This document shows positions 1 to 64,000 of a stretch of 64,000 nucleotides of DNA, piece by piece. This DNA comes from Lactococcus lactis. Lineage in GTDB: Bacteria > Bacillota > Bacilli > Lactobacillales > Streptococcaceae. A model generated the notes under the pieces. It did not search any database, was not told the DNA's origin, and saw only the letters and a list, made by a program, of their open reading frames with translations. Position numbers and translations under genes: made by a program. The stretch is taken from NCBI RefSeq assembly GCF_029023865.1, contig NZ_CP118969.1, positions 248,001-312,000 of the forward strand, given 5' to 3'. How positions within the stretch are numbered: the stretch's first letter is position 1; each line of letters opens with the position of its first letter.

Positions 1-341
1 ATGGGCACACCCCTATCAAAGAAAAAAATGGTGAAAATCCAATCAAGGCAGATGGAAAGTTGATTGTGATAGATGGTGGTTTTGCAAAAGCTTATCAAAA
101 GGAAACAGGAATTGCTGGGTATACTCTTCTTTATAATAGTTTTGGCATTCAACTGGTTGCGCATCAACCCTTTTCAACCGTTAAAGAAGCAGTTGAAAAA
201 GGGACGGATATTATAAGCCTGAAACGCCTGGTAGCCGAAGTTGACCAAAGAAAACGAGTCAAGGATACAAATGTTGGCCAAACTTTGTTAAGTGAAATAG
301 CAGATTTAGAAGTACTTTTTGAACATTATGAGGAATTTTAA
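1..341 (+). CDS. fbp: Fructose-1,6-bisphosphatase class III, C-terminal part
   Basis: Only the 3' end lies in the window; the open frame runs in from the left edge (reading frame from base 3). It begins with [13 protein letters not shown] and continues [20 protein letters not shown], the metallophosphatase C-terminal region of the large Firmicutes class III FBPase, which hydrolyses fructose-1,6-bisphosphate to fructose-6-phosphate in gluconeogenesis. The last residues ([18 protein letters not shown]) resemble the usual acidic end of the family. The TTG at base 60 is internal, not a start. A terminator follows directly, so this is the last gene of its transcript. Assignment is from motif recognition on a fragment. 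Confidence 0.85.
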
Positions 342-365
342 AAGTACCAGTGTTGGTACTTTTTA
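341..365 (+). terminator. Rho-independent terminator of fbp
   Basis: AAAGTACCA and TGGTACTTT form a 9-bp stem with a GTGT loop followed by T residues, starting at the fbp stop codon. Confidence 0.85.
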
Positions 366-387
366 TTTGTTTTCCAAAAAAGACAAT

Positions 388-412
388 AAAAAAACTCAGC
401 CTTAGCCGAGTT
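388..412 (-). terminator. Terminator downstream of tRNA-Leu
   Basis: Read on the minus strand, AACTCGGC and GCTGAGTT form a stem with loop TAAG followed by a run of T, just after the tRNA-Leu 3' end. Confidence 0.75.
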
Positions 413-420
413 AATATTAG

Positions 421-506
421 TGCGGTGGGCGGGACTTGAACCCGCACCAAGAAAATTCCCGACAGGATCCTTAATCCTGCGCGTCTGCCAATTCCGCCAC
501 CACCGC
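421..506 (-). tRNA. tRNA-Leu (anticodon AAG)
   Basis: An 86-nt cloverleaf with acceptor stem GCGGTGG/CCACCGC, discriminator A, anticodon stem CAGGA/TCCTG with loop TTAAGGA, a long class II variable arm and a GGTTCAAGTCC T-loop region. The loop gives anticodon AAG (leucine, CUU codons). CCA is not encoded. It is transcribed toward the fbp terminator and has its own terminator. Confidence 0.95.
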
Positions 507-569
507 AAAACAGTACTTTAATATAGTACCATTTCTATAAAGAATGTGCAAGCCTGAGCTAGGGCTGAC

Positions 570-1847
570 TTATTGTTGGAAATAAGATGCGATTTGGGCA
601 GCGTGTTTTCCAGCAACAAAACCTGTCACAAAGGCGCAGGTAATATTATAACCGCCAGTGTATCCATTAATATCTAAAAGTTCACCGGTCATGAATAAAC
701 CTTGGGTTTGTTTACTCTCCATACTTTTAGGATTTATTTCTTTGAGAGAAACACCGCCACCTGTTACAAAAGATTTCTCAATTGGTAAAGTTTTGCTAAT
801 TGTGATTTGCCAATTTTTGAAAAGACTAGCGATTTTATCAATTTGCTGCTCAGATAGCGTCTTGGCAGAAAGACTAGGGTCAATTCCAGCTTTTTCAAGG
901 ATAAATAGAAGCATACGTTCTTGGGCCAATCCTGAGAAGGCATTTTTAATTGATTTATCTGTTTTAGAAAGGCTAGTCAGTTCATTTTTCAAAGAGCCCA
1001 ACTTTTTTTCGGGGAATTGGTCTAAGCTGACTGTGACCATTTTTTCACCTTTAGCAAGAAGTTGGTTAATGAAACTTGAACAACGCAGAGCAGCTGGACC
1101 AGAAATTCCAAAATGCGTAAATAATAAATCATGCTGATGAGAGATGATTGCTTTTCCCTTAGAATTGAGTACTGAGAGTTTGATTTCGCGTAGGGAAATG
1201 CCTTGAAGACTTTTGTCTAAAATGAATGGTTCGTCAGAAATCAGGGCAGATTCAGTGGCATAGAGTTGTGAAAGACTATGCCCTGCTGAGCGTGCTAAAC
1301 GATAGCCATCACCAGTTGAACCTGTGGAAGGATAAGCGCGTCCGCCTGTTGAGAGGATAATTGTAGGGCTTAAAAAGCTCTCGCTATCCGTTTCAAGACC
1401 AATTACCGCTCCGTTTTCAATGAGAAGCTTATCAACCGCTTGGCTTGGAAAATAAGAAACATGGAGGCTCAAAATTTTATTGAAGAGGGCATCAACAATT
1501 GTTTTTGATTTGTCGGTTATAGGGAACATGCGCCCGTGGTCTTCTTCTTTTAATTTAACACCATTGCTTTCAAAAAATTCGATAATATCAAGGTTGGAAA
1601 ATTGAGAAAAGGCTGAATGAAGAAAACGACCATTTCCAGGAACATTTGTTAATATTTCGTCAACAGAACGGGCATTTGTCACATTACAGCGTCCGCCACC
1701 TGTCATTAATAATTTTTTTCCGACTTTTTTATTTTTATCAATAAGAGCGACTTTTGCTCCATTTTGCGCGGCTGAGATGGCAGCCATCATTCCAGAAGGG
1801 CCTGCGCCAACAACAATAACGTCAAATGTTTTAGCTGATTTTGTCAT
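570..1847 (-). CDS. HI0933-family FAD-dependent oxidoreductase (YhiN/YtfP type)
   Basis: A 425-residue flavoprotein. The N-terminus has the dinucleotide-binding motif GAGPSGMMAA (residues about 15-24), followed by LMTGGGRCNVTNA, a hallmark of the HI0933 family, and the C-terminus has FVTGGGVSLKEINPKSMESK and GELLDINGYTGGYN, which closes the FAD site. Substrate is unknown; some relatives are called aminoacetone oxidase or BaiN-like, without firm proof here. It is cytosolic with no membrane segment. No Shine-Dalgarno is visible: the ATG lies only 6 nt after a TGnTAAAAT -10, so the transcript may be leaderless. It is divergent from nnrD. Confidence 0.85.
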   Translation of the reverse strand: MTKSAKTFDVIVVGAGPSGMMAAISAAQNGAKVALIDKNKKVGKKLLMTGGGRCNVTNARSVDEILTNVPGNGRFLHSAFSQFSNLDIIEFFESNGVKLKEEDHGRMFPITDKSKTIVDALFNKILSLHVSYFPSQAVDKLLIENGAVIGLETDSESFLSPTIILSTGGRAYPSTGSTGDGYRLARSAGHSLSQLYATESALISDEPFILDKSLQGISLREIKLSVLNSKGKAIISHQHDLLFTHFGISGPAALRCSSFINQLLAKGEKMVTVSLDQFPEKKLGSLKNELTSLSKTDKSIKNAFSGLAQERMLLFILEKAGIDPSLSAKTLSEQQIDKIASLFKNWQITISKTLPIEKSFVTGGGVSLKEINPKSMESKQTQGLFMTGELLDINGYTGGYNITCAFVTGFVAGKHAAQIASYFQQ

Positions 1848-1853
1848 GCTTTA

Positions 1854-1859
1854 ATTTTA
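1854..1859 (-). promoter_or_regulatory. -10 element of the flavoprotein gene (leaderless arrangement)
   Basis: On the minus strand, extended TGtTAAAAT is followed by TAAAGC and then the ATG, a gap of six bases. No good -35 is seen. Confidence 0.45.
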
Positions 1860-1952
1860 ACATGATGTGAGCAGAAATAGGGGAAAGAGTATTGAAAAAT
1901 AGTAAATTTAAATTCAGCGAGCGATAAGGCTTTTAAATATTGATATTTGATA

Positions 1953-1981
1953 TTGGAAATCAATATGAAATGCGGTAAAAT
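1953..1981 (+). promoter_or_regulatory. nnrD promoter
   Basis: TTGGAA and TAAAAT are separated by 17 bp, and the start codon is 6 nt after the -10. There is no ribosome binding site between them, which suggests a leaderless mRNA. Confidence 0.5.
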
Positions 1982-1987
1982 AGCATT

Positions 1988-2815
1988 ATGATTGAACTGA
2001 CTGATGAAATTTTAGCAAAAGTAATTAAAAAACGTAAAAAAGCTTCTTACAAAGGAACTTATGGTCGCTTATTAGTGATTGGCGGTAATCGTCAATATGG
2101 TGGTGCGGCTATTTTGGCGACGACAAGTGCAGTTTATTCAGGTGCGGGCTTAGTTTCTGTGGCACTGGCTAAAGAAAATCATAGTGCTTTACAGGCAAGA
2201 CTTCCAGAAGCAATGACTTTAGATTTTGATGATTTGATAAAGCTAAGAGAAGTAGCAAAAGCTGCTGATGTTATTGTTATTGGTCCAGGATTGGGCTTAG
2301 AAAGACTAGATGTACTGACAGAAGTTTTGAATTTACTGACAGAAAATCAAAAGTTGGTCATTGATGGTTCGGCACTGACCCTTTTTGCTAGAGAGCATTT
2401 AGACTTACCATTTCCTGAAAATACGGTTTTTACACCTCATGAAATGGAATTGGAACGACTTTCTGGTTTGAAAATTGGTCAACAAACCAAAGAAGAAGTT
2501 CAAGGTTTTGTTAATCAACTCGGAGCGATTGTCGTTGCTAAATCTTCAGAAACACGAATTTTTGCGCCAAATCGGGAATCATTTATCTTGAAAATAGGAA
2601 GTCCAGCTCAGGCAACTGGGGGAATGGGGGACACTTTAGCCGGGATGGTTGGTGGCTTTTTAGCTCAGTTTCATGGAGAAACAGAGGAAGTCGTTGCTGC
2701 TGCAACTTATTTGCATAGTTTAATCGCAAGCGTCTTAGCTCAGAAATCATATGTGGTCTTGCCAAGTCGATTAATTGAAGAAATTCCATTATTTATGAAA
2801 AAATATGAATGCTGA
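1988..2815 (+). CDS. nnrD: ADP-dependent (S)-NAD(P)H-hydrate dehydratase
   Basis: A 275-residue ribokinase-fold repair enzyme that dehydrates the damaged cofactor NAD(P)HX back to NAD(P)H using ADP. Family motifs are present: YGRLLVIGGNRQYGGAAILA near the N-terminus, VIGPGLGL, VIDGSAL, FTPHEMELERL, and the nucleotide-binding/catalytic GGMGDTLAGMVGGFLAQ near residue 210. It is the stand-alone dehydratase; the fused NnrE epimerase domain seen in many bacteria is absent. The start is fixed by the family N-terminus, yet there is no Shine-Dalgarno. It is divergent from the flavoprotein. Confidence 0.9.
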   Translation: MIELTDEILAKVIKKRKKASYKGTYGRLLVIGGNRQYGGAAILATTSAVYSGAGLVSVALAKENHSALQARLPEAMTLDFDDLIKLREVAKAADVIVIGPGLGLERLDVLTEVLNLLTENQKLVIDGSALTLFAREHLDLPFPENTVFTPHEMELERLSGLKIGQQTKEEVQGFVNQLGAIVVAKSSETRIFAPNRESFILKIGSPAQATGGMGDTLAGMVGGFLAQFHGETEEVVAAATYLHSLIASVLAQKSYVVLPSRLIEEIPLFMKKYEC

Positions 2816-2821
2816 TTAAGT

Positions 2822-2863
2822 CTGTCAGTTCAATGCGACCATGGGGAGTATTGAAGTTGGGAA
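2822..2863 (+). repeat. Hairpin repeat, copy 3 of 3
   Basis: GTCAGTT leads into the stem TTCAATG/TATTGAA with loop CGACCATGGGGAG. It belongs to the same family as two copies between ecfA1 and ecfA2; stem bases differ but pairing is kept. Confidence 0.5.
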
Positions 2864-2874
2864 TAAAAAAATTA

Positions 2875-2911
2875 CTGACGAAAATTTCAGTCCTACGTCA
2901 GCATTTTTTTC
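2875..2911 (+). terminator. Terminator after nnrD
   Basis: CTGACG and CGTCAG pair around a 15-nt loop and are followed by a run of seven T. Confidence 0.65.
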
Positions 2912-2964
2912 TTAGAATTTTTGTTATAATTAATCATCAAAATAAATGAAGATGAGGTCAAAAG

Positions 2965-3378
2965 ATGAATGCAATTGAACTTGTGCAAGGCGCCATGAAA
3001 AAAGCAGAGAAAATTCGTCCAAAAGTAGGTGGTTTTCCATACTTGGCTGAATGTATGCGAGAAGCTGGAGTTTTAAAAAATGTTTGGACCCTTCCTGCCG
3101 GACAAAGCACGTTTTGGACAAGCGCTGGCGTAATTAGCGTGACCAATTCACCAATAATGAGTGGTTTTCATGAGGTGTCAGTTTTTGACCAAGAAGATTT
3201 GATTAAGGCCTTGCGGGCTGACCAAGCTGGACAAACGACTTTTCCGGAATTCTTGAGTGCCACTTGGGAAGCTGGTGTGATTTCTTATGAAGCTGATTTT
3301 TCAGAAAGAAAAGTCACTTATCTAGGAAGTCAAGGAGAAAGCTACGTTGAGACCTATCCAGCGGTCGAAATTCATTAA
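2965..3378 (+). CDS. DUF1398 family protein
   Basis: A 137-residue soluble protein that resembles the DUF1398 family (E. coli YbcV-like, sometimes labelled phage envelope protein). Recognisable stretches are GGFPYLAECMREAGVLKNVWTLP and FPEFLSATWEAGVISYEADF, followed by VTYLGSQGESYVETYP. Function is not established, and the phage label is not supported by anything nearby. GAGGT upstream of the ATG serves as ribosome binding site and a TATAAT lies about 40 bp upstream. It appears monocistronic, with a very long inverted repeat directly after the stop. Confidence 0.7.
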   Translation: MNAIELVQGAMKKAEKIRPKVGGFPYLAECMREAGVLKNVWTLPAGQSTFWTSAGVISVTNSPIMSGFHEVSVFDQEDLIKALRADQAGQTTFPEFLSATWEAGVISYEADFSERKVTYLGSQGESYVETYPAVEIH

Positions 3379-3451
3379 AAAGTTACTGACAGAATGATTA
3401 AAATATTTGGTAAAATTATTTACTAAATTAATCATTCTGTCAGTAACTTTT
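3378..3451. repeat. Perfect 24-bp inverted repeat (terminator-like)
   Basis: Two perfect 24-base arms (3378-3401 and 3428-3451) are separated by 26 bases. Each arm contains ACTGACAG or CTGTCAGT and ends in A4 or T4, so it can terminate transcription from either side. It starts on the DUF1398 stop codon and lies just before the promoter of the ABC operon. Confidence 0.85.
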
Positions 3452-3471
3452 CTGTTAATTTCTGATAAAAG

Positions 3472-3480
3472 TGCTATAAT
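3472..3480 (+). promoter_or_regulatory. Extended -10 promoter of ABC exporter operon
   Basis: TGCTATAAT is an extended -10; no clear -35 is seen because the position is close to the long inverted repeat. Confidence 0.55.
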
Positions 3481-3509
3481 ATTTGAATGAAAACTAAGAA
3501 AAATAAAGA

Positions 3510-3530
3510 GAAACTACTAAGAGTAGTTTC
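3510..3530 (+). promoter_or_regulatory. 9-bp dyad before the ABC operon ribosome binding site
   Basis: GAAACTACT and AGTAGTTTC are perfect inverted arms with loop AAG, located in the leader between promoter and GGAGAAAAGGGG. It could be a repressor operator or an mRNA hairpin. Confidence 0.5.
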
Positions 3531-3548
3531 TGGAGAAAAGGGGAAATT

Positions 3549-5384
3549 ATGCTAACGATTGGAAGGCGATATTTAAATTTTTGGCCTGTATTTTGGGCAC
3601 TTTTTTTGTTAGTTATTCAAGTTGTGACTAATCTTTGGCTTCCAACGATTACAGCGGATATTATCAATAAAGGCATTGGTCAATCTGATATGAAATATAT
3701 CTGGTTTATGGGTCTAATTATGCTTTTCGTTTCTCTGGCCAGTTGGCTTTCGGCAATTGGAAATGTTTATTTTGCTTCCAAACAATCTCAAGGATTGGGC
3801 CTGAAATTACGCCATGTTTTATTTAAGAAAGTTTTATTCATGGACGAGCGCAATTTTCAGGAATTTGGTGATGCAACTTTAATTACACGTACAACAAATG
3901 ATGTGACTCAATTGCAAAATGTCTTTCAAACGATGTTACGAATGATGCTCATGGCGCCAATGATGCTCATTGGTTCTATTTTCATGGCTTGGAAATTATC
4001 GCATGATTTACTGCTGGTTTTTTTGATTGCCTTGCCTATTTTAACTTTGGCTGTCGTCATTAATATTGCTATTTCCATGCCACGGTTTCGGTCAATGCAA
4101 ACAAAAGTTGATAAAATTAATCTGATTTTTCAACAAGGCTTGACTGGTGTTCGGGTGATTCGTGCTTTTAGACGAGACCAATATGAAATTGATAAATTTG
4201 ATGAGGCTAACCGTGATTTGACACATACCAGTCAAGTGGTTTTGACGACGATTGCGATGTTAATGCCAATTATGACAGTTATTCTCAGTTTTACAAATAT
4301 TGGAATTGTTTGGTTTGGCGCTCATCTTATCAGTAAAAATATGATGGAAATGGGTTCATTAGTTGCCTTTTTGACCTATGCCACACAGATTTTGATGTCA
4401 TTTATGCAACTATCAGCAGTTGCTGTCATGGTGCCACGAGCTCAGGTTTCAGCTGTTCGAGTTCGAGAAATTTTAGAATCTAAAGATAAAATTACTGATG
4501 AAAATTCGAGCATATCCGTAGAGGCGCTAAGACGCCAACGGCTATCCTCTGACGGAAATGACAAGTTGTCTGAAAGCAATTCTGTCCGCAATTCTCTAGC
4601 TCTTAATCATGTGTCTTTCAAATTTGATGAAGCAAAAAGACAAGCGCTAAGTGACTTGTCAGTAAATGTAGCAGCTGGTCAGACCTTAGCAATTATTGGG
4701 GGGACTGGTTCTGGTAAATCAACGATTTTGAATTTGATTGCCAGATTAATTGACCCGACAAATGGAAGTGTCACAATTGATGGTACTGATATTCGCCAAA
4801 TTTCACAGTATGACTTGCATGAAAAAGTTTCTTTTACGCAACAAAAAGCTCAACTTTTTTCGGGAACTGTCCGCTCGAATCTTCAATTTGGGAAAAGTGA
4901 TGCAACAGATGAAGAAATGTGGCAAGCTTTGGAAATTGCACAAGCTGCTGATTTCGTTCGTGAACAAGGTGGACTTGAGCTGGCGGTCGAACAAAATGGC
5001 GCAAATTTCTCTGGTGGTCAAAAACAAAGAATTTCGATTGCTAGAACCTTGATTAAAGAGGCAGAAATTTATCTATTTGACGATTCATTTTCGGCCTTGG
5101 ACTTTGCTACTGACAGACAATTACGAACAGCTATTAATCATTCGGAAAAACATAAAAATAAAATCAAGGTGATTGTGGCTCAAAGAATCGCAACCGTTAT
5201 GTCAGCTGACCAAATCTTAGTTTTAGAAAATGGAATTGCCGTAGGACTTGGTACTCATGAAAGTTTGGCAAAATCATGTCCGCAATATCAAGAAACAATG
5301 CAATCTCAACTCTCGGATGATGATTTGGTCAAGATGGGTGTTTCAATTGCACATTTGACCGCCAGAGGAGGTGATGACCAATGA
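3549..5384 (+). CDS. ABC exporter half-transporter, catalytically degenerate subunit
   Basis: A 611-residue type IV ABC exporter half: six membrane segments up to about residue 300, then an ATPase domain with Walker A GGTGSGKS (about 384-391), signature NFSGGQKQR (about 487) and Walker B YLFDDS, in which aspartate replaces the catalytic glutamate. Such a subunit pairs with a partner having a normal Walker B, as the next gene does. The linker between the membrane and ATPase domains (about residues 313-352) carries a roughly 40-residue hydrophilic insert encoded by a hairpin repeat also found between genes at 17.6 kb. The stop overlaps the next start by four bases. Substrate is unknown; drug or lipid export is the usual role. 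Confidence 0.88.
   Translation: MLTIGRRYLNFWPVFWALFLLVIQVVTNLWLPTITADIINKGIGQSDMKYIWFMGLIMLFVSLASWLSAIGNVYFASKQSQGLGLKLRHVLFKKVLFMDERNFQEFGDATLITRTTNDVTQLQNVFQTMLRMMLMAPMMLIGSIFMAWKLSHDLLLVFLIALPILTLAVVINIAISMPRFRSMQTKVDKINLIFQQGLTGVRVIRAFRRDQYEIDKFDEANRDLTHTSQVVLTTIAMLMPIMTVILSFTNIGIVWFGAHLISKNMMEMGSLVAFLTYATQILMSFMQLSAVAVMVPRAQVSAVRVREILESKDKITDENSSISVEALRRQRLSSDGNDKLSESNSVRNSLALNHVSFKFDEAKRQALSDLSVNVAAGQTLAIIGGTGSGKSTILNLIARLIDPTNGSVTIDGTDIRQISQYDLHEKVSFTQQKAQLFSGTVRSNLQFGKSDATDEEMWQALEIAQAADFVREQGGLELAVEQNGANFSGGQKQRISIARTLIKEAEIYLFDDSFSALDFATDRQLRTAINHSEKHKNKIKVIVAQRIATVMSADQILVLENGIAVGLGTHESLAKSCPQYQETMQSQLSDDDLVKMGVSIAHLTARGGDDQ
4488..4559 (+). repeat. 72-bp hairpin element inside an ABC transporter gene
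   Basis: It contains ATATCCGT ... ACGGCTAT (near-perfect outer arms) around GGCG-CTAAGA-CGCC. A second copy, about 80 percent identical by eye, is at 17648-17718 in an intergenic region. Here it is read through in frame. Confidence 0.7.
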
Positions 5385-7258
5385 TGAGAGGAAATTATCT
5401 CAATCGAGGTGGCAAAGGGGCTGACCGTTTTCAAAAAGGTCGGCGAGCTCAAAATTTCTTTCCAACGATTATTCGACTTTTCAAATATATGCGCAGAGAT
5501 TTATGGGGACTTCTTTTTTCAATTTTAATTGCTTCGCTGTCAGTCATTTTGTCGGTTCAGGCACCCAAAATTTTGGGAAATGCAACCACAGTGATATTTG
5601 ATGGCGTAACAAAAAGTCTAAAAAACCATACCGCAATTCAAATTGACATGACTAAGGTCGAATCTATTTTGCTTTATGTCATGGTCATTTATCTGATTTC
5701 ATTTATCTCTGGGATTTTGCAACAAAGCATTATGACACGCATTTCGCAACGAACAGTTTATACTTTACGTCGTGAATTTAAAAACAAAATGAAAAAATTG
5801 CCAGTTTCATATTATGATAGTCATAGTAATGGGGATATCATGAGTCGAATGATAAATGATATGGATAATATTTCAGGGACTTTAAATCAAACTTTGATTC
5901 AGCTTATCACAAGTCTCTTGCAATTTGTTGGAACTATTTATTTCATGTTGACCATCTCTTGGCAGTTGGCACTCGTCGCCTTTATCACAGTTCCTTTGGC
6001 AATGATTACGGTAAGGATTGTTGCACCTTTATCGCAAAAATTCTTTGCTGAACAACAAAAAAATCTGGGATTATTGAATGACCAAATTGAAGAAAATTAT
6101 GCAGGACATGCGGTCATTAAAACATTCAATCATGAAGCCTCAGCTGAAAAAGAATTCGCAAAAAGAAATGATAATTTTTATAAATCAGCTTGGAAAGCTC
6201 AATTTGTATCGACTTTGATTTATCCAACCATGCGATTTGTCAATAATTTAGATTACTTAGCCATGGCCGTAATTGGTGGTCTTAAAGTTATTTCAGGGAC
6301 GGTTAATCTCGGAGATGTTCAAGCCATGTTGCAATATACCAATCAATTTGCACAGCCAATCACAAATATCTCGAATATGCTCAATACCATTCAGGCTACA
6401 GTTGCGTCAGCCGAACGAATTTTTGAAGTATTAGATGAAAAAGAAATGACTGACGGAATTCCTGTCAGTGAAAAAGTTGCTGACAAAAGTTCAAAAAAAG
6501 CTGTCAGTAATTTAGGAGCGACTGACAAGACTGATTTCATCAATTTTGACCAAGTCGCATTTTCTTATAATGAAAATCAGTCCTTAATGACAGATGTTAA
6601 TTTTTCCGTTGAAGTTGGGCAAATGATTGCCATTGTGGGACCAACTGGAGCAGGTAAAACAACAATGATTAACTTGCTCGAACGATTTTACGATGTCACT
6701 TCGGGAAAAATTTTACTTGAAGGAAAAGACATTCGCGAAATTGACCGTGAACAATTACGTGGACGAATGGCAATGGTTTTACAAGAAACCTGGTTGTTCT
6801 CAGGGACAATTATGGATAATTTACAGTATGGTCGTCTTGAAGCAACACAAGAAGAAGTGATTCAAGCAGCTAAAATGGCACATGCTGATGAATTTATCAC
6901 CACTTTACCTCAAGGTTATCAAACCCTTTTGAATGAAGCCGCAAGCAATATTTCTCAGGGGCAAAGGCAGTTATTAACCATCGCCCGTGCCTTTTTAGCA
7001 AATCCAGAAATATTGATTTTGGATGAAGCCACATCCAGTGTAGATACAAGAACGGAGCGCCTGATTCAATCAGCGATGAATCGTCTATTAAAAGGACGGA
7101 CAAGCTTTGTCGTTGCTCACCGTTTATCAACTATTCGTGATGCCAATCAGATTTTGGTTATGGAAAATGGAAATATTGTGGAAATGGGGAACCATGAAAG
7201 TCTCCTTAAAGAAAACGGATTATATGCCAGCCTTTATAATTCGCAATTTGCAAAATAA
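5381..7258 (+). CDS. ABC exporter half-transporter, catalytically competent subunit
   Basis: A 625-residue partner of the preceding gene, translationally coupled by a 4-bp overlap. Membrane segments fill about residues 25-330; the ATPase domain has Walker A GPTGAGKT (about 421-428), a degenerate signature NISQGQRQ (about 524) and a complete Walker B LILDEATS with H-loop VVAHRLS. The division of labour (normal signature but poor Walker B in one subunit, the reverse in the other) is that of heterodimeric exporters such as LmrCD and TM287/288. The linker (about residues 355-385) is unusually rich in ACTGACAG-type octamers, like the linker of its partner. Confidence 0.88.
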   Translation: MMRGNYLNRGGKGADRFQKGRRAQNFFPTIIRLFKYMRRDLWGLLFSILIASLSVILSVQAPKILGNATTVIFDGVTKSLKNHTAIQIDMTKVESILLYVMVIYLISFISGILQQSIMTRISQRTVYTLRREFKNKMKKLPVSYYDSHSNGDIMSRMINDMDNISGTLNQTLIQLITSLLQFVGTIYFMLTISWQLALVAFITVPLAMITVRIVAPLSQKFFAEQQKNLGLLNDQIEENYAGHAVIKTFNHEASAEKEFAKRNDNFYKSAWKAQFVSTLIYPTMRFVNNLDYLAMAVIGGLKVISGTVNLGDVQAMLQYTNQFAQPITNISNMLNTIQATVASAERIFEVLDEKEMTDGIPVSEKVADKSSKKAVSNLGATDKTDFINFDQVAFSYNENQSLMTDVNFSVEVGQMIAIVGPTGAGKTTMINLLERFYDVTSGKILLEGKDIREIDREQLRGRMAMVLQETWLFSGTIMDNLQYGRLEATQEEVIQAAKMAHADEFITTLPQGYQTLLNEAASNISQGQRQLLTIARAFLANPEILILDEATSSVDTRTERLIQSAMNRLLKGRTSFVVAHRLSTIRDANQILVMENGNIVEMGNHESLLKENGLYASLYNSQFAK

Positions 7259-7265
7259 GATATCG

Positions 7266-7298
7266 AAAAAATCAGTCTCTTTTTGATTGATTTTTTTG
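7266..7298 (+). terminator. Terminator of ABC exporter operon
   Basis: AAAATCA and TGATT pair around a T-rich loop and are followed by a T run. Confidence 0.55.
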
Positions 7299-7307
7299 TT
7301 TATTAAG

Positions 7308-7341
7308 CGCCTATTTTGTTATAATGAGTTAAAAATAGGCG
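7308..7341 (+). promoter_or_regulatory. Promoter with overlapping 10-bp operator-like dyad
   Basis: CGCCTATTTT and AAAATAGGCG are perfect inverted arms 14 bp apart that bracket TATAAT (7320-7325) of the DUF697 gene. The placement is what one expects of a repressor site; the regulator is unknown. Confidence 0.6.
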
Positions 7342-7354
7342 AGAAGGAGCGATA

Positions 7355-8008
7355 ATGTTTAAAAAATCAGACAAGAAAATAAAAGAAAATGATCAAGAAA
7401 GCAATGCAGCTTTTGAGGAGTTTTTTAATCAAGTGCTCAAAAAAATGCCTGCTCGTTCCGCAAAAATAATCAGTTCTTCTTTAACTGTTTCAAAAGCGAA
7501 AGCAGAGCAGTTTTTAGCTAGCAATTCTCAGAAATTTGACCACCTCTTTGATGAATTTTTGGTTGGAGTGGACAGTCAAACGCGAAGGAAATGCCATGAA
7601 ACCATTCATTTCGCTACCTTGACGGCGGCAATTGTTGGCTTTTCACCAATTCCCTTTTCAGATGCCGTCTTGCTTGTTCCGATTCAATTGACAATGATGA
7701 TGCGACTTTATAAGATATTTGGGGCTTCTTGGTCAGAAGCATTGGCAAAAGGAATCACTAAGGAATTAGTTGTTGTTGGTTTAGGTCGAAGCCTTGTAGG
7801 GAATGTTTTAAAATTTGTTCCTGCGGTGGGAACAATTGCAGGTGGAGCAATTAATGCCACAGTGGCGACAACAATTACAGAAGCCTTAGGCTGGGTAACT
7901 GTCAAAATGCTTAATGATGGCGAAGATATTTTCAATAATGTCCTGACTTTTGAAGGTCAATTCAAAGGTTTGGTCAGTAAATTACAAAAAGCCAATAAGA
8001 AAAAATAG
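7355..8008 (+). CDS. DUF697 (YcjF-like) membrane protein
   Basis: A 217-residue protein with a charged N-terminal third and a hydrophobic core containing PIPFSDAVLLVPIQLTMMMR, the DUF697 signature that in many relatives sits behind a GTPase domain. Here no GTPase domain is present. Two further hydrophobic stretches (ELVVVGLGRSLVGNVLKFVP and VGTIAGGAINATVATTITEA) suggest membrane association. AAGGAG precedes the ATG. Its promoter is embedded in a striking dyad, so expression is probably controlled by a dedicated repressor. Function unknown; an envelope-stress role would be a guess. Confidence 0.75.
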   Translation: MFKKSDKKIKENDQESNAAFEEFFNQVLKKMPARSAKIISSSLTVSKAKAEQFLASNSQKFDHLFDEFLVGVDSQTRRKCHETIHFATLTAAIVGFSPIPFSDAVLLVPIQLTMMMRLYKIFGASWSEALAKGITKELVVVGLGRSLVGNVLKFVPAVGTIAGGAINATVATTITEALGWVTVKMLNDGEDIFNNVLTFEGQFKGLVSKLQKANKKK

Positions 8009-8020
8009 GCTGTCAGTAAA

Positions 8021-8048
8021 AAAAGACTTATCAGTTGATAAGTCTTTT
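8021..8048. terminator. Bidirectional terminator
   Basis: AAAAGACTTATC and GATAAGTCTTTT form a perfect 12-bp stem with loop AGTT between convergent genes. Confidence 0.9.
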
Positions 8049-8053
8049 TATTA

Positions 8054-9073
8054 TTATTTAGAAAAACCATTTTCCAAAGTTTTAATGACAGCCAAAATTT
8101 GTTCATCGGAAACCAACTTGTCAGCTCCATTAATAATTGATTCATAAGCTGAATCATAAACTCTACCATAATCACCAGCAACCGTTGGAATATGCTTCAC
8201 AATGCGGTCACCATTTTGATTGAAATAGGTAAGTTGCCCAAAATCAGCTGGACTGTCTTGCCCAAAACCTTCATCACCTGGGAACATGCCAACTTTTAAA
8301 TCATTTTCTTGTTGGTCAACATCCATTTTGATGAAAGTTCCTCTCGTACCATAAACAAGCCATTTTGGATGTGGTAGAGCAGCGACTTCAGTAGCAGCAA
8401 CAGTTGCTCGCAAGTTTGGATAAAGAAGATTGACAGAAAAATAATCATCGACACTGTCATAATCTCTTGTTGCTCGAATATCATATTGAACTTCTTTGGG
8501 AGCGCCAAAAAGTGAAACCATTTGGTCCACTAAATGAACACCGTGACCATACCAAGCGCCATCAAAATTTCCACCTTGACTGGCATCATTAGGTCTAAAG
8601 TGGTCCATATTGACAGTGATATCTACCAAATCACCCAAATAACCTTGCTCAATCACTTTTTTGACGGTTAAAAAGTCGCTGTCAAAGCGTCGATTTTGGA
8701 AAGGCATGAAGAAAAGATTTTTTTCTTTGGCAAGAGCTACCAATTCTTTAGCTTGTTCCAAGGTTTCGACTAATGGTTTATCACAGAGTACATTTTTTCC
8801 AGCTGAAAGGAGTTCCTTAGCATAGTCATAGTGAGCAAAAGCTGGAGTCACAATGACTACTAAATCAATTGAATCATCATTAATAATATCAGCGATGTCG
8901 GTGGAGAACAAAGTTCCATTTGCTTCTAATTCTGCTTGTTCAGGACGTTTTCCTAAAGTCCGGTTGACAATTCGTTTAATCACAATATTCTCACGTTCTT
9001 TCACGTAAGGAATATGATAGCGATTTGTTGATTTACCAAAACCAACATAGGCAATATTAAGCTTTTTTGTCAT
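8054..9073 (-). CDS. Gfo/Idh/MocA family oxidoreductase
   Basis: A 339-residue NAD(P)-dependent sugar-type oxidoreductase. The N-terminus KLNIAYVGFGKSTNRYHIPY is the Rossmann nucleotide site, and CDKPLVETLEQAKELVALA is the family's EKP-like catalytic segment. GAWYGHGVHLVDQMVSLFG lies in the C-terminal substrate domain. Substrate cannot be told from sequence. I place the start at MTKKLNIAYVG because GGAGAATAAAAAG precedes that ATG; a longer frame would add 18 residues that overlap the upstream small gene. It overlaps that gene (minus strand, upstream) by 17 bases and is probably co-transcribed with it. Confidence 0.85.
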   Translation of the reverse strand: MTKKLNIAYVGFGKSTNRYHIPYVKERENIVIKRIVNRTLGKRPEQAELEANGTLFSTDIADIINDDSIDLVVIVTPAFAHYDYAKELLSAGKNVLCDKPLVETLEQAKELVALAKEKNLFFMPFQNRRFDSDFLTVKKVIEQGYLGDLVDITVNMDHFRPNDASQGGNFDGAWYGHGVHLVDQMVSLFGAPKEVQYDIRATRDYDSVDDYFSVNLLYPNLRATVAATEVAALPHPKWLVYGTRGTFIKMDVDQQENDLKVGMFPGDEGFGQDSPADFGQLTYFNQNGDRIVKHIPTVAGDYGRVYDSAYESIINGADKLVSDEQILAVIKTLENGFSK

Positions 9074-9224
9074 TCTTTTTATTCTCCATTTTGGCACGGA
9101 GGGCTTCAATTTTAGCTTGAGTGGCATTTTTTGTATTAATGCCTTTTCCGCCTACCGTTGAGTTTTTTTCGTGAAATTTTCCGACAGATTTCTGTCCTTT
9201 ATTATCAAGTTGATATTTTCCCAT
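9057..9224 (-). CDS. Conserved-looking small basic protein (55 aa)
   Basis: An uninterrupted 55-codon frame beginning MGKYQLDNKGQKSVGKFHEK and ending AKIEALRAKMENKKNDKKA. It is hydrophilic and basic with a helical C-terminus. A stop lies in frame a few codons upstream, so the ATG is the only start. It overlaps the oxidoreductase start by 17 nt, which suggests coupling. I recall similar small proteins beside this oxidoreductase in streptococci but cannot verify that. No proximal Shine-Dalgarno is seen; AAAGGA lies about 40 nt upstream beyond a TTCAGTA/TACTGAA hairpin. Function unknown. Confidence 0.6.
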   Translation of the reverse strand: MGKYQLDNKGQKSVGKFHEKNSTVGGKGINTKNATQAKIEALRAKMENKKNDKKA

Positions 9225-9302
9225 AAGATAAATTAGGTTTCAGTAAGTAAAGTGCCTACTGAATTCAGTTCCTTTCTAAGTGGATTTGACTGATAAAAGT
9301 CA

Positions 9303-9335
9303 AAAAGTTACTGACAAGAGCTGTCAGTAAAAATT
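9303..9335 (-). terminator. Octamer-pair terminator downstream of luxS
   Basis: TTACTGACA and TGTCAGTAA pair around a short loop; on the minus strand the hairpin is followed by CTTTTTG. It is about 80 bp after the luxS stop. Confidence 0.65.
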
Positions 9336-9411
9336 TGGCCGATTAAATTCCTTACTAAAGGAAATGAAGTTGCACTTGTAATTTAAAAATGCTGAACTTT
9401 TGGAGTAAACT

Positions 9412-9888
9412 TTAAATTACTTTACGTTCGTAAGGGTCAGTAGAAATTCCTTCAGAAAGAATTTTCTTAGACCATTCTTTAGCACCGAAAAGTGAGTGAT
9501 TACGGTAATTTCCGCATTCTTTTTCAGCAACACCAGGGACATTATCCCAACCAAATTCGTCACTTGCAAGCTCTTCTAGAGAAGATTTAATTACTTTAGC
9601 AATTTCTTCTGAACTATGTTCACCCCACATAATCATGTGGAAACCAGTTTGACATCCAAAAGGTGAAAAGTCAATCATGCCATCAATTCTATCGCGAATT
9701 AAACTAGCCATGCTATGCTCAATAGTGTGTAAAGCGGCCATTCCAATGGCATTCGCATTAGGTTGAACAAAACGAACGTCAAAATTAGTGATAACATCGC
9801 CTTTAGGCCCAGTTTCGCTACCGATTAAGCGGACATAAGGGGCAAGTACTTTTGTGTGGTCTAATTGAAAAGATTCTACTTCAGCCAT
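9412..9888 (-). CDS. luxS: S-ribosylhomocysteine lyase LuxS
   Basis: A 158-residue metalloenzyme of the activated methyl cycle that cleaves S-ribosylhomocysteine to homocysteine and the autoinducer-2 precursor DPD. Metal ligands are visible: HTIEH (H54, H58) and C125 in [12 protein letters not shown]; catalytic C79 is in FGCQTGF. Length is normal for the family. The start codon has no adjacent ribosome binding site: a perfect AAAGGAGGA lies about 50 nt upstream and a hairpin between them restores spacing. Monocistronic, divergent from the GyrI-like gene. Confidence 0.97.
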
Positions 9889-9947
9889 AAGATATAGGAT
9901 ACAAAACTCAGCTGTTAAAAGTCAGCCTTGTTAGTATCTCCTCCTTT
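9889..9947 (-). promoter_or_regulatory. luxS split ribosome binding site bridged by a hairpin
   Basis: On the minus strand: AAAGGAGGA, then GATAC...GTATC closing a 41-nt hairpin with inner pairs AAC/GTT and GGCTG/CAGCT, then CTATATCTT and the ATG. When folded, the Shine-Dalgarno sits about 9-10 nt from the start; unfolded it is about 50 nt away. Confidence 0.6.
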
Positions 9948-10004
9948 ATTTTAAATTCTAATTCTATTCTATCATTTTTTGAGCGAAATATTTTTTCATT
10001 TTAA

Positions 10005-10031
10005 TTATAAAGTGGTAAAATGACTTTATAA
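10005..10031. promoter_or_regulatory. Operator-like dyad between luxS and the GyrI-like gene
   Basis: TTATAAAGT and ACTTTATAA are perfect 9-bp inverted arms with a 9-bp spacer (GGTAAAATG) in the divergent promoter region. Confidence 0.5.
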
Positions 10032-10101
10032 CGGTTTCAAAAGAAGCCTTATTGCTTAAAAAAGCAAGAAACATCATTGTCAAAAAGAGTGAGGAGGGGA
10101 A

Positions 10102-10566
10102 GTGAACATCAGAGAAGTTGAAAAGTCATCTTTCTCCATCATTGGAAAAGAAGGCTTAGGTAAAGCACAAGAAGCTGACATTTGGATTCCACCACTCTGG
10201 CAAGAAGCAACCAACGCTTTTGAGGAAATTATTCATTTGATTAAGCAGCCACTCACAATTTGGGGGGCCATGTCTGATGAATCAGGGCAATTTAAACCAT
10301 GGAATAATGGTGGACTCTATCTGGCATGTGTTGAAGTTGAAAATTCAGCGCAAAAGCCTGAAAATTGGACTAAATGGACACTTCCAGGCTTTCGTTATTT
10401 CGTTGTTGAAACAACAACTTATGAAATGAACAAGACTTATTCAGATATGTGGAATTATTTAACTCAAAATGATTTAAAAATTGTTGGAGCAGTACAAGAA
10501 CATCAATCAATTTCAGCAGAAAATCCTGAAGAGTTAGAACTATGGTTTCCAATTGAAAGAATATAA
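10102..10566 (+). CDS. GyrI-like / effector-binding domain protein
   Basis: A 154-residue single-domain protein of the GyrI-like (SOUL/effector-binding) fold, the domain found fused to AraC- and MerR-type drug-sensing regulators. Supporting features are the opening REVEKSSFSIIGKEGLG, the central WGAMSDESGQFKPWNNGGLYLACVEVE and FRYFVVETTTYEMNKTYSDMW, and the closing LELWFPI, typical of the fold's last strand. No DNA-binding domain is attached, so it may bind small hydrophobic ligands alone. GTG start with GAGGAGGGG upstream. It is followed by an aldo/keto reductase 65 bp downstream, probably in one transcript. Confidence 0.75.
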   Translation: MNIREVEKSSFSIIGKEGLGKAQEADIWIPPLWQEATNAFEEIIHLIKQPLTIWGAMSDESGQFKPWNNGGLYLACVEVENSAQKPENWTKWTLPGFRYFVVETTTYEMNKTYSDMWNYLTQNDLKIVGAVQEHQSISAENPEELELWFPIERI

Positions 10567-10630
10567 AAGTCCAAATAGTTTCATTGATGACGAGTTGTTG
10601 TATTTCAAAAATTACTAAGGAGAAAAAATC

Positions 10631-11476
10631 ATGACATTAACAGACACTTACACACTAAACAATGGCATTAAAATTCCAAAAGTTGGCTTTGGAACTTGGC
10701 AATCTGCGAGCGGAGAAGAAGCTTATAATGCGGTAAAAGCAGCACTTGAAGCAGGATATCGTCATATTGATACAGCGGCAGTTTATAAAAATGAAGAATC
10801 AGTCGGTCAAGCAATTGCTGATTCAGGAATTCCCCGTGAGGAACTTTTCGTTACAACAAAACTTTGGGGTGTAGGAACAACAGAGGACGCTGCGAAAGCC
10901 TTGGATGAATCCTTGAAAAAATTGGGACTTGATTATGTTGATTTGTACCTCATTCATTGGCCAAATCCTAAAGCATTCCGCCCTGATTTTGAAACACGTA
11001 ATCTTGCAGTTTGGAAAGCCATGGAAGCAGGCGTAAAAGCTGGTAAGATCCGTGCAATTGGTGTTTCAAACTTCCACCCACGTCACCTAAAACCATTGTT
11101 GAAATTTGCTGAAATTAAACCAGCAGTTAACCAAATTATGGTCAACCCAAGTGATCAACAAGAAGAAATTGTAAGTTTTAATGTTGACAACAATATCTTG
11201 ACTGAGGCTTACAGCCCACTTGGAACAGGTAAAATCTTTGAAGTTCCAGAACTTGCAGACTTGGCAAGTAAATACAACAAGAGTATTGCTCAAGTGGTAT
11301 TGCGTTGGTCTCTTCACAAAGGATATTTACCACTTCCTAAATCAGTAACCCCTGCAAGAATTAAAGAAAATGCAGAAATCTTTGATTTTGATTTAAGTAT
11401 TGAAGATATTGCTTTTATTGACAGCCTTCATGGAAAAGCTGGTTTGGCTAAAAACCCTGATGAAGTTGATTTCTAA
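10631..11476 (+). CDS. Aldo/keto reductase (2,5-diketogluconate reductase-like)
   Basis: A 281-residue TIM-barrel NADPH-dependent carbonyl reductase. The catalytic tetrad is present: D and Y in HIDTAAVYKNEESVG, K in FVTTKLWG and H in YLIHWPNP. Cofactor-binding pieces IRAIGVSNFHPRHL, VNQIMVNPS and LPKSVTPARIKENAEIFDF follow in the usual order. Such enzymes reduce diketogluconate, methylglyoxal and other aldehydes; the true substrate is not readable. AAGGAG lies before the ATG. It probably shares a transcript with the GyrI-like gene, which hints at a detoxification role (inference). Confidence 0.9.
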   Translation: MTLTDTYTLNNGIKIPKVGFGTWQSASGEEAYNAVKAALEAGYRHIDTAAVYKNEESVGQAIADSGIPREELFVTTKLWGVGTTEDAAKALDESLKKLGLDYVDLYLIHWPNPKAFRPDFETRNLAVWKAMEAGVKAGKIRAIGVSNFHPRHLKPLLKFAEIKPAVNQIMVNPSDQQEEIVSFNVDNNILTEAYSPLGTGKIFEVPELADLASKYNKSIAQVVLRWSLHKGYLPLPKSVTPARIKENAEIFDFDLSIEDIAFIDSLHGKAGLAKNPDEVDF

Positions 11477-11555
11477 AGAATAATTATGAACATATTTTAC
11501 TGACAGATTGTTTACATCTCTTAAAAGACAGCAGAGAATTTGGTCAGTAATTTAA

Positions 11556-11594
11556 AAAAGGCCTGTCAGTAAAATTTTGCTGACAGGCTTTTTA
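11556..11594 (+). terminator. Terminator after aldo/keto reductase
   Basis: GCCTGTCAG and CTGACAGGC pair with flanking A and T runs; it is another inverted octamer pair. Confidence 0.85.
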
Positions 11595-11641
11595 GATTTT
11601 TGCTACAATAAAGAAAAATGATCAAATATCAAGGAGAAATG

Positions 11642-12154
11642 ATGAAAAAAGCACTTGTTTTAGTTGATTTTCAAAATGACTTTATTGATGGAAGTTTGGG
11701 CACGAAAGAAGCACAAGCCATTATCCCAAATGTTATTGAAAAACTCTCTCAATATTCTAAAGAAAATCGTCTAGCAACCCAAGACACCCATTTTGAAGAT
11801 TATTTAACGACACAAGAAGGCAAAAATCTGCCAGTTATTCATTGTCAAAATGGTACTTTTGGTTGGGAAATTCGTAAAGAAGCTCAAGTTGGCTTTGCTA
11901 AAATTTTTGAAAAAACAACTTTTGGTTCCAGAACATTGGCAGAATTTATTCGAGATGAAAATTATGATGAAGTTGAACTTGTCGGAATTTGTACGGATAT
12001 TTGTGTTGTTTCCAATGCCTTGTTAATCAAAGCCTATGCGCCAGAAGTAAAAATAAGTGTTGATGCTTCTTGCTGTGCTGGAGTTTCACCTGAAAAACAT
12101 TTGGCAGCACTTGAAACAATGCGTTCTTGTCAAATAGAAATCACGAATGCCTAA
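11642..12154 (+). CDS. Isochorismatase-family cysteine hydrolase
   Basis: A 170-residue hydrolase of the nicotinamidase/isochorismatase superfamily. The catalytic Asp is in MKKALVLVDFQNDFIDGSLG, the Lys region is around FEKTTFGSRTL, and the nucleophilic Cys is in VELVGICTDICVVSNALL. This is the small nicotinamidase-like form; the amide substrate is not known. The start is chosen as the second ATG of GGAGAAATGATG, which has proper spacing to AAGGAG; a longer frame would add eight residues. Monocistronic, with terminators on both sides. Confidence 0.85.
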   Translation: MKKALVLVDFQNDFIDGSLGTKEAQAIIPNVIEKLSQYSKENRLATQDTHFEDYLTTQEGKNLPVIHCQNGTFGWEIRKEAQVGFAKIFEKTTFGSRTLAEFIRDENYDEVELVGICTDICVVSNALLIKAYAPEVKISVDASCCAGVSPEKHLAALETMRSCQIEITNA

Positions 12155-12165
12155 TTTTGGTAAAA

Positions 12166-12190
12166 AGTTACTGACAGGTCTGTCAGTAAT
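12166..12190 (+). terminator. Octamer-pair terminator after cysteine hydrolase
   Basis: TTACTGACA-GGTC-TGTCAGTAA, a 9-bp stem, with flanking A and T residues. Confidence 0.75.
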
Positions 12191-12196
12191 TTCAAC

Positions 12197-12225
12197 TTGA
12201 CAAAATCCGTATGATAATTGATAAT
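12197..12225 (+). promoter_or_regulatory. Promoter of the nucleotidyltransferase-like gene pair
   Basis: TTGACA-N17-GATAAT; the -10 lies about 47 bp before the chosen TTG start. Confidence 0.65.
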
Positions 12226-12272
12226 GGAGTGAGAAATAAGAAAAATTTTGAAGGTGAGTGCGAGGTATAAAT

Positions 12273-12821
12273 TTGGATTATCATCAATTATTTTCCCGCT
12301 TGAACGAAAAACTTTCAGAAGAAAATTTGCAACTTCACTTACATTGTGTTGGTGGTTTCGTCCTTGAATACTATGGAATGAAGGCAACAGAGGATATAGA
12401 TGCCTTTTATGAAAGTACCGAAAAAGTTGAAAAAATCATTCAAGAAATTGGTGAAGAATTTCATGTCGGAACCTCTAATGAACCTTGGTTGAGTCAAGCA
12501 GTCGGCGAAGTCATGTCTCATTCAAAAACAGATGAAACAATTATTTTTGTGGAAAGTCATTTGACTGTTGGTCTGTCATCACTCGAATCTATTCTTATCG
12601 ATAAAATACAGGCTGGCCGAACCAAAGATGTTCCAGACATCGCAAAAATAATGAAAAAATTAAAAATTGAAAGCCCAGATCCTCTCTTAGAACGATTTAA
12701 ACATACAGATGGTTCAGCAGACCCAGCGGTCATTTTAGAGGCTTTTAGTTTAGCTTACGGCGAAGAAGCCTTAAAAAATTATTTACGAAAAAATCCAAAA
12801 ATACTGAGGTTATTGCAATGA
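12273..12821 (+). CDS. DUF6036-like nucleotidyltransferase-fold protein
   Basis: A 182-residue protein whose LHCVGGFVLEYYGMKATEDIDAFY resembles the GG-x(n)-DxD core of minimal nucleotidyltransferases of the DUF6036/AbiEii type. The middle (SHLTVGLSSLESILIDKIQAGRTKDVPDIAKIMKKL) also fits, where such proteins have a conserved K and R. I prefer a TTG start preceded by GAGGT at suitable spacing; a GTG five codons earlier has its Shine-Dalgarno too close. It overlaps the next gene by 4 bases. Nucleotidyltransferase genes paired with a small partner are often toxin-antitoxin modules, but here this is only an idea. Confidence 0.65.
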   Translation: MDYHQLFSRLNEKLSEENLQLHLHCVGGFVLEYYGMKATEDIDAFYESTEKVEKIIQEIGEEFHVGTSNEPWLSQAVGEVMSHSKTDETIIFVESHLTVGLSSLESILIDKIQAGRTKDVPDIAKIMKKLKIESPDPLLERFKHTDGSADPAVILEAFSLAYGEEALKNYLRKNPKILRLLQ

Positions 12822-13102
12822 CGTGGATTGAATATCTCCTGAATGCTGCTCAAAAGTCTAAATGGAATTTAGAACTTTGGGTCCGTTATTTAAATAAAGC
12901 GATTCAACGGGACAAAATTTTACTTTCAAAAACAGATATTGATTATTTAATGAGTTCTGAAGAATTAACTTCTTTTCAACGCGTTTTTCTTGAACTCGCG
13001 CTTGAAAAAGAAACAACACCTTGGGAAATGACTGTTGGCATGTCTGAACCGACTCAATCGATTCATCTTCAGTCTGTTTTAAAAGAATTAAAAAAAGAAT
13101 GA
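12818..13102 (+). CDS. Unknown 94-aa partner of the nucleotidyltransferase-like gene
   Basis: A 94-residue protein, MTWIEYLLNAAQKSKWNLEL..., predominantly helical and soluble, coupled by an ATGA overlap to the upstream gene. I do not recognise a family. The strict coupling and absence of any other gene in the transcript suggest the two products act together or bind each other. A bidirectional terminator follows. Confidence 0.65.
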   Translation: MTWIEYLLNAAQKSKWNLELWVRYLNKAIQRDKILLSKTDIDYLMSSEELTSFQRVFLELALEKETTPWEMTVGMSEPTQSIHLQSVLKELKKE

Positions 13103-13126
13103 ATTAACTTTCATTCTTTTTTTATT
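13092..13126. terminator. Bidirectional terminator (gene pair / acmA)
   Basis: AAAAAGAATG and CATTCTTTTT form a stem flanked by long A and T runs between convergent genes. Confidence 0.8.
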
Positions 13127-13140
13127 TTATAAATTACAAT

Positions 13141-14460
13141 TTATTTAATACGAAGATATTGACCAATTAAAATGGTATCACTTGATAAATGATTCCAAGC
13201 CTTAATTGAAGCAATTGGGCTACCAGATTTTTGTGAAAGTCCCCAAAGCGTATCTCCTTTAACAACCTTATGGATAGAGGTATTTGAAGCTGCAGAAGAG
13301 TTAGAAGTTGAACTCGTAGAGGCTGAGCTTGAACCTGTTGAAGAACTTGAAGAACCGGCAGATTGTGAAACAATCAAGTTTTGTCCAATGAAAATTGTAT
13401 CAGAATTCAAATGATTCCAACTCTTGAGTTGAGCAATCGTCGTTTTATATTTGACAGAGAGTCCCCAAAGCGTATCACCAGATTTAACCTTAATCGTCGT
13501 CTGTGAAGCTGGTTTGGCAGGAGTGACCGAAGTAGTAGGCGTTGTAGTTCCGGCAGAATTTCCTGAAGAAGTTGAACTATTTGTATTAGACGAAGAACTT
13601 GAAGTTGTCAATACAAGCTTTTGCCCAATATAGATGACTGTACTTTTAAGATTGTTTGCGCTTTGAATTTGAGCAACACTAATTCCATATTTTTGCGAAA
13701 TTCCCCAAAGTGTATCGCCAGATTTAACTGTATAAGTGGTTGAGCTTGTATTTGAATTATTATTGGTATTTGTAGCTGTTGAACCACCGGAATTAGAAGT
13801 ACCAGCAGAAGAAGCACCGTCAAAACGAGTCAAATTATATTGAGAAATAATTCGATTCAGGGAAGCACCATAATTAGGGTCAGTTGCATATTTTCCTGTT
13901 AAGGCTGCGGTTGCCGCTTGATAGGTTGCCGCGTTTGCTCGCCAAGCTTTAGCATAATAAGGACCATTTCCAAAGTTTGTAGTTTTTAAAACATAAGCAT
14001 TATCTTGGAAACTTTGATTAAAGGAAGGATAAACCCTAAATGGCATATCTTTTGTGACCCATTTACCATTGAGATATTCTTGAGTTTTAAAAACAACGCT
14101 TTTTCCTTGATAAGTTCCTTGAATACCGAATAAATTATAATAGGGGGCACGAGAAAGTTGGCTTGAACCCCAGTTACTTTCCAAAATAGCTTGAGCAATC
14201 ATAACTGAAGGATAAAGACCATTACTATCGGCAACTGGTTTTGCTGATGCAGCAATACTTTCAATAAAAGCTTCTGTCGAATTGGTTGCAGCCTGAACCA
14301 TTGGGCTTGTTTGTTGGAGCAAAAGCTCATGAGTGGTCGTCAAAGTTCCTGCAATGAGAACAGCGCCAGCAAATTTGGTCGCTGGTTTATAAAAAGCCAG
14401 TGGTTTTTTGGCTTTCTTTTTTAAATGTCTATTTTTAACTTTAATACGAGAAACTGGCAT
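13141..14460 (-). CDS. acmA: Major autolysin AcmA (N-acetylglucosaminidase with three LysM)
   Basis: A 439-residue secreted peptidoglycan hydrolase needed for cell separation and autolysis. The order is a long signal peptide (about residues 1-57, basic RHLKKKAKK then hydrophobic, cleavage near VQAATN), a GH73 glucosaminidase domain (about 60-218) with catalytic E94 in AQAILESNWGSS, then three LysM cell-wall-binding repeats (each YTVKSGDTLWGIS-like with a closing IGQKL/IGQYL) separated by Ser/Thr/Asn-rich linkers. SD AAAGGAA precedes the ATG. It differs in length by a few residues from the 437-residue protein I know from L. lactis, in the linkers. Confidence 0.97.
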   Translation of the reverse strand: MPVSRIKVKNRHLKKKAKKPLAFYKPATKFAGAVLIAGTLTTTHELLLQQTSPMVQAATNSTEAFIESIAASAKPVADSNGLYPSVMIAQAILESNWGSSQLSRAPYYNLFGIQGTYQGKSVVFKTQEYLNGKWVTKDMPFRVYPSFNQSFQDNAYVLKTTNFGNGPYYAKAWRANAATYQAATAALTGKYATDPNYGASLNRIISQYNLTRFDGASSAGTSNSGGSTATNTNNNSNTSSTTYTVKSGDTLWGISQKYGISVAQIQSANNLKSTVIYIGQKLVLTTSSSSSNTNSSTSSGNSAGTTTPTTSVTPAKPASQTTIKVKSGDTLWGLSVKYKTTIAQLKSWNHLNSDTIFIGQNLIVSQSAGSSSSSTGSSSASTSSTSNSSAASNTSIHKVVKGDTLWGLSQKSGSPIASIKAWNHLSSDTILIGQYLRIK

Positions 14461-14703
14461 AAATAATTCCTTTCCTGAAAATACAGAATAAAATAAGTAC
14501 TACCCTATTTTACCACGGTTAATGGAAGAAAACGATGACAATTATGTGGCGGTTTGTAAACGTTTTTTATTTTATGTTTTATATTAGCTAGAAAATGTGA
14601 GAATTTAGAGAAAAAATCTGATTTAAGACGCTATGATTACATTTTAAATACAAAGAGATTATATTTTGCTTTGCGAAATTGAGAAAAGGGAATGAAAACA
14701 AGC
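14461..14703. other. acmA-nrdD intergenic region, acmA side
   Basis: This holds the acmA promoter: on the minus strand an extended -10 TGGTAAAAT (TAAAAT at 14507-14512) about 45 bp before the start. TGTAAACGTTTTTT at 14555-14568 is a partial match (two end mismatches) to a CcpA cre site. From about 14580 to 14700 I see nothing specific. Confidence 0.45.
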
Positions 14704-14704
14704 A

Positions 14705-14751
14705 ACACAAGATATTGTGTGTGTTTACATAATTTAACCTATATATTGTGT
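14705..14751 (+). promoter_or_regulatory. Pair of NrdR boxes upstream of nrdD
   Basis: ACACAAGATATTGTGT (14705-14720) and AACCTATATATTGTGT (14736-14751) both fit the NrdR consensus acaCwAtATaTwGtgt and are spaced 31 bp apart, three helical turns. The second overlaps the -35. NrdR is the general nucleotide-sensing repressor of ribonucleotide reductases. Confidence 0.85.
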
Positions 14752-14774
14752 CATTTCCGAGAATTTGATAAAAT
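14746..14774 (+). promoter_or_regulatory. nrdD promoter
   Basis: TTGTGT-N17-TAAAAT with an extended TGA before the -10; the -35 lies within NrdR box 2. Confidence 0.65.
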
Positions 14775-14803
14775 AGATGATGTAATTGAAGAGGATGGTT
14801 AAT

Positions 14804-17047
14804 ATGAAAAGTGAAGTAAAATATCAAGATGTAACACTAGAAGAAATTAATGTGATAAAGCGTGACGGACGCTCAGTGAAATTTAACAGTGAGAAAATTT
14901 TTGATGCTTTGACTAAAGCGGCTAAAAAAGTCGAACTGACAGATATGTCGGTTCTTTCAGAACTTACTGACAGAGTAGTCAGTGAAATCTTTACTCGTTT
15001 TTCTGAAAATGTCAAAATTTATGAAATTCAATCGATTGTTGAGCAAGAACTCCTTGAGTCTGGTGAAACTCAATTGGCTGAAGAATATATCTCTTATCGT
15101 GCTAACCGTGATTTGGCCCGTACCAAAGCAACGGATATCAATTTCACGATTGAAAAATTAATTAATCGCGACCAAACTGTCGTTAATGAAAATGCCAATA
15201 AAGATTCTAACGTTTTCAATACTCAACGTGATTTGACAGCTGGTGCGGTTTCCAAAGCAATTGGTTTGAAACTTCTTCCGCCACATGTGGCAAACGCTCA
15301 CCAAAAGGGTGATATTCATTATCATGACCTTGATTATAGTCCATTTACTACAATGGCTAACTGTTGTTTGATTGACTTTAAAAATATGTTTGAAAATGGT
15401 TTTAAACTTGGAAATGCGCAAGTAGATTCGCCAAAATCAATTCAAACAGCAACTGCGCAAGCCAGTCAAATCATCGCTAATGTGGCTAGTTCACAATATG
15501 GTGGTTGTTCATTTGATCGTGCCGATGAAGTATTGGCGCCTTACGCGAAATTAAATTATAAAAAACATTTAAAAGATGCACAAAAATGGATTGATGGTGC
15601 TGAAAAACAAGAAGCTTATGCTCGTGAAAAAACAGCCAAAGATATCTATGATGCAATGCAATCTTTAGAATATGAAATTAATACTTTGTTTACTTCAAAT
15701 GGTCAAACGCCTTTTGTAACAGTTGGTTTTGGTCTTGGAGACGATTGGTATGCGCGTGAAATTCAAAAAGCAATTTTGAATGTCCGGATTGGTGGTTTAG
15801 GTTCAGAACACCGTACTGCTATTTTCCCTAAATTAATTTTCACACTCAAACGTGGTCTTAACCTCGAAGTAGGGACACCAAACTATGACATCAAAGAACT
15901 TGCGCTTGAATGTTCAACAAAACGGATGTACCCTGATATTTTGAGCTATGATAAAATTGTTGAATTAACAGGTTCATTTAAAGCTTCAATGGGTTGTCGT
16001 TCATTCTTGCAAGGCTGGAAAGATGAAAATGGGAATGACGTGACTGCTGGACGTAATAATCTTGGAGTTGTTACAGTTAACCTTCCACGTATTGCTCTTG
16101 AAGCCGCTGGAAATAAAGAAAAATTCTGGGAAATCTTCAATGAAAGAATTGAAATTGCTCATGATGCCCTTGCTTTTCGTGTTGAACGTGCTAAAGAAGC
16201 ACAACCTAAAAATGCACCTATTCTCTTTATGAATGGTGCATTGGGACGTCTTGATGCCGAAGGTTCAGTTGATGAATTGTACAATAAAGAACGTGCAACT
16301 GTAAGTTTAGGTTACATTGGACTTTATGAAGTGGCGACTACTTTTTATGGCCCAACTTGGGAAAATAATCCTGAAGCTAAAGCTTTTACAATTGAAATTG
16401 TGAAACGAATGCATGAAGATTGTGAAGATTGGTCTAAAGCCTCTGGTTATCATTATTCTGTTTATTCAACACCGTCAGAAAGTTTAACTGACCGTTTCTG
16501 CCGAATGGATAAAGAAAAATTCGGTTCAGTTGCAGATATTACTGACAAAGATTACTATACTAATTCTTTCCATTATGATGTGCGTAAAAATCCAACTCCA
16601 TTTGAAAAATTAGAGTTTGAAAAAGACTATCCTGTTTATGCCAATGGTGGATTCATTCATTACTGTGAATATCCTGTTCTTCAACAAAATCCGAAAGCTC
16701 TTGAAGCAGTCTGGGACTTTGCCTACGATCGTATTGGATATCTTGGAACAAATGCACCAATTGACCACTGCTATGCTTGTGGCTTTGAAGGAGATTTTGC
16801 GGCAACGGAACGTGGATTTAAATGTCCACAATGTGGCAATGATGATCCTAAAACCTGTGACGTTGTCAAAAGAACTTGTGGATATCTTGGAAATCCGCAA
16901 GCACGTCCAATGGTTCATGGTCGTCACAAAGAAATTTCATCACGTGTAAAACATATGAATGGTTCTGTCGGAGCTTTGAACGATGGAAATTTGATTGATT
17001 CAGTCGAAGTTGACGAAGCAAAATCAAAATATTTTGCGGAGAAATAA
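14804..17047 (+). CDS. nrdD: Anaerobic ribonucleoside-triphosphate reductase
   Basis: A 747-residue class III reductase that makes dNTPs without oxygen using a glycyl radical. The N-terminal ATP-cone (EINVIKRDGRSVKFNSEKIFDALTKA) is the allosteric site; the catalytic barrel follows; the C-terminus has zinc cysteines CYACGFEG and CPQCG, and the glycyl-radical segment RTCGYLGNPQARPMVHGRHKE. GAGGATGG precedes the chosen ATG; a TTG six codons upstream is less likely. It is followed after 2 bp by its activase and controlled by a perfect pair of NrdR boxes. Confidence 0.97.
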   Translation: MKSEVKYQDVTLEEINVIKRDGRSVKFNSEKIFDALTKAAKKVELTDMSVLSELTDRVVSEIFTRFSENVKIYEIQSIVEQELLESGETQLAEEYISYRANRDLARTKATDINFTIEKLINRDQTVVNENANKDSNVFNTQRDLTAGAVSKAIGLKLLPPHVANAHQKGDIHYHDLDYSPFTTMANCCLIDFKNMFENGFKLGNAQVDSPKSIQTATAQASQIIANVASSQYGGCSFDRADEVLAPYAKLNYKKHLKDAQKWIDGAEKQEAYAREKTAKDIYDAMQSLEYEINTLFTSNGQTPFVTVGFGLGDDWYAREIQKAILNVRIGGLGSEHRTAIFPKLIFTLKRGLNLEVGTPNYDIKELALECSTKRMYPDILSYDKIVELTGSFKASMGCRSFLQGWKDENGNDVTAGRNNLGVVTVNLPRIALEAAGNKEKFWEIFNERIEIAHDALAFRVERAKEAQPKNAPILFMNGALGRLDAEGSVDELYNKERATVSLGYIGLYEVATTFYGPTWENNPEAKAFTIEIVKRMHEDCEDWSKASGYHYSVYSTPSESLTDRFCRMDKEKFGSVADITDKDYYTNSFHYDVRKNPTPFEKLEFEKDYPVYANGGFIHYCEYPVLQQNPKALEAVWDFAYDRIGYLGTNAPIDHCYACGFEGDFAATERGFKCPQCGNDDPKTCDVVKRTCGYLGNPQARPMVHGRHKEISSRVKHMNGSVGALNDGNLIDSVEVDEAKSKYFAEK

Positions 17048-17049
17048 GT

Positions 17050-17649
17050 ATGAACAATCCAAAACCAGGAGAATGGAGAGCTGATGAACTCTCACAAAAT
17101 TATATTGCAGATTATAAACCCTTCAATTTCGTTGATGGTGAAGGGGTGCGCTGCTCACTCTATGTGAGCGGTTGTATGTTTCATTGCGAGGGCTGCTATA
17201 ATCAAGCCACTTGGTCATTTCGTTATGGAACGCCCTATACCAAAGAGCTTGAAGATAAAATTATGGCTGACCTTGCTCAGCCTTATGTCCAAGGACTGAC
17301 GCTTCTTGGTGGGGAACCTTTCTTGAATACGACATTTTTGATTCCTTTGCTCAAACGGATTCGTCGTGAGTTACCGGATAAAGATATTTGGTCATGGACA
17401 GGTTATACATGGGAAGAGATGCTACTTGAAACAGATGACAAATTAGAAATGCTTGATTTGTTAGATATTTTAGTTGACGGTCGTTTTGAATTATCAAAGA
17501 AAAACTTAATGCTCCAATTCCGTGGGTCATCAAATCAGCGGATTATCGATGTACCAAAATCTCGAAAACAAGGACAAGTTGTCATTTGGGAAAAACTCAA
17601 TGATGGTGAAAAAACTTTTGAACAAATTCATAAAGAAAAATTAATTTAA
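17050..17649 (+). CDS. nrdG: Anaerobic ribonucleotide reductase activating protein
   Basis: A 199-residue radical SAM enzyme that installs the glycyl radical on NrdD. The 4Fe-4S motif CMFHCEGC (C42, C46, C49; CX3CX2C) is preceded by FVDGEGVRCSLYVSG and followed by LTLLGGEPF, the SAM-binding GGE motif. SD GGAGAAATAAGT overlaps the nrdD stop, so the genes are translated from one message. A 72-bp hairpin element starts right at its stop codon. Confidence 0.95.
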   Translation: MNNPKPGEWRADELSQNYIADYKPFNFVDGEGVRCSLYVSGCMFHCEGCYNQATWSFRYGTPYTKELEDKIMADLAQPYVQGLTLLGGEPFLNTTFLIPLLKRIRRELPDKDIWSWTGYTWEEMLLETDDKLEMLDLLDILVDGRFELSKKNLMLQFRGSSNQRIIDVPKSRKQGQVVIWEKLNDGEKTFEQIHKEKLI

Positions 17650-17718
17650 AAGTTACTGATGGACATTTGAGTATATCCGTAAGCGCTAAAGTGCCAACGG
17701 CTATCTTCTGACAGAAAT
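17648..17718 (+). repeat. 72-bp hairpin element, intergenic copy
   Basis: Same element as at 4488-4559: ATATCCGT, AGCGCTAAAGTGCC, ACGGCTAT and CTGACAGAAAT in the same order, immediately after nrdG. Confidence 0.7.
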
Positions 17719-17728
17719 TCTGTCACTA

Positions 17729-17768
17729 AAAATAAGCACTGACAAATGCGTCAGCGCTTATTTTTTAA
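17729..17768. terminator. Bidirectional terminator (nrdDG / DUF2325-like)
   Basis: AAATAAGC-a-CTGAC pairs with GTCAG-c-GCTTATTT, flanked by A and T runs between convergent genes; it ends within the last codons of the minus-strand gene. Confidence 0.85.
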
Positions 17769-18264
17769 ATAATTTTGTAAAATCTGGTTCGTCGTCAGTA
17801 ATTTTGAAATCTTTTAGCGCCGATTTTAGAGGGAGATGTTTCTTTTTTCCTTTTAAATAATTTTGACTTTCTTTGCTTTGGGCACTTTCGGCTAAAGAAT
17901 TTTGCTTTGGTATAACTCTATTTTCAATTTTTCTTTTGCTTTTCTTATTTTGGTCGGTGCTTTCAAAAGATTCATCTGGAAAAGTTTGAGAAAGTTGCTT
18001 GATAATGGTTTCTAAACCGAAATTACTACTAATCCAAAAGGGTGTATCGGTTGCTTTACAAGCTTCTTTAGCAAATTGAACTGAATGATGAGCCACATTT
18101 CGGTTTCTCATAACGACGAAATCAGCTTTGGCAACAAGTTGGTCAATCTCAAATCGATTAGGTTTTTTCTTATCAAAACCAAGAAAAGAAACGCCAACTT
18201 TTGCCAAGCCCTCTCTAAAATCATGCCAATATTTAACTTCACATAGAACAAGTAGTGTTTTCAT
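17758..18264 (-). CDS. DUF2325-like protein
   Basis: A 168-residue cytosolic protein. The N-terminal half (TLLVLCEVKYWHDFREGLAKVG through ADFVVMRNRNVAHHSVQFAKEACKATDTPFWISSNFG) matches the pattern of DUF2325, a small Rossmann-like domain in which a conserved S/N-H segment precedes a helix and a short strand. The C-terminal half is Lys/Ser-rich and probably disordered. AAGGA precedes the ATG. Function unknown; it is divergent from the riboswitch-controlled enolase. Confidence 0.6.
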   Translation of the reverse strand: MKTLLVLCEVKYWHDFREGLAKVGVSFLGFDKKKPNRFEIDQLVAKADFVVMRNRNVAHHSVQFAKEACKATDTPFWISSNFGLETIIKQLSQTFPDESFESTDQNKKSKRKIENRVIPKQNSLAESAQSKESQNYLKGKKKHLPLKSALKDFKITDDEPDFTKLFKK

Positions 18265-18373
18265 GTCATTCCTTACTGATGCTCTGTCTTTACTGACAGG
18301 AGCGAATTATAGTGATTATAACACAATTTTGCTTAATGATAAATGTATTTTTTAAAATATAAGTTTCAAAAAT

Positions 18374-18402
18374 TTGACCTCATAAAAATAAAGTGGTAAA
18401 TT
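18374..18402 (+). promoter_or_regulatory. enoB promoter
   Basis: TTGACC-N17-TAAATT with extended TGG before the -10; the predicted transcript starts at about 18409, just at the aptamer. Confidence 0.65.
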
Positions 18403-18404
18403 AA

Positions 18405-18510
18405 TAGTAGATGGGTATGGTGCACACCCGAAACCGTTTCAAGAAATAGCTTGAATCTAATGGCGCCTACAAAGCAAAGCCTTTTTTTGCCTTGTAGTCT
18501 GCCATTTTTT
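18405..18510 (+). promoter_or_regulatory. Fluoride riboswitch (crcB motif) with terminator
   Basis: The aptamer shows GGGTATGGTGCACACCC, then GAAACCG, a TTCAAG/CTTGAA hairpin, and the invariant tail TAATGGCGCCTAC; GGTGC can pair with GCGCC as the crcB pseudoknot. The expression platform is a terminator that reuses the tail: ATGGC..CTACAA.GCAA pairs with TTGC.TTGTAG..GCCAT, then TTTTT. Fluoride binding should block this terminator and allow enolase expression. Downstream, ACTTACAAGGCAA could compete with the terminator arm as a further alternative pairing. Confidence 0.9.
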
Positions 18511-18554
18511 CTTTGACTTACAAGGCAATAAAGGCAAAGAAAAGGAGATTTATT

Positions 18555-19823
18555 ATGACAGTCACAATCGAAAACATCCACGCAAGAGAAATTTTTGATT
18601 CTAGAGGAAATCCAACCGTTGAGGTAGATGTTAGATTAACAGATGGAACATTAGGACGCGCAGCAGTACCCTCAGGAGCATCAACCGGAGACCGCGAAGC
18701 AGTTGAATTAAGAGATGGTGGAGACCGCCTTCAAGGAAAAGGCGTTTCTAAAGCCGTCGCAAATGTCAATGGCGAAATTTATGAAGCCTTGAAAGGACAA
18801 TCACCATTTAATCAAGCAAAATTAGATCATCTGATGATTGAACTTGACGGGACAAAAAATAAATCTCGTTTAGGGGCTAATGCAATTTTAGGGGTTTCAA
18901 TGGCCATTTCTCGTGCGGCAGCGAATAGTGAAAATATTCCACTCTATCGCTATCTTGGTGGAGTTGATTTGGAACTTCCACAACCATTTTTCAATGTCAT
19001 TAATGGTGGAGTACATGCCGATTCAGGAATTGACGTTCAAGAATTTTTGATTACACCAGTCAAACGGGACAGCTTTCGCGATGGTTTAGAAAAAATTGCA
19101 AATATCTACCATACTCTGAAGAAAATTTTAGCTGACAAAGGGCTAGAAACAGCCGTAGGCGATGAAGGTGGCTTTGCCCCTAAACTTGGTTCTACTGAAA
19201 ATGCAATTGCTACACTTTATCAAGCAATTGAAAGTGCAGGATATGTTCCTGGTGAAGAAATTGCGATTGCCATTGACCCAGCTTCAAGTGAATTTTATGA
19301 TGATAAAGAAAAAGTTTATCGTTTTGAAGGGCAAAAATTGACTTCTAAAGAACTATTGACTTACTATGAAAATTTAGTTGAAAAATATCCAGCACTTATT
19401 TCCATTGAAGATGGATTTTCTGAACATGACTGGGATGGCTTTGCAGCTCAAACGAAAGCTCAAGGTCAAAAAATTCAATTAGTAGGTGATGATATTTTTG
19501 TGACAAATCCTGAAATTTTCAAAGAAGGAATTAAAAAAGGTGTAGCAAATGCTATTTTGATTAAACTTAATCAAATCGGAACAGTAACTGAAGCGATTGA
19601 AGCCATTAGTTTAGCGAGAAAAGCAGGCTATAAGACAATGATTTCTCATCGTTCAGGTGAAACAGTTGATAGCTACATTGCCGATTTTGCGGTAGCCATG
19701 CATGCTGGCCAAATAAAAACAGGTTCAATGGCTCGAAGTGAACGGGTTGAAAAATATAATCAATTCTTGCGAATTGAAGAAGAATTAGGAAAAGATGTAG
19801 CTCTTGCTAGTTTTCCAGAATAG
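18555..19823 (+). CDS. enoB: Enolase (fluoride-riboswitch-controlled paralogue)
   Basis: A 422-residue enolase converting 2-phosphoglycerate to phosphoenolpyruvate. Motifs: [46 protein letters not shown] with catalytic Glu, [15 protein letters not shown], the Mg site VGDDIFVTN, catalytic Lys in [10 protein letters not shown], and [14 protein letters not shown]. At 422 residues it is shorter than the roughly 433 typical of the main glycolytic enolase; L. lactis has two, and this looks like the secondary one. AAAGGAG fixes the start at [10 protein letters not shown]. Enolase is the classical target of fluoride, which makes the riboswitch logical. Confidence 0.93.
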
Positions 19824-19831
19824 ATAAAAAT

Positions 19832-19868
19832 AAAAAAACATTAATTTTTATAATTAATGTTTTTTTAT
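19832..19868 (+). terminator. Terminator of enoB
   Basis: AAAAAACATTAAT and ATTAATGTTTTTT form a 13-bp stem followed by further T residues. Confidence 0.9.
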
Positions 19869-19890
19869 TTTTAAGAATGTGAATTTATAA

Positions 19891-19978
19891 AGGAGAAGAG
19901 GGGATTCGAACCCCCGATACGCTTGTGACGTATACACACTTTCCAGGCGTGCTCCTTCGGCCACTCGGACACTTCTCC
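19891..19978 (-). tRNA. tRNA-Ser (anticodon GGA)
   Basis: Acceptor stem GGAGAAG/CTTCTCC, anticodon stem CACGC/GTGTG with loop CTGGAAA (anticodon GGA), an extended class II variable arm and a GGTTCGAATCC T-arm. The base after the acceptor stem (discriminator) reads U on the tRNA strand, whereas serine tRNAs usually have G; CCA is not encoded. Confidence 0.93.
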
Positions 19979-20108
19979 GATTACTTTAATATTATAACAA
20001 AATCCCTTCTCGTTTAGCAATGACTTTTGAATGTTTTGTTTTGGCGATAAAGAATGTCATTTTTAGTAGAAATATAAAACTAAATGCTTAAAAGTGTCTA
20101 AAATTTGG

Positions 20109-20114
20109 TATAAT
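20109..20114 (+). promoter_or_regulatory. -10 of the ecfA1 promoter (leaderless arrangement)
   Basis: Extended TGGTATAAT lies 7 nt before the ecfA1 ATG; AAGGG is present but only 3 nt from the start. The -35 is weak. Confidence 0.55.
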
Positions 20115-20121
20115 AAGGGCT

Positions 20122-20955
20122 ATGAATAAAATTCTCGAAGTAGAAAATTTAGTTTTTAAATATGAAAAAGAAAGCGATGTAAATCAGCTTAATGGTGTTT
20201 CCTTTTCGATTACAAAAGGGGAATGGGTTTCGATTATTGGCCAAAATGGTTCTGGTAAATCGACGACTGCTCGACTGATTGATGGTCTTTTTGAAGAATT
20301 TGAAGGAAAAGTCAAAATTGATGGAGAACTTTTGACTGCTGAAAATGTCTGGAATCTTCGTCGAAAGATTGGGATGGTTTTTCAAAATCCGGATAACCAA
20401 TTTGTTGGGGCAACGGTTGAAGATGATGTCGCTTTTGGTATGGAAAATCAAGGAATTCCACGGGAAGAGATGATTAAACGAGTTGACGAAGCTTTGCTTG
20501 CTGTCAATATGCTTGATTTCAAAACCCGCGAACCCGCGAGACTTTCTGGTGGACAAAAGCAAAGGGTAGCTGTGGCCGGAATTATTGCTTTGCGACCTGA
20601 AATCATTATTCTTGATGAATCAACCTCAATGCTTGATCCGACCGGGCGTCAAGAGATTATGCGCGTGATTCATGAAATTAAAGAGAAATATCAACTGACC
20701 GTTTTATCTATTACTCATGACCTTGATGAAGCAGCAAGCTCTGACCGAATTTTAGTGATGAAAGCAGGAGAAATAATTAAGGAAGCGGCACCGTCTGAAC
20801 TCTTTGCAACGAGTGAGGATATGGTTGAAATTGGACTAGATGTTCCCTTCTCTTCAAATTTAATGAAAGACCTGCGAAAAAATGGCTTTGATTTACCAGA
20901 AAAGTATCTGTCAGAAGACGAATTGGTAGAGCTTTTGGCTGATAAGTTGCGCTAA
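20122..20955 (+). CDS. ecfA1: ECF transporter ATPase A1
   Basis: A 277-residue ATPase of the energy-coupling factor module that drives uptake of vitamins through interchangeable S components. Walker A GQNGSGKST, Q-loop VFQNPDNQFVGATVEDDVAFG (ECF-specific), signature RLSGGQKQRVAVA and Walker B IIILDESTSMLD, where Ser follows the catalytic Glu. The C-terminal extension SEDELVELLADKLR resembles the coupling tail of EcfA. Neighbours ecfA2 and ecfT complete the module, and bioY near the end of the window would be one S component. The start codon is close to the -10, so the mRNA may be leaderless. Confidence 0.95.
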   Translation: MNKILEVENLVFKYEKESDVNQLNGVSFSITKGEWVSIIGQNGSGKSTTARLIDGLFEEFEGKVKIDGELLTAENVWNLRRKIGMVFQNPDNQFVGATVEDDVAFGMENQGIPREEMIKRVDEALLAVNMLDFKTREPARLSGGQKQRVAVAGIIALRPEIIILDESTSMLDPTGRQEIMRVIHEIKEKYQLTVLSITHDLDEAASSDRILVMKAGEIIKEAAPSELFATSEDMVEIGLDVPFSSNLMKDLRKNGFDLPEKYLSEDELVELLADKLR

Positions 20956-20972
20956 ATTTACTGACAGAATTT

Positions 20973-21069
20973 CTGTCAGTTACACGCGATTAACGTGAGT
21001 GTGAAATTGGCGGATAAATGAAGTTTCCGTCAGTTCAAGGCGATTAATGAGAGTCCTTGAATCGGTGAC
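20973..21069 (+). repeat. Two tandem hairpin repeats (copies 1 and 2) between ecfA1 and ecfA2
   Basis: Copy 1 (20973-21012) has stem TTACACG/TGTGAAA and loop CGATTAACGTGAG; copy 2 (21027-21069) has stem TTCAAGG/CCTTGAA and loop CGATTAATGAGAGT. Both are introduced by YGTCAGTT. Copy 3 is at 2822. Copy 1 is itself preceded by TTACTGACAGAA, which can pair with its TTCTGTCAGT. Confidence 0.55.
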
Positions 21070-21075
21070 TTAATA

Positions 21076-21097
21076 AAATTCTAGTATGCTAGAATTT
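21076..21097 (+). repeat. Perfect 9-bp hairpin before ecfA2
   Basis: AAATTCTAG-TATG-CTAGAATTT, no T run. Confidence 0.55.
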
Positions 21098-21140
21098 CTG
21101 TCATTAAAATGGATATTATTGGATTTGAGAAAAAAGAAAA

Positions 21141-22007
21141 ATGATTAAATTTGAAAAAGTAAATTATACTTATCAGCCCAACAGTCCCTTTGCCAGTCGT
21201 GCCCTTTTTGACATTGATTTAGAAGTCAAAAAAGGAAGTTACACGGCTTTGATTGGGCATACTGGTTCTGGTAAATCGACACTTTTGCAACATCTGAATG
21301 GATTGTTGCAGCCTACACAAGGGACGGTTAGAGTAGGTGATATTGTTGTCACTTCAACAAGTAAACAAAAAGAGATTAAACCTGTCCGCAAAAAAGTAGG
21401 TGTAGTCTTTCAATTTCCTGAAAGCCAACTTTTTGAAGAAACGGTTTTAAAAGATGTCGCTTTTGGACCACAAAACTTTGGAATTTCAAAAGAAGAAGCT
21501 GAGAAAATTGCTGCTGAGAAACTGGAAATGGTCGGTCTTTCAAAAGAATTTTGGGAAAAATCTCCTTTTGAACTTTCAGGAGGACAAATGCGTCGTGTGG
21601 CCATTGCTGGGATTCTCGCGATGGAACCAGAAGTTTTGGTACTTGATGAACCAACAGCGGGCCTTGACCCAAAAGCTAGAATTGAGATGATGAAACTTTT
21701 TGAGAGTATTCATCAGACGGGTCAAACCGTTGTTTTAGTCACTCATTTAATGGATGACGTGGCCGATTATGCTGACTATGTTTATCTTCTTGAAAAAGGA
21801 CATATTATCAGCTGTGGTACTCCGTCAGATGTTTTTCAAGAAGTTGATTTTTTGAAAGCACATGAATTGGGAGTGCCAAAAGCGACTCATTTTGCTGACC
21901 AACTTCAAAAAACAGGAGCCTATACTTTTGAAAAATTGCCAATCACACGAGCTGAACTTGTTAATTTACTGACAAGTCTGTCAGTAAAATCAGGAGGTGA
22001 AAACTGA
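21141..22007 (+). CDS. ecfA2: ECF transporter ATPase A2
   Basis: A 288-residue second ATPase of the ECF module. Walker [47 protein letters not shown], signature [14 protein letters not shown] and Walker [13 protein letters not shown] are as expected for EcfA2. Its last codons ([12 protein letters not shown]) are written in the ACTGACA/CTGTCAGT repeat sequence, so the repeat forms the C-terminus. The stop overlaps the ecfT start by one base. No good Shine-Dalgarno is visible immediately before the ATG apart from GAGAAAAAAG. Confidence 0.95.
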
Positions 22008-22807
22008 TGCAAAATATGCTGATGGGACGTTATATTCCAGGTGATAGTATCATTCACCGCATGGACCCGCGTTCAAAACTTTTGGTGATGATTGCTTTTG
22101 TTGTCATTATCTTTTTGGCTCACGATTGGTTAGGTTATCTTCTTTTAGTGCTTTACACTTTAGCGGGTGTTTTATTATCCAAAATTTCAGTTTCCTATTT
22201 TTTAAAAGGCCTACGGCCAATGATTGGTTTAATTCTGTTCACAGTTATTTTCCAAATGCTTTTTACTAATGGTCAGCATGTCATTTTTAGTCTATGGTTT
22301 ATCAAAATTTCAACAGAATCTTTGATTAATGCTGTTTATATTTTCTTTCGTTTTGTCTTGATTATTTTTATGTCAACAATTTTGACGCTGACCACGCCAC
22401 CATTGACCTTGGCTGATGGAATCGAAAAAGGCTTAGGACCTTTGAAAAAAATCAAAGTCCCTGTTCACGAATTAGGTTTGATGTTATCTATTTCTTTACG
22501 CTTTATTCCAACATTAATGGATGACACAACAATGATTATGAATGCTCAAAAAGCCAGAGGAATGGATTTTGGTGAAGGAAATTTACTGAAAAAAATTAAA
22601 TCAGTCATTCCAATTTTAATTCCATTATTTGTCAGTTCTTTCCGCCGTGCGGATGACTTAGCAGTCGCAATGGAAAGCAGAGGCTATCAAGGGGGAGATG
22701 GACGTACAAAATACCGTCAACTCAAATGGAAAATGCGAGATAGCTTGCTCGTTGTATCTATTATCATAATGACAATTTTACTTATTTTATGGTCAAAAGT
22801 TTCCTAA
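22007..22807 (+). CDS. ecfT: ECF transporter transmembrane subunit T
   Basis: A 266-residue integral membrane scaffold linking the EcfA pair to S components. About five hydrophobic segments, the start GRYIPGDSIIHRMDPRSKLL typical of EcfT, and two cytosolic coupling helices with the A-R-G motifs: NAQKARGMDF and AMESRGYQGG. GGAGGTGAAAACTG is the ribosome binding site inside the end of ecfA2. Coupled expression keeps A1, A2 and T in step. Confidence 0.95.
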   Translation: MQNMLMGRYIPGDSIIHRMDPRSKLLVMIAFVVIIFLAHDWLGYLLLVLYTLAGVLLSKISVSYFLKGLRPMIGLILFTVIFQMLFTNGQHVIFSLWFIKISTESLINAVYIFFRFVLIIFMSTILTLTTPPLTLADGIEKGLGPLKKIKVPVHELGLMLSISLRFIPTLMDDTTMIMNAQKARGMDFGEGNLLKKIKSVIPILIPLFVSSFRRADDLAVAMESRGYQGGDGRTKYRQLKWKMRDSLLVVSIIIMTILLILWSKVS

Positions 22808-22830
22808 ATAAATGCTCAAGAGGAGAAAAA

Positions 22831-23442
22831 ATGATTACTTTAAACGTAAATAGCTTGGAAAATGCAGAAATTTTTTGGAAAGAATTAGGTTTGGAAGATG
22901 AAGTAGCACTTAATGAAACCTATGACCCAAATCCTGAAACTTTAGCAATTTCAGTAGAAACAATTGATGAAATTCATGATAAAATCATTGAACTTGGACT
23001 TCCTGTAAGTCCAATTACGCCAGCTGTTGATGGAAGATTCATGTTTTCTTTTATTGCTTCTGAGGACAATACCTTTATTGTTATTGGTGAATGGGTCGAA
23101 AGACCTTACACTGGAGAAATGCGCACTGAATTTTTTGAAAATGTAAAAGGACTAATTCCACTTGCGCCAGAACGTCTGTCAGAGCTGACAGAAGGCCAAT
23201 TTGTACTTTTTGGACGTGTCACTTGTCCTTGGACCAGAAGATTTGTTAAGGCTCTTCCTGACTATGCTGACAAAATGATTTATTACGTTGACACAGAAAA
23301 TACAGACCTCAATCCAGAATTACAAGCGATTCGTAAAGCTCACGAAGTAGAAACCGTTCCAACATTTATGAAGAGAAGTGCTGACGGAACTTTTATCAAA
23401 TTTGATAAAAAGAAAGAAAGTCTTTCTGAGTTTATAAAATAA
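22831..23442 (+). CDS. Glyoxalase-like / thioredoxin-like two-domain protein
   Basis: A 203-residue cytosolic protein. Residues about 1-90 resemble a glyoxalase/VOC half (ENAEIFWKELGLEDEVALNE and FIASEDNTFIVIGEW). Residues about 105-203 form a thioredoxin-like domain (FVLFGRVTCPWTRRFVKALPDYADKMIYYVDTEN ... VETVPTFMKRSADG with the cis-Pro loop). The redox motif is CPWT, with only one cysteine, as in bacteriocin-accessory type thioredoxins. AGGAG fixes the start. It probably belongs to the ecf transcript, since the gap to ecfT is short, but no functional link is evident. Confidence 0.65.
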   Translation: MITLNVNSLENAEIFWKELGLEDEVALNETYDPNPETLAISVETIDEIHDKIIELGLPVSPITPAVDGRFMFSFIASEDNTFIVIGEWVERPYTGEMRTEFFENVKGLIPLAPERLSELTEGQFVLFGRVTCPWTRRFVKALPDYADKMIYYVDTENTDLNPELQAIRKAHEVETVPTFMKRSADGTFIKFDKKKESLSEFIK

Positions 23443-23449
23443 ATGCTGA

Positions 23450-23491
23450 CAGTTCTGTCAGTAAAAAAACAGTTTCGGCTGTTTTTTCTTT
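23450..23491 (+). terminator. Terminator after the fusion protein gene
   Basis: An inverted octamer pair CTGACAG-TT-CTGTCAG is followed by AAAACAG-TTTCGG-CTGTTTT and a T run; two stacked hairpins. Confidence 0.85.
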
Positions 23492-23504
23492 AAGCAGAAT
23501 TGAA

Positions 23505-23536
23505 AATTTTCCAAATATTTGATAATTTGCTATAAT
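23505..23536 (+). promoter_or_regulatory. dapH promoter with CodY-like box
   Basis: TATAAT at 23531 with a weak -35 TTTCCA 17 bp upstream. AATTTTCCAAATATT at 23505-23519 matches the CodY consensus AATTTTCWGAAAATT at 12 of 15 positions and covers the -35. CodY is the branched-chain amino acid/GTP sensor of lactococci. Confidence 0.45.
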
Positions 23537-23561
23537 ATAGAACAATAATATTGTAGGTAAA

Positions 23562-23597
23562 ATGATTCTGTCAGTAAATTTTTACTGACAGAATCAT
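23562..23597 (+). repeat. Perfect 17-bp palindrome in the dapH leader
   Basis: ATGATTCTGTCAGTAAA and its exact reverse complement are separated by two T; it lies after the promoter and before the ribosome binding site and contains an inverted octamer pair. Confidence 0.8.
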
Positions 23598-23651
23598 AAA
23601 AAGGCCTATAAAGTGTCATCAATAACTGAATGGCCCTAGAATGGAGTAAAA

Positions 23652-24422
23652 ATGGAAGCACAAAAACTATCAGCACAAGAAATAATTCAATTTATCGGGA
23701 ACGCTGAGAAAAAAACACGTGTCAAGGTAACCTTATCAGGAATGCCTAGTTTTAAAGCAGCTGGTTTTCTTGCTGAAAATGGGCGTCCAAATTTTAAGGC
23801 ACTAGCCAATAAAGGAATCCAAGTTCTGGGAGATTTTCACACACATTACAGCTTAAAAATTATCATTGGAGATTGGCAAGAAGTACGTCCATTGCTTTCT
23901 GGCTTGACTGAGAATAAAGATTACACCCTAGAACTTGAAGGCCGAAATTCAGCTGTGCCTCTCCTTGATACCAGAGAAACCAATGCTCGAATTGAGCCAG
24001 GAGCAATTATTCGTGACCAAGTAACTATTGGCGATAGTGCGGTCATTATGATGGGCGCTATCATCAATATCGGAGCTGAAATTGGTGAAGGCACAATGAT
24101 TGATATGGGGGCAATTTTGGGTGGCCGTGCGACGGTTGGTAAGAACTCTCATATTGGTGCTGGAGCTGTTTTGGCTGGTGTTATTGAGCCTGCAAGTGCT
24201 GAACCTGTTCGTGTTGGGGATAATGTCCTTGTGGGAGCCAATGCTGTTGTAATCGAAGGAGTACAAGTCGGTTCAGGTTCTGTTGTTGCAGCAGGGGCAA
24301 TTGTTACCCAAGATGTTCCAGAAAACGTTGTTGTTGCTGGTGTTCCAGCTCGAATTATCAAAGAAATAGATGAAAAAACACAACAAAAAACGGCTTTAGA
24401 AGATGCCCTTAGAAATTTGTAA
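23652..24422 (+). CDS. dapH: Tetrahydrodipicolinate N-acetyltransferase
   Basis: A 256-residue acetyltransferase of the lysine/diaminopimelate pathway (acetylase branch). An N-terminal DapH domain (residues about 1-85) is followed by a left-handed beta helix of hexapeptide repeats ([33 protein letters not shown]... and [20 protein letters not shown]), ending [14 protein letters not shown]. The family is also annotated dapD in some genomes. It is paired with the deacetylase downstream. The leader contains a long palindrome and the promoter a CodY-like box. Confidence 0.93.
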
Positions 24423-24447
24423 AATTAAAGAAATAGCTTATTTCTGA

Positions 24448-24478
24448 ACTTTTGTTAATCTTAGCAAAAGTTTTTTTG
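24448..24478 (+). terminator. Terminator between dapH and dapL
   Basis: CTTTTG and CAAAAG pair around a 10-nt loop and are followed by seven T. dapL therefore probably has its own promoter or depends on read-through. Confidence 0.7.
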
Positions 24479-24558
24479 CTAAAAAGAGCAATATACAGCC
24501 AAAAAAGAGTAAAATAAATAAAAAAGATTGAAATTAAGCTTAGTAACGAGGAAAAAAT

Positions 24559-25713
24559 ATGATAAATTTAATTGAAATCAGACGGCAGCTTCACCAAATT
24601 CCTGAAATTGGTCTTGAAGAATACGAAACTCAAAAGTATTTACTAGCCATTATTCAAGAACTGACTCAAAATAAACCATTTATTCAAGTGAGAACATGGC
24701 AAACCGGTATTCTAGTTTATCTAGCAGGAAGTCAGGGTCAAAAGACAATTGGTTGGCGGACAGATATTGACGGTCTGCCTATTGAGGAATCAACCGATTT
24801 ACCTTATGCTAGTAAAAATGGACGAATGCACGCTTGTGGACACGATATTCACATGACCGTTGCTCTTGGTTTATTGGAAAAAATGAGTGAAAGCCAACCA
24901 AGAGATAATCTCCTCTTTCTCTTTCAACCTGCTGAAGAAAATGAAGCGGGCGGAAAATTAATGTATGATGCTGGAGCATTTGAAAATTGGCTTCCTGATG
25001 AATTTTATGGATTACATGTCAGACCAGATTTAAAAGTAGGAGATATTGCTACGAATCAGCATACACTTTTTGCAGGAACTTGTGAAGTTGAATTATCCTT
25101 TATTGGAACAGGAGGACATGCTGCTTTTCCTCACACAGCAAATGACGCTTTGGTAGCAGCCGCTTATTTTATCACTCAGGTTCAGACGATTGTAAGCCGT
25201 AATGTGGATCCATTAGCTTCAGCAGTGGTTACATTTGGAAAAATGGAATCTGGGACAACGAATAATATTATCGCTGAACATGCTTTTTTACATGGAACTA
25301 TCCGGAGTCTGACCCAAGAAGTCAATGAATTGACCCAAAAACGTTTAAGAGAACTTGCAAATGGAATCGCGCAATCTTTTAACATGGAAATTGAGCTTAA
25401 ACTTAAACAAGGCGGCTATCTTCCAGTTGAAAATCATCCTGAACTTGCTAAAGAACTGATGGAATTTTTCAAAAAAGAAACTAAGGCTAATCTTATTGAC
25501 ATCGCTCCAGCCATGACTGGTGAAGATTTTGGTTACCTTTTGAGCAAAATTCCTGGAGTCATGTTCTGGTTAGGAATTGATAGTGATGCTCCCCTTCATT
25601 CACAAAAAATGAATCCAGACGAGCATGTTCTCAATTTTGCTGTTGATACAATTAGCCAATTTTTACAATTTAAAGTTAATAGGTTATCAGAAGATGAAAA
25701 AACAATAAATTAA
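24559..25713 (+). CDS. dapL: N-acetyldiaminopimelate deacetylase
   Basis: A 384-residue M20-family metallo-amidohydrolase that removes the acetyl group from N-acetyl-LL-diaminopimelate. Opening [17 protein letters not shown]-type sequence (here [18 protein letters not shown]), metal motif [23 protein letters not shown], dimer-domain [15 protein letters not shown] and the C-terminal [17 protein letters not shown] are present. The position next to dapH supports the pathway assignment over a generic amidohydrolase. GAGG lies upstream of the start. Confidence 0.92.
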
Positions 25714-25835
25714 TGGCTTTAATCTTAAGAATGGATATGTTAAGATAGGAGGATAGAGTTTTTTTAAATCATTCAGTAGTTAAATTGTTACAATTGAACT
25801 TTTTTGAAATGATAAAAGTTATTTAGGGAAGAATA

Positions 25836-26954
25836 ATGAAACAAAGAAGATTAAAATCAAAAGGAGCAAAAAAAGCTTTTTGGAAGCTTACCTTGCTTAT
25901 AGGTGCGTTATTAATAGTGGTAGCGGGAGTAGGAACCTATTATTATGATCAAGGAGTTCAAAAGCAAAAAATTGCTTATGAAAAACAAGTAGATGAGGCG
26001 AGAAATGCAAAAGACAAGGCCTATGATTCAAGAAAAGCAAACGATATTGAACAGGCTCATAAGTTAATTGATAAGCTTCATGTTAAAGATAAAACTTCTT
26101 TAGATAAATCAATGAGCCAATTGACAAACTATTTGTCAGAGATTGACAAAGTGAACCAGATTGTTGCAAAAGCCCATGAAAATATAAGTGAAGAAGGAAT
26201 AAAAAGCTCTGAAGAGGCTTTAGAATTATTAAAGGCTCCATATGAGAAATCAGACAAAGAAGCATTGGCAAAACAAGTAAATGCTGACAAACAAATACTT
26301 ATTGAACGTCAAAAAGAAGCGGAGCGTATTGCGAACGTTCAAAATCAATATGCAAATAAAAAATTGATTGCCTTGACCTTTGATGATGGACCAAACCCTA
26401 ATACGACCCCTCAATTATTAAAAATTTTATCAGATGCACAAGTTCCAGCAACCTTTTTTGCTTTAGGAAAACAAGCCCAAGCCTGCCCCCAAATTATTAA
26501 AGAAGAAGCTGATAGAGGAAATGAAGTCGCTTCGCATACATGGGACCATAAAGACTTGGTAACACTCTCACCAGACCAACAAAAGCAAGAAATTGAGAGT
26601 GCAAATCAGTTAATTAATAAAATTACAGGTAAAAACGTAACACTCTTCCGTCCACCTTATGGAAGTTATAATAAATCTGTTTTAAGTCAAACAAATTTAA
26701 GTGCAGTTAATTGGACTGTTGACACAAATGACTGGCGTTATCGTACAAGTGCTCCAGTTGTTCAAAATGTTTCGACTTACGCTCATGATGGAGCAATCAT
26801 TTTGATGCATGATATTCACCAATGGTCAGTAGATGCTGTGCCGCGGATTATTCAAAATTTGAAAGCACAAGGTTATACCTTTGTAACGGTCAGCACTTTG
26901 CTAACAGTACAAGATGGGGGAGCTAAGGCTCAACAAGTTTATTTTGGTAGATAA
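25836..26954 (+). CDS. Membrane-anchored polysaccharide deacetylase (PgdA-like)
   Basis: A 372-residue protein: basic N-terminus, one membrane segment (about residues 15-33), a charged coiled-coil-like spacer (about 40-165), then a NodB deacetylase domain with all five motifs: TFDDGP, SHTWDH, RPPYGSYN, DTNDW and LMHDIH. The metal triad D-H-H is intact, so it should be active. This is the type of enzyme that de-N-acetylates peptidoglycan GlcNAc outside the cell and protects against lysozyme and AcmA. It may be the lactococcal PgdA (formerly XynD), but L. lactis has several paralogues and I cannot tell which. Confidence 0.85.
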   Translation: MKQRRLKSKGAKKAFWKLTLLIGALLIVVAGVGTYYYDQGVQKQKIAYEKQVDEARNAKDKAYDSRKANDIEQAHKLIDKLHVKDKTSLDKSMSQLTNYLSEIDKVNQIVAKAHENISEEGIKSSEEALELLKAPYEKSDKEALAKQVNADKQILIERQKEAERIANVQNQYANKKLIALTFDDGPNPNTTPQLLKILSDAQVPATFFALGKQAQACPQIIKEEADRGNEVASHTWDHKDLVTLSPDQQKQEIESANQLINKITGKNVTLFRPPYGSYNKSVLSQTNLSAVNWTVDTNDWRYRTSAPVVQNVSTYAHDGAIILMHDIHQWSVDAVPRIIQNLKAQGYTFVTVSTLLTVQDGGAKAQQVYFGR

Positions 26955-26962
26955 TAAAATAA

Positions 26963-26990
26963 GAAGAGGAGAAGTGATTCTGCTCTTTTT
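26963..26990 (+). terminator. Terminator of the deacetylase gene
   Basis: AAGAG and CTCTT pair around a long loop and are followed by T residues; imperfect. Confidence 0.5.
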
Positions 26991-27044
26991 ATTCGTTTTT
27001 AACGAAGGTTTATTCTAAAAAATTCATATCCAATGAGTTTATTC

Positions 27045-27073
27045 TTGACAACTTATGGGAAACTTGATATACT
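27045..27073 (+). promoter_or_regulatory. tRNA promoter
   Basis: TTGACA-N17-TATACT, about 22 bp before tRNA-Arg. Confidence 0.85.
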
Positions 27074-27095
27074 AATATAGTCGTTTGAGAGAAAC

Positions 27096-27169
27096 GCAGG
27101 CGTGGCTCAACTGGATAGAGTACCTGACTACGAATCAGGCGGTTGTAGGTTCGAATCCTACCGCTTGCA
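27096..27169 (+). tRNA. tRNA-Arg (anticodon ACG)
   Basis: A 74-nt cloverleaf with acceptor GCAGGCG/CGCTTGC, anticodon stem CCTGA/TCAGG with loop CTACGAA, and T-arm GTAGGTTCGAATCCTAC. Discriminator A. Confidence 0.95.
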
Positions 27170-27179
27170 TAAACAGAAT

Positions 27180-27473
27180 ATGGCGAAAGTCATTTTTTTG
27201 TTTGATACTGATATTTTAGATAAAATGAGAGAAGTATCGGTAAGAATTTAAAAATTCTAAAATAATATTTGGAACTTCGCGATAAGCGCGAAGAACTGAA
27301 TTGCTAAACGCTAAAGCGTCAAGCACTTCATGTCTGGGAAGTAGCTCAGCTTGGTAGAGCTCAAAGCATGCTTTGAGGCTGTGGATAGGAATTTGCGAAG
27401 TAAATTTACTTTACAAGTACTTTTAAAAGTGGAGATACTGAACAAAGAAGTTTCAAAAATTTAATATTAGCTA
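27180..27473. other. Structured spacer between tRNA-Arg and tRNA-Pro
   Basis: About 290 bp without a protein gene but rich in symmetry: CTTCGCG-ATAAG-CGCGAAG (around 27282-27302), ACGCTAAAGCGT (around 27308), the 18-base perfect palindrome CTCAAAGCATGCTTTGAG next to a tRNA-Pro fragment, AAGTAAATTTACTT and ACTTTTAAAAGT. No promoter or T-run terminator is evident inside. Whether the transcript is a processed spacer or a separate RNA is not known. Confidence 0.5.
27336..27359 (+). pseudogene. Fragment of tRNA-Pro (5' end)
   Basis: 24 bases identical to bases 2-25 of the complete tRNA-Pro 139 bp downstream (GGGAAGTAGCTCAGCTTGGT then AGAG). It includes the start of the D-arm; the rest of the tRNA is replaced by an 18-base palindrome. 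Confidence 0.8.
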
Positions 27474-27547
27474 CGGGAAGTAGCTCAGCTTGGTAGAGTA
27501 CTTGGTTTGGGACCAAGGTGTCGCAGGTTCGAATCCTGTCTTCCCGA
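27474..27547 (+). tRNA. tRNA-Pro (anticodon TGG)
   Basis: Acceptor CGGGAAG/CTTCCCG, anticodon stem CTTGG/CCAAG with loop TTTGGGA, T-arm GCAGGTTCGAATCCTGT, discriminator A. Confidence 0.95.
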
Positions 27548-27562
27548 TTACCGACTAACCCT

Positions 27563-27590
27563 AACTCATCTTTCGTGGATGAGTTTTTTT
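27563..27590 (+). terminator. Terminator of the tRNA transcript
   Basis: AACTCATC-tttcgtg-GATGAGTT followed by a T run. Confidence 0.9.
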
Positions 27591-27711
27591 GATGTCAAAA
27601 CTAGATAATCTTCCATAATTCTTGAAAGTGTTATCAAGATATGATAAAATTCAAGTGATAATGTGAGTTTAGAAAATTATTAAAAGCGAGCATTAAATGA
27701 AAGGAGCCATC

Positions 27712-27819
27712 ATGGCATATAAATCACATAAATTTGGTAAACGTAACGGTAAAAAACATTTCAACGCAGTAGGCGTAAGAACTGCACCAAAACCAGAAGC
27801 TAAAAAAGAAGAAAAATAA
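27712..27819 (+). CDS. Small basic protein (35 aa)
   Basis: A 35-codon frame MAYKSHKFGKRNGKKHFNAV ... ending PKPEAKKEEK, with a good AAGGAG seven bases before the ATG and its own terminator after it. The composition (Lys-rich, two Gly-Lys-Arg/Lys turns, acidic-basic tail) resembles small ribosome- or RNA-associated proteins, but I do not recognise a family. It is flanked by tRNAs and rpsD, a translation neighbourhood. Confidence 0.65.
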   Translation: MAYKSHKFGKRNGKKHFNAVGVRTAPKPEAKKEEK

Positions 27820-27875
27820 TTTTTGTTTAGGAATTTTAAATTACTTAAAATTGAATCCTAATCTCTTGATTTTTT

Positions 27876-27904
27876 AACTCATCTCTTGCAGATGAGTTTT
27901 TTTA
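27876..27904 (+). terminator. Terminator after the 35-aa gene
   Basis: AACTCATC-tcttgca-GATGAGTT plus T run; its stem is identical to that of the tRNA terminator 310 bp upstream. Confidence 0.9.
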
Positions 27905-27934
27905 TTTAAATCACTTGTTCTAATGTGAAAAATA

Positions 27935-27962
27935 TTGACAAAATAAGGATTTTTGGTATAAT
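27935..27962 (+). promoter_or_regulatory. rpsD promoter
   Basis: TTGACA-N16-TATAAT with extended TGG; a strong consensus promoter. Confidence 0.9.
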
Positions 27963-27968
27963 AGAAAA

Positions 27969-28137
27969 GTTGAATATAGCAGTCAGCTAGAAAGCTCGTC
28001 AACATTTTGCTGTTATGTCAGGGAGCGTAAGCTATTATACTCCTTGTGTCAAGTAACTGAAGCTATAAGCGAAGGTAAAATGAACGAATTCGAGGCTGTC
28101 AATATTCTTCAAATAAAATATTTGGAGGACATAAATT
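27969..28137 (+). promoter_or_regulatory. rpsD leader, candidate S4 autoregulatory element
   Basis: A roughly 165-nt untranslated leader with pairing potential, for example AGGGAG/CTCCTT around 28020-28044 and repeated AGCTATAAGCGAAGG-like segments. In other Firmicutes, S4 represses its own mRNA through a structured leader; that this is such a site is inference from position and length. Confidence 0.5.
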
Positions 28138-28749
28138 ATGTCACGTTACACTGGTCCATCATGGAAACAATCACGCCGTTACGGTATCTCACTTTCTGGT
28201 TCTGGTAAAGAAATCGCTCGTCGTAACTACGTACCTGGACAACACGGTCCAAACAACCGTTCAAAACTTTCTGAATACGGTCTTCAATTGGCTGAAAAAC
28301 AAAAACTTCGTTTTTCATACGGTCTTTCTGAACGTCAATTCCGTAACTTGTACATTGCTGCAACTAAAGTTAAAGAAGGAACTGTTGGTTTCAACTTCAT
28401 GACTTTGCTTGAACAACGTCTTGATAACGTAGTTTTCCGTCTTGGTCTTGCGACTACTCGTCGTCAAGCACGTCAATTCGTAAACCACGGACATATCCTT
28501 GTTGACGGAAAACGCGTTGATATCCCATCATTCCGCGTACAACCTGGTCAAGTGATCTCAGTTCGCGAAAAATCTATGAAAGTTCCTGCAATCCTTGAAG
28601 CTGTTGAAGCTACTAAAGGTCGCGCTAACTTCGTATCATTTGATGCTGATAAACTTGAAGGAACTCTTGTTCGTCTTCCTGAACGTGATGAAATCAACCC
28701 AGAAATCAATGAAGCATTGATCGTTGAATTCTACAACAAAATGATGTAA
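28138..28749 (+). CDS. rpsD: 30S ribosomal protein S4
   Basis: A 203-residue primary 16S-binding protein. [50 protein letters not shown], and the S4 RNA-binding domain [45 protein letters not shown] are complete. Zinc cysteines are absent, as usual in this group. Codons are strongly biased to the abundant set (CGT, GGT), unlike the neighbours, consistent with high expression. GGAGG before the start. Confidence 0.98.
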
Positions 28750-28768
28750 TTTCTTATTTGCATTTTGA

Positions 28769-28797
28769 AATCGCTCCTGTTTGGGAGCGATTTTTTT
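28769..28797 (+). terminator. rpsD terminator
   Basis: AATCGCTCC-tgttt-GGGAGCGATT followed by T residues. Confidence 0.9.
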
Positions 28798-28874
28798 GTG
28801 ACTTTTTTGGTAAAATAGAGATAGGACACTGTCCTTTAAAATTGATGACAAAACTAGTTAAGGATTATTTCTAA

Positions 28875-31013
28875 GTGGAAAATGTTAAAAAAATTGCTGA
28901 ATTGTTGAATATTAAAAATTCACAAGTTGAAAAAGTATTAGAATTGACGGCAGAGGGGAACACAGTTCCGTTTATTGCTCGTTATCGTAAAGAAGCAACA
29001 GGTTCACTTGACGAAGTTGAAATCAAAAAAATTATTGATGAAGATAATTTACTGACAAAATTATCAGAACGTAAAACGGCTGTTTTGTCAAAAATTGAAG
29101 AGCTTGGTAAGTTGACTAATTCGCTTAAAACACAAATTTTGGCTGCTGAAAAACTGACAGAAGTTGAAGATTTATATTTGCCTTACAAAGAAAAACGGCG
29201 CACAAAAGCAACGATTGCAAAGGAAAATGGTTTATTTCCCTTAGCTCAATTGATTGTAAAAAATTCAGCAAATCTTGAAGAAGAAGCTGAAAAATTTGTC
29301 AATGAGAATTTTACAAGTCCTCAAAAAGCTTTGGAAGGTGCCGTGGATATCTTGTCAGAAGCGATTTCTGAAGATGCGCGGTTGCGTTCATGGCTGACTG
29401 GTGAAATCAAAAACAATAGTTTACTGACAAGTAGTTTGAAAAAAGATGCCGTTGATGAAAAGCAAGTTTTTCAAATGTATTATGAATTCTCAGAAAAAGT
29501 TTCAGAATTACCAAATTATCGTGTATTGGCTTTAAACCGTGGTGAAAAATTGGGGATTCTGTCAGTAAAATTTGAAAATAACGAAGACAAAATTTTACGT
29601 TATTTTGCCGCCCGTTTTGCTGCTCAAAATAATCCAATGATGCAAGTGGCGATTAAAGATGCTGTCAAGAAAAAATTGATTCCGGCTATGGAACGTAGTA
29701 TTCGGACTGATCTGACAGAAAAAGCTGAAGCTTCTGCCATCGAAGTTTTTGGCGAAAATTTGAAAAATCTTTTGTTGGTGGCTCCGCTTAAAGGGCGTGT
29801 AGTCATGGGATTTGACCCTGCTTACCGTACTGGAGCAAAGCTTGCTATTGTTGATGAGACAGGTAAATTATTGATGACAACGGTCATTTATCCTGTGAAG
29901 CCAGCAAATGCAGGTCAAATTGCTCAAGCGAAAAAAGATTTAGCAAAATTCATTCGAGAATATGGTGTGAATATGATTGCGATTGGGAATGGAACTGCCA
30001 GTCGCGAATCTGAAAGTTTTGTTGCAGAAGTACTCAAGGAAAATAATTTTTCTGATGTTTATTATGTGATTGTCAGTGAATCTGGAGCCTCTGTTTATTC
30101 AGCGAGCGAGTTGGCACGTGAAGAATTTCCAGAATTGACTGTTGAAAAACGTTCAGCAATTTCGATTGCACGCCGTTTGCAAGATCCATTGGCTGAACTT
30201 GTAAAAATCGAACCAAAAGCCATTGGTGTTGGTCAATATCAACATGATGTTTCTGAGAAAAAATTAACAGAAAATCTTGATTTTGTCGTGGAAACAGTAG
30301 TTAACCAAGTTGGTGTTAATGTCAATACAGCCAGTCCTAGTTTGCTTTCACACGTAGCTGGCCTTAATAAAAGTTTGGCACAGAATGTAGTAAAATATCG
30401 TGAAGAAAATGGCGCACTCAAAACAAGAGCGGAACTAAAAAAAGTCCCACGTTTGGGAGCTAAAGCATTTGAACAAGCGGCAGGTTTCTTAAGAATTCCA
30501 GAAGGTAAAAATTTCCTTGACAACACCGGTGTTCACCCAGAATCTTATAAAGTGACGGAACAACTTTTGGCGGAAATTTCCGCTGATAAACCTGTCAGTA
30601 ACGAAGAATTGCTGACCAAACTTTCGTCAGTAAATATTCCTGAAATGGCTGAAAAACTTGGTCTTGGTCAGGAAACATTGACTGATATTATCAATGATTT
30701 ACAAAAACCAGGCCGTGATTTGCGTGATAGTTTTGATGCCCCAATTTTAAGACAAGATGTTTTGTCAGCTGGAGATTTACAAATTGGTCAACAACTTGAA
30801 GGTGTGGTCCGTAACGTTGTCGATTTCGGTGCCTTTATTGATATCGGAATTAAAAATGATGGCTTGGCACACGTTTCTGATTTGAGTAAATCTTTTGTCA
30901 AAAATCCAAGTGATGTTGTCGCTGTAGGGCAAATCGTAACGGTTTGGGTTAAATCTCTCGATTTACAAAGAGGGAAAATTAATTTAACCTTAGTGAACCC
31001 ACGAGAAAAATAA
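28875..31013 (+). CDS. tex: Tex family RNA-binding protein
   Basis: A 712-residue cytosolic protein: N-terminal helical Tex domain (TVPFIARYRKEATGSLDE), a YqgF/RNase H-like core (VVMGFDPAYRTGAKLAIVDETGKLL), helix-hairpin-helix modules (VGVNVNTASPSLLSHVAGLNKSLAQNVVKYREENG), and a C-terminal S1 domain (QQLEGVVRNVVDFGAFIDIGIKNDGLAHVSDLS). Tex binds nucleic acids and affects transcription of some virulence and stress genes; the role here is unknown. GTG start. Several in-frame ACTGACA/CTGTCAGT octamers lie inside the gene. Confidence 0.93.
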   Translation: MENVKKIAELLNIKNSQVEKVLELTAEGNTVPFIARYRKEATGSLDEVEIKKIIDEDNLLTKLSERKTAVLSKIEELGKLTNSLKTQILAAEKLTEVEDLYLPYKEKRRTKATIAKENGLFPLAQLIVKNSANLEEEAEKFVNENFTSPQKALEGAVDILSEAISEDARLRSWLTGEIKNNSLLTSSLKKDAVDEKQVFQMYYEFSEKVSELPNYRVLALNRGEKLGILSVKFENNEDKILRYFAARFAAQNNPMMQVAIKDAVKKKLIPAMERSIRTDLTEKAEASAIEVFGENLKNLLLVAPLKGRVVMGFDPAYRTGAKLAIVDETGKLLMTTVIYPVKPANAGQIAQAKKDLAKFIREYGVNMIAIGNGTASRESESFVAEVLKENNFSDVYYVIVSESGASVYSASELAREEFPELTVEKRSAISIARRLQDPLAELVKIEPKAIGVGQYQHDVSEKKLTENLDFVVETVVNQVGVNVNTASPSLLSHVAGLNKSLAQNVVKYREENGALKTRAELKKVPRLGAKAFEQAAGFLRIPEGKNFLDNTGVHPESYKVTEQLLAEISADKPVSNEELLTKLSSVNIPEMAEKLGLGQETLTDIINDLQKPGRDLRDSFDAPILRQDVLSAGDLQIGQQLEGVVRNVVDFGAFIDIGIKNDGLAHVSDLSKSFVKNPSDVVAVGQIVTVWVKSLDLQRGKINLTLVNPREK

Positions 31014-31014
31014 T

Positions 31015-31117
31015 CTGTCAGTAAATTTTTTGATTCTAGTTTCATTAAGCGAAGCTGTCAGTAAATATTTTTCAAATTTTAGTTTCGCTAGGTGAAGCTG
31101 TCAGTAAAATTTACTGA
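31015..31117 (+). repeat. Three tandem CTGTCAGTAAA units after tex
   Basis: CTGTCAGTAAA begins at 31015, 31055 and 31098; the first two units share TAGTTTCNNTANGNGAAG before the next CTGTCAG. The third unit is closed by TTACTGACAG and can act as terminator stem. Confidence 0.7.
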
Positions 31118-31151
31118 CAGTCGTCTGTGCGAGCCTGTCAAAGGAGGAAAA

Positions 31152-31595
31152 GTGTTAACTAATCAAGAATTGACAGCAAAAGTAAAAGAAATATCACTCA
31201 CATATTTTAAGCAATCATTTGACCACGAAGCAAAATGGAATCAACGCCTACGGACAACTGGTGGTCGTTTCTTTCCCAAAGATTTACATCTTGATTTTAA
31301 TCCTAAAATGGCTGAACTTAAAGATTTTGAAGGAGTGATACTTCATGAATTAACTCATTATCATCTGTATCGGTCTAAAAGAGGTTATAAACATCGAGAT
31401 GCTGATTTTAAAAGGCTTCTGTCACAAGTTGGTGGCTTACGATATGCTCCCTCAGTGATTGATAAGAAGATAAAATATTATTATAGCTGTCAAAATTGCG
31501 GCCAACTTTATCCTCGACAAAGAAAAATTGATACAAAAAAGTATCGCTGTGGAAAATGTCGAGGAAAATTAATCTTAAAAACAAGCGGAAATTAA
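31152..31595 (+). CDS. SprT-like zinc metalloprotein
   Basis: A 147-residue SprT-like protein with the zinc-metalloprotease motif HELTHYHLYR, a second His in YKHRDADFKRLL, and a C-terminal zinc ribbon (CQNCGQLYPRQRKI ... CGKCRGKL). Eukaryotic SPRTN relatives cleave DNA-protein crosslinks; the bacterial role is unproven. GTG start is fixed by AAAGGAGG; a longer frame would run into the upstream repeats. The stop lies in the loop of its terminator. Confidence 0.85.
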   Translation: MLTNQELTAKVKEISLTYFKQSFDHEAKWNQRLRTTGGRFFPKDLHLDFNPKMAELKDFEGVILHELTHYHLYRSKRGYKHRDADFKRLLSQVGGLRYAPSVIDKKIKYYYSCQNCGQLYPRQRKIDTKKYRCGKCRGKLILKTSGN

Positions 31596-31616
31596 AAATT
31601 CCGCTTGTTTTTTATT
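31581..31616 (+). terminator. Terminator of the SprT-like gene
   Basis: ACAAGCGGAA and TTCCGCTTGT with following T run; the left arm is coding. Confidence 0.9.
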
Positions 31617-31630
31617 AAGAATTAAGAAGT

Positions 31631-31738
31631 TTATCCACATTTTCTTCACTTTTTCCCCAAAAATTGTGAATAAGTTAAGATAAATTGGGGATAATTACAA
31701 AAAAATGGCTTAATTGAGCCAAAAAAATCTTATCCACA
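31631..31738. promoter_or_regulatory. DnaA-box cluster away from the origin
   Basis: Perfect TTATCCACA at 31631-31639 and 31730-31738 (plus strand), TTATTCACA on the minus strand at 31665-31673, and the near-match TTATCCCCA on the minus strand around 31686. dnaA and dnaN are not nearby. Confidence 0.6.
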
Positions 31739-31819
31739 AGATAAAATAAATGCGTAAAGATGATAATTGCTTTTTCTCACAAAAAAGCGTAGAATAGTAA
31801 AAATACATTTTTGAAGGAC

Positions 31820-31839
31820 TTCGAGCTATTTAGCTCGAA
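31820..31839 (+). repeat. Perfect 8-bp hairpin upstream of add
   Basis: TTCGAGCT-ATTT-AGCTCGAA in the presumed add leader; too few T residues for a clear terminator. Confidence 0.6.
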
Positions 31840-31892
31840 ATCTTTTATATCATGTAAAATAATATTGGATGAAAAAGAAAAGGGAGAAACTC

Positions 31893-32927
31893 GTGCTTAA
31901 ATCAGAAATTATTGCTCAAATACCAAAAGTTGAACTTCATTGCCATCTTGATGGTTCGCTTAGCTTGTCAGTCATTAAAGAACTCGCTAAAAATGCTGGA
32001 ATTCATATGACAATGTCCGATGAGGAAATTTTAGAAAAGGCACAAGCCCCAGAAAATACAAAAAATTTGCTAGAATACCTGCAACGTTTTGATTTCGTCT
32101 TACCACTTTTGCAAACTTATAAGAATTTAGAGTTAGCTGCTTATGATGTTGTCAGACAGGCAGCAAATGATAATATTAAATATATTGAAATCCGTTTTGC
32201 TCCAAGTCAACATCTCTTAGAAAATCTAACCCTTGAAGAAGCAGTAGAGGCTGTCATCGCCGGCCTTTCTCGTGCAGAAAATGATTTTGATATAAGAGCA
32301 AATGCACTCGTTTGTGGATTAAAACAAGAACCAATTCAAAAATTACAAAAACTGCTGCCACTTTTTGATAAGATTCCTGATGAACATTTTGTCGGATTTG
32401 ATATGGCGGGTGATGAATTAAATTATCCACAGGAAAAATTTGTAGATTTGATTCATGATATAAAAATTAAGGGTGTCAATGTGACGCTTCATGCTGGAGA
32501 ATGTCCAGCATGTGAGAAAAATATTTTAGATTCAATTGCAATGGGGGCAAGTCGCATTGGACATGGAATTATGACTAAAAATCTGTCCGAAGCCGAACAA
32601 AAAATGATGATTGAAAAACAAATTGTTTTAGAAATGGCTCCGACTAGCAATTTTCAAACAAAAGCGGTGACAGAGCTTGCGCAATATCCTTTTAAAGAAC
32701 TTTATGACAAAGGAATACACGTGACATTAAATACCGATAATCGAATGGTTTCGGCTACAAATTTAAGCAAAGAATATGAGAAAATCTCAGCTTGGTACCC
32801 AGATTTTTCTCTTTCTGATTTTGAAAAAATAAATCATTACGCAATTGATGGCGCCTTTATTGGTCAAGAAGAAAAAGAAGAACTTCATCAAAGATTTACC
32901 AAAGAATACAAAAAAATCTCTGAATAA
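31893..32927 (+). CDS. add: Adenosine deaminase
   Basis: A 344-residue purine-salvage enzyme converting adenosine to inosine. Zinc motifs: VELHCHLDGSLS at the N-terminus, VTLHAGECPACEKN, SRIGHGI, and NTDNRMVSATNLSKEYE. GTG is the preferred start because GGGAG lies six bases upstream; an ATG eight codons earlier has no Shine-Dalgarno. It is preceded by the DnaA-box cluster and a short hairpin. Monocistronic. Confidence 0.92.
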   Translation: MLKSEIIAQIPKVELHCHLDGSLSLSVIKELAKNAGIHMTMSDEEILEKAQAPENTKNLLEYLQRFDFVLPLLQTYKNLELAAYDVVRQAANDNIKYIEIRFAPSQHLLENLTLEEAVEAVIAGLSRAENDFDIRANALVCGLKQEPIQKLQKLLPLFDKIPDEHFVGFDMAGDELNYPQEKFVDLIHDIKIKGVNVTLHAGECPACEKNILDSIAMGASRIGHGIMTKNLSEAEQKMMIEKQIVLEMAPTSNFQTKAVTELAQYPFKELYDKGIHVTLNTDNRMVSATNLSKEYEKISAWYPDFSLSDFEKINHYAIDGAFIGQEEKEELHQRFTKEYKKISE

Positions 32928-32942
32928 TCAGAGGTTTTTTAG
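32915..32942. terminator. Terminator after add
   Basis: CTCTG-aataat-CAGAG plus T run, flanked by A residues on the other side so possibly bidirectional. Confidence 0.65.
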
Positions 32943-32958
32943 ATTAGATGAATTATTA

Positions 32959-33627
32959 TTATTTAATTTCTATCTTAGAAATGATTTGAGCAGCTTGTTC
33001 ATCAAATGAAGTTGGAATGGCAAGCGTTTGGCTACTGTCCAATAGTTTTTGAGATTCTTCTTTTACCCAAGCAGAATCTTTAAGATATCTTTCGTCTTGG
33101 TAATGATTTGGATCTTTATAAAAATTGATTGACCCATTATGATTAGAACTATAGGTAACAATAGTGGTTCCAGCCATTGTATTATCAGAACTAAAAGATA
33201 ATGTTACTGTGTCCTGAGGAACAACTACAGAACCGGAAAAAGGAAAGACTTGGTGATTAGCTCCATTTTTAGTAACACTGATAGAAACAGGTTGATAATC
33301 ATATTTGTAATAACTTAGAAGGGTTTCGGTTACGCGTGCATACTCAACCTGTTCAGCGCTATATCCAGATAAAGGTGAAGAACTTTTTTGTACTTTTTCA
33401 GAATTATTGGTATTTGCTTGACTGCTTGAAGCAGAAGAGCTCGTAGAATGAGTAGCAGAATTTTTACTATTGCTAGTTTTTGAACTTGAGGTAACTTTAG
33501 AACTAGAAGTAGTTTCTTTTTTGGTCTGATTTTCAGAACTTTTAGAATTTGAACAGGCAGCTAAGGCAAATAAACTCAAAAATGTAGCTGACCAAAGGAT
33601 TGTTTTTTCATAAGATTTATTCTCCAT
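32959..33627 (-). CDS. Ser-rich lipoprotein of unknown function
   Basis: A 222-residue predicted lipoprotein: the signal peptide ends at lipobox LAAC (Cys about 25), then a Ser/Thr/Asn/Lys-rich low-complexity stretch to about residue 90, probably a cell-wall-spanning spacer. The folded C-terminal part (residues about 95-222) has alternating strands, for example YQPVSISVTKNGANHQVFPF and GTTIVTYSSNHNGSINFYKD. I do not recognise the domain. No Shine-Dalgarno is evident before the ATG. Confidence 0.75.
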   Translation of the reverse strand: MENKSYEKTILWSATFLSLFALAACSNSKSSENQTKKETTSSSKVTSSSKTSNSKNSATHSTSSSASSSQANTNNSEKVQKSSSPLSGYSAEQVEYARVTETLLSYYKYDYQPVSISVTKNGANHQVFPFSGSVVVPQDTVTLSFSSDNTMAGTTIVTYSSNHNGSINFYKDPNHYQDERYLKDSAWVKEESQKLLDSSQTLAIPTSFDEQAAQIISKIEIK

Positions 33628-33782
33628 TTTTATTACTTTATAATAATAGCATTAAATTTTTATAAAGTAAAATTTAGCTATGATTACTATAATCTTAGAA
33701 TATATTTCTACTTGGTATAATCTATTGTTGGAATGAGCTTTATTTAGATATTTTTATTTCTAAGGTGTTGCTTTAGGACAAT
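33628..33782. other. Lipoprotein-rnjA intergenic region
   Basis: AT-rich; it should contain the lipoprotein promoter on the minus strand, but I see no clear -35/-10 pair or other structure before the rnjA terminator. Confidence 0.3.
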
Positions 33783-33821
33783 AAAAAAAGCTGGATCATT
33801 ATATATTCAGCCTTTTTTTAT
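33783..33821 (-). terminator. rnjA terminator
   Basis: On the minus strand, AAAAAAAGGCTG pairs with CAGCTTTTTTT around an AT-rich loop. Confidence 0.8.
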
Positions 33822-33830
33822 TAATAAATA

Positions 33831-35513
33831 TTATTCATCAGGTGTCATAATCATTGGAACAACAAGTGGTGAACGTTCAGTTTGTTTATAAAGGAATGGT
33901 GAGAGTGCTTCACGCATCGCACGAGCCACAGAAGCTTCATTTGCATTTGCTTCATGCATCGCTTCACGAATGGCATTGAAAAGGACACGTTGACCACTAC
34001 GAATCAAATCACCAGACTCACGCATATAGATAAATCCACGCGAAAGCATGTCAGGGCCAGCAAGAACGGTTTTCTTTTCAAAGTCAACGGTTGCAACCGC
34101 AAGGACAATTCCGTCTTCTGAAAGTTCATGACGATCGTGGAGAACGGCATTTCCGACATCACCAATTCCTGAACCATCAACGTAAGTGTCAGAGGCTGGG
34201 AAATGGTCGGCATATCTTGCGCTGTCAGCAGTTAATGCAAGGACGTCACCATTTTCTTGAATGAAACAATTTTCTTTAGGGACACCAGTATCTTGAGCAA
34301 GTCCAGCGTGAATTTTGAGCATTCGATATTCACCGTGAACAGGCATAAAGTATTTCGGTTTGATGAGACGTAACATGAGTTTTTGCTCTTGTTGCCCACC
34401 ATGACCAGAGGTGTGAATGTTGTTCATTTTACCATAGATGACTTCAACACCAGCTTCAGCGATTTTGTTAATCAATTGGTTAACACCGTGGGTATTCCCA
34501 GGAATAGCATTTGATGAGAAGACAACCGTATCGCCCATTTGTAAGGTAATGTGACGGTGCATTCCGTTGGCAATTCTTGAAAGTGCAGCCATTGGCTCAC
34601 CTTGCGAACCTGTACACATAATCAAAAGTTCATGTGAAGCGTATTGATTAACTTCATTTGGTTCAATGAAGGTTCCTTTAGGAGCTTTGATATAACCGAG
34701 TTCCAAACCATTCACGATTGCTTTTTCCATTGAACGACCGAAAACGACAATTTTGCGTCCAGTCTTAACTGCTCCATCAACGGCTTGTTGCAAACGGAAA
34801 ATATTTGAGGCAAATGAAGCGAAAATAATTCGACCTTCAATACGTTCAAAAATTTTCATGATGCTTGCACCAACGACTTTTTCAGAATGTGAAAAAGTTG
34901 GAATTTCAGCATTGGTTGAGTCAGAAAGAAGGAGTAAAACGCCTTCGCTTCCAAGTTCAGCCATTCGGTGAAGGTCAGCAGGTTCACCCACTGGTGTGAA
35001 GTCAAACTTGAAGTCACCAGTAGCCACAATTTTACCTTGAGGAGTATTTACAACAATCCCTAAAGGTTCTGGAATTGAGTGAGTCGTGCGGAAGAAGTCA
35101 AGACTTAAATGATTAAATTTAATGACTGAATCTGCATGAATTTCATAAAGTTTAGCATCACGTAAAAGTCCGTGTTCTTCGAGCTTTCCACGAATGAGCG
35201 CAAGTGACAATGGTCCAGCATAAATTGGAATATTGGCCTGTTTCAAGAGGAATGGAATTCCTCCGATGTGGTCTTCGTGTCCGTGAGTGATGAAGAGACC
35301 TTTGATACGATCAATATTTTCAACGATGTAAGTATAATCAGGAATGACGTAGTCAACACCTAATAAATCGTCTTCTGGGAATTTAATTCCGGCGTCAATG
35401 ATGATAATTTCATCTTTATACTCAACGCCGTAAGTATTTTTACCGATTTCGCCCAGTCCGCCAATGGCGTAAACTGCGACTTCATCAGCTTTTATTTTAA
35501 GTTGCTTTGGCAT
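33831..35513 (-). CDS. rnjA: Ribonuclease J1
   Basis: A 560-residue metallo-beta-lactamase/beta-CASP ribonuclease with 5'-3' exo- and endonuclease activity, central to mRNA decay. [15 protein letters not shown], the HxHxDH zinc motif in [54 protein letters not shown] and [14 protein letters not shown] are all present. The neighbour rpoY upstream is the usual partner of rnjA, which argues for J1 rather than J2. AGGAGA precedes the ATG. A large hairpin lies in the rpoY-rnjA gap. Confidence 0.95.
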
Positions 35514-35621
35514 GTTTCTCCTATTCTTTGGATTTTTTATTTTATTTTTTGACTGACAAGTTGGTCAGTTCGGTTTTTTAATGTAATATTTACTGACAGA
35601 ATTTTAAAGGTACAAGAAAAT

Positions 35622-35661
35622 CACTTTAGATTGCTGTCATTTTTGACAAAAATCTAAAGTG
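35622..35661 (-). promoter_or_regulatory. Large hairpin between rpoY and rnjA
   Basis: CACTTTAGATT and AATCTAAAGTG are perfect 11-bp arms; inside lies TGTCA-TTTT-TGACA. Transcribed from rpoY toward rnjA the hairpin is followed by a weak T stretch, so it could be a partial terminator or processing site. Confidence 0.6.
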
Positions 35662-35685
35662 CTCTCCTTTATACTCCAGTCAGTC

Positions 35686-35916
35686 TTAGAAGCTTGTGAT
35701 TTCAAATACGCCAGTTTCTTTTTCATATTCGACAGATTCATCAGAAAGTGAGTCAATAAACTCTACATGGTAGGCAGTATTTTTAGCAAGAAGTTCGCGT
35801 GCAAGGATAACTCCTTCTTCTTTAGTAGCAACATCAAGGTCGAGGTAAAGAGCCTCAGTAGTCTCACGACGTGGTGAGCGGGTATTATCTTTTTGGTAGA
35901 AAACTTTAAAAATCAT
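35686..35916 (-). CDS. rpoY: RNA polymerase epsilon subunit
   Basis: A 76-residue small RNA polymerase-associated protein (DUF1447). It begins MIFKVFYQKDNTRSPRRETTEALYLD, which matches the MIYKVFYQ start of the Bacillus protein, so this ATG is the likely start even though AAAGGA is 27 nt upstream; a hairpin in between shortens the distance. A TTG at 35934 with normal spacing would add six residues. Its place upstream of rnjA is conserved in Firmicutes. Confidence 0.88.
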   Translation of the reverse strand: MIFKVFYQKDNTRSPRRETTEALYLDLDVATKEEGVILARELLAKNTAYHVEFIDSLSDESVEYEKETGVFEITSF

Positions 35917-35950
35917 TCTATAAATCACGAGCAAAAGCTCGTTCCTTTCC
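35917..35950 (-). promoter_or_regulatory. rpoY ribosome binding site bridged by a hairpin
   Basis: On the minus strand GGAAAGGA, then ACGAGC-TTTT-GCTCGT, then GATTTATAGA and ATG. Folding the 16-nt hairpin puts the Shine-Dalgarno about 10 nt from the start. Confidence 0.55.
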
Positions 35951-36064
35951 TAATAGTTCGTGTTTGCTGTTCTTTGCAATTACTATCATTTTAGCATATT
36001 TGCAAGGAAATGAAAAGTTGAGTTCATTAATTTTATAAATGAAGCGCTTCCTAAAAAATAATGG

Positions 36065-36093
36065 TGGAACTTGCAAGGCAAGCGTGGTAAAAT
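36065..36093 (+). promoter_or_regulatory. Promoter of the tsaB operon
   Basis: TGGAAC-N17-TAAAAT with extended TGG. A roughly 130-nt leader follows; ATG at 36111 with AAGGA upstream would encode only MTEKIKIICR. Confidence 0.5.
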
Positions 36094-36225
36094 ATAAGGA
36101 AGTAGAACTGATGACAGAGAAGATAAAAATTATTTGTAGATAGGTCGCGTTGGATAAGTGGCTGTCAGTAAAAGTCTATCAGTAATTAAAAAATAACATA
36201 CTTTCAGAAATATTATAGGTAAAAA

Positions 36226-36951
36226 ATGAAAATATTAGCATTTGATAGCTCATCAAAGGCTTTGTCAGTAGCTGTGGTTGCTGACGGAATATTACTTGGT
36301 GAAGTAACATTAAATTTGAAAAAAAATCACAGTACAACTTTGATGACAAGCATTGATTTTTTGATGGCTCAAGTTGGTCTTGAAGCCAAAGAACTTGACC
36401 GGATTGCGGTAGCACAAGGACCTGGTTCTTATACAGGTTTGCGACTTTCTGCGACAGTTGGAAAAACATTGGCTTTTAGCTTAAATAAAGAGCTTGTTGG
36501 TCTATCAAGTTTATTGGCAATTGCTAATCGTGTTCAAGACAAAAATGCTTACGTGCTTCCGATAATTGATGCAAGACGTGGAAATGCCTATGCAGCTCTT
36601 TATAAAAATGATCAGCAAATAATTGCGGATCAACATTGCAATTTTAGTGAATTTTTGGCTGATTTATCAGAAAAAGTTTCTTCATTTGAACAAATTATTT
36701 TCACAGGAGAAACTGATAATTTCGTTGAAGCAATTCAAAATGCTGGTTTCTCTGAAGAACAAATCATTTCTGACAGTTTAGAAAAGCTCCCGTCAGCCTA
36801 TGAAATTGCTAAGATTGCTGAAAAATTAACTCCTGAAAATGTGCACGCTTTTGTGCCAAATTACCTCAAAAAAGTTGAGGCCGAAGAGAAATGGTTGGAA
36901 AGTCATGAAAAAGCTGAAAACACTCCTGACGACTACGTTCAAAGGGTTTAG
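36226..36951 (+). CDS. tsaB: t6A biosynthesis protein TsaB
   Basis: A 241-residue scaffold subunit of the threonylcarbamoyl-adenosine (t6A) tRNA-modification complex. ILAFDSSSKALSVAVV, VAQGPGSYTGLRLSATVGKTLAF and LPIIDARRGNAYAALYK are the recognisable ASKHA-fold pieces. It is the first gene of an operon with two RimI-type acetyltransferases and tsaD, the usual Firmicutes arrangement. Confidence 0.93.
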   Translation: MKILAFDSSSKALSVAVVADGILLGEVTLNLKKNHSTTLMTSIDFLMAQVGLEAKELDRIAVAQGPGSYTGLRLSATVGKTLAFSLNKELVGLSSLLAIANRVQDKNAYVLPIIDARRGNAYAALYKNDQQIIADQHCNFSEFLADLSEKVSSFEQIIFTGETDNFVEAIQNAGFSEEQIISDSLEKLPSAYEIAKIAEKLTPENVHAFVPNYLKKVEAEEKWLESHEKAENTPDDYVQRV

Positions 36952-37474
36952 TGGAAAAAAATTTAATCCTCGTCGTTATTTAGAAATGGCTGACATTGAA
37001 CTTGAACATGACCGAGAAGGTGTTCACTATCGATTGGCAGACAGAGTTGATATTGTTGCTTTGCTTGCGATTGAACGAGATGTTTACAATGGAGATATTC
37101 CATGGACCTTCTCTCATTTTGAACATGAAATTGTCAAAAATGATGAAGCCTTTTTCATTGTGGCCGAAATTTCTGGCAGTGTCATTGGTTTTATTGGAAC
37201 TAGAATCAATCACCATGGTCAAGATGCACATATCACTAATCTCGCAGTGTTTAAAGCCTTTCAAGGACAACAAATTGCCTCAACTTTGATTGAACAACTG
37301 ATTGTATTGATGAGCGCACTCGGAAAAAATGAGATGACTTTGGAAGTCCGTCGTGACAATACTAAAGCACAAGGACTTTATCGTAGGCAAGGTTTTGTCA
37401 CTGACAAATTATTGCCAGAGTACTATGAAGACGGTGCTGATGCCATTTGGATGATTAAGAAATTGAAAAAATGA
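36905..37474 (+). CDS. GNAT acetyltransferase, RimI-like (first of two)
   Basis: About 189 residues, with N-terminal GNAT fold: YRLADRVDIVALLAIERDVYNGDIPWTFSHFEHEI, acetyl-CoA loop LAVFKAFQGQQIASTLIEQLI, and C-terminal AQGLYRRQGFVTDKLLPEYYEDGADAIWM, all RimI-like. I start it at MKKLKTLLTTTFKG because GGAAAG precedes that ATG, which gives a 47-nt overlap with tsaB; an internal MADIELEHD start is possible. The target is probably a ribosomal protein N-terminus or another tsa-linked substrate, by family. Confidence 0.78.
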   Translation: MKKLKTLLTTTFKGFSGKKFNPRRYLEMADIELEHDREGVHYRLADRVDIVALLAIERDVYNGDIPWTFSHFEHEIVKNDEAFFIVAEISGSVIGFIGTRINHHGQDAHITNLAVFKAFQGQQIASTLIEQLIVLMSALGKNEMTLEVRRDNTKAQGLYRRQGFVTDKLLPEYYEDGADAIWMIKKLKK

Positions 37475-37947
37475 AACTAAAACATCTCTCTTACTTTGAA
37501 GAAAAATTAGAAGATAAAAAATATTTTCCAACCATAGAAAACCTATCAGCTCAGATTTATGAACTTTTGTCACTTGCTTACGAAGAATCACCGTGGACAC
37601 GAGCTTACATTTTAGCTGATATAATCAATGAAAATTCCGATTATTTCTTCCTAGAAGAAGAGGGGCAAATTGTTGGTCTTTTAGCAATTTCAACAATAAT
37701 GGATGAATTAGAAATTACAAATATCGCTATTCATCCTGATTTTCAGGGGCAAGGACTAGCGAGTTTTTTACTGACAGAAGTGTCAACATTTAGTGGGACT
37801 TTATTTTTGGAAGTTCGGAAGTCCAATCTTGCCGCTCAAAAATGTTATGAAAAATTTGGTTTTAAGATTTATCATACAAGAAAAAATTATTATGACAAAC
37901 CTCTTGAAGATGCTTTGTTAATGAGAAAAGAGCAATTTTACAAATGA
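37471..37947 (+). CDS. rimI: Ribosomal-protein-alanine acetyltransferase-like GNAT (second)
   Basis: A 158-residue [44 protein letters not shown] (acetyl-CoA loop Q-G-Q-G-L-A) and [39 protein letters not shown], the RimI C-terminal pattern. It overlaps both neighbours by 4 bp, so translation of the four-gene string is tightly coupled. Of the two acetyltransferases this one is the closer match to RimI. Confidence 0.85.
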
Positions 37948-38984
37948 AAGATAATTATATATTAGCCTTTGAAACTTCATGTGATGAAACTTCAGTGGCA
38001 ATTTTAAAGAATGGAAATGAATTATTATGTAATATCATTGCCAGTCAAATCAATAGTCATAAACGCTTTGGTGGAGTTGTGCCAGAAATTGCCAGCCGTC
38101 ATCACGTCGAACAAATTACTGTTTGTATTGAAGCAGCACTTGAAGAAGCAGAAATTTCGGCTGACCAACTGACGGCCGTTGTGGTGACCGAAGGTCCAGG
38201 CTTAAATGGCGCTTTGCTAGTTGGAATCATGGCAGCAAAAACTTTTGCATGGGCAAATCATCTTCCTTTGATTCCAGTTAATCACATGGCCGGTCATTTG
38301 ATGGCTGCAAGTTTAGTGGATACCATTGAATATCCAGCTATGGCCCTTTTGGTTTCAGGTGGACATTCTGAACTTGTTTACGTAGAAAAAGAAGGAAGCT
38401 ATAAAAAAGTTGGTGAAACTCGTGACGATGCTGCCGGTGAAGCTTATGATAAAGTTGGTCGAGTGATGGGCCTGACTTATCCGAGTGGAAAAGTCATTGA
38501 TGAATTAGCACACAAAGGAGCTGATACTTACAATTTCCCACGAGCAATGATGAACACACATGAAGTAGAATTTAGCTTTTCAGGCTTAAAATCAGCCTTT
38601 ATTAATCTCGTTCATAACGAAAATCAAAAAGGAAATGACGTGATTGCTGATGATTTAGAAAATTTAGCTGCTTCCTTTCAAGCTGCGGTCGTCGATGTCC
38701 TTATGGCCAAAACCAAATTAGCCATGGAAAAATATCCAGTTAAAACGCTAATAATTGGCGGTGGAGTATCAGCAAATCAAGGCTTACGCGAACGTTTGTC
38801 AGCAGAAATTACTGACGAAAAGTTAATTATTCCTCCTTTAAGACTCTGTGGTGACAATGCTGGAATGATTGCAGCAGCAGCATATATCGAATGGAAAAAA
38901 GGTTTAGAAAATGTTCAAGCAGGATTAGATTTAAATGCAAAACCTAGTCTCGTTTTTGAAGACATAGAAGAAGGAGAAGTTTAA
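37944..38984 (+). CDS. tsaD: tRNA t6A threonylcarbamoyltransferase TsaD
   Basis: A 346-residue catalytic subunit (Kae1/YgjD family). [15 protein letters not shown], metal ligands in [10 protein letters not shown] and [40 protein letters not shown] and [15 protein letters not shown] are complete. It transfers threonylcarbamoyl to A37 of ANN-decoding tRNAs together with TsaB and TsaE. Overlaps with rimI and the next small gene. Confidence 0.97.
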
Positions 38985-39184
38985 TGATGAAATTAATTGG
39001 AAAACTTCAAAATGGTATGACCTTTACTGAAGAATTTGACGGAGTCAACGATTTCCTAGCCCTTCAACAAAGCGATTATAATGCCATTGCTGATGAAATT
39101 GAAGTTGTTGAAGTAAAAATTGCTGATGAAGTCCTTGATTTTAAAGGAAATATGGGCCAACTTTACTATGAACTAATGAAATAA
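38984..39184 (+). CDS. DUF4649-like small protein
   Basis: A 66-residue acidic protein, [20 protein letters not shown] ... NMGQLYYELMK, whose pattern (aromatic-rich end LYYELMK, central DFLALQQSDYNAIADEIEVVEVKI) recalls the streptococcal DUF4649 proteins. It overlaps the tsaD stop by one base (TAATG) with AAGGAG upstream. The second ATG is an equally good start. Function unknown. Confidence 0.7.
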   Translation: MMKLIGKLQNGMTFTEEFDGVNDFLALQQSDYNAIADEIEVVEVKIADEVLDFKGNMGQLYYELMK

Positions 39185-39186
39185 AT

Positions 39187-39222
39187 AAAAAGTTACTGAC
39201 AGTTCTGTTAGTAACTTTTTTT
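39187..39222. terminator. Terminator of the tsa operon
   Basis: AAAAAGTTACTGACAG pairs with CTGTTAGTAACTTTTT around TT; an inverted octamer pair, symmetric enough to serve both strands. Confidence 0.9.
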
Positions 39223-39224
39223 AT

Positions 39225-39515
39225 TTAGAGTTGATTAATCATTAATATTTTTGTCTGTGGAAAACTTTCTTTAAGCTCTTTCAGATGAAGTTTGAGCTCT
39301 GGATAACAAAAGATATAATCAATTATTTCATTTTTTTTCGTCAGTAATTCGGACAAATATATTTTTTGGAGTTGAATGTCATTGCCAACTATCACTTGAG
39401 CTTTTTTTAACCAAAGTTTTTCCATTTCTTTGTAAGCAAACATTTTTCCAATTTGTAATCCCGCGGGTGTTTCTAGCGATTTGTCATTGCCAAGTAGCAG
39501 ATAAGCAGTAGTCAT
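39225..39515 (-). CDS. Unknown 96-aa protein
   Basis: A 96-residue protein, MTTAYLLLGNDKSLETPAGL ... TKILMINQL, with AAAGGAGG upstream of the chosen ATG; a longer frame adds 28 residues without a ribosome binding site. Features: a hydrophobic opening strand followed by LLGNDKSLETP, then KKNEIIDYIFCYPELKLHLKEL. It may be a small alpha/beta domain. No family recognised. A promoter TTGCTA-N17-TATAAT precedes it. Confidence 0.65.
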   Translation of the reverse strand: MTTAYLLLGNDKSLETPAGLQIGKMFAYKEMEKLWLKKAQVIVGNDIQLQKIYLSELLTKKNEIIDYIFCYPELKLHLKELKESFPQTKILMINQL

Positions 39516-39536
39516 ATAACCGCCTCCTTTTGCTAT

Positions 39537-39565
39537 ATTATAACTCCACAAAAAAAGATTAGCAA
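39537..39565 (-). promoter_or_regulatory. Promoter of the 96-aa gene
   Basis: On the minus strand TTGCTA-N17-TATAAT, about 20 bp before the start codon. Confidence 0.7.
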
Positions 39566-39615
39566 GGGGAACTTCACAGATTGGGAGTCCTATTGTCATC
39601 TTTTAGTAAGAATTA

Positions 39616-40404
39616 CTAAACCACAGATAATTCATGAATTGTCCGTCCTTCTTTATCGACCAATTGTAACCAGCTATTCGTTCCAGCGAAGTAAAGGAAA
39701 TGTCCCACTTCATTGACTGATTTTAAGACAATATCCTCAGTAGTTGTGAATGTTTTAGCATCCCAATTGGCTTTTTGTTCTTCTCTTAAAGTCTGTGTAA
39801 AACGATAGGCTAAACCTGGTGTACCATCAGATTTCATTCCACCGCTTTCGGCGATTTTTGCTCCGGCTTTTATCACGAGTTGATTGGATTTTTCCCAAAT
39901 AATGGTCGCTTTACTGTCGGAACGATTAACAAAAAATTCAACTTCAGAAAGTCCTTTTTTCCAGCGATGTTGTGCTTTAGGAGAAAAAGCTTTTTTCTTT
40001 TCTAATTTAATGCCAAAAGCAGTTAAAGCAGTCAAAAACTCGTCAGCAGAAGTGGCACAAGCTTTTTCGATATTGCTTGGAATTTTAATTGGCTCGGCTT
40101 TATCACGTAAAATAATGCCAGCTTCCTCAGCCAAGTTAACTAAATATTGCGTTAGATATTCCAGCTCTAAATCATAGGCAGCCATATTTAAAATCACGAC
40201 TTTATCAAATTCTAACTTAGGAATTAATTCTAAATCATTGGCAATCATTTTAATCTGTCCTTTTTTTAGTAAAAAGAAAAGCTCATCATTTTGCAAATCA
40301 AAACGTGCATTATTCTGATCAAAAATACGTAAAAAGGCAGTTGATGGAAGACGAATTTCTAAACCAAGGTCAGACATGCTGACCGTAAAAGTTAAATTTT
40401 TCAT
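39616..40404 (-). CDS. Unknown 262-aa protein
   Basis: A 262-residue soluble protein beginning MKNLTFTVSMSDLGLEIRLP and ending GHFLYFAGTNSWLQLVDKEG plus a short tail. The C-terminal 60 residues (FTTTEDIVLKSVNEVGHFLYFAGTNSWLQL) faintly resemble DUF4357, a small domain of restriction-related and other proteins, but I would not name it so with confidence. The start ATG is 6 nt after a strong extended TGCTATAAT and has no Shine-Dalgarno, so it is likely leaderless. Confidence 0.6.
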   Translation of the reverse strand: MKNLTFTVSMSDLGLEIRLPSTAFLRIFDQNNARFDLQNDELFFLLKKGQIKMIANDLELIPKLEFDKVVILNMAAYDLELEYLTQYLVNLAEEAGIILRDKAEPIKIPSNIEKACATSADEFLTALTAFGIKLEKKKAFSPKAQHRWKKGLSEVEFFVNRSDSKATIIWEKSNQLVIKAGAKIAESGGMKSDGTPGLAYRFTQTLREEQKANWDAKTFTTTEDIVLKSVNEVGHFLYFAGTNSWLQLVDKEGRTIHELSVV

Positions 40405-40410
40405 AACTTT

Positions 40411-40441
40411 ATTATAGCAGAAAGTTTGACAGCCTTATCAA
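40411..40441 (-). promoter_or_regulatory. Promoter of the 262-aa gene (leaderless arrangement)
   Basis: On the minus strand TTGATA-N19-TATAAT with extended TGC; AAAGTT and ATG follow. The start region TATAATAAAGTTATG is nearly identical to that of ybaK. Confidence 0.6.
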
Positions 40442-40702
40442 ACAATACATCATCAAGCTAAAGTTTGGTATATACAAACTATGTAAGCTGTTTTTTTGTA
40501 TTTTATAAAAACTAATCTATAAAAAAACAAAATAATGTAATTTTATAAAATAAAGTTCGGTATTTACGTACAATAGTAACTGTTAACAGAATATTTACAA
40601 AAAGGTCATTGTCAGATAAATTAAAATGGGTTAGAATTATTTTGTGAAGCACACCGATTCATCAACCGATTGATAAAAATCTTAAGGAGATTCATTTTTA
40701 TA
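40442..40702 (+). other. Region upstream of the phn operon
   Basis: AT-rich, with AGTTTG-gtatata-CAAACT near 40463, the palindrome CTGTTAACAG near 40579, and an AAGGAG before phnD. I do not see a convincing Pho-box or a clear promoter pair. Confidence 0.35.
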
Positions 40703-41752
40703 ATGAAAAAGACATCGAAGAAAGTCATTGGACTTACAGCAAGTGCACTAATTGCAGTATCATTACTTGCAGCTTGTGGAAATAGTAGCTCTGCATCAAA
40801 ATCTGATAGCAAAACCATTTCAAATTTAAAGATTTCATTTATTCCATCCAAAAATCCGGACGATATTACCACAGCGACTAAACCAATCGCAAATATTTTG
40901 AAATCTGAATTGAAAAAACAAGGCTATACAGTAAAAAATATTGATACTAGTGTTGGTACAAATTATCAAGCGGTTGGTGAAGGGCTTGATGCTGGTTCAG
41001 TTGACGTCGGTTATGGAATGTCAGCGACAACTTATGCCATGTATCAAGATGGTTCAACTCCACTCTTGATGGCAACACGTAAAGGACTTTCAAATGATGG
41101 CTCAGATTCTGCAAAATATTGGAATGAGCATAAACCAACAACTAAAACCGATAAAGAAGTGACTTCTTACCGTTCGCTGATCATTGCTGGTAATTCTCCA
41201 ATGGGCAAAAAGTTAGCTAAAGAAGCTAACGACGGAACTTTGACATGGAAAGATTTAAACGATGCAAAATGGGGGCTTGAATCAACTTCATCTGCGGCAG
41301 GCTATATGTATCCTTCGCAATGGTTAACTGAGAACTTTAAACATTCAATTCGTGATTTAAAAAATACAGTTACTATGGATTCTTATGATTCAGCAATGGC
41401 TCAACTTGCTTCAGGTCAAATTGATGTAATGCCATAATATGCTGATGCACGAATGGATGACGCTACTAAGTGGACCACAACTTTCGGTGCAAAAGAAAGT
41501 ATTTGGGATGATACAAATGTGATTGGTGTGACACCTGCCATTGCCAATGATGGAATCATGGTTTCAGAAAAATCAAAAATCATGACGGCCGACTTCAAAA
41601 AAGCACTCTCAGCAGCAATTAAAGATATGGCTAAAACTGATGAAGGAAAGAAAGTCATTGCCATTTATTCACATGATGGCTATGCTGATTCAACAAAAGC
41701 TGACTATAAAACAGCCATTAAAGTGGCAAATTCAATGAGTAAAGCCAACTAA
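40703..41752 (+). pseudogene. phnD: Phosphonate/phosphate ABC transporter binding protein with in-frame stop
   Basis: A PhnD-type substrate-binding lipoprotein: signal peptide MKKTSKKVIGLTASALIAV with lipobox LAAC, PSKNPDDITTATKPIANILKSELKKQG, then YQAVGEGLDAGSVDVGYGMSA. A TAA at 41435-41437 interrupts the same reading frame after IDVMP; the frame resumes with YADARMDDATKWTT and runs 105 further codons to the normal end. No frameshift is present, so a single nonsense change would explain it. The truncated product lacks about 30 percent of the C-terminal lobe. Sequencing error or strain-specific inactivation are both possible. Confidence 0.85.
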
Positions 41753-41775
41753 TGAACAAATAAATCATTTAATAA

Positions 41776-41811
41776 GGGTCTGGGTTACTCAATGAGTTCC
41801 AGACTCTTTTT
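41776..41811 (+). terminator. Hairpin between phnD and phnC
   Basis: GTCTGG and CCAGAC with inner ACTCA/TGAGT pairing are followed by CTCTTTTTG; probably attenuates transcription into phnC and so lowers transporter relative to binding protein. Confidence 0.75.
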
Positions 41812-41870
41812 GTGGAAATTGACTAATATTAATTAAAAAGCCTTCATTAGTGAAGAAGGATGGAGAAGTA

Positions 41871-42611
41871 ATGATAAAATTTGAAAATGTGTCAAAAATT
41901 TATCCAAATGGCACAAAAGGTTTGACGGATGTTAATTTACAAATCAATCAAGGAGAATTCGTAGCTATTATTGGAACATCGGGAGCAGGAAAATCAACTC
42001 TGATTCGTTGTGTTAATGGTTTAAATGATATTACTTCAGGCTCGTTAATTGTGAATGATACAGAAGTGTCAAAACTTAAAGGAAAAGAGTTAAGAAAATT
42101 TCGAAGACATGTGGGAATGATTTTTCAATCCTATAATTTAGTTCCTAGAGTGACGGTTTTGAAAAATGTAATGTTTGCTCGTGTACCAGATATGAGTTTA
42201 TTTAAGGTCATTTTTGGTTTGTTTTCAAAAGAAGATAAACTTGTTGCCTTAGATTCTCTGAATAAGGTAGGAATTTTAGATAAAGCTTATATCCGAGCAG
42301 ATCAACTTTCAGGTGGACAACAGCAACGTATATCACTCGCTCGTGCTCTTAGTCAAGAAAGTGAAATTTTACTCGCTGATGAACCTGTTTCAGCACTTGA
42401 CCCAGTCACAGCTAAAGAAGTAATGGATGATTTTAAAAGAATTAATGAAGAATTCAATAAAACAATTTTACTGAATATTCACCATGTTGAACTTGCTTTA
42501 GAATACGCTTCGCGGATTATTGCTGTAAAAAAAGGGAAAATTGTTTATGATGGTCCTTCGCAAGAGGTAACCAAAGAAATTTTGGATGAAGTTTATAGAA
42601 AAGAGGCCTAA
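41871..42611 (+). CDS. phnC: Phosphonate-type ABC transporter ATPase
   Basis: A 246-residue importer ATPase. Walker A GTSGAGKST, Q-loop MIFQSYNLVPRVTVLKNVMFARVP (PhnC-typical), signature QLSGGQQQRISLARAL and Walker B ILLADEPVSALDPVTAKEVM. GGAGAAGTA fixes the start at MIKFENVSKIYPNG. It sits directly upstream of two permease genes, without gaps, and should energise uptake of phosphonates, phosphite or related phosphorus compounds; the true substrate is not readable. Confidence 0.93.
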   Translation: MIKFENVSKIYPNGTKGLTDVNLQINQGEFVAIIGTSGAGKSTLIRCVNGLNDITSGSLIVNDTEVSKLKGKELRKFRRHVGMIFQSYNLVPRVTVLKNVMFARVPDMSLFKVIFGLFSKEDKLVALDSLNKVGILDKAYIRADQLSGGQQQRISLARALSQESEILLADEPVSALDPVTAKEVMDDFKRINEEFNKTILLNIHHVELALEYASRIIAVKKGKIVYDGPSQEVTKEILDEVYRKEA

Positions 42612-43424
42612 ATGTACGATAAAATTTTTAAGCCTAAAAAAATAAAACTTATTACAGGAGAAGTTGTTGAAGAAAAAGTCAGTCGAACTTGGTTGACTTG
42701 GTTAATTATCATCTTACTGATTGCTTTTTCTGTTATTCTTACAAATTTTGATTTTAGTGCGCTTAACAGAAGTGGTCTCTTTTTTCAAAAATTAGCAAGT
42801 ATGATTCCCCCAAATTGGGCTTACTTTCATAAAGTTCTTCCCCCACTATTAGATACGATTAAGATGAGCTTTTTTGCTTCCTTACTTGGAGCAATTTTGT
42901 CAGTTCCATTTGCGATATTAGCGGCAAATAACATCCTTAAAAATCGTTTTGTTAATGGCATCATTCGTTTGATTTTTATGCTAGCAAGAACTTTGCCAAC
43001 TTTGGTTTTGGCTTTAATTGCAACCTATATTTTTGGTCTAGGAACTTTTGCTGGAGTTGTTGCAATTTTTGTATTTACCTTTTCTTTCATAGGAAAACAA
43101 TTGTTTGAGGTGATTGAAACCGTTGATATGGGACCTTTTGAAGCGGCAGAAGCTTTAGGGGTCAGTCCTTTAAAAGCCTTTTTCATTGCTGTTTTTCCTC
43201 AAGTCCTACCTACTTATCTTTCAACTGCTCTTTATGCATTTGAGGGAAATGTCCGCTATGCTGCAATTTTGGGATATGTTGGGGCTGGAGGGATAGGAAA
43301 TATCTTAAATGACCGAGTGAATTTTCGCGACTTTTCCTCTGTTGGTATGATTTTAATTTCTATTCTAGCTACAGTCATGATTATTGATTCAATCAGCGCA
43401 TTAATTCGTAAGAAAATTGCCTAG
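42612..43424 (+). CDS. phnE: Phosphonate-type ABC transporter permease 1
   Basis: A 270-residue permease with about six membrane segments and the inner-membrane coupling motif VDMGPFEAAEALGVSPLKAFFIAVFPQVLP (EAA loop). The N-terminus is cytosolic. It starts one base after the phnC stop. PhnE-type permeases often occur in pairs, as here. Confidence 0.92.
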   Translation: MYDKIFKPKKIKLITGEVVEEKVSRTWLTWLIIILLIAFSVILTNFDFSALNRSGLFFQKLASMIPPNWAYFHKVLPPLLDTIKMSFFASLLGAILSVPFAILAANNILKNRFVNGIIRLIFMLARTLPTLVLALIATYIFGLGTFAGVVAIFVFTFSFIGKQLFEVIETVDMGPFEAAEALGVSPLKAFFIAVFPQVLPTYLSTALYAFEGNVRYAAILGYVGAGGIGNILNDRVNFRDFSSVGMILISILATVMIIDSISALIRKKIA

Positions 43425-43438
43425 GAATGAGAGGAAAA

Positions 43439-44248
43439 ATGAATTCACAAATTATTGAAGAATATAATCATAGACCTAAAAACTGGTTTTATTATCTTTT
43501 GATATTTATTGTTTTATTAGCAGTTTCGATTTGGTCGACTTCAGTCGTCCATTATCATGGCGTTTCAGAACATGGAGCTTTAATCGCCAAAAATATTTTC
43601 ACAGGGATTTTCCATCCAGACACCAGTTTAATGTTTAACCTAACTGAAACTGGCTTACCCTATCTCTTGCTACAAACTTTTGCAATTGGTTTGCTTGGGA
43701 CTTTGGTTGGTGCAATTGTTGCCATTCCACTCTCTTTTCTTGCAGCGACTAATTTGGTTCCGAATTGGTTAGCTTATCTGATTCGTTTTGTCTTGATGGC
43801 GATTCGGACAATTCCTTCTTTTGTTTATGCCCTTTTATTTATTCCAGTCGTTGGTTTAGGTTCTTCAGCTGGTGTAATGGCGCTTGGTTTTGAGTCAATT
43901 GGGATGATTGCAAAACTATTTATTGAAGCTATTGAAGATTTGGATATGGGTGTTATTGAGGCTATGGACGCAGCTGGTGCAACAACATTTCAAAAAATTC
44001 GTTTTGGAGTTTTACCCCAATTATTACCAGATTTATATTCGATTTTACTTTACCGTTTAGATATGAATCTGCGTGATGCAGCCATTTTGGGATTAGTTGG
44101 TGCCGGTGGAATTGGTGCGCCATTGAGTTTTGCAATGTCTGGTTATAAATGGTCAGCCGTTGGTGCAATTTTGTTGGGACTTTTAGTTTTAATTATCCTT
44201 GTTGAACTCATTTCATCAAGAATTCGGAAAAAATTAGCAAAGGGATAA
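43439..44248 (+). CDS. phnE: Phosphonate-type ABC transporter permease 2
   Basis: A 269-residue second permease. The EAA motif lies in IEDLDMGVIEAMDAAGATTFQKIRFGVLPQLLPD, and GLVGAGGIGAPL matches the periplasmic-gate region of its partner (GYVGAGGIGNIL). I start it at MNSQIIEEYNHRPKNW, preceded by GAGAGG; an upstream ATG has no room for a ribosome binding site. Together with permease 1 it forms the transmembrane pore. Confidence 0.92.
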   Translation: MNSQIIEEYNHRPKNWFYYLLIFIVLLAVSIWSTSVVHYHGVSEHGALIAKNIFTGIFHPDTSLMFNLTETGLPYLLLQTFAIGLLGTLVGAIVAIPLSFLAATNLVPNWLAYLIRFVLMAIRTIPSFVYALLFIPVVGLGSSAGVMALGFESIGMIAKLFIEAIEDLDMGVIEAMDAAGATTFQKIRFGVLPQLLPDLYSILLYRLDMNLRDAAILGLVGAGGIGAPLSFAMSGYKWSAVGAILLGLLVLIILVELISSRIRKKLAKG

Positions 44249-44253
44249 ATAAT

Positions 44254-45813
44254 ATGAAAATAAAAATTCTAGAAACGAGTGATTTACATGGTTTTGTTCT
44301 CCCAACAAACTTCACCGAAAGAGAAATGAATTTGCCTTTTTCAATGGCCAAAGCCAAATCTAAAATAGATGAACTGACAGCAGTGGCTCAAGAGCAGGGT
44401 GAAATTATTGTAAAAATTGAAAATGGTGATTTATTGCAAGGTTCACCCTTGGCTTATTATCTAGCTAAAAAATCAAGTCGCGGTATTAAAGACTTGGTCA
44501 ATGTCACTAATTCTTTTGGTTATGATGTGGGATTGCTTGGTAATCATGAGTTTAATTATGGGATTGATTATTTAAAAAGTTATGTTAATCAGGTAAATTA
44601 TCCTATTTTGGCTGCGAATGTATTGAATAATGAAGGTCAACCTGCTTTTGGCCCTGCTTATAAAATCATTGAAGCGCAGGGGGTGAAAATTGGAATTGTT
44701 GGTTTTTTGACACAATATATTCCACATTGGGAAAAACCGTCAATTATCAAAGATTTGACTTTCCAATCTATTCTGACAACTGCAAAAGATATTCTGCCCG
44801 ATTTGCGCCAATCAGTTGACCTTTTGATTGTTGCATATCATGGAGGCTTTGAGCGAGATTTACAGACAGGTCTTCCGACAGAAAGTTTGACAGGGGAAAA
44901 TGAGGCTTATCAGTTAGTTGAAGAGTATAAAGATTACATTGATGCCTTAGTGACTGGACACCAGCATCGTGAAATTGCTGACCATCTTTTTGGAGTTCCA
45001 GTTATTCAACCAGGCTATCGTGGTGCTTTTGTTGGCGAAATAGAACTTGAATTAGATAATCATAAAAAAGTTGTGGCTTCAAACGCTAGACTTCATAAAA
45101 CGGAGAATTGCAAAGTCTCATCGGAGGTCAATCAGCTGATATCCGTTGTGAGTGAAGAAGCAGAGGATTGGTTAGACCAGCCAATGGGAGAAGTTCATGG
45201 AGAAATGATTATTCGTGATCCAATGACTGCTCGATTGATTGAACATCCTTATATTGAATTAATTAATAAAATACAAATGGAAGCGACAGGGACCGAAATT
45301 TCTGGGACTGCACTTTTTAATAATGAAGCGAAGGGTTTTGCAAAAGAAATTACGATGAGATCGATTCTGACAAATTATATTTATCCCAACACTTTAGCTG
45401 TTTTAAGAGTGACAGGTGCAGATTTAAAGGCTGCCTTAGAGCGGACAGCGGAACATCTTGAACTTGACGAAAGTGGCGAAATTGTTTTTAGTCCACGATT
45501 TATTGAACCAAAACCTGAATATTATAATTATGATATGTATGAAGGGGTTGAATATGCTATCGATTTGCAAAAAGAAATTGGTCAGCGAATTGTACGTTTA
45601 AATTTCAAGGGGCATCAGGTAAAGGATGACGATATTTTAGAAATTGTCGTCAATCAATATCGCGCAGTTGGGGGTGGAAATTATCCAATGTTTTCTGCGG
45701 ACAAGATTGTTAGAGAAATTACTGTTGATATGACCGAATTGATTGCTGATTATTTGAAGAAACATCCGATAATTGAGGCAAGTGTGAATAATAACTTCAC
45801 AGTTCTAAAATAA
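44254..45813 (+). CDS. Cytosolic 5'-nucleotidase/2',3'-cyclic phosphodiesterase-like metallophosphatase
   Basis: A 519-residue two-domain phosphoesterase. The N-terminal calcineurin-like domain has LETSDLHGFVLPT, ENGDLLQGSPLAYYL, LLGNHEFNYGIDYL, VAYHGGFERD and VTGHQHREIADH; the C-terminal 5'-nucleotidase domain has TLAVLRVTGADLKAALERTAEHL and a hydrophobic Y-D-M-Y-E-G-V-E-Y-A segment. Most relatives are secreted, but no signal peptide or anchor is present here, so it should act inside the cell. Position 3' of phnE, 5 bp away, suggests it processes phosphorus compounds imported by the transporter. Confidence 0.88.
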   Translation: MKIKILETSDLHGFVLPTNFTEREMNLPFSMAKAKSKIDELTAVAQEQGEIIVKIENGDLLQGSPLAYYLAKKSSRGIKDLVNVTNSFGYDVGLLGNHEFNYGIDYLKSYVNQVNYPILAANVLNNEGQPAFGPAYKIIEAQGVKIGIVGFLTQYIPHWEKPSIIKDLTFQSILTTAKDILPDLRQSVDLLIVAYHGGFERDLQTGLPTESLTGENEAYQLVEEYKDYIDALVTGHQHREIADHLFGVPVIQPGYRGAFVGEIELELDNHKKVVASNARLHKTENCKVSSEVNQLISVVSEEAEDWLDQPMGEVHGEMIIRDPMTARLIEHPYIELINKIQMEATGTEISGTALFNNEAKGFAKEITMRSILTNYIYPNTLAVLRVTGADLKAALERTAEHLELDESGEIVFSPRFIEPKPEYYNYDMYEGVEYAIDLQKEIGQRIVRLNFKGHQVKDDDILEIVVNQYRAVGGGNYPMFSADKIVREITVDMTELIADYLKKHPIIEASVNNNFTVLK

Positions 45814-45814
45814 A

Positions 45815-45875
45815 TTTACTGACAGAAATTTTAGCAGAATAATAGGTGCTAAAAAAATCTGTCAGTATTTATTTT
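45815..45875 (+). terminator. Terminator of the phn operon
   Basis: TACTGACAGA and TCTGTCAGTA enclose a second stem TTAGCA/TGCTAA; T-rich sequence follows. Inverted octamer pair. Confidence 0.8.
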
Positions 45876-45957
45876 ATTAAGTTATACTTGAGAATGAGCT
45901 AAGTTTTTCTAAAGTTTTTACTGATATACTTTTATTTATCAAAAGGAGGAGCCTAGC

Positions 45958-46077
45958 ATGAAACATACAGTAATAATTCCAAAAATCAATTATCAATTTG
46001 TGAAATCAGAAGATGACTCACTTTTACTTCCAAGTCCTTTAGAAAGTCAATATTTAACAGTAAAATATGAGCAATAA
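45958..46077 (+). CDS. Small protein (39 aa)
   Basis: A 39-codon frame MKHTVIIPKINYQFVKSEDD ... ending YLTVKYEQ, with a perfect AAAAGGAGGAGCC before the ATG. It is separated from the phn terminator by about 80 bp and lies 60 bp upstream of tpx. Mixed hydrophobic and charged, no signal peptide. I do not recognise it; strong ribosome binding site is the main evidence. Confidence 0.6.
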   Translation: MKHTVIIPKINYQFVKSEDDSLLLPSPLESQYLTVKYEQ

Positions 46078-46139
46078 GAGCCAAATGAGTTGAGATTCTA
46101 TGATAAAATGAAGTCATAAAGATTAACAAAGGAGCATTA

Positions 46140-46622
46140 ATGACAATGAATATCACATCTCATGGTGAAAAAATAGCAACACTAAATCCGACAATAAGTG
46201 GTGATGCACCTGATTTTGAACTGACAGATTTAAAAGGAAATAAAATTAAATTATCAAAACTTGAAAAACCTGTTTTGATTAGTGTTTTTCCTGATATTAA
46301 TACTAGAGTTTGTTCACTTCAAACCAAACATTTTAATCTTGAAGCAGCAAAACATTCTGAAATTGACTTTTTGAGTATTTCAAATAATACAGCAGATGAG
46401 CAAAAAAATTGGTGTGCAGCCGAAGGTGTTGACATGACAATTCTTGCTGATGATGGAACTTTTGGAAAGGCTTATGGTCTTATTTTAAATGGTGGTCCTC
46501 TTGAAGGACGTCTTGCCAGAAGCGTCTTTGTTGTGAAAAATGGTCAAATTGTCTATAGTGAAGTTTTGTCAGAGCTTTCTGATGAACCAAATTATGAAAA
46601 AGCACTAGCAGCTACTAAATAG
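46140..46622 (+). CDS. tpx: Thiol peroxidase
   Basis: A 160-residue atypical 2-Cys peroxiredoxin that reduces peroxides via thioredoxin. The peroxidatic Cys58 lies in INTRVCSLQTKHFN and the resolving Cys92 in KNWCAAEGV; PVLISVFPDIN precedes. The peroxidatic loop reads TRVC, where most relatives have TGVC or TSVC. AAGGAG precedes the first ATG; a second ATG two codons later is possible. Its terminator follows the stop closely. Confidence 0.93.
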   Translation: MTMNITSHGEKIATLNPTISGDAPDFELTDLKGNKIKLSKLEKPVLISVFPDINTRVCSLQTKHFNLEAAKHSEIDFLSISNNTADEQKNWCAAEGVDMTILADDGTFGKAYGLILNGGPLEGRLARSVFVVKNGQIVYSEVLSELSDEPNYEKALAATK

Positions 46623-46675
46623 TTATAACTGACAAAATAGGGGATAATTGCAATTGATGCTTGTCTTCTATTTAT

Positions 46676-46701
46676 AAGCTGTCAACAGGCAGCTTTTTTA
46701 G
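46676..46701 (+). terminator. tpx terminator
   Basis: AAGCTG and CAGCTT pair around TCAACAGG and are followed by T residues. Confidence 0.8.
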
Positions 46702-46794
46702 TAGTAAAAAGAATAGATGTAATTTTTCTTTGTACTCGAAATTTTCTATTCAATTTGATATAATTAGATTAATACTGAATATTTAGGAGAAAAC

Positions 46795-49335
46795 ATGGCT
46801 GTAAAACGTTTAATTGAAACTTTTGTTCCGGAGAATTATAAGATTTTCCTCGATATTGACCGTAAAACCAAGAAAATAAAAGGTCAAGTGGCAATTACTG
46901 GGGAAGCAAAAGATAGTGTTATTGCCTTTCATGCCAAAGGTTTACACTTTAGTAAAGTTCGTGCTTTTAGTGTCGACACAAACTTCATTGAAAATGAAGA
47001 AGATGAAGAAATCGTTGTTAAAATTGGTGAAACAGGGCGCGTGACTGTTTCATTTGAATATGAAGCTGAATTGACTGACAACATGATGGGAATTTACCCT
47101 TCATACTATGAAGTCAATGGCGAAAAGAAAATGCTCATTGGTACACAATTTGAAAGCCATTTTGCTCGTCAAGCCTTTCCTTCTATTGATGAACCAGAAG
47201 CAAAAGCAACCTTCGATTTGTCAGTAAAATTTGATGAAGAAGAAGGCGACATCATTGTTTCAAACATGCCAGAACTCTTGAATATTAACGGAATTCACGT
47301 TTTTGAACGTACTGTCAAAATGAGTTCTTACCTTTTGGCTTTTGTATTCGGTGAACTTCAATTTAAAAAAGGAAAAACAAAATCTGGTGTTGAAGTAGGT
47401 GCTTTTGCAACGAAAGCTCATAGTGAAGCTGCGCTTGATTTCCCGCTTGATATTGCTATTCGTTCAATTGAATTTTATGAAGATTACTATAAAACGCCAT
47501 ATCCACTCCCACACAGTTGGCACATTGCCTTACCTGACTTTTCGGCAGGAGCAATGGAAAACTGGGGATGTATCACTTATCGTGAAGTCTGCATGCTTGT
47601 TGACCCTGAAAATGCAACCATTCAAAGCAAACAATATGTAGCAACCGTTATTGCACACGAATTGGCACACCAATGGTTCGGTGACCTTGTAACAATGCAA
47701 TGGTGGGATGATTTGTGGCTCAATGAATCATTTGCCAACAACATGGAATATGTTTGTATGGATGCTTTGGAACCAAGTTGGAACGTTTGGGAATCATTCT
47801 CAATCTCAGAAGCCAATATGGCACTGAATCGTGATGCAACTGATGGAGTTCAATCTGTCCACGTTGAAGTGACTCACCCAGATGAAATTGGAACGCTCTT
47901 TGACCCAGCAATCGTCTATGCCAAAGGTTCACGTTTGATGGTTATGCTTCGTAAATGGCTTGGAGATGAAGATTTTGCTGCTGGCCTAGCCCTTTACTTC
48001 AAACGCCACCAATATGGAAATACAGTCGGAGATAATCTTTGGGATGCCTTGGCTGAAGTCTCTGGAAAAGATGTGGCAGCTTTCATGCATTCATGGGTTA
48101 ACCAACCAGGATACCCTGTCGTTACTGCCGAAGTCATTGATGATACTTTAGTTTTGAGTCAAAAACAATTCTTCGTTGGTGAGGGTGCTGATAAAGGACG
48201 TTTGTGGAATGTTCCTTTGAATACAAATTGGTCAGGATTGCCAGACTTACTTTCTTCTGAAAAAGTTGAAATTCCTGGTTTTGCTGCTTTGAAATCAAAA
48301 AATAATGGTAAAGCCCTCTTTTTGAATGATGCAAATATGGCTCATTACATTATTGATTACAAAGGACAATTGTTAACAGACCTCCTCTCAGAAGTTGAGA
48401 CTTTGGAGAATGTCACTAAATTCCAAATCTTGCAAGATCGTAAATTATTGGCTAAAGCAGGTGTAATTTCTTATGCTGATGTCGTAAATATCTTGCCGGC
48501 ATTTACTAATGAAGAATCTTACCTTGTCAATACTGGTTTGAGTCAACTCATTAGCGAATTGGAACTTTTTGTTGATGAAGATTCAGAAACTGAAAAAGCT
48601 TTCCAAAGCTTGGTAGGAAAACTTTTCGCTAAAAACTATGCTCGCTTAGGTTGGGATAAAGTTGCTGGCGAATCTGCTGGTGATGAGAGCCTTCGTGGAA
48701 TTGTTTTGAGTAAGACTTTGTATGCTGAGAATGCAGATGCCAAAGCAAAAGCCAGTCAAATCTTTGCAGCACATAAAGAAAATCTAGCAGGAATTCCGGC
48801 TGATATTCGTCCAATTGTTTTAAATAATGAAATTAAGACGACAAATTCTGCTGAATTGGTTAAAACTTATCGTGAAACTTATGTTAAAACTAGCTTGCAA
48901 GAATTTAAACGTGAGCTTGAAGGGGCTGTCGCATTAATCAAGGATGAAAAAGTCATTGCTGAATTGCTTGAAAGCTTCAAAAATGCTGATATTGTTAAGC
49001 CACAAGATATTGCTTTCTCTTGGTTCTACCTTTTGCGCAATGATTTCTCACAAGATGCTGCTTGGGCTTGGGAAAAAGCAAATTGGGCATTCCTTGAAGA
49101 AAAATTGGGTGGAGATATGAGTTATGATAAATTTGTTATCTATCCAGGAAATACTTTTAAAACTGCTGATAAATTAGCAGAATATAAAGCTTTCTTTGAG
49201 CCAAAATTAGAAAATCAAGGTTTGAAACGTTCAATCGAAATGGCAATCAAGCAAATCACAGCACGTGTTGCTTTGATTGATAGCCAAAAGGCTGACGTTG
49301 ATAAATCAATCAAAGAAATTTCTGAAAAATTATAA
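46795..49335 (+). CDS. pepN: Lysyl aminopeptidase N
   Basis: An 846-residue cytosolic M1 zinc aminopeptidase, exactly the length known for lactococcal PepN, which releases N-terminal residues from casein-derived peptides. The substrate motif GAMENWG and zinc motif VIAHELAHQWFGDLVTMQWWDDLWLNE (HExxH-18-E) are intact; the long C-terminal helical domain follows. AGGAG before the ATG, promoter with extended TGATATAAT upstream. Monocistronic. Confidence 0.97.
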   Translation: MAVKRLIETFVPENYKIFLDIDRKTKKIKGQVAITGEAKDSVIAFHAKGLHFSKVRAFSVDTNFIENEEDEEIVVKIGETGRVTVSFEYEAELTDNMMGIYPSYYEVNGEKKMLIGTQFESHFARQAFPSIDEPEAKATFDLSVKFDEEEGDIIVSNMPELLNINGIHVFERTVKMSSYLLAFVFGELQFKKGKTKSGVEVGAFATKAHSEAALDFPLDIAIRSIEFYEDYYKTPYPLPHSWHIALPDFSAGAMENWGCITYREVCMLVDPENATIQSKQYVATVIAHELAHQWFGDLVTMQWWDDLWLNESFANNMEYVCMDALEPSWNVWESFSISEANMALNRDATDGVQSVHVEVTHPDEIGTLFDPAIVYAKGSRLMVMLRKWLGDEDFAAGLALYFKRHQYGNTVGDNLWDALAEVSGKDVAAFMHSWVNQPGYPVVTAEVIDDTLVLSQKQFFVGEGADKGRLWNVPLNTNWSGLPDLLSSEKVEIPGFAALKSKNNGKALFLNDANMAHYIIDYKGQLLTDLLSEVETLENVTKFQILQDRKLLAKAGVISYADVVNILPAFTNEESYLVNTGLSQLISELELFVDEDSETEKAFQSLVGKLFAKNYARLGWDKVAGESAGDESLRGIVLSKTLYAENADAKAKASQIFAAHKENLAGIPADIRPIVLNNEIKTTNSAELVKTYRETYVKTSLQEFKRELEGAVALIKDEKVIAELLESFKNADIVKPQDIAFSWFYLLRNDFSQDAAWAWEKANWAFLEEKLGGDMSYDKFVIYPGNTFKTADKLAEYKAFFEPKLENQGLKRSIEMAIKQITARVALIDSQKADVDKSIKEISEKL

Positions 49336-49340
49336 TAAAT

Positions 49341-49370
49341 AAAAAATCACCTTTTTGAGGTGATTTTTTT
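49341..49370. terminator. Bidirectional terminator (pepN / MFS pump)
   Basis: AAAAAATCACC and GGTGATTTTTT form an 11-bp stem with loop TTTTTGA between convergent genes. Confidence 0.92.
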
Positions 49371-49373
49371 TAT

Positions 49374-50567
49374 TCATTCTTGGTCTGACTTTGTTTTTGA
49401 TAGCACAAGTAGAGCGATAATTAGAAAGATAAATCCCATGAGTGCTGGAGCGAAATGACCAAAGCTGATATAGATTTGTCCACCAATTAAAGGGCCTATC
49501 ACGCGAGTAAGTGCTTGAAGTGCTTGACTGCCACCTTGAAGTTTACCTTGTTCGGAAGAAGTCGCTGATTTTGAAAGTTTACCGTTAAAGGCAGTTCCAA
49601 AAATACTATCTCCAAAAGCAAAGATAAACATTGCCAGAATGAAGAAGGGCCACATTTTAGAAAAAGCAGAAAGTGCGAAAAGAAGGTAAGCAATAATTTC
49701 GCAGACTAGTGCCAAACGGATGAGTTTATCTTCATTAGCTAATTTTAGAAGTCTTGGCATGATAAAGATTTGAGTCAAGATATCCATTAAACCCATGATG
49801 GATATGGCTAGACCAATTAATACAGGCGTCCAAGCAAAAGAATCTAATGAAAATTGACTAATAATTGCTTGGAGTGCACCATTTGGTAGCCAAAGTAAGA
49901 TACCGGCAAAGAGCAGACGATTGAGATTTTTCATGCGTAAGAGCTGAAAAAGTTGAGTGAAAGGATTGAGTTGTTTAAGGGAAAAATTACGTGTGCGATG
50001 AGTTTCGGGCAAGCTCTCGTTCATTACGAATGCACCGTAAAGAAGATTGGCGATTGAGATTAGGGCGCCGAAGTAAAAGGGAACTGAATTGCCAAAATGA
50101 GCTAGAAGTCCTCCAACTGTTGGGCCAGAAATTGTTCCAACACCAACAGCGGCGGCTGTCCAACCAAAAACTTTAGTTCGATTTTCTTCATCAGTAATAT
50201 CAGCGAAGTAAGCAAAAAGGGTCACGATATTTCCACCAGTTAAACCATCAATGATTCGTCCGAGAAAAAGCATCCAGAGACTACCAGCTAAGCCAAAGAT
50301 AAGATAACCAAGAGCAGAGCCAGCTAAAGAAATCAGTAAGATAGGTTTACGACCAAAGCGGTCTGATAAAGAACCAAGAGCAGGAGCGGCAAAGAAAGTA
50401 CATAGTGCATAGATTGCCATTAAACTAGAAACAATGAGTGCTTGGTCATGAGCATTAGCAAAAGGTGCGACCATAAAAGGAACGACTGGTGAGATGATTG
50501 TAAAACCAAGTCCTGTCAGGAAAGTGGTGATAAGCCCAAAAGTGAGGGCGTGTTTATTAATTTTCAT
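49374..50567 (-). CDS. MFS drug efflux transporter (TetA/Bcr-like)
   Basis: A 397-residue transporter with twelve predicted membrane segments. The loop 2-3 motif GSLSDRFGRKPILLISLAGSALGY (G-x-x-x-D-R-x-G-R-[KR]) and motif C-like VGVGTISGPTVGGLLAHFG mark a drug:H+ antiporter of the 12-TM family. GGAGG lies 9 nt before the chosen start; a start five codons earlier would include the ribosome binding site itself. The gene is preceded by a structured leader of about 240 nt, which suggests post-initiation control. Confidence 0.88.
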   Translation of the reverse strand: MKINKHALTFGLITTFLTGLGFTIISPVVPFMVAPFANAHDQALIVSSLMAIYALCTFFAAPALGSLSDRFGRKPILLISLAGSALGYLIFGLAGSLWMLFLGRIIDGLTGGNIVTLFAYFADITDEENRTKVFGWTAAAVGVGTISGPTVGGLLAHFGNSVPFYFGALISIANLLYGAFVMNESLPETHRTRNFSLKQLNPFTQLFQLLRMKNLNRLLFAGILLWLPNGALQAIISQFSLDSFAWTPVLIGLAISIMGLMDILTQIFIMPRLLKLANEDKLIRLALVCEIIAYLLFALSAFSKMWPFFILAMFIFAFGDSIFGTAFNGKLSKSATSSEQGKLQGGSQALQALTRVIGPLIGGQIYISFGHFAPALMGFIFLIIALLVLSKTKSDQE

Positions 50568-50808
50568 AGGTAAAACCTCCATAAGATATCAGCCCGACTG
50601 GGTTGAAGCGATGAAATTTAGAAAAATTGGTGGTTCTGCCCAGCAGGCAGGTTCAAAATTTTGTCTTTTTCATAAACTTCTAGCGGTCTGAACTCAATTA
50701 CAATAATTGATGATGATTTCTTAGGAAGTTTTTTGCGAAGACTTGCGTCTGCTAAAGTGAAATCTATAGACTTGTGATTTCACTTTTCTACACAGTTTCT
50801 CTGGAAAC
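50568..50808 (-). promoter_or_regulatory. Structured leader of the MFS pump gene
   Basis: On the minus strand in order: AAAGTGAAATC/GATTTCACTTT (11 bp), AGAC-GCAA-GTCT (GNRA loop), CAATTA/TAATTG, a 6-codon frame MKKTKF, CTGCC/GGCAG, and CAACCC-AGTC-GGGCTG 14 nt before the Shine-Dalgarno. It does not match a riboswitch class that I know. Confidence 0.5.
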
Positions 50809-50814
50809 AAAAAT

Positions 50815-50843
50815 AGTATATCATAACATTGTTTCCGTGTCAA
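50815..50843 (-). promoter_or_regulatory. Promoter of the MFS pump gene
   Basis: On the minus strand TTGACA-N17-TATACT, about 250 bp upstream of the start codon. Confidence 0.8.
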
Positions 50844-50854
50844 CAAAAAACAAA

Positions 50855-50891
50855 CAAAAAAAACTGTCAGTAAAAATTAATTTACTGACAG
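50855..50891 (-). terminator. Octamer-pair terminator of the CDF-marR operon
   Basis: CTGTCAGTAAA and TTTACTGACAG form an 11-bp stem; on the minus strand a run of nine T follows. Confidence 0.9.
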
Positions 50892-50893
50892 AA

Positions 50894-51373
50894 TTATTTT
50901 TCAATATTATTCCGAATAGCAGAATCAAGATGATTATTGTATTTATTGAGAAATTCTAAAATATTGCTGACAGACTCATCAGTTAATTCATCGAAGATAA
51001 CTTGATCCTTTTCTGAAAATTTTTGGTGCAAACTTTCGTGACGGTCATTAATTTCTTGACCCTCTTTTGTTAAGCGAAAATAGATTTCCTTTTTATTTTG
51101 AGGAATTTGATAAGATTCAACGAGATTTTTTTTGAGCAGTTTTTTAGCGATTTTACTGGCAGCACCACGTGTCATGTAGAGATGATGCGCTAATTTGGTC
51201 ACATTTGGATAAGGGGTTTTAGCAATAAATTCAATCGTTTCAATTTCTGATAACGAAATATTTGAGAATTCAGCCTCCATTTGCGGCTTGTAATAGGCAT
51301 CAATCTTATTAAATAAATCAGTTAAAGAAGTCATGATTTGTTCCTGATTTTGTTGAAGATTGGTCATAATCAC
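50894..51373 (-). CDS. MarR family transcriptional regulator
   Basis: A 159-residue winged-helix regulator: LSEIETIEFIAKTPYPNVTKLAHHLYMTRGAASKIAKKLLKKNLVES is the helix-turn-helix and YFRLTKEGQEINDRHESLHQKF the wing and dimer helix. The GTG start overlaps the stop of the cation transporter (GTGA), so the two are co-translated. The partnership suggests a metal- or stress-sensing role, but MarR proteins usually bind organic ligands. Confidence 0.85.
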   Translation of the reverse strand: MIMTNLQQNQEQIMTSLTDLFNKIDAYYKPQMEAEFSNISLSEIETIEFIAKTPYPNVTKLAHHLYMTRGAASKIAKKLLKKNLVESYQIPQNKKEIYFRLTKEGQEINDRHESLHQKFSEKDQVIFDELTDESVSNILEFLNKYNNHLDSAIRNNIEK

Positions 51374-52647
51374 TTTTCCTCTCTTTTTAAAGTTGTCTGT
51401 CTATAAATACAGCGCCAATAGTCATTGCGTCGCCAGATACTTGTAACCACAAAATTTTGTTCATTTTTCCAGTAATCATAAGTTAAAATAAATGTTTTCT
51501 TGCTGACTTGTGAACTACTATAGTGATTTATTGCTAATGGAATTACTGACAGACTTGTCAATGAATTTTTAGAGTCATTATTTTTACTGACAGAATTTTC
51601 GTCAGTAATTTTTACAAAATCTTTCAATTTATCAGAAGCATTGATGATTTTTCCATCAGCAAGAATTTCTTGAAAAGTGCTGTCAGTTAATTTATCCAAA
51701 TTTTCCAGATTTAAAAACTGTTCTTCTTTTGCCAAAAGTTCAAGTGAGCGACTGGCGTAATGTTCCTCTTCAGGTAAGGCAGCAGGTTCAACGTGGACAT
51801 CAACATCATAAACACCATAATTGTCAATTAACATTTTCTCAATGAACTCGGTCGCTTCATGACTCTCGAAAACACTTAAATCAGGAGACATTTCAACCAC
51901 TACATCAAGGAAAATATTACTTCCATAAGAACGACCTCGGACAAGCTTAACCCCTTTTACCTTTGGAACTAAGCAAATTGCTTCGCGATATTCTTCGACA
52001 AGATTTTCATCAAAACCATCAGAGAGACTAAAAACAGATTCATGGAAAATATCATAAGCAGTCTTTAAAATGAAACCACAAATAACTACAGCCATCGCAG
52101 TATCAAGCCACTCCCAGCCTACACTACTTGCTAAAATAGCAACCACAGTTCCAATAGAAGTCACCGCATCAGAGAGATTGTCCTTACTTGCTGCTGACAG
52201 CGCTTGTGAGTTCGTTTTTTTAGCCAATGCCCGATTATAAAGATAAACGCCCAGCATGACAAAAGCTGAGAATAGACCAACAAGAGCTCCCAGTGGGTCT
52301 ATGGCTTCTTCTTTACCAGAAAGAAGTGTCATAACTGTTTCTCTTAAAACCTCAAAACCAACGAAAAACATGATAAAACTAGAAATTAAGCTAGCGATTG
52401 ACTCAATTTTCCAGTGACCATAAACATGATCACTATCTGCTGGAATTCGAGCAAGTCGAAGACCAATCAAAATTGCAATATTTCCCATAATATCAGTCAC
52501 ATTATTAAAACCATTAGCTTGAAGAGCACTAGAATGCACAATTGCTGCAAAAGCAATTTGTCCAATGGATAAAACAATATAAGCGATAATAGAAACCCAA
52601 ACTCCTTTTTCAGCGAGTTTCAGATTGTTTGTACTTGAAGCTGCCAT
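51370..52647 (-). CDS. Cation diffusion facilitator family transporter with C-terminal extension
   Basis: A 425-residue CDF transporter. Membrane segments in the first about 215 residues carry ANGFNNVTDIMGNIAILIGLRL (HxxxD-like metal site modified to N-x-x-x-D) and SKDNLSDAVTSIGTVVAIL, with the DHVYGHWKIES loop. A cytosolic CDF domain follows (VKLVRGRSYGSNIFLDVVVEM). From about residue 295 there is a roughly 130-residue extension not usual for the family; its coding DNA contains several ACTGACAG/CTGTCAGT octamers and it ends in a Trp/Tyr-rich WRRNDYWRCIYRQ. Probable substrates are Mn, Zn or Fe. Confidence 0.85.
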   Translation of the reverse strand: MAASSTNNLKLAEKGVWVSIIAYIVLSIGQIAFAAIVHSSALQANGFNNVTDIMGNIAILIGLRLARIPADSDHVYGHWKIESIASLISSFIMFFVGFEVLRETVMTLLSGKEEAIDPLGALVGLFSAFVMLGVYLYNRALAKKTNSQALSAASKDNLSDAVTSIGTVVAILASSVGWEWLDTAMAVVICGFILKTAYDIFHESVFSLSDGFDENLVEEYREAICLVPKVKGVKLVRGRSYGSNIFLDVVVEMSPDLSVFESHEATEFIEKMLIDNYGVYDVDVHVEPAALPEEEHYASRSLELLAKEEQFLNLENLDKLTDSTFQEILADGKIINASDKLKDFVKITDENSVSKNNDSKNSLTSLSVIPLAINHYSSSQVSKKTFILTYDYWKNEQNFVVTSIWRRNDYWRCIYRQTTLKREEK

Positions 52648-52860
52648 ATGAATCCTCCCAAATTTACATCATTCCATTATAACAAAATTTTGAATGAAAG
52701 TTTGTATCTATTGCCAAAAAATGCTTTTATAACAAGGGCTCACAAAATATAAATAAAAAATAAGGGCTGACTAATTTATATAAAAATACCCACTTTCTAC
52801 TATATTAATGTAGTAGAAATCAGTCAAAAATAAAATAATTATATAAAAAATTCAAGTACC
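52648..52860. other. CDF-lmrR intergenic region, proximal part
   Basis: The divergent region carries the CDF promoter on the minus strand, AT-rich with CCATTATAACAAAATTTTG near the start. I see no convincing operator or coding frame apart from the lmrR promoter at its end. Confidence 0.3.
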
Positions 52861-52889
52861 TTGACTTACATAGTAATGTGAAGTATAAT
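52861..52889 (+). promoter_or_regulatory. lmrR promoter with LmrR-type operator
   Basis: TTGACT-N17-TATAAT; the spacer holds ACAT-agta-ATGT (52868-52879), an inverted ATGT/ACAT pair of the PadR type, so LmrR should repress itself. Confidence 0.75.
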
Positions 52890-52922
52890 ATACTTTGTTT
52901 AAAATGATAGAAAGGAAAAAGA

Positions 52923-53273
52923 ATGGCAGAAATACCAAAGGAAATGTTACGCGCCCAAACCAATGTCATTTTGCTCAATGTCTTAAAACAAGGGGATAAT
53001 TATGTTTATGGCATTATCAAGCAAGTCAAAGAAGCCTCAAATGGAGAAATGGAGCTTAATGAAGCCACGCTCTATACAATTTTTAAAAGACTTGAAAAGG
53101 ATGGGATTATCAGTTCTTATTGGGGAGACGAAAGCCAAGGTGGCCGTCGTAAATACTACCGCTTGACAGAAATTGGTCATGAAAATATGCGACTTGCTTT
53201 TGAATCTTGGTCTAGAGTCGATGAAATTATTGAAAATTTAGAAGCAAATAAAAAAGATGAATCTAATAAATAA
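52923..53273 (+). CDS. lmrR: Multidrug-binding PadR repressor LmrR
   Basis: A 116-residue PadR-family repressor. AEIPKEMLRAQTNVILLNVL and the winged helix YGIIKQVKEASNGEMELNEATLYTIFKRLEKDGIIS are followed by the drug-pore residues W67 (SYWGDE) and W96 (FESWSRVD), the two tryptophans that sandwich planar drugs. A few C-terminal residues (VDEIIENLEANKKDESNK) differ from the sequence I recall for the cremoris strain MG1363. Immediately upstream of lmrCD, which it represses. Confidence 0.98.
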   Translation: MAEIPKEMLRAQTNVILLNVLKQGDNYVYGIIKQVKEASNGEMELNEATLYTIFKRLEKDGIISSYWGDESQGGRRKYYRLTEIGHENMRLAFESWSRVDEIIENLEANKKDESNK

Positions 53274-53336
53274 TTTCCAATTAAAATTTAAGTTACAAAA
53301 TAAGGGGTGAAGGTAAAAAATATTCGTCGCAAATTG

Positions 53337-53397
53337 TTGACTTAAACTTTGAAAAGCGTTACAATATTTTTGTTAGTTTATCTTTTTTGAAACTAAC
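53337..53397 (+). promoter_or_regulatory. lmrCD promoter and adjacent dyad
   Basis: TTGACT-N17-TACAAT, then GTTAGTTT/AAACTAAC with a 10-bp spacer just after the start site. Confidence 0.7.
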
Positions 53398-53521
53398 TAT
53401 TGTAATATTTAACAGCATTAACAATTAATGCTTGTTTACTAAAAAAAATAATGTTATAATTATTTTCTCAAAAAATTTATTGAAATTATTTTGAAGTAAA
53501 ATGAAATCGAAAATTCAATTT

Positions 53522-53541
53522 AATGTAAACTTATTTACATT
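53522..53541 (+). promoter_or_regulatory. Palindromic ATGT/ACAT site before lmrC
   Basis: AATGTAAA-CTTA-TTTACATT, perfect 8-bp arms, directly upstream of the lmrC ribosome binding site. It has the ATGT/ACAT ends of PadR operators; second LmrR site or mRNA hairpin. Confidence 0.65.
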
Positions 53542-53564
53542 ATTTAACTCTAGAAAGGAATTTT

Positions 53565-55304
53565 ATGATTTTCAAATCAATCATGAAGCATAAATGGGTT
53601 GCCTTATTCTCAATCGTTTCAACCTTTATTTATGCAGGAGTACAGCTTTACCAGCCCCAAATCATGAAACGAATTATGACCGTAATGTCATCAACAACTT
53701 ATAGCCGTCATCAAATGGCTGACAAGGTTTCAGGATATGGAGTTGAGCTTTTGGTTGTTGCTGGGATAGGGATAATTTTTGCTATCTTTAGTACACTTTC
53801 AGCGGCACGTATTGCCCAAGAAATTGGAGCAGACGTTCGTGAAGCGACTTACAAAAAAATCAATACATTTTCTTATGAAAATGTTGAAAAGTTCAATGCC
53901 GGAAACCTTGTTGTTCGGATGACAAATGACGTCACACAAGTTCAAAACTTGATGATGATGGTTTTCCAAATTTTGATGCGGATTCCAGTCCTTTTGATTG
54001 GTGCGGTTGTTCTTTCTATCACGACTCTTCCAAGATTATGGTGGATTACAGTTCTTTTAATTGTTTTAATCGTATTAGTCACAGCCGTTTTAATGGGACG
54101 CATGGGCCCTCACTTTATGGCTTTCCAAAAATTGATGGACCGTATTAACGCCATTGCTAAACAAAACTTGCGTGGTTCACGTGTCGTTAAATCATTCGTT
54201 CAAGAAAAAAATCAAATCAAAGATTTTGATGAAACTTCTGATGAACTTTACGATCATAACTGGGCAGTAGGAAAACTCTTCTCAGCAATGATTCCACTCT
54301 TTACTGTGATTGCTCAAGGAGCAATTTGGCTTGCTATTTACTTTGTTTCAACTTTTGTAACAGAGTCAACAACAGTTGCCCAAGATAGTATTGGTGGGAT
54401 TGCTACATTCATGACTTATATGGGAATGATTATGTTTGCCATTATCATGGGTGGTATGATTTCAATGTTTGCTTCACGTGGTATGGTATCAATTGGTCGT
54501 ATTAATGAAGTGTTAAATACTGATCCAGCCATGAAATTTGATGAAAATGCTAAAGATGAAGTTCTTTCAGGTTCTGTCAAATTTGACCATGTGTCATTCT
54601 CTTATCCAAATGATGAAGAACCAACACTTAAAGATATTAGCTTTGAAGTAGAACCTGGTCAAATGGTTGGGATTGTCGGAGCGACTGGTGCTGGTAAATC
54701 TACATTGGCACAATTGATTCCAAGACTCTTTGACCCAACAGAAGGTACCGTTTCAGTTGGTGGAAAAGATCTTAAAACAGTTAGCCGTGGAACATTGAAG
54801 AAAAATATTTCTATTGTTCTTCAAAAAGCAATTCTCTTCTCAGGAACAATTGCTGGAAATATTAAACAGGGGAAAGCCGATGCAACTGATGAAGAAATGA
54901 CTCGTGCTGCACGCATTGCCCAAGCCGCAGAATTTATTACAACTAAAGATGGTCAATATGATTCTGAAGTTGAAGAACGCGGAAATAACTTCTCAGGTGG
55001 TCAAAAGCAAAGACTTTCAATCACACGTGGAGTTGTTAAAAATCCAAATGTCTTAATTTTAGATGACTCAACATCAGCCCTTGATGCTAAATCTGAAAAA
55101 CTTGTTCAAGAAGCTTTGAATAAAGACCTTAAAGACACAACCACAATTATTATTGCTCAAAAGATTTCATCAGTGGTTCATGCAGATAATATTTTGGTTC
55201 TTGACCAAGGAAAACTTGTTGGTCAAGGAACTCACCAAGAATTAGTTGCTGAGAATAAAATTTACCAAGAAATCTACGACACACAGAAAGCACAGGAGGA
55301 CTAA
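53565..55304 (+). CDS. lmrC: Multidrug ABC exporter subunit LmrC
   Basis: A 579-residue half-transporter of the heterodimeric drug exporter LmrCD. Six membrane segments; Walker A GATGAGKST (about 371-379), signature NFSGGQKQR, and Walker B VLILDDSTSALD with Asp in place of catalytic Glu, so this is the ATP-binding but poorly hydrolysing site. Immediately downstream of lmrR. It exports cationic dyes, bile salts and several antibiotics according to work on this organism. Confidence 0.97.
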   Translation: MIFKSIMKHKWVALFSIVSTFIYAGVQLYQPQIMKRIMTVMSSTTYSRHQMADKVSGYGVELLVVAGIGIIFAIFSTLSAARIAQEIGADVREATYKKINTFSYENVEKFNAGNLVVRMTNDVTQVQNLMMMVFQILMRIPVLLIGAVVLSITTLPRLWWITVLLIVLIVLVTAVLMGRMGPHFMAFQKLMDRINAIAKQNLRGSRVVKSFVQEKNQIKDFDETSDELYDHNWAVGKLFSAMIPLFTVIAQGAIWLAIYFVSTFVTESTTVAQDSIGGIATFMTYMGMIMFAIIMGGMISMFASRGMVSIGRINEVLNTDPAMKFDENAKDEVLSGSVKFDHVSFSYPNDEEPTLKDISFEVEPGQMVGIVGATGAGKSTLAQLIPRLFDPTEGTVSVGGKDLKTVSRGTLKKNISIVLQKAILFSGTIAGNIKQGKADATDEEMTRAARIAQAAEFITTKDGQYDSEVEERGNNFSGGQKQRLSITRGVVKNPNVLILDDSTSALDAKSEKLVQEALNKDLKDTTTIIIAQKISSVVHADNILVLDQGKLVGQGTHQELVAENKIYQEIYDTQKAQED

Positions 55305-55307
55305 GAC

Positions 55308-57302
55308 ATGGAAAATACCAAATCAACAAGAAAAATGTCTGACACCACACGTGCCATCCGATTTTTTTACCTCTATCTGAAAAGATATAAACTCCAATTT
55401 GCTGTAATTATGATTTTCATCATTTTAGCAACTTGGTTACAGGTTGTTTCTCCATCACTTTTGGGGGACGCCATCACTAATTTGACTAAATATGTGACTG
55501 ACTTCTTTACACATCAACATGCTGGTCAATCCCAAGATGCACTACAACAAATTGATCAACAATTAAGCCAACAAATGCACCAAACAGTAGATTGGCACAA
55601 TGTTCCTGAAGTTGTGAAATCTTTGCCACAAGCAGCACAAGACCAAATCACTGCTAATCTTCCTAAAGGAACAACTTTAGAAACACTTAAAACAGTGGCA
55701 ACTTCACATGCAGCCAGCACTTCTACATTCATGAAAGGAATGTGGCAATTGCTTGCAGTCTATGTAGCAACAGGTGTATCAATGTTGATTTATACCTTGC
55801 TCTTTAGCCGTATCGTTGCTCATTCAACAAATCGTATGCGTAAAGGTTTGTTTGGTAAACTTGAACGTTTGACAATTTCGTATTTTGACCGTCATCAAGA
55901 TGGTGATATCCTTGCTCGTTTCACATCTGACTTGGATAACATTCAAAATACTTTAAACCAAGCACTCGTTTCGGTTATTTCAAATGCTGCGGTCTTTGTG
56001 GGTGTCATTATCCAGATTTTCAATAAAGATGTGACATTTGCTTGGTTGACAGTTGCCGCTTCTCCAGTTGCCATTTTATCTGCTGTGATTATCATTCGCC
56101 AATCGAAAAAAGCGACAGACAAACAACAAGAAGAAGTTTCACAACTTAATGCCTATATGGATGAAAAAATCTCTGGGCAAAAAGCAATTATCGTTGAAGG
56201 TTTGCAAGAAGATTCTATTAATGGATTCTTGGAACATAACGAAAATGTTAAAAAACGTACCTTTGCTGCTCAAGCATGGTCTGGTATGATTTTCCCATTG
56301 ATGAATGGTTTCCAACTTTTATCAATTGCCATTGTTATCTTTGGTGGAACAGCCTATGTTCTTAACGATGATAGCATGTCAATTGCCACAGGTTTAGGGC
56401 TTTTGGTTGCCTTTGTTCAATACGTTCAAAGTTACTACAACCCAATCATGCAAATTTCATCAAACTTTGGTCAACTTCAACTTGCCATCACAGGGGCAAC
56501 TCGTTTGAATGTCATGTTTGATGAACCAGAAGAAGTTCGTCCTGAAAATGGTAAGAAATTTGATACGATTAAAGATGGAATTCAAATCGAAAATCTTGAT
56601 TTTGAATATCTTCCAGGAAAACCAGTCCTCAAAAAAGTTAATATTGATGTTAAAAAAGGACAAATGGTTGCCCTCGTTGGTCCAACTGGTTCAGGTAAAA
56701 CAACAGTTATGAACTTGATGAACCGTTTCTACGATGTTAATGGTGGAGCAATTAAATTTGATGGAACTGATATTCGTGAATTTGATTTAGATAGCTTGCG
56801 TTCAAATGTCGGAATTGTTTTGCAAGAGTCTGTTCTCTTTGATGGAACGATTGCTGATAATATCAAGTTTGGTAAACCAAATGCTACTCAAGAAGAAATT
56901 GAAACAGTGGCTAAGACAACTCACATTCATGATTTCATTGATAGCTTACCTGACAAGTACGAAACACATGTTTCAGATGATGAATCAGTCTTCTCAGTTG
57001 GTCAAAAACAACAAATTTCTATCGCACGTACCATTTTGACAAATCCAGAACTTTTGATTTTGGATGAAGCAACTTCAAATGTGGATACAGTAACTGAACA
57101 ACAAATTCAATGGGCGATGGAAGCTGCTATTGCTGGTCGTACTTCATTCGTTATTGCTCACCGTTTGAAAACAATTCTTAATGCAGATAAGATTGTTGTT
57201 CTTAAAGATGGTGAAGTTATCGAAGAAGGAAATCACCATGAACTCGTTGCTCAAGGTGGCTTCTACTCTGAACTTTATCACAATCAATTTGTTTTTGAAT
57301 AA
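55308..57302 (+). CDS. lmrD: Multidrug ABC exporter subunit LmrD
   Basis: A 664-residue partner of LmrC. Between membrane segments 1 and 2 it has a roughly 85-residue Gln-rich extracellular insert ([19 protein letters not shown]...). Walker [10 protein letters not shown] (about 457-465), degenerate signature VFSVGQKQQ, and complete Walker [12 protein letters not shown] with H-loop VIAHRLK; it therefore supplies the catalytic Glu. GGAGG before the start; 3 bp after lmrC. A strong terminator follows. Confidence 0.97.
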
Positions 57303-57331
57303 GAGATTATTCAGTTAAGCAATGGAAAATA

Positions 57332-57366
57332 AAATCACAGTTAAAATTTTAGCTGTGATTTTTTAT
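57332..57366 (+). terminator. lmrCD terminator
   Basis: AAATCACAG and CTGTGATTT with symmetric A/T-rich loop and T run. Confidence 0.9.
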
Positions 57367-57478
57367 TTAGATAAAAAAGTCTATGAAAAACTACTATAAA
57401 ATGTTAAAATAGAGAGCGGTTCTTAAAAATATAATTTTTTTAAGACAATAAAAATGTGAAAAGTGATTTTGAAATAAT

Positions 57479-58753
57479 ATGAAAAAAATAGTAATTAATG
57501 GTGGGAAGCGTATTTCAGGAACCATCCCAATTTCTGGCGCAAAAAATTCAGTAGTCGCTTTGATTCCAGCAACTATCTTAGCTAACGATGTTGTAACGCT
57601 TGAAGGAGTTCCAGATATTTCTGATGTTGCAAGTTTAGTCGAAATCATGGAAATCATGGGAGCAAAAATTGAACGAAATCTTGAAGAAGGACGACTTGTG
57701 ATTGATACACGCAGTGTTGTTTCTCGTCCCCTTCCTTATGGAAAAATCAACTCTTTACGTGCTTCTTATTATTTCAATGGGGCACTTTTGGGACGTTTTG
57801 GTCAGGCAACAGTAGGCTTGCCTGGTGGCTGTGATTTAGGCCCTCGTCCAACGGATTTACATGATAAAGCCTTTAAAGCTCTAGGGGCTAAGAAGATTCA
57901 AGAAGAAGAAGCTGAGCACTTAGAAGTGATTGGTGATTCGTTAGTTGGAACAACCATTTATATGGATGTTGTTTCTGTTGGGGCAACAATTAATACTATG
58001 CTTGCTGCTAGTCGTGCAAAAGGTTTAACTATCATTGAAAATGCTGCCCGTGAACCTGAGATTATTGATGTGGCGACACTTCTAAATAATATGGGCGCAC
58101 AAGTTCGAGGAGCTGGGACTGACATTATCCGCATTACTGGAGTGGATGAAATGCACGGTGCTCAACATACGGTGATTCCTGACCGTATCGAAGCGGGAAC
58201 TTATCTTGCCTTAGCAGCTGCTATGGGAGATGGTGTCATCATTGAAAATGTTATTTATGAACACTTGGAATCTTTCATTGCTAAACTTGAAGAAATGGGT
58301 GTAGGTTTGACCATTCGTGAAGATAGTATTGAAGTTCATAAATCAGAAAATCTAAAATCAGTCAATATTACTTCTGTTCCTTACCCAGGGTTTGCGACGG
58401 ATTTGCAACAACCAATTACACCACTTTTATTGAAAGCAAAAGGTCGTGGTTCAATTGTTGATACGATTTATCAAAAACGTGTCAATCATGTCCCTGAATT
58501 AGCTCGTATGGGTGCTAATATTTCTGTTTTAGACGATCGAATTATTTATGACGCTCCTAATGAATTAACTGGTAGTTGTGTTCAAGCAACTGACTTACGT
58601 GCTGGTGCGGCTTTGGTTACTGCTGGAATTATTGCCAGTGGAACTACAAAAATCTCTAATATTGAGTTTATCCTACGTGGTTATGACCACATCATTGAAA
58701 AATTGACTGCTGTTGGTGTAGATATTCAATTGATTGAAGAGTTACAAAAGTGA
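57479..58753 (+). CDS. murA: UDP-N-acetylglucosamine 1-carboxyvinyltransferase
   Basis: A 424-residue enzyme of the first committed step of peptidoglycan synthesis, adding enolpyruvate from PEP to UDP-GlcNAc. [25 protein letters not shown] holds the KN pair, [16 protein letters not shown] holds the fosfomycin target Cys118, and the C-terminal [13 protein letters not shown] and [15 protein letters not shown] are typical. Low-GC bacteria have two copies (murA1/murA2, murZ); position next to ydbC suggests the murA2-type copy. No clear Shine-Dalgarno precedes the ATG. Confidence 0.95.
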
Positions 58754-58789
58754 TTTATTTTCGTATAGACTAATGAGAAAGGAAATAAG

Positions 58790-59008
58790 ATGGCTGATAA
58801 ATTAAAATTTGAAATCATTGAAGAATTGATTGTTCTCTCTGAAAATGCAAAAGGTTGGCGTAAAGAATTAAATCGTGTTTCTTGGAATGATGCCGAACCT
58901 AAATATGACATTCGTACTTGGTCACCTGACCATGAAAAAATGGGTAAAGGAATTACTTTATCTGAAGAAGAATTTGGTGTTCTCTTAAAAGAATTAGGAA
59001 ATAAATAA
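58790..59008 (+). CDS. ydbC: PC4-like single-stranded DNA-binding protein YdbC
   Basis: A 72-residue protein, MADKLKFEIIEELIVLSENA ... KYDIRTWSPDHEKMGKGITL, a minimal homologue of the eukaryotic coactivator PC4, known by structure from L. lactis as a DNA-strand-binding dimer. Four strands and a C-terminal helix (SEEEFGVLLKELGNK) agree. AAAGGA before the ATG. It lies 36 bp after murA and probably shares its transcript. Confidence 0.9.
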   Translation: MADKLKFEIIEELIVLSENAKGWRKELNRVSWNDAEPKYDIRTWSPDHEKMGKGITLSEEEFGVLLKELGNK

Positions 59009-59034
59009 AAGCCCTGAGATTTCAGGGCTTTTTA
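59008..59034 (+). terminator. Terminator after ydbC
   Basis: AAAGCCCTGA-gat-TTCAGGGCTTT followed by T. Confidence 0.92.
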
Positions 59035-59039
59035 ATTTT

Positions 59040-59867
59040 TTAATGCTCGGTCTCAAGAGAGTTGAAAAGTTTAAAGACTTCGCTATAAGAATTTAAAAGA
59101 GAAGAGGCCTCATGATTCTCAGGATTTATTTTCAACTCATATAATGCTTTCAAATAGACCGTAGTTACTTTTTCGTAAAAAAATAAATCACTCTTAGTAT
59201 GTGACTCAAGATATGTAAAAAGCAAGGGGAGAGAATCTAAAAAATTATTTTCTATAAATATGGGAATGAGGCGAAGAATTATCTTAAGAATTTTAGGACT
59301 GATAAAGTCTAAATATTCATCTTCAGCGGATATAATTTTTTGAATTAATTGCTCTTGTGTTTTATTATCAAGGAGAGAAAGACAAGAGCTATACAGATAA
59401 AGTTCATAGGCACAGAATTTATTAATTGAAAGCAGATATTCTTTTAGATAGAGAGTATCTTTTTTATTTACTTGAATATTAGGGTCAATCAGATGAAGTT
59501 GGGATTTGATTTGGATAATATTGAGTTTGTGACATTTTATACTGGGGTGAAGCGTAAGCAAGTCGGTCTCTATTTTAAGGAGCTGATGAAGTTTTTCTTT
59601 ATCTTCAATTTCAAATTTTTGACAAAAGTCATAATTAAAAAGAGGGCCTTTAGATAAGTTAGAAAAATAGGCTTCATGATAAAATTCCTCAAGACTGACA
59701 TTGATTGCCTTAAGACTACTAAGAAACTTTGTAAGCGTCATGTCCGTTTTCCCTCTTTCAAATTTGGAAATTTGAGCATAAGAAATATCTTCGCTAGCCA
59801 CTTCTTTAATTTCCATATTTTTAAATTTTCTCAGCCTTCTAAAGGTTCTTCCTAAGTTAGTATCCAT
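59040..59867 (-). CDS. Rgg/MutR family transcriptional regulator
   Basis: A 275-residue regulator. The N-terminal XRE helix-turn-helix is MDTNLGRTFRRLRKFKNMEIKEVASEDISYAQISKFERGKTDMTLTKFLSSL; the remaining about 215 residues are helical repeats like the peptide-binding domain of Rgg proteins (LSINKFCAYELYLYSSCLSLL). GGAGAAAGTT fixes the start at MDTNLG. Rgg proteins sense short hydrophobic peptides imported by the oligopeptide permease. It is divergent from the tiny ORF/FecR-like/ABC cluster, the classical layout of a regulator and its target. Codon use is more AT-rich than neighbours. Confidence 0.85.
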   Translation of the reverse strand: MDTNLGRTFRRLRKFKNMEIKEVASEDISYAQISKFERGKTDMTLTKFLSSLKAINVSLEEFYHEAYFSNLSKGPLFNYDFCQKFEIEDKEKLHQLLKIETDLLTLHPSIKCHKLNIIQIKSQLHLIDPNIQVNKKDTLYLKEYLLSINKFCAYELYLYSSCLSLLDNKTQEQLIQKIISAEDEYLDFISPKILKIILRLIPIFIENNFLDSLPLLFTYLESHTKSDLFFYEKVTTVYLKALYELKINPENHEASSLLNSYSEVFKLFNSLETEH

Positions 59868-59915
59868 AACTTTCTCCATATGTTCATATATGATTATTTT
59901 TGTTTATTTAAAGCG

Positions 59916-59974
59916 TTGACTTTAATGTTAATAATATTATATAATAATTTCATAATTTTCAGTTAATTAAAGTC
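59916..59974 (+). promoter_or_regulatory. Promoter, inverted repeat and CodY-like box of the Rgg-linked operon
   Basis: TTGACT-N18-TATAAT (59916-59945). GACTTTAAT (59918-59926) and ATTAAAGTC (59966-59974) are perfect 9-bp inverted arms around the -10 and start site. AATTTTCAGTTAATT (59954-59968) matches the CodY consensus at 13 of 15 positions just after the start site. Rgg and CodY control are inferred. Confidence 0.6.
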
Positions 59975-60008
59975 TTTTGATTTTATATATTGAAAGAAGG
60001 TGGGTCCA

Positions 60009-60029
60009 ATGCAATGCTTAAGATTATAG
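60009..60029 (+). CDS. Possible mini-peptide ORF (MQCLRL)
   Basis: ATG with a good ribosome binding site (AAGGTGG, spacing about 5) followed by six codons and TAG, in the leader of the FecR-like gene. An overlapping frame gives MLKIIV (ATG 60014), which extends to the 14-residue KEGGSNAMLKIIV-type peptide if a TTG at 59990 were used. Either could be a leader peptide, an Rgg pheromone or an exported peptide; none is proven. The strong Shine-Dalgarno is the only direct evidence. Confidence 0.35.
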   Translation: MQCLRL

Positions 60030-60065
60030 TATAACCGAAAAAATAAAAGTATGGAGGAAAAATAG

Positions 60066-60716
60066 ATGAATTATATAGATGGAAAAGCTATTGGTAGCCA
60101 TGAAGTATATTTAAATAAACTTGGGAGTGCTACACTTAATGCTACTTATAGAGTCACTTATGTTAGCCAAAGTTCAAATTCTGCAACAGTTATGGTAAAT
60201 GGAGAATTATTAGACTTGAAAGTTGGGACAATTATTTATGAGGGGCAACTTATCAGTACGAATTCTTCGCACGTGGAAATCATCAGTAGCATGAATCAAT
60301 TATATAGATTAGGAACAGAAAGTGAATTTTGTATCGAAAATACGGCTGAGGGTATGTTGCCAGTAGTTTTTGGAAAGGTTTATCGTAAATTTTTACGTGG
60401 AATTCCAGAATTTATTTCAGGTGGAAAATATCGTACAAGTTGTTGGAATGGTATGGAAGAAACAGCTATCTTAAATTTGGACGGAACCAAAGATGAGTAT
60501 TATAGTTTTGAAAATGCTGTAAATATTTATGAGTATGATGAAGCAGGGCGACAATTTCAAATTGCTCATATGGAGCCATTTACTAAAATGATTCTTTCAT
60601 TTGATGAGAGTAGTAAAATGAGACAAAGATATAAAGTTTCTAGTGTTTTGGAAATGACTAATAGGGAGATAGATTGGATTTACAATGTCTTTGTGAAGCC
60701 TATTAACTGGAGATGA
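60066..60716 (+). CDS. FecR-like domain protein of unknown function
   Basis: A 216-residue protein with no signal peptide and no membrane segment. Residues about 45-95 (VMVNGELLDLKVGTIIYEGQLISTNSSHVEIISSMNQLYRLGTESEFCIE) follow the FecR beta-domain pattern of gain-of-threshold, T-S-S-x-V-E-I and R-L-G-x-x-S-E. The remainder (GKVYRKFLRGIPEFISGGKYRTSCWNG and C-terminal YEYDEAGRQFQIAHMEPFTKMILSFDESS) is unfamiliar. GGAGG start. It overlaps no other gene and is followed one base later by an ABC exporter, so both probably act in one pathway: maturation, chaperoning or immunity are guesses. Confidence 0.6.
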   Translation: MNYIDGKAIGSHEVYLNKLGSATLNATYRVTYVSQSSNSATVMVNGELLDLKVGTIIYEGQLISTNSSHVEIISSMNQLYRLGTESEFCIENTAEGMLPVVFGKVYRKFLRGIPEFISGGKYRTSCWNGMEETAILNLDGTKDEYYSFENAVNIYEYDEAGRQFQIAHMEPFTKMILSFDESSKMRQRYKVSSVLEMTNREIDWIYNVFVKPINWR

Positions 60717-60717
60717 T

Positions 60718-62430
60718 ATGAGAAAATTTAAATCGTATTTTTTGTTGCTTTTTGAGGGATTGAAAACTTTTTCTAAAGCGAGTAGGTGGGGGACTTTTGT
60801 GCTTGTTATTTTGGTTCCGATTGAAGCACTTGTTCCGACAGGGATTATTTTTTCTATTCAAAAAGTAACAACCGAACTGGCTAAAGGTTCGGTTTTTTCG
60901 ATGAGTTGGGGAATTTTTTGGGCAGTTTTGCTTTTGATCTCAAATATTATTCCGCCAGCGACAACGGCTATTTCAGGTTATTTGACGGACGTCTTGATTG
61001 CAAACATTAATCAAAAATTAATAGATAAAGCAAGTGAAATCAAGTCATTGGAAGTTTTTGAAAATGATGAATTCTATAATGATGTGGAAACAGTTAGGAG
61101 TGAACTTTCTTGGCGACCAGTAAATTTAATTGTTTTCACGCTTTCCAATGTTCGTTATATTATTTCTTTACTTTCTTTGCTTGTTTTACTTTTTAACTAT
61201 ACTTGGTGGTTACCTTTAGCAATCGTGATTGTTTTAGTACCTCAAAGTTTAATTCATTATCGAATTCAACAGGAGGCTTTTGAAACTTTGGTAACAAGGC
61301 GACCAGAAGCACGTAAGATGAATTATCTACTAGAAATTGCCTTAAATCGTGATTATGCTAAAGAGAGTCGTCTTTTCAATGTTTTTGATTTTTTGAAGAA
61401 ACGGTATTGGAAACTCTTTTACACGGTACATAAGGAAGAAAATCGGATACGCATGCGACAATTTGGAATTGCTTTGATTTTTATTATTATAAGTTCACTT
61501 GTATCAATGTTCGCTTTTATTTATCTTGTATTTCAAGTTCGTTCAGGTAAATTATCTCTTGGAATTGTCGTAGGTTTTGCTTCAAGTTTGGTTGCAGCAA
61601 TTTCGGCCTCGAATGGCCTAGTAGAGGAATCTGACCTGCTTTATGATACTTTGATGTGGTTGGAGAAATATCTTAAATTGATGAGAAAGTCATTCACTGA
61701 ATCCGGCTATAAAAGTATTACTGAAATCAATCAAATTAGTTTAGATAATGTATCCTTTGCCTATCCAAAAGAAAATCAAAAAGTTCTTAAAAGTATTTCT
61801 CTTGGGATTAAAAAGGGGGAAAAAATCGCTATTGTAGGTCAGAATGGTTCCGGGAAATCAACCTTATTGAAATTATTAGCTGATTTATTTACTCCGACAA
61901 GTGGTCAGATTTTAATTAATAATGAAGATTTAAGAGAAATAAAGCATGAAGACTACTGGGCAAAAATTTCTCCTGTATTTCAGGATTTTTCAAGATTTAA
62001 ATTTTCTGTCGGAGATTCTATTAGTTTTGAAGAGAAAACAGGAGTTGATGAAGCTTTACAATTTTCAGGATTGCCTGATTTGAATTCAGAACTTCAATTG
62101 GGCAAGGAGTTTGGTGGAACTGATTTGTCAGGAGGACAATGGCAGAAGTTAGCAATTGCTAGAGCTTTTTATAAAAATAATGTGGAACTGTATCTTTTTG
62201 ATGAGGCTAATAGTGCACTTGATGTGCACAGTGAAAAACAACTCTATCAAAAATTGATGGAGCTGTCTGCTGGAGCAACAGTAATTTGGATTACTCATCG
62301 AATGACTTCAGTCAAATTATCTGATAAAGTTATCTACTTAGATAAAGGCAAGGTATTAGGGTTTGATTCTCATGAAAATCTGTTAAAAAATGAAAACTAT
62401 GCGTCTTTGTATCGAGAACAATTTGAATAA
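60718..62430 (+). CDS. ABC exporter (membrane-ATPase fusion) of the Rgg-linked operon
   Basis: A 570-residue exporter half with about six membrane segments, no N-terminal C39 peptidase domain, then an ATPase domain: Walker [19 protein letters not shown] (about 377-385), signature DLSGGQWQKLAIARAF, Walker B YLFDEANSALD with an Asn after Glu-Ala, and H-loop WITHRMT. The membrane part resembles lanthipeptide/peptide exporters of the NisT type more than LmrC. It is intact in both catalytic motifs, so it may work as a homodimer. The cargo may be the small peptide of the same operon (inference). Confidence 0.82.
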   Translation: MRKFKSYFLLLFEGLKTFSKASRWGTFVLVILVPIEALVPTGIIFSIQKVTTELAKGSVFSMSWGIFWAVLLLISNIIPPATTAISGYLTDVLIANINQKLIDKASEIKSLEVFENDEFYNDVETVRSELSWRPVNLIVFTLSNVRYIISLLSLLVLLFNYTWWLPLAIVIVLVPQSLIHYRIQQEAFETLVTRRPEARKMNYLLEIALNRDYAKESRLFNVFDFLKKRYWKLFYTVHKEENRIRMRQFGIALIFIIISSLVSMFAFIYLVFQVRSGKLSLGIVVGFASSLVAAISASNGLVEESDLLYDTLMWLEKYLKLMRKSFTESGYKSITEINQISLDNVSFAYPKENQKVLKSISLGIKKGEKIAIVGQNGSGKSTLLKLLADLFTPTSGQILINNEDLREIKHEDYWAKISPVFQDFSRFKFSVGDSISFEEKTGVDEALQFSGLPDLNSELQLGKEFGGTDLSGGQWQKLAIARAFYKNNVELYLFDEANSALDVHSEKQLYQKLMELSAGATVIWITHRMTSVKLSDKVIYLDKGKVLGFDSHENLLKNENYASLYREQFE

Positions 62431-62464
62431 AAAAACTGCTCATTACAATCGGACAGTTTTTTAA
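62428..62464. terminator. Bidirectional terminator (ABC exporter / DUF3397)
   Basis: AAAAAACTG and CAGTTTTTT pair around a 15-nt loop. Confidence 0.8.
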
Positions 62465-62817
62465 TGGGTAAATGTTATCACAATAAGGATAAGATAAATA
62501 ATCAAAGTAATAAAGAAGGTCAAGCGCCACCAGAGTTTTAAAAAGCGACGATAGGTAAATTGTTTATAATAAAGCAAATCAAGCAACAACAAAACAAGCG
62601 CTAAGCCAGAAATGATTAGCAGGTAGTATGGAATGATGCTGATACTTGTAACATTTTTAGAAAAAATTTGCATCCCTAAGATGAGAAATATTGTAAAAAC
62701 ATCTGGAATTTTTAGTTTGCGATTGGTTAAGTGACGAAGTCTAAAAAACTTGAAAATGAAAACCAATGCAATAAAGACAATAAGGGGATAAAGCGCCATA
62801 AGTACTTTTATAAACAT
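62461..62817 (-). CDS. DUF3397 family membrane protein
   Basis: A 118-residue membrane protein with four hydrophobic segments, MFIKVLMALYPLIVFIALVF ... LIIYLILIVITFTH, and a central LKIPDVFTIFLILGMQIFSKNVT typical of DUF3397, found in streptococci and lactococci. Function unknown. The ATG is 6 nt after TACAAT with a TTTACA 17 bp upstream, without Shine-Dalgarno, so probably leaderless; this promoter lies inside the end of bioY. Confidence 0.75.
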   Translation of the reverse strand: MFIKVLMALYPLIVFIALVFIFKFFRLRHLTNRKLKIPDVFTIFLILGMQIFSKNVTSISIIPYYLLIISGLALVLLLLDLLYYKQFTYRRFLKLWWRLTFFITLIIYLILIVITFTH

Positions 62818-62823
62818 AGACTA

Positions 62824-62852
62824 ATTGTATCGGTTTTGCCTTAGTTTGTAAA
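62824..62852 (-). promoter_or_regulatory. Promoter of the DUF3397 gene inside bioY end
   Basis: On the minus strand TTTACA-N17-TACAAT-N6-ATG. No ribosome binding site in between. Confidence 0.65.
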
Positions 62853-63389
62853 GTATTTATTTGTGTGAGAAAGTGCACGAATAAGTGCTAAGCCAAAGAT
62901 AGTAACAAGGACAGCTTTAATAATTTCAACAATGACAAATGGTGTGAATCCAAGCTTTAAGGCCAATGACCAGTCGACATTGGTAAAAAATTTGAGCCAC
63001 AATGTTCCGATAACTAACATAAGCAGGTGTCCTACAATATTTATGATAAAAGCAGGGATGGTCTTATAATTAATTTGATGAAGGCCAAAAGAAATAAGGG
63101 TTCCCATTATTAAAAAGGCAATTAGAAAACCACCTGTTGGACCAAAAAGAACCGCAATTCCTGATGTCCCTCCAGTGAATACGGGAATTCCAATAAATCC
63201 TAGCAGGAGATAGAGTAAGATGGCAAAAAAAGTTTCACGCGCTTTTAGTACTGTGGCAACAAGTCCTACGGCAAGTGTTTGTAAGGTGACGGGCACAATA
63301 CCAATTGGGATAGACAGAGGAGAGAGAACTGCAATAATTGCTGCACCAAGAGCAATTAGGGTTAAAGAATATAATTTTGTATTTTGCAT
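62841..63389 (-). CDS. bioY: Biotin ECF transporter S component BioY
   Basis: A 182-residue membrane protein with six hydrophobic segments. ALGAAIIAVLSPLSIPIGIVPVTLQTLAVGLVA, the biotin-binding GIPVFTGGTSGIAVLFGPTGGFLIAF, and the end GFTPFVIVEIIKAVLVT are typical BioY. It should dock on the EcfA1-EcfA2-EcfT core encoded at 20-23 kb. AAAGGA before the ATG. The DUF3397 promoter lies in its last codons. Confidence 0.93.
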   Translation of the reverse strand: MQNTKLYSLTLIALGAAIIAVLSPLSIPIGIVPVTLQTLAVGLVATVLKARETFFAILLYLLLGFIGIPVFTGGTSGIAVLFGPTGGFLIAFLIMGTLISFGLHQINYKTIPAFIINIVGHLLMLVIGTLWLKFFTNVDWSLALKLGFTPFVIVEIIKAVLVTIFGLALIRALSHTNKYFTN

Positions 63390-63468
63390 TAAGAATCCTT
63401 TGTTTTATGTATAAAATAAAATATACTAAAAAAGAAGAATTTTTGCAAACTCTTGCTCTAATAAACAA

Positions 63469-63501
63469 AAAATTACTGACAGAAATTCTGTCAGTAATTT
63501 T
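63469..63501. terminator. Near-perfect palindrome / octamer-pair terminator
   Basis: AAAATTACTGACAGAA, one A, and the exact reverse complement; 16-bp stem with single-base centre. It terminates ybaK on the minus strand, of which it covers the last two bases, and flanks bioY's upstream region. Confidence 0.85.
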
Positions 63502-63976
63502 ATTCTCTAATTTCGACAAATTGAGCATGAACAAAGTCAGCGAGAACTTTAGGAGCGATTTTTATGCTACGCCCAACTTCGCCAGCTGAACAAACGATAA
63601 AGTCGTGCTCTAAGGCAATAGAATCAATAAAAATTGGGAATTTTTTATTTTGCCAAATCCCTACAGGATTATTTGCACCGTGAATATAACCTGTCGTTTT
63701 TTGCAAGTCTTTTTGAGGAATCATGCTTACTTTTTTATTGCCCGAAACTTTGGCCAATTTTTTTTCTGATAAATGCTCTGTCAGTGGAAGAATACCAATG
63801 ACAGGACCAGTTTTATCGCCGATTAGTGCTAGGGTTTTATAAATATCACTGCGACTGATATCCACAGGGAGGCTATTACTTTCTAAAGCGTTAATTGCAA
63901 GTCCAGTATGCTCAATTTTTGCCTTATCAAGAATTTGTTCTACAAGTGTTTTCTTTAATTTTTGCTTTTTAGACAT
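63500..63976 (-). CDS. ybaK: Cys-tRNA(Pro)/(Cys) deacylase YbaK/EbsC
   Basis: A 158-residue trans-editing deacylase that clears mischarged Cys-tRNA(Pro). HTGLAINALESNSLPVDISRSDIYKTLALIGDKTGPVIGILPLTEHLSEKKLAKVSGNKKVSMI with the K and S-G-N-K-K site, and TTGYIHGANNPVGIWQNKKFPIFIDS with the G-x-x-P motif, are typical. The ATG is 6 nt after TATAAT without Shine-Dalgarno; likely leaderless. Confidence 0.92.
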   Translation of the reverse strand: MSKKQKLKKTLVEQILDKAKIEHTGLAINALESNSLPVDISRSDIYKTLALIGDKTGPVIGILPLTEHLSEKKLAKVSGNKKVSMIPQKDLQKTTGYIHGANNPVGIWQNKKFPIFIDSIALEHDFIVCSAGEVGRSIKIAPKVLADFVHAQFVEIRE

Positions 63977-63982
63977 AGCTTT

Positions 63983-63988
63983 ATTATA
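63983..63988 (-). promoter_or_regulatory. -10 of the ybaK promoter (leaderless arrangement)
   Basis: On the minus strand TATAATAAAGCTATG. The -35 lies beyond the right edge of the window. Confidence 0.6.
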
Positions 63989-64000
63989 GAAGAATTTATG

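Follow-up and report, generated by a model that had tools for sequence, protein, structure and literature searches.

In a 64,000-nucleotide stretch of Lactococcus lactis DNA, hereafter called the window, a FecR-fold protein is encoded directly upstream of an ABC exporter that belongs to a subfamily of its own. Across lineages these two genes diverge in step, the regulator adjoining them differs by lineage, and in the undamaged Bacillota copies that regulator resembles the intracellular peptide sensors. Our preferred reading is that the locus is an export module that moves horizontally and is controlled by peptide quorum sensing, a proposal to which we give somewhat less than even odds (about 0.45). 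The pair may thus be a portable, population-controlled unit for export or self-protection. If so, it would represent a new way of coupling the FecR fold to transport, found in Gram-positives and Thermaceae and fitted with interchangeable switches, and it would offer a handle on the outputs of Rgg and TprA systems. Direct testing is feasible, as the copy in Lactococcus is complete, of small size and carried by what is probably a food bacterium.

A three-gene insertion

The genes for the Rgg regulator, the 216-aa protein and the exporter stand where an earlier note on this DNA had placed them (Table 1), and both coordinates and family matches bear out its description of an Rgg/MutR gene beside the other two. 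The latter are read from the same strand, 1 nt apart. The set is a clean, AT-rich insertion, as had been proposed: of 16 other genomes of the genus in which DUF3397 is present, 11 have the site empty, with ydbC directly beside the DUF3397 gene, and among 51 non-overlapping window ORFs of at least 150 aa the Rgg, FecR-like and ABC genes rank first, fifth and seventh from the lowest GC. The hairpin downstream of the ABC gene was read from the letters, its loop exceeding the size range of the terminator scan. No modifying enzyme was seen in the window locus by ORF reading and Pfam, and since neither a precursor peptide, nor a modifying enzyme, nor a protease is encoded there, the export product is only postulated.

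Table 1. Features of the locus, in window positions.
Feature	Position	Strand	Remarks
Two-way intrinsic terminator between ydbC and the rgg end	59007..59032	.	11-bp stem, T tract
Rgg/GadR/MutR-family regulator, 279 aa	59040..59879	-	PF21259 Rgg_C, TIGR01716
Promoter-like site (sigma-70 type) of the FecR-like/ABC pair, TTGACT-18-TATAAT	59916..59945	+	11/12 consensus matches
Perfect 9-bp inverted repeat, GACTTTAAT (59918-59926) / ATTAAAGTC (59966-59974)	59918..59974	.	possible regulator site
CodY-box-like site AATTTTCAGTTAATT	59954..59968	+	13/15 consensus matches
Candidate leaderless peptide ORF, MQCLRL (60009-60029) or MLKIIV (60014-60034)	60009..60034	+	behind AAGGTGG
FecR-fold protein, no membrane or signal segment, 216 aa	60066..60716	+	AlphaFold model, fold match
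ABC exporter half-transporter, TM and NBD fused, no C39 peptidase, 570 aa	60718..62430	+	
Hairpin AAAAACTG (62431-62438) / CAGTTTTT (62454-62461) between ABC and DUF3397 genes, terminator-like	62431..62461	.	read from sequence

The window regulator exceeds the curated cut-offs of Rgg_C (61.8 bits against 27) and TIGR01716 (67.0 against 36.9), with HTH_3 at 20.2, under its cut-off of 23; an alternative ATG start lies four codons later (MDTNLGRT). Its closest solved structures are 4yv6 (68 bits), an Rgg2, 7zcv and the MutR-family 10lg, and RopB (6dql) reaches 25 bits over the C-terminal part only.

The promoter details of the window locus are weak. Within the 186-nt intergenic region (59880-60065), the promoter-like site has its -10 TATAAT at 59940-59945, and 22 sites of this kind lie within 58700-62600 where 16.5 are expected. 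The perfect inverted repeat announced in the earlier note does exist; it flanks the -10 rather than spanning it, and is not significant, as 465 of 2000 dinucleotide shuffles of the region contain a perfect 9-bp repeat of like span. The announced 13/15 CodY-like site is also there; the window has seven such sites where 3.0 are expected, a number that 5 of 100 shuffles attain. As for the tiny peptide ORF, a six-codon candidate can indeed be found in two versions sharing one Shine-Dalgarno-like motif, at a level not above chance (260 of 2000 shuffles yield an ORF by the same criteria).

The FecR-fold protein and its exporter

In the predicted structures, the 216-aa protein is FecR-like at the level of fold, not by sequence. 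The AlphaFold model of the window protein (pLDDT 82.7) matches PupR 6ovk at Z 11.7 and BDI_1681 4m0h at 11.5, with a third such match at 11.4, over 136, 133 and 132 residues (rmsd 3.1-3.5). The model of a relative from Thermus caliditerrae reaches Z 12.3, 12.3 and 12.2 to FecR-family anti-sigma regulators; the two alignments have most rows in common, so that the two fold results are not fully independent. After the FecR-type matches, Z for the window model drops to 6.3 (5ix9) and then 4.5; Foldseek alone gives a best E of 0.02, and the Pfam FecR model is not among the matches of 12 family members at E <= 10. No membrane or signal-like stretch was found, the top 19-residue Kyte-Doolittle mean being 1.02 in the window protein and at most 1.07 in 11 members. 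The family is conserved over its whole length, with an invariant core (KYRTSC, D143, D158, RY and W215) whose motif KYRTSC[WYF] occupies residues 121-127 of the window protein.

The exporter has no peptidase: Peptidase_C39 is absent among the Pfam matches shown for it. It scores 101.5 bits with ABC_tran and 140.5 with bacteriocin_ABC (cut-off 523.85; best stretch 321-564). The subfamily occurs in 8 of 328 family genomes at E <= 1e-150, and its Bacillota members carry a SWRPVNLxVF stretch. MsbA is the best NCBIfam match, under its cut-off, and none of the 25 best NCBIfam models shown for three family ABC proteins, tetracycline pumps included, reaches its own.

The conserved unit is the FecR-like gene plus the ABC gene, with a varying regulator alongside. 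Of the 10 loci that came from the collection scans, 8 have the ABC gene after a FecR-like sequence, the exceptions being L029 (near a contig end) and L032. Over 10 loci from Streptococcaceae, Lactobacillales and Thermaceae, the distance matrices of the two proteins correlate at r 0.94, with 0 of 5000 permutations as high, a correlation that could reflect species history. Since the pair occurs together without Rgg, in G615, in S. parasanguinis and in Thermaceae, the Rgg, FecR and ABC triad is not the conserved unit; homologues of the 216-aa protein accompanied by the ABC gene and no Rgg are what the earlier note had named as counting against it.

Within the pair it is the ABC gene that lasts. 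All 11 Bacillota loci have it intact (G010 and G490 were picked up through good ABC matches, so that a locus lacking the FecR-like gene and having a broken ABC gene would have escaped), and the FecR-like gene is undamaged in 5 of the 11. In G010, G490 and G799 the ABC gene persists without its partner, which implies that the FecR-like protein is not essential to every exporter function. An ABC-F gene joins the locus in four streptococci (G608, G609, G615 and G571); the G615 copy (locus L035) passes NF000355 with 384.2 against 380, its best single match being Vga(F) at 406 bits, far under the cut-off of 975. There are loci in which the FecR-like gene and the peptide or regulator gene are lost or damaged and both ABC and ABC-F remain intact. 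Elsewhere two MFS genes stand beside the ABC gene (G010), MFS genes lie near the pair in T. scotoductus and ABC-2-type genes in Meiothermus; among the scan loci, T. scotoductus L027 also has a radical SAM/SPASM gene nearby.

Companions of this resistance or efflux type, together with an ABC gene that outlives its partner, would suit a plain drug or self-resistance pump, expelling a toxin made elsewhere or by competitors, tuned or informed by the FecR-like protein and armed by the switch at high density. We consider this somewhat unlikely, since a mere tuner is not expected to diverge so closely in step over two phyla, and the ABC proteins stay below the NCBIfam cut-offs shown, those of tetracycline pumps among them. 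The same pattern of loss is also that of an effector, which raises the idea that what the ABC dimer exports is the FecR-like protein, as a secreted effector or a protein of bacteriocin type under quorum control, with ABC and ABC-F protecting the producer. No ORF of at least 50 aa was seen in the L035 operon beyond PhrA, FecR-like, ABC and ABC-F, so that no other cargo offers itself, and the N-terminal half of the protein weakly matches the RTX cell-surface anchoring domain 5ix9 (Z 6.3 and 6.7), a domain that passes through an ABC exporter. However, conservation over the whole length, the invariant core and about 30% identity between phyla fit a working protein better than a fast-evolving toxin, neither a signal segment nor an accessory secretion subunit was seen, and such half-size exporters mostly transport peptides or small molecules. 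We hold this second alternative to be unlikely. A little less likely still is its bolder form, in which FecR-fold proteins would form a novel class of products switched by quorum sensing, leaving through the partner ABC dimer whole or as a piece cut around the invariant KYRTSC, acting against competitors, possibly at the ribosome, with the ABC and streptococcal ABC-F proteins for self-protection and various peptide switches recruited.

Regulators and peptides beside the pair

Where the FecR-like gene of a Bacillota locus is undamaged, a regulator always adjoins it (5 of 5), as against 1 of the 6 other loci (hypergeometric 0.013, the loci not all being independent). In those five it measures 279-289 aa and can be assigned, with varying certainty, as Rgg, Rgg-like or PlcR-like, curated cut-offs being passed in two; mutual identity among the Bacillota regulators is 12-26%. 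The Rgg cut-offs are exceeded in the window and in L. ruminis (L023), where no convincing small ORF was found by eye beside the gene. The G910 regulator (L041) falls just under (36.2 against 36.9) and has an MYPLFPF ORF behind AGGTGAT, of a kind that the same criteria pick out in 133 of 2000 shuffles. In G615 the regulator is of PlcR/TprA type, matching PlcR 2qfc over residues 15-228 (E 5e-9), with RNPP_C at 22.9, under its cut-off of 26.5; transcribed away from it, a PhrA peptide gene (NF040904, 116.6 bits against 40) stands before the FecR-like, ABC and ABC-F genes. S. parasanguinis (L016) has an unclassified HTH regulator, aligned to the Rgg profile over 259 columns with a probability of 79%, which passes only a general HTH model; its match to ComR is confined to the HTH and gives no more than 16 bits (E 0.05). 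Divergently from it runs a 29-codon gene, behind GAGGTGA, for a WW peptide with DIWRWWGFH at its end. In Thermaceae the pair lies beside a TPR-like protein with no match to any regulator model, and peptide control is therefore not universal.

Could the genes be chance neighbours, an Rgg with remote targets beside unrelated FecR-like/ABC cargo that landed next to it? The regulators are not orthologous between loci and the promoter evidence is weak, but regulators of like type, from at least two subfamilies (Rgg and PlcR/TprA), stand next door in all five undamaged Bacillota loci, divergent or in tandem, and the ends of the insertion are clean, so we find the idea very unlikely. The original notion of a peptide-signalling-controlled export locus is thus partly upheld, by these regulators and by PhrA in one locus, and gives way as regards the Rgg triad.

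Proposed mechanism and known systems

In the export module that we favour, an imported short peptide would switch the regulator at high cell density and fecR-abc would be transcribed, with possible repression of the promoter by CodY in rich medium. As a cytosolic partner of the exporter, the FecR-like protein would bind the product or pass it on to the ABC dimer, which would pump it out and also shield the producer cell; FecR/PupR domains couple to a transporter in a similar way, from the opposite side of the membrane. An ABC gene that stays intact despite loss of or damage to the FecR-like gene, and an ABC-F gene in four streptococci, would be expected if the product harms its maker.

The system had been called undescribed, which applies to part of it. 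RopB/leaderless-peptide loci driving an ABC transporter are published, such as the ropB-LCP-ABC transporter locus of L. reuteri, and in that survey the three main target classes include ABC transporters and most LCPs are highly hydrophobic and 8-10 aa long (PMC10518010). Like the window, they have a regulator of the Rgg family that points away from ABC transporter genes and a tiny leaderless ORF, although the window candidate is an unproven peptide of 6 aa. FecR has 0 occurrences in the main text of that paper, and the literature search found no paper on a FecR-fold partner of such an exporter. Pneumococcal TprA/PhrA resembles L035, with its PlcR-like regulator divergent from a PhrA-family gene, but the adjoining targets described for it are lanthionine peptide loci (PMC7595303), and no lanthionine peptide genes were seen at L035; the window has an Rgg and no PhrA match. 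The L035 companion gene resembles those of ABC-F ribosomal protection proteins of Vga type, whereas the window has no ABC-F gene. Among exporters, those of LanT/NisT, McjD and MsbA type likewise have TM fused to NBD in about 570-600 aa with no peptidase domain, but the window protein belongs to its own subfamily, under every NCBIfam cut-off shown, and no lanthionine or lasso genes were recognised near it. Finally, FecR domains are the transport-coupled half of cell-surface signalling in Gram-negatives, and over about 135 residues (Z 11-12) the window protein has the fold of the FecR/PupR anti-sigma regulators, which serve TonB-dependent transport. It has no membrane helix, however, and is too short for an anti-sigma N-terminal domain; no ECF sigma factor or TonB receptor was recognised near the loci, by reading of ORFs and, for some loci, family scans, and the partner here is an ABC exporter.

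Insertion site and promoter region

The regulator gene of the locus was confirmed as an Rgg gene, as the earlier note had named it. The names murA, ydbC, groEL and mutS used here were assigned by reading or carried over from that note.

Features of the locus in the Lactococcus lactis window
Feature	Position	Strand	Remark
murA, ydbC			flank, before rgg
rgg	59040-59879	-	two curated models confirm Rgg
sigma-70 site, TTGACT-18-TATAAT	59916-59945		good site, 11/12 matches
divergent promoter region			186 nt between rgg and the 216-aa ORF
216-aa ORF (FecR-like)	60066-60716	+	
ABC ORF	60718-62430	+	fused half-transporter, no peptidase domain
DUF3397, bioY		opposite to ABC	flank, after ABC

In 11 of the 16 other same-genus genomes holding DUF3397, ydbC directly adjoins it. 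Among the remaining five are G010 (stretch L017, 4997-9317), where an ABC gene (84% identical) is accompanied by two MFS genes in place of the Rgg and FecR-like genes at the same chromosomal site, and G015 (stretch L068), the nearest genome by DUF3397 identity, which holds one of G010's MFS genes in two frames; three of the 16 carry other reading frames there. The rgg, FecR-like and ABC genes are among the most AT-rich in the window. Clean ends and AT-rich composition had been claimed from the sequence, and both hold up, through the empty site in the 11 relatives and the composition ranking. Together with the transporter genes found in other relatives, they mark the locus as cleanly inserted, at a position where other transporter genes have gone in as well.

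The promoter elements described by the earlier note all exist in some form. The perfect 9-bp repeat is there, flanking the -10 rather than lying across it, and 465 of 2000 shuffles also have one; a tiny peptide ORF is present, as it is in 260 of 2000 shuffles under the same criteria, and the CodY-like site is one of 7 in the window versus 3 expected. Repeat, tiny ORF and CodY-like site are thus candidates, not evidence.

The fold of the 216-aa protein

No model in Pfam, NCBIfam or PADLOC recognises the 216-aa protein above cut-off, and nothing meaningful came from PHROGs. Since the family-wide tests (12 members) were made with Pfam and PHROGs only and PADLOC was run on the window protein alone, it is within these bounds that no defence family (PADLOC, window protein) or phage family (PHROGs, 12 members) was found. 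TrpR- and MucB-like Pfam matches (E 0.02-0.03) were set aside as noise, each being below cut-off and confined to one of the 12 members, and searching the PDB by sequence with the family profile turned up nothing of meaning.

Structure was more informative. The AlphaFold model (10 sequences, pLDDT 82.7) aligns with two anti-sigma regulators of the FecR family: over 136 residues with PupR (Z 11.7, rmsd 3.1) and at Z 11.5 with BDI_1681. The RTX anchoring domain 5ix9 (Z 6.3) comes next, and all other structures are at 4.5 or less. The model of a Thermus caliditerrae relative, built from 9 rows mostly shared with the window model's alignment, reaches Z 12.3 to the same FecR-family structures and 6.7 to 5ix9. 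At E <= 0.001 Foldseek on its own found nothing; the assignment comes from the VIA structural re-alignment and the agreement of the second model. With two models at Z 11-12, the call of a FecR-like protein was right at the level of fold, and at that level only. Residues invariant across 11 members include KYRTSC, D143, D158, RY and W215, the KYRTSC motif being lengthened to C-x6-C-x2-C in three full-length Thermaceae members.

A constant exporter pair and its variable switch

Low counts in every sample make the family rare and patchy among the sampled genomes: 6 of 335 in Streptococcaceae and 4 of 395 in the order (window's genome counted in both), and 1 of 398 in the phylum, the window's own. 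In the class, 13 of 398 genomes match at E <= 0.1; G000 and G197 alone were accepted, and the 11 other matches (E 0.005-0.1, short or stop-ridden) were dropped as chance. Its coordinates identify G197 with the record of S. parasanguinis CC87K. Genome contigs scanned with the single 216-aa sequence gave no matches; a two-row alignment gave nine loci, one each in L. ruminis and S. parasanguinis and seven in Thermus, Meiothermus and Calidithermus. Plasmids yielded no FecR-like relatives (three queries, 72,556 records) and, for the ABC gene, short matches only, in 3 records. One FecR-like relative and no others was found on viral contigs, where the ABC alignment returned, among the matches listed, distant ABC proteins only (24%, 23%), which were not used. 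This viral gene (L032, 1-9241) stands alone, at 30% identity and with no ABC gene beside it. Its contig also encodes a CARF6 protein (PADLOC E 1.9e-84), a type II methyltransferase and a phosphoribosyltransferase-like protein of retron type.

The ABC gene lies directly downstream of the FecR-like gene in 8 of 10 scan loci, and two loci, L030 and L031, hold C-terminal parts alone of the FecR-like gene. Of the 328 Streptococcaceae genomes searched for the matching ABC subfamily, 8 carry it (E <= 1e-150), 6 of them together with the FecR-like gene, and FecR-like profile searches of the family, order and phylum samples found no Bacillota locus with the FecR-like gene and without the ABC gene. The distance matrices of the two proteins correlate at r 0.94 over 10 loci (window, L016, L033, L035, L036, L023, L041, L025, L026, L028), with 0 of 5000 permutations as high; L027, L029-L032, L034 and L042, being fragments, near-copies or without an ABC gene, were left out.

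What stands next to this pair differs from locus to locus. Identity is 12-26% among the neighbouring Bacillota regulators and 50% between the two Thermaceae proteins compared. The L. ruminis regulator is an Rgg above cut-offs, like the window's, and that of G910 is of Rgg type, just under the cut-off for TIGR01716 (36.2 vs 36.9) and under that for Pfam (22.4 vs 27). In G615 the regulator is PlcR-like (2qfc over residues 15-228, E 5e-9; RNPP_C 22.9 vs cut-off 26.5) and divergent from a PhrA-family peptide gene (116.6 bits, cut-off 40), the operon running phrA, fecR-like, abc, abc-F. In S. parasanguinis a 282-aa HTH regulator is transcribed divergently from a peptide gene of 29 codons; the peptide ends in DIWRWWGFH, and GAGGTGA precedes its gene. 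A ComR-like identity, considered from the WW peptide, was dropped: the alignment with ComR is weak and covers the HTH only, that with the Rgg profile runs end to end at 79% probability, and the regulator is an Rgg-like relative at best. The Thermaceae neighbour (492-534 aa), taken from its appearance for a possible SARP/BTAD protein, gave Pfam TPR matches, all sub-threshold, and that identity was rejected. With such different regulators beside the same pair, it is the exporter pair that stays constant and the switch that varies, which is the opposite of the Rgg/FecR-like/ABC triad that the earlier note had proposed as a unit.

Several of these loci show further features. In G910 (L041, 5434-8904), between groEL and mutS, both named by reading, the Rgg-type regulator, a candidate leaderless peptide and the FecR-like/ABC genes stand in tandem; the peptide ORF, MYPLFPF, lies between regulator and FecR-like gene behind a perfect AGGTGAT (133 of 2000 shuffles comparable). 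In S. parasanguinis, about 2.2 kb beyond the pair (L016, 11135-13589), a stretch resembling PhrA at 80% identity, interrupted by one internal stop, lies upstream of a gene for a bacteriocin-associated integral membrane protein (TIGR01654 231.9 bits, cut-off 189.35). In T. scotoductus (L027, 1507-10335), radical SAM/SPASM, two MFS and beta-propeller-like genes lie between the TPR-like gene and the pair; T. igniterrae (L029) has the propeller gene and the second of the MFS genes too, and a similar upstream stretch is repeated before several of these genes. In Meiothermus luteus (L025, 1331-3886 and 8980-11535), there are two copies of the TPR-like and FecR-like genes, base-for-base identical and 7649 bases apart, through either tandem duplication or an assembly artefact.

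Decay pattern and a possible mechanism

The 11 Bacillota loci found with this ABC subfamily (G000, G010, G197, G490, G571, G608, G609, G615, G799, G910 and L. ruminis) all have an intact ABC gene, and in 5 the FecR-like gene is undamaged; loci with neither FecR-like nor good ABC gene lie outside the searches behind these counts. The FecR-like gene is absent from G010 and G490 and cut to 62 codons in G799. In G571 it has no ATG ahead of residue 60, and in G608 and G609 its 5' end is out of frame with any start, an ATG-started 209-codon ORF remaining; alternative starts could still allow these last three genes to be expressed. In 4 of the 4 streptococci that carry an ABC-F gene, its reading frame is open. 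That the exporter is a plain pump is one reading of such a locus, and a rather unlikely one.

The regulator is kept in 5 of 5 loci with an undamaged FecR-like gene and in 1 of the 6 others, G490, whose peptide gene is an 11-codon stub (hypergeometric 0.013, with related genomes among the six; absence means no match to five regulators within 12.5-18 kb per locus). Chance neighbourhood of Rgg and the FecR-like/ABC genes is judged improbable. Loss of FecR-like gene and regulator with retention of the ABC gene suggests, over few and partly related loci, that quorum control is needed for the FecR-like protein to be worth its cost, but not for the exporter to be so. This decay would fit a costly product with exporter-based self-protection.

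Our leading reading, held at a probability of roughly 45%, is that of a licensed exporter under a peptide switch. The switch would come first and lead to expression of the FecR-like and ABC genes; the FecR-fold partner would load or license the exporter; the product would then leave the cell, the exporter protecting its maker. Might the FecR-like protein instead be the cargo itself? No other cargo gene is visible in the G615 operon, which speaks for this; it is still taken as slightly less probable than the plain pump.

How does the proposed licensed exporter compare with known systems? Unlike FecR regulators, the 216-aa protein comes without membrane helix, anti-sigma part or sigma-factor neighbour. 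Among the open-access papers listed, and by word counts within two of the papers, none was found that links a locus of this type with a FecR-like gene. One report describes RopB-clan regulators with leaderless peptides that drive ABC transporter genes, a peptide inducing the L. reuteri transporter (PMC10518010); another describes TprA/PhrA driving lanthionine loci and notes that the Rgg144 system is under CodY control (PMC7595303). Loci with a peptide-switched ABC transporter are therefore of a known kind, and what is new here is the protein family within one.
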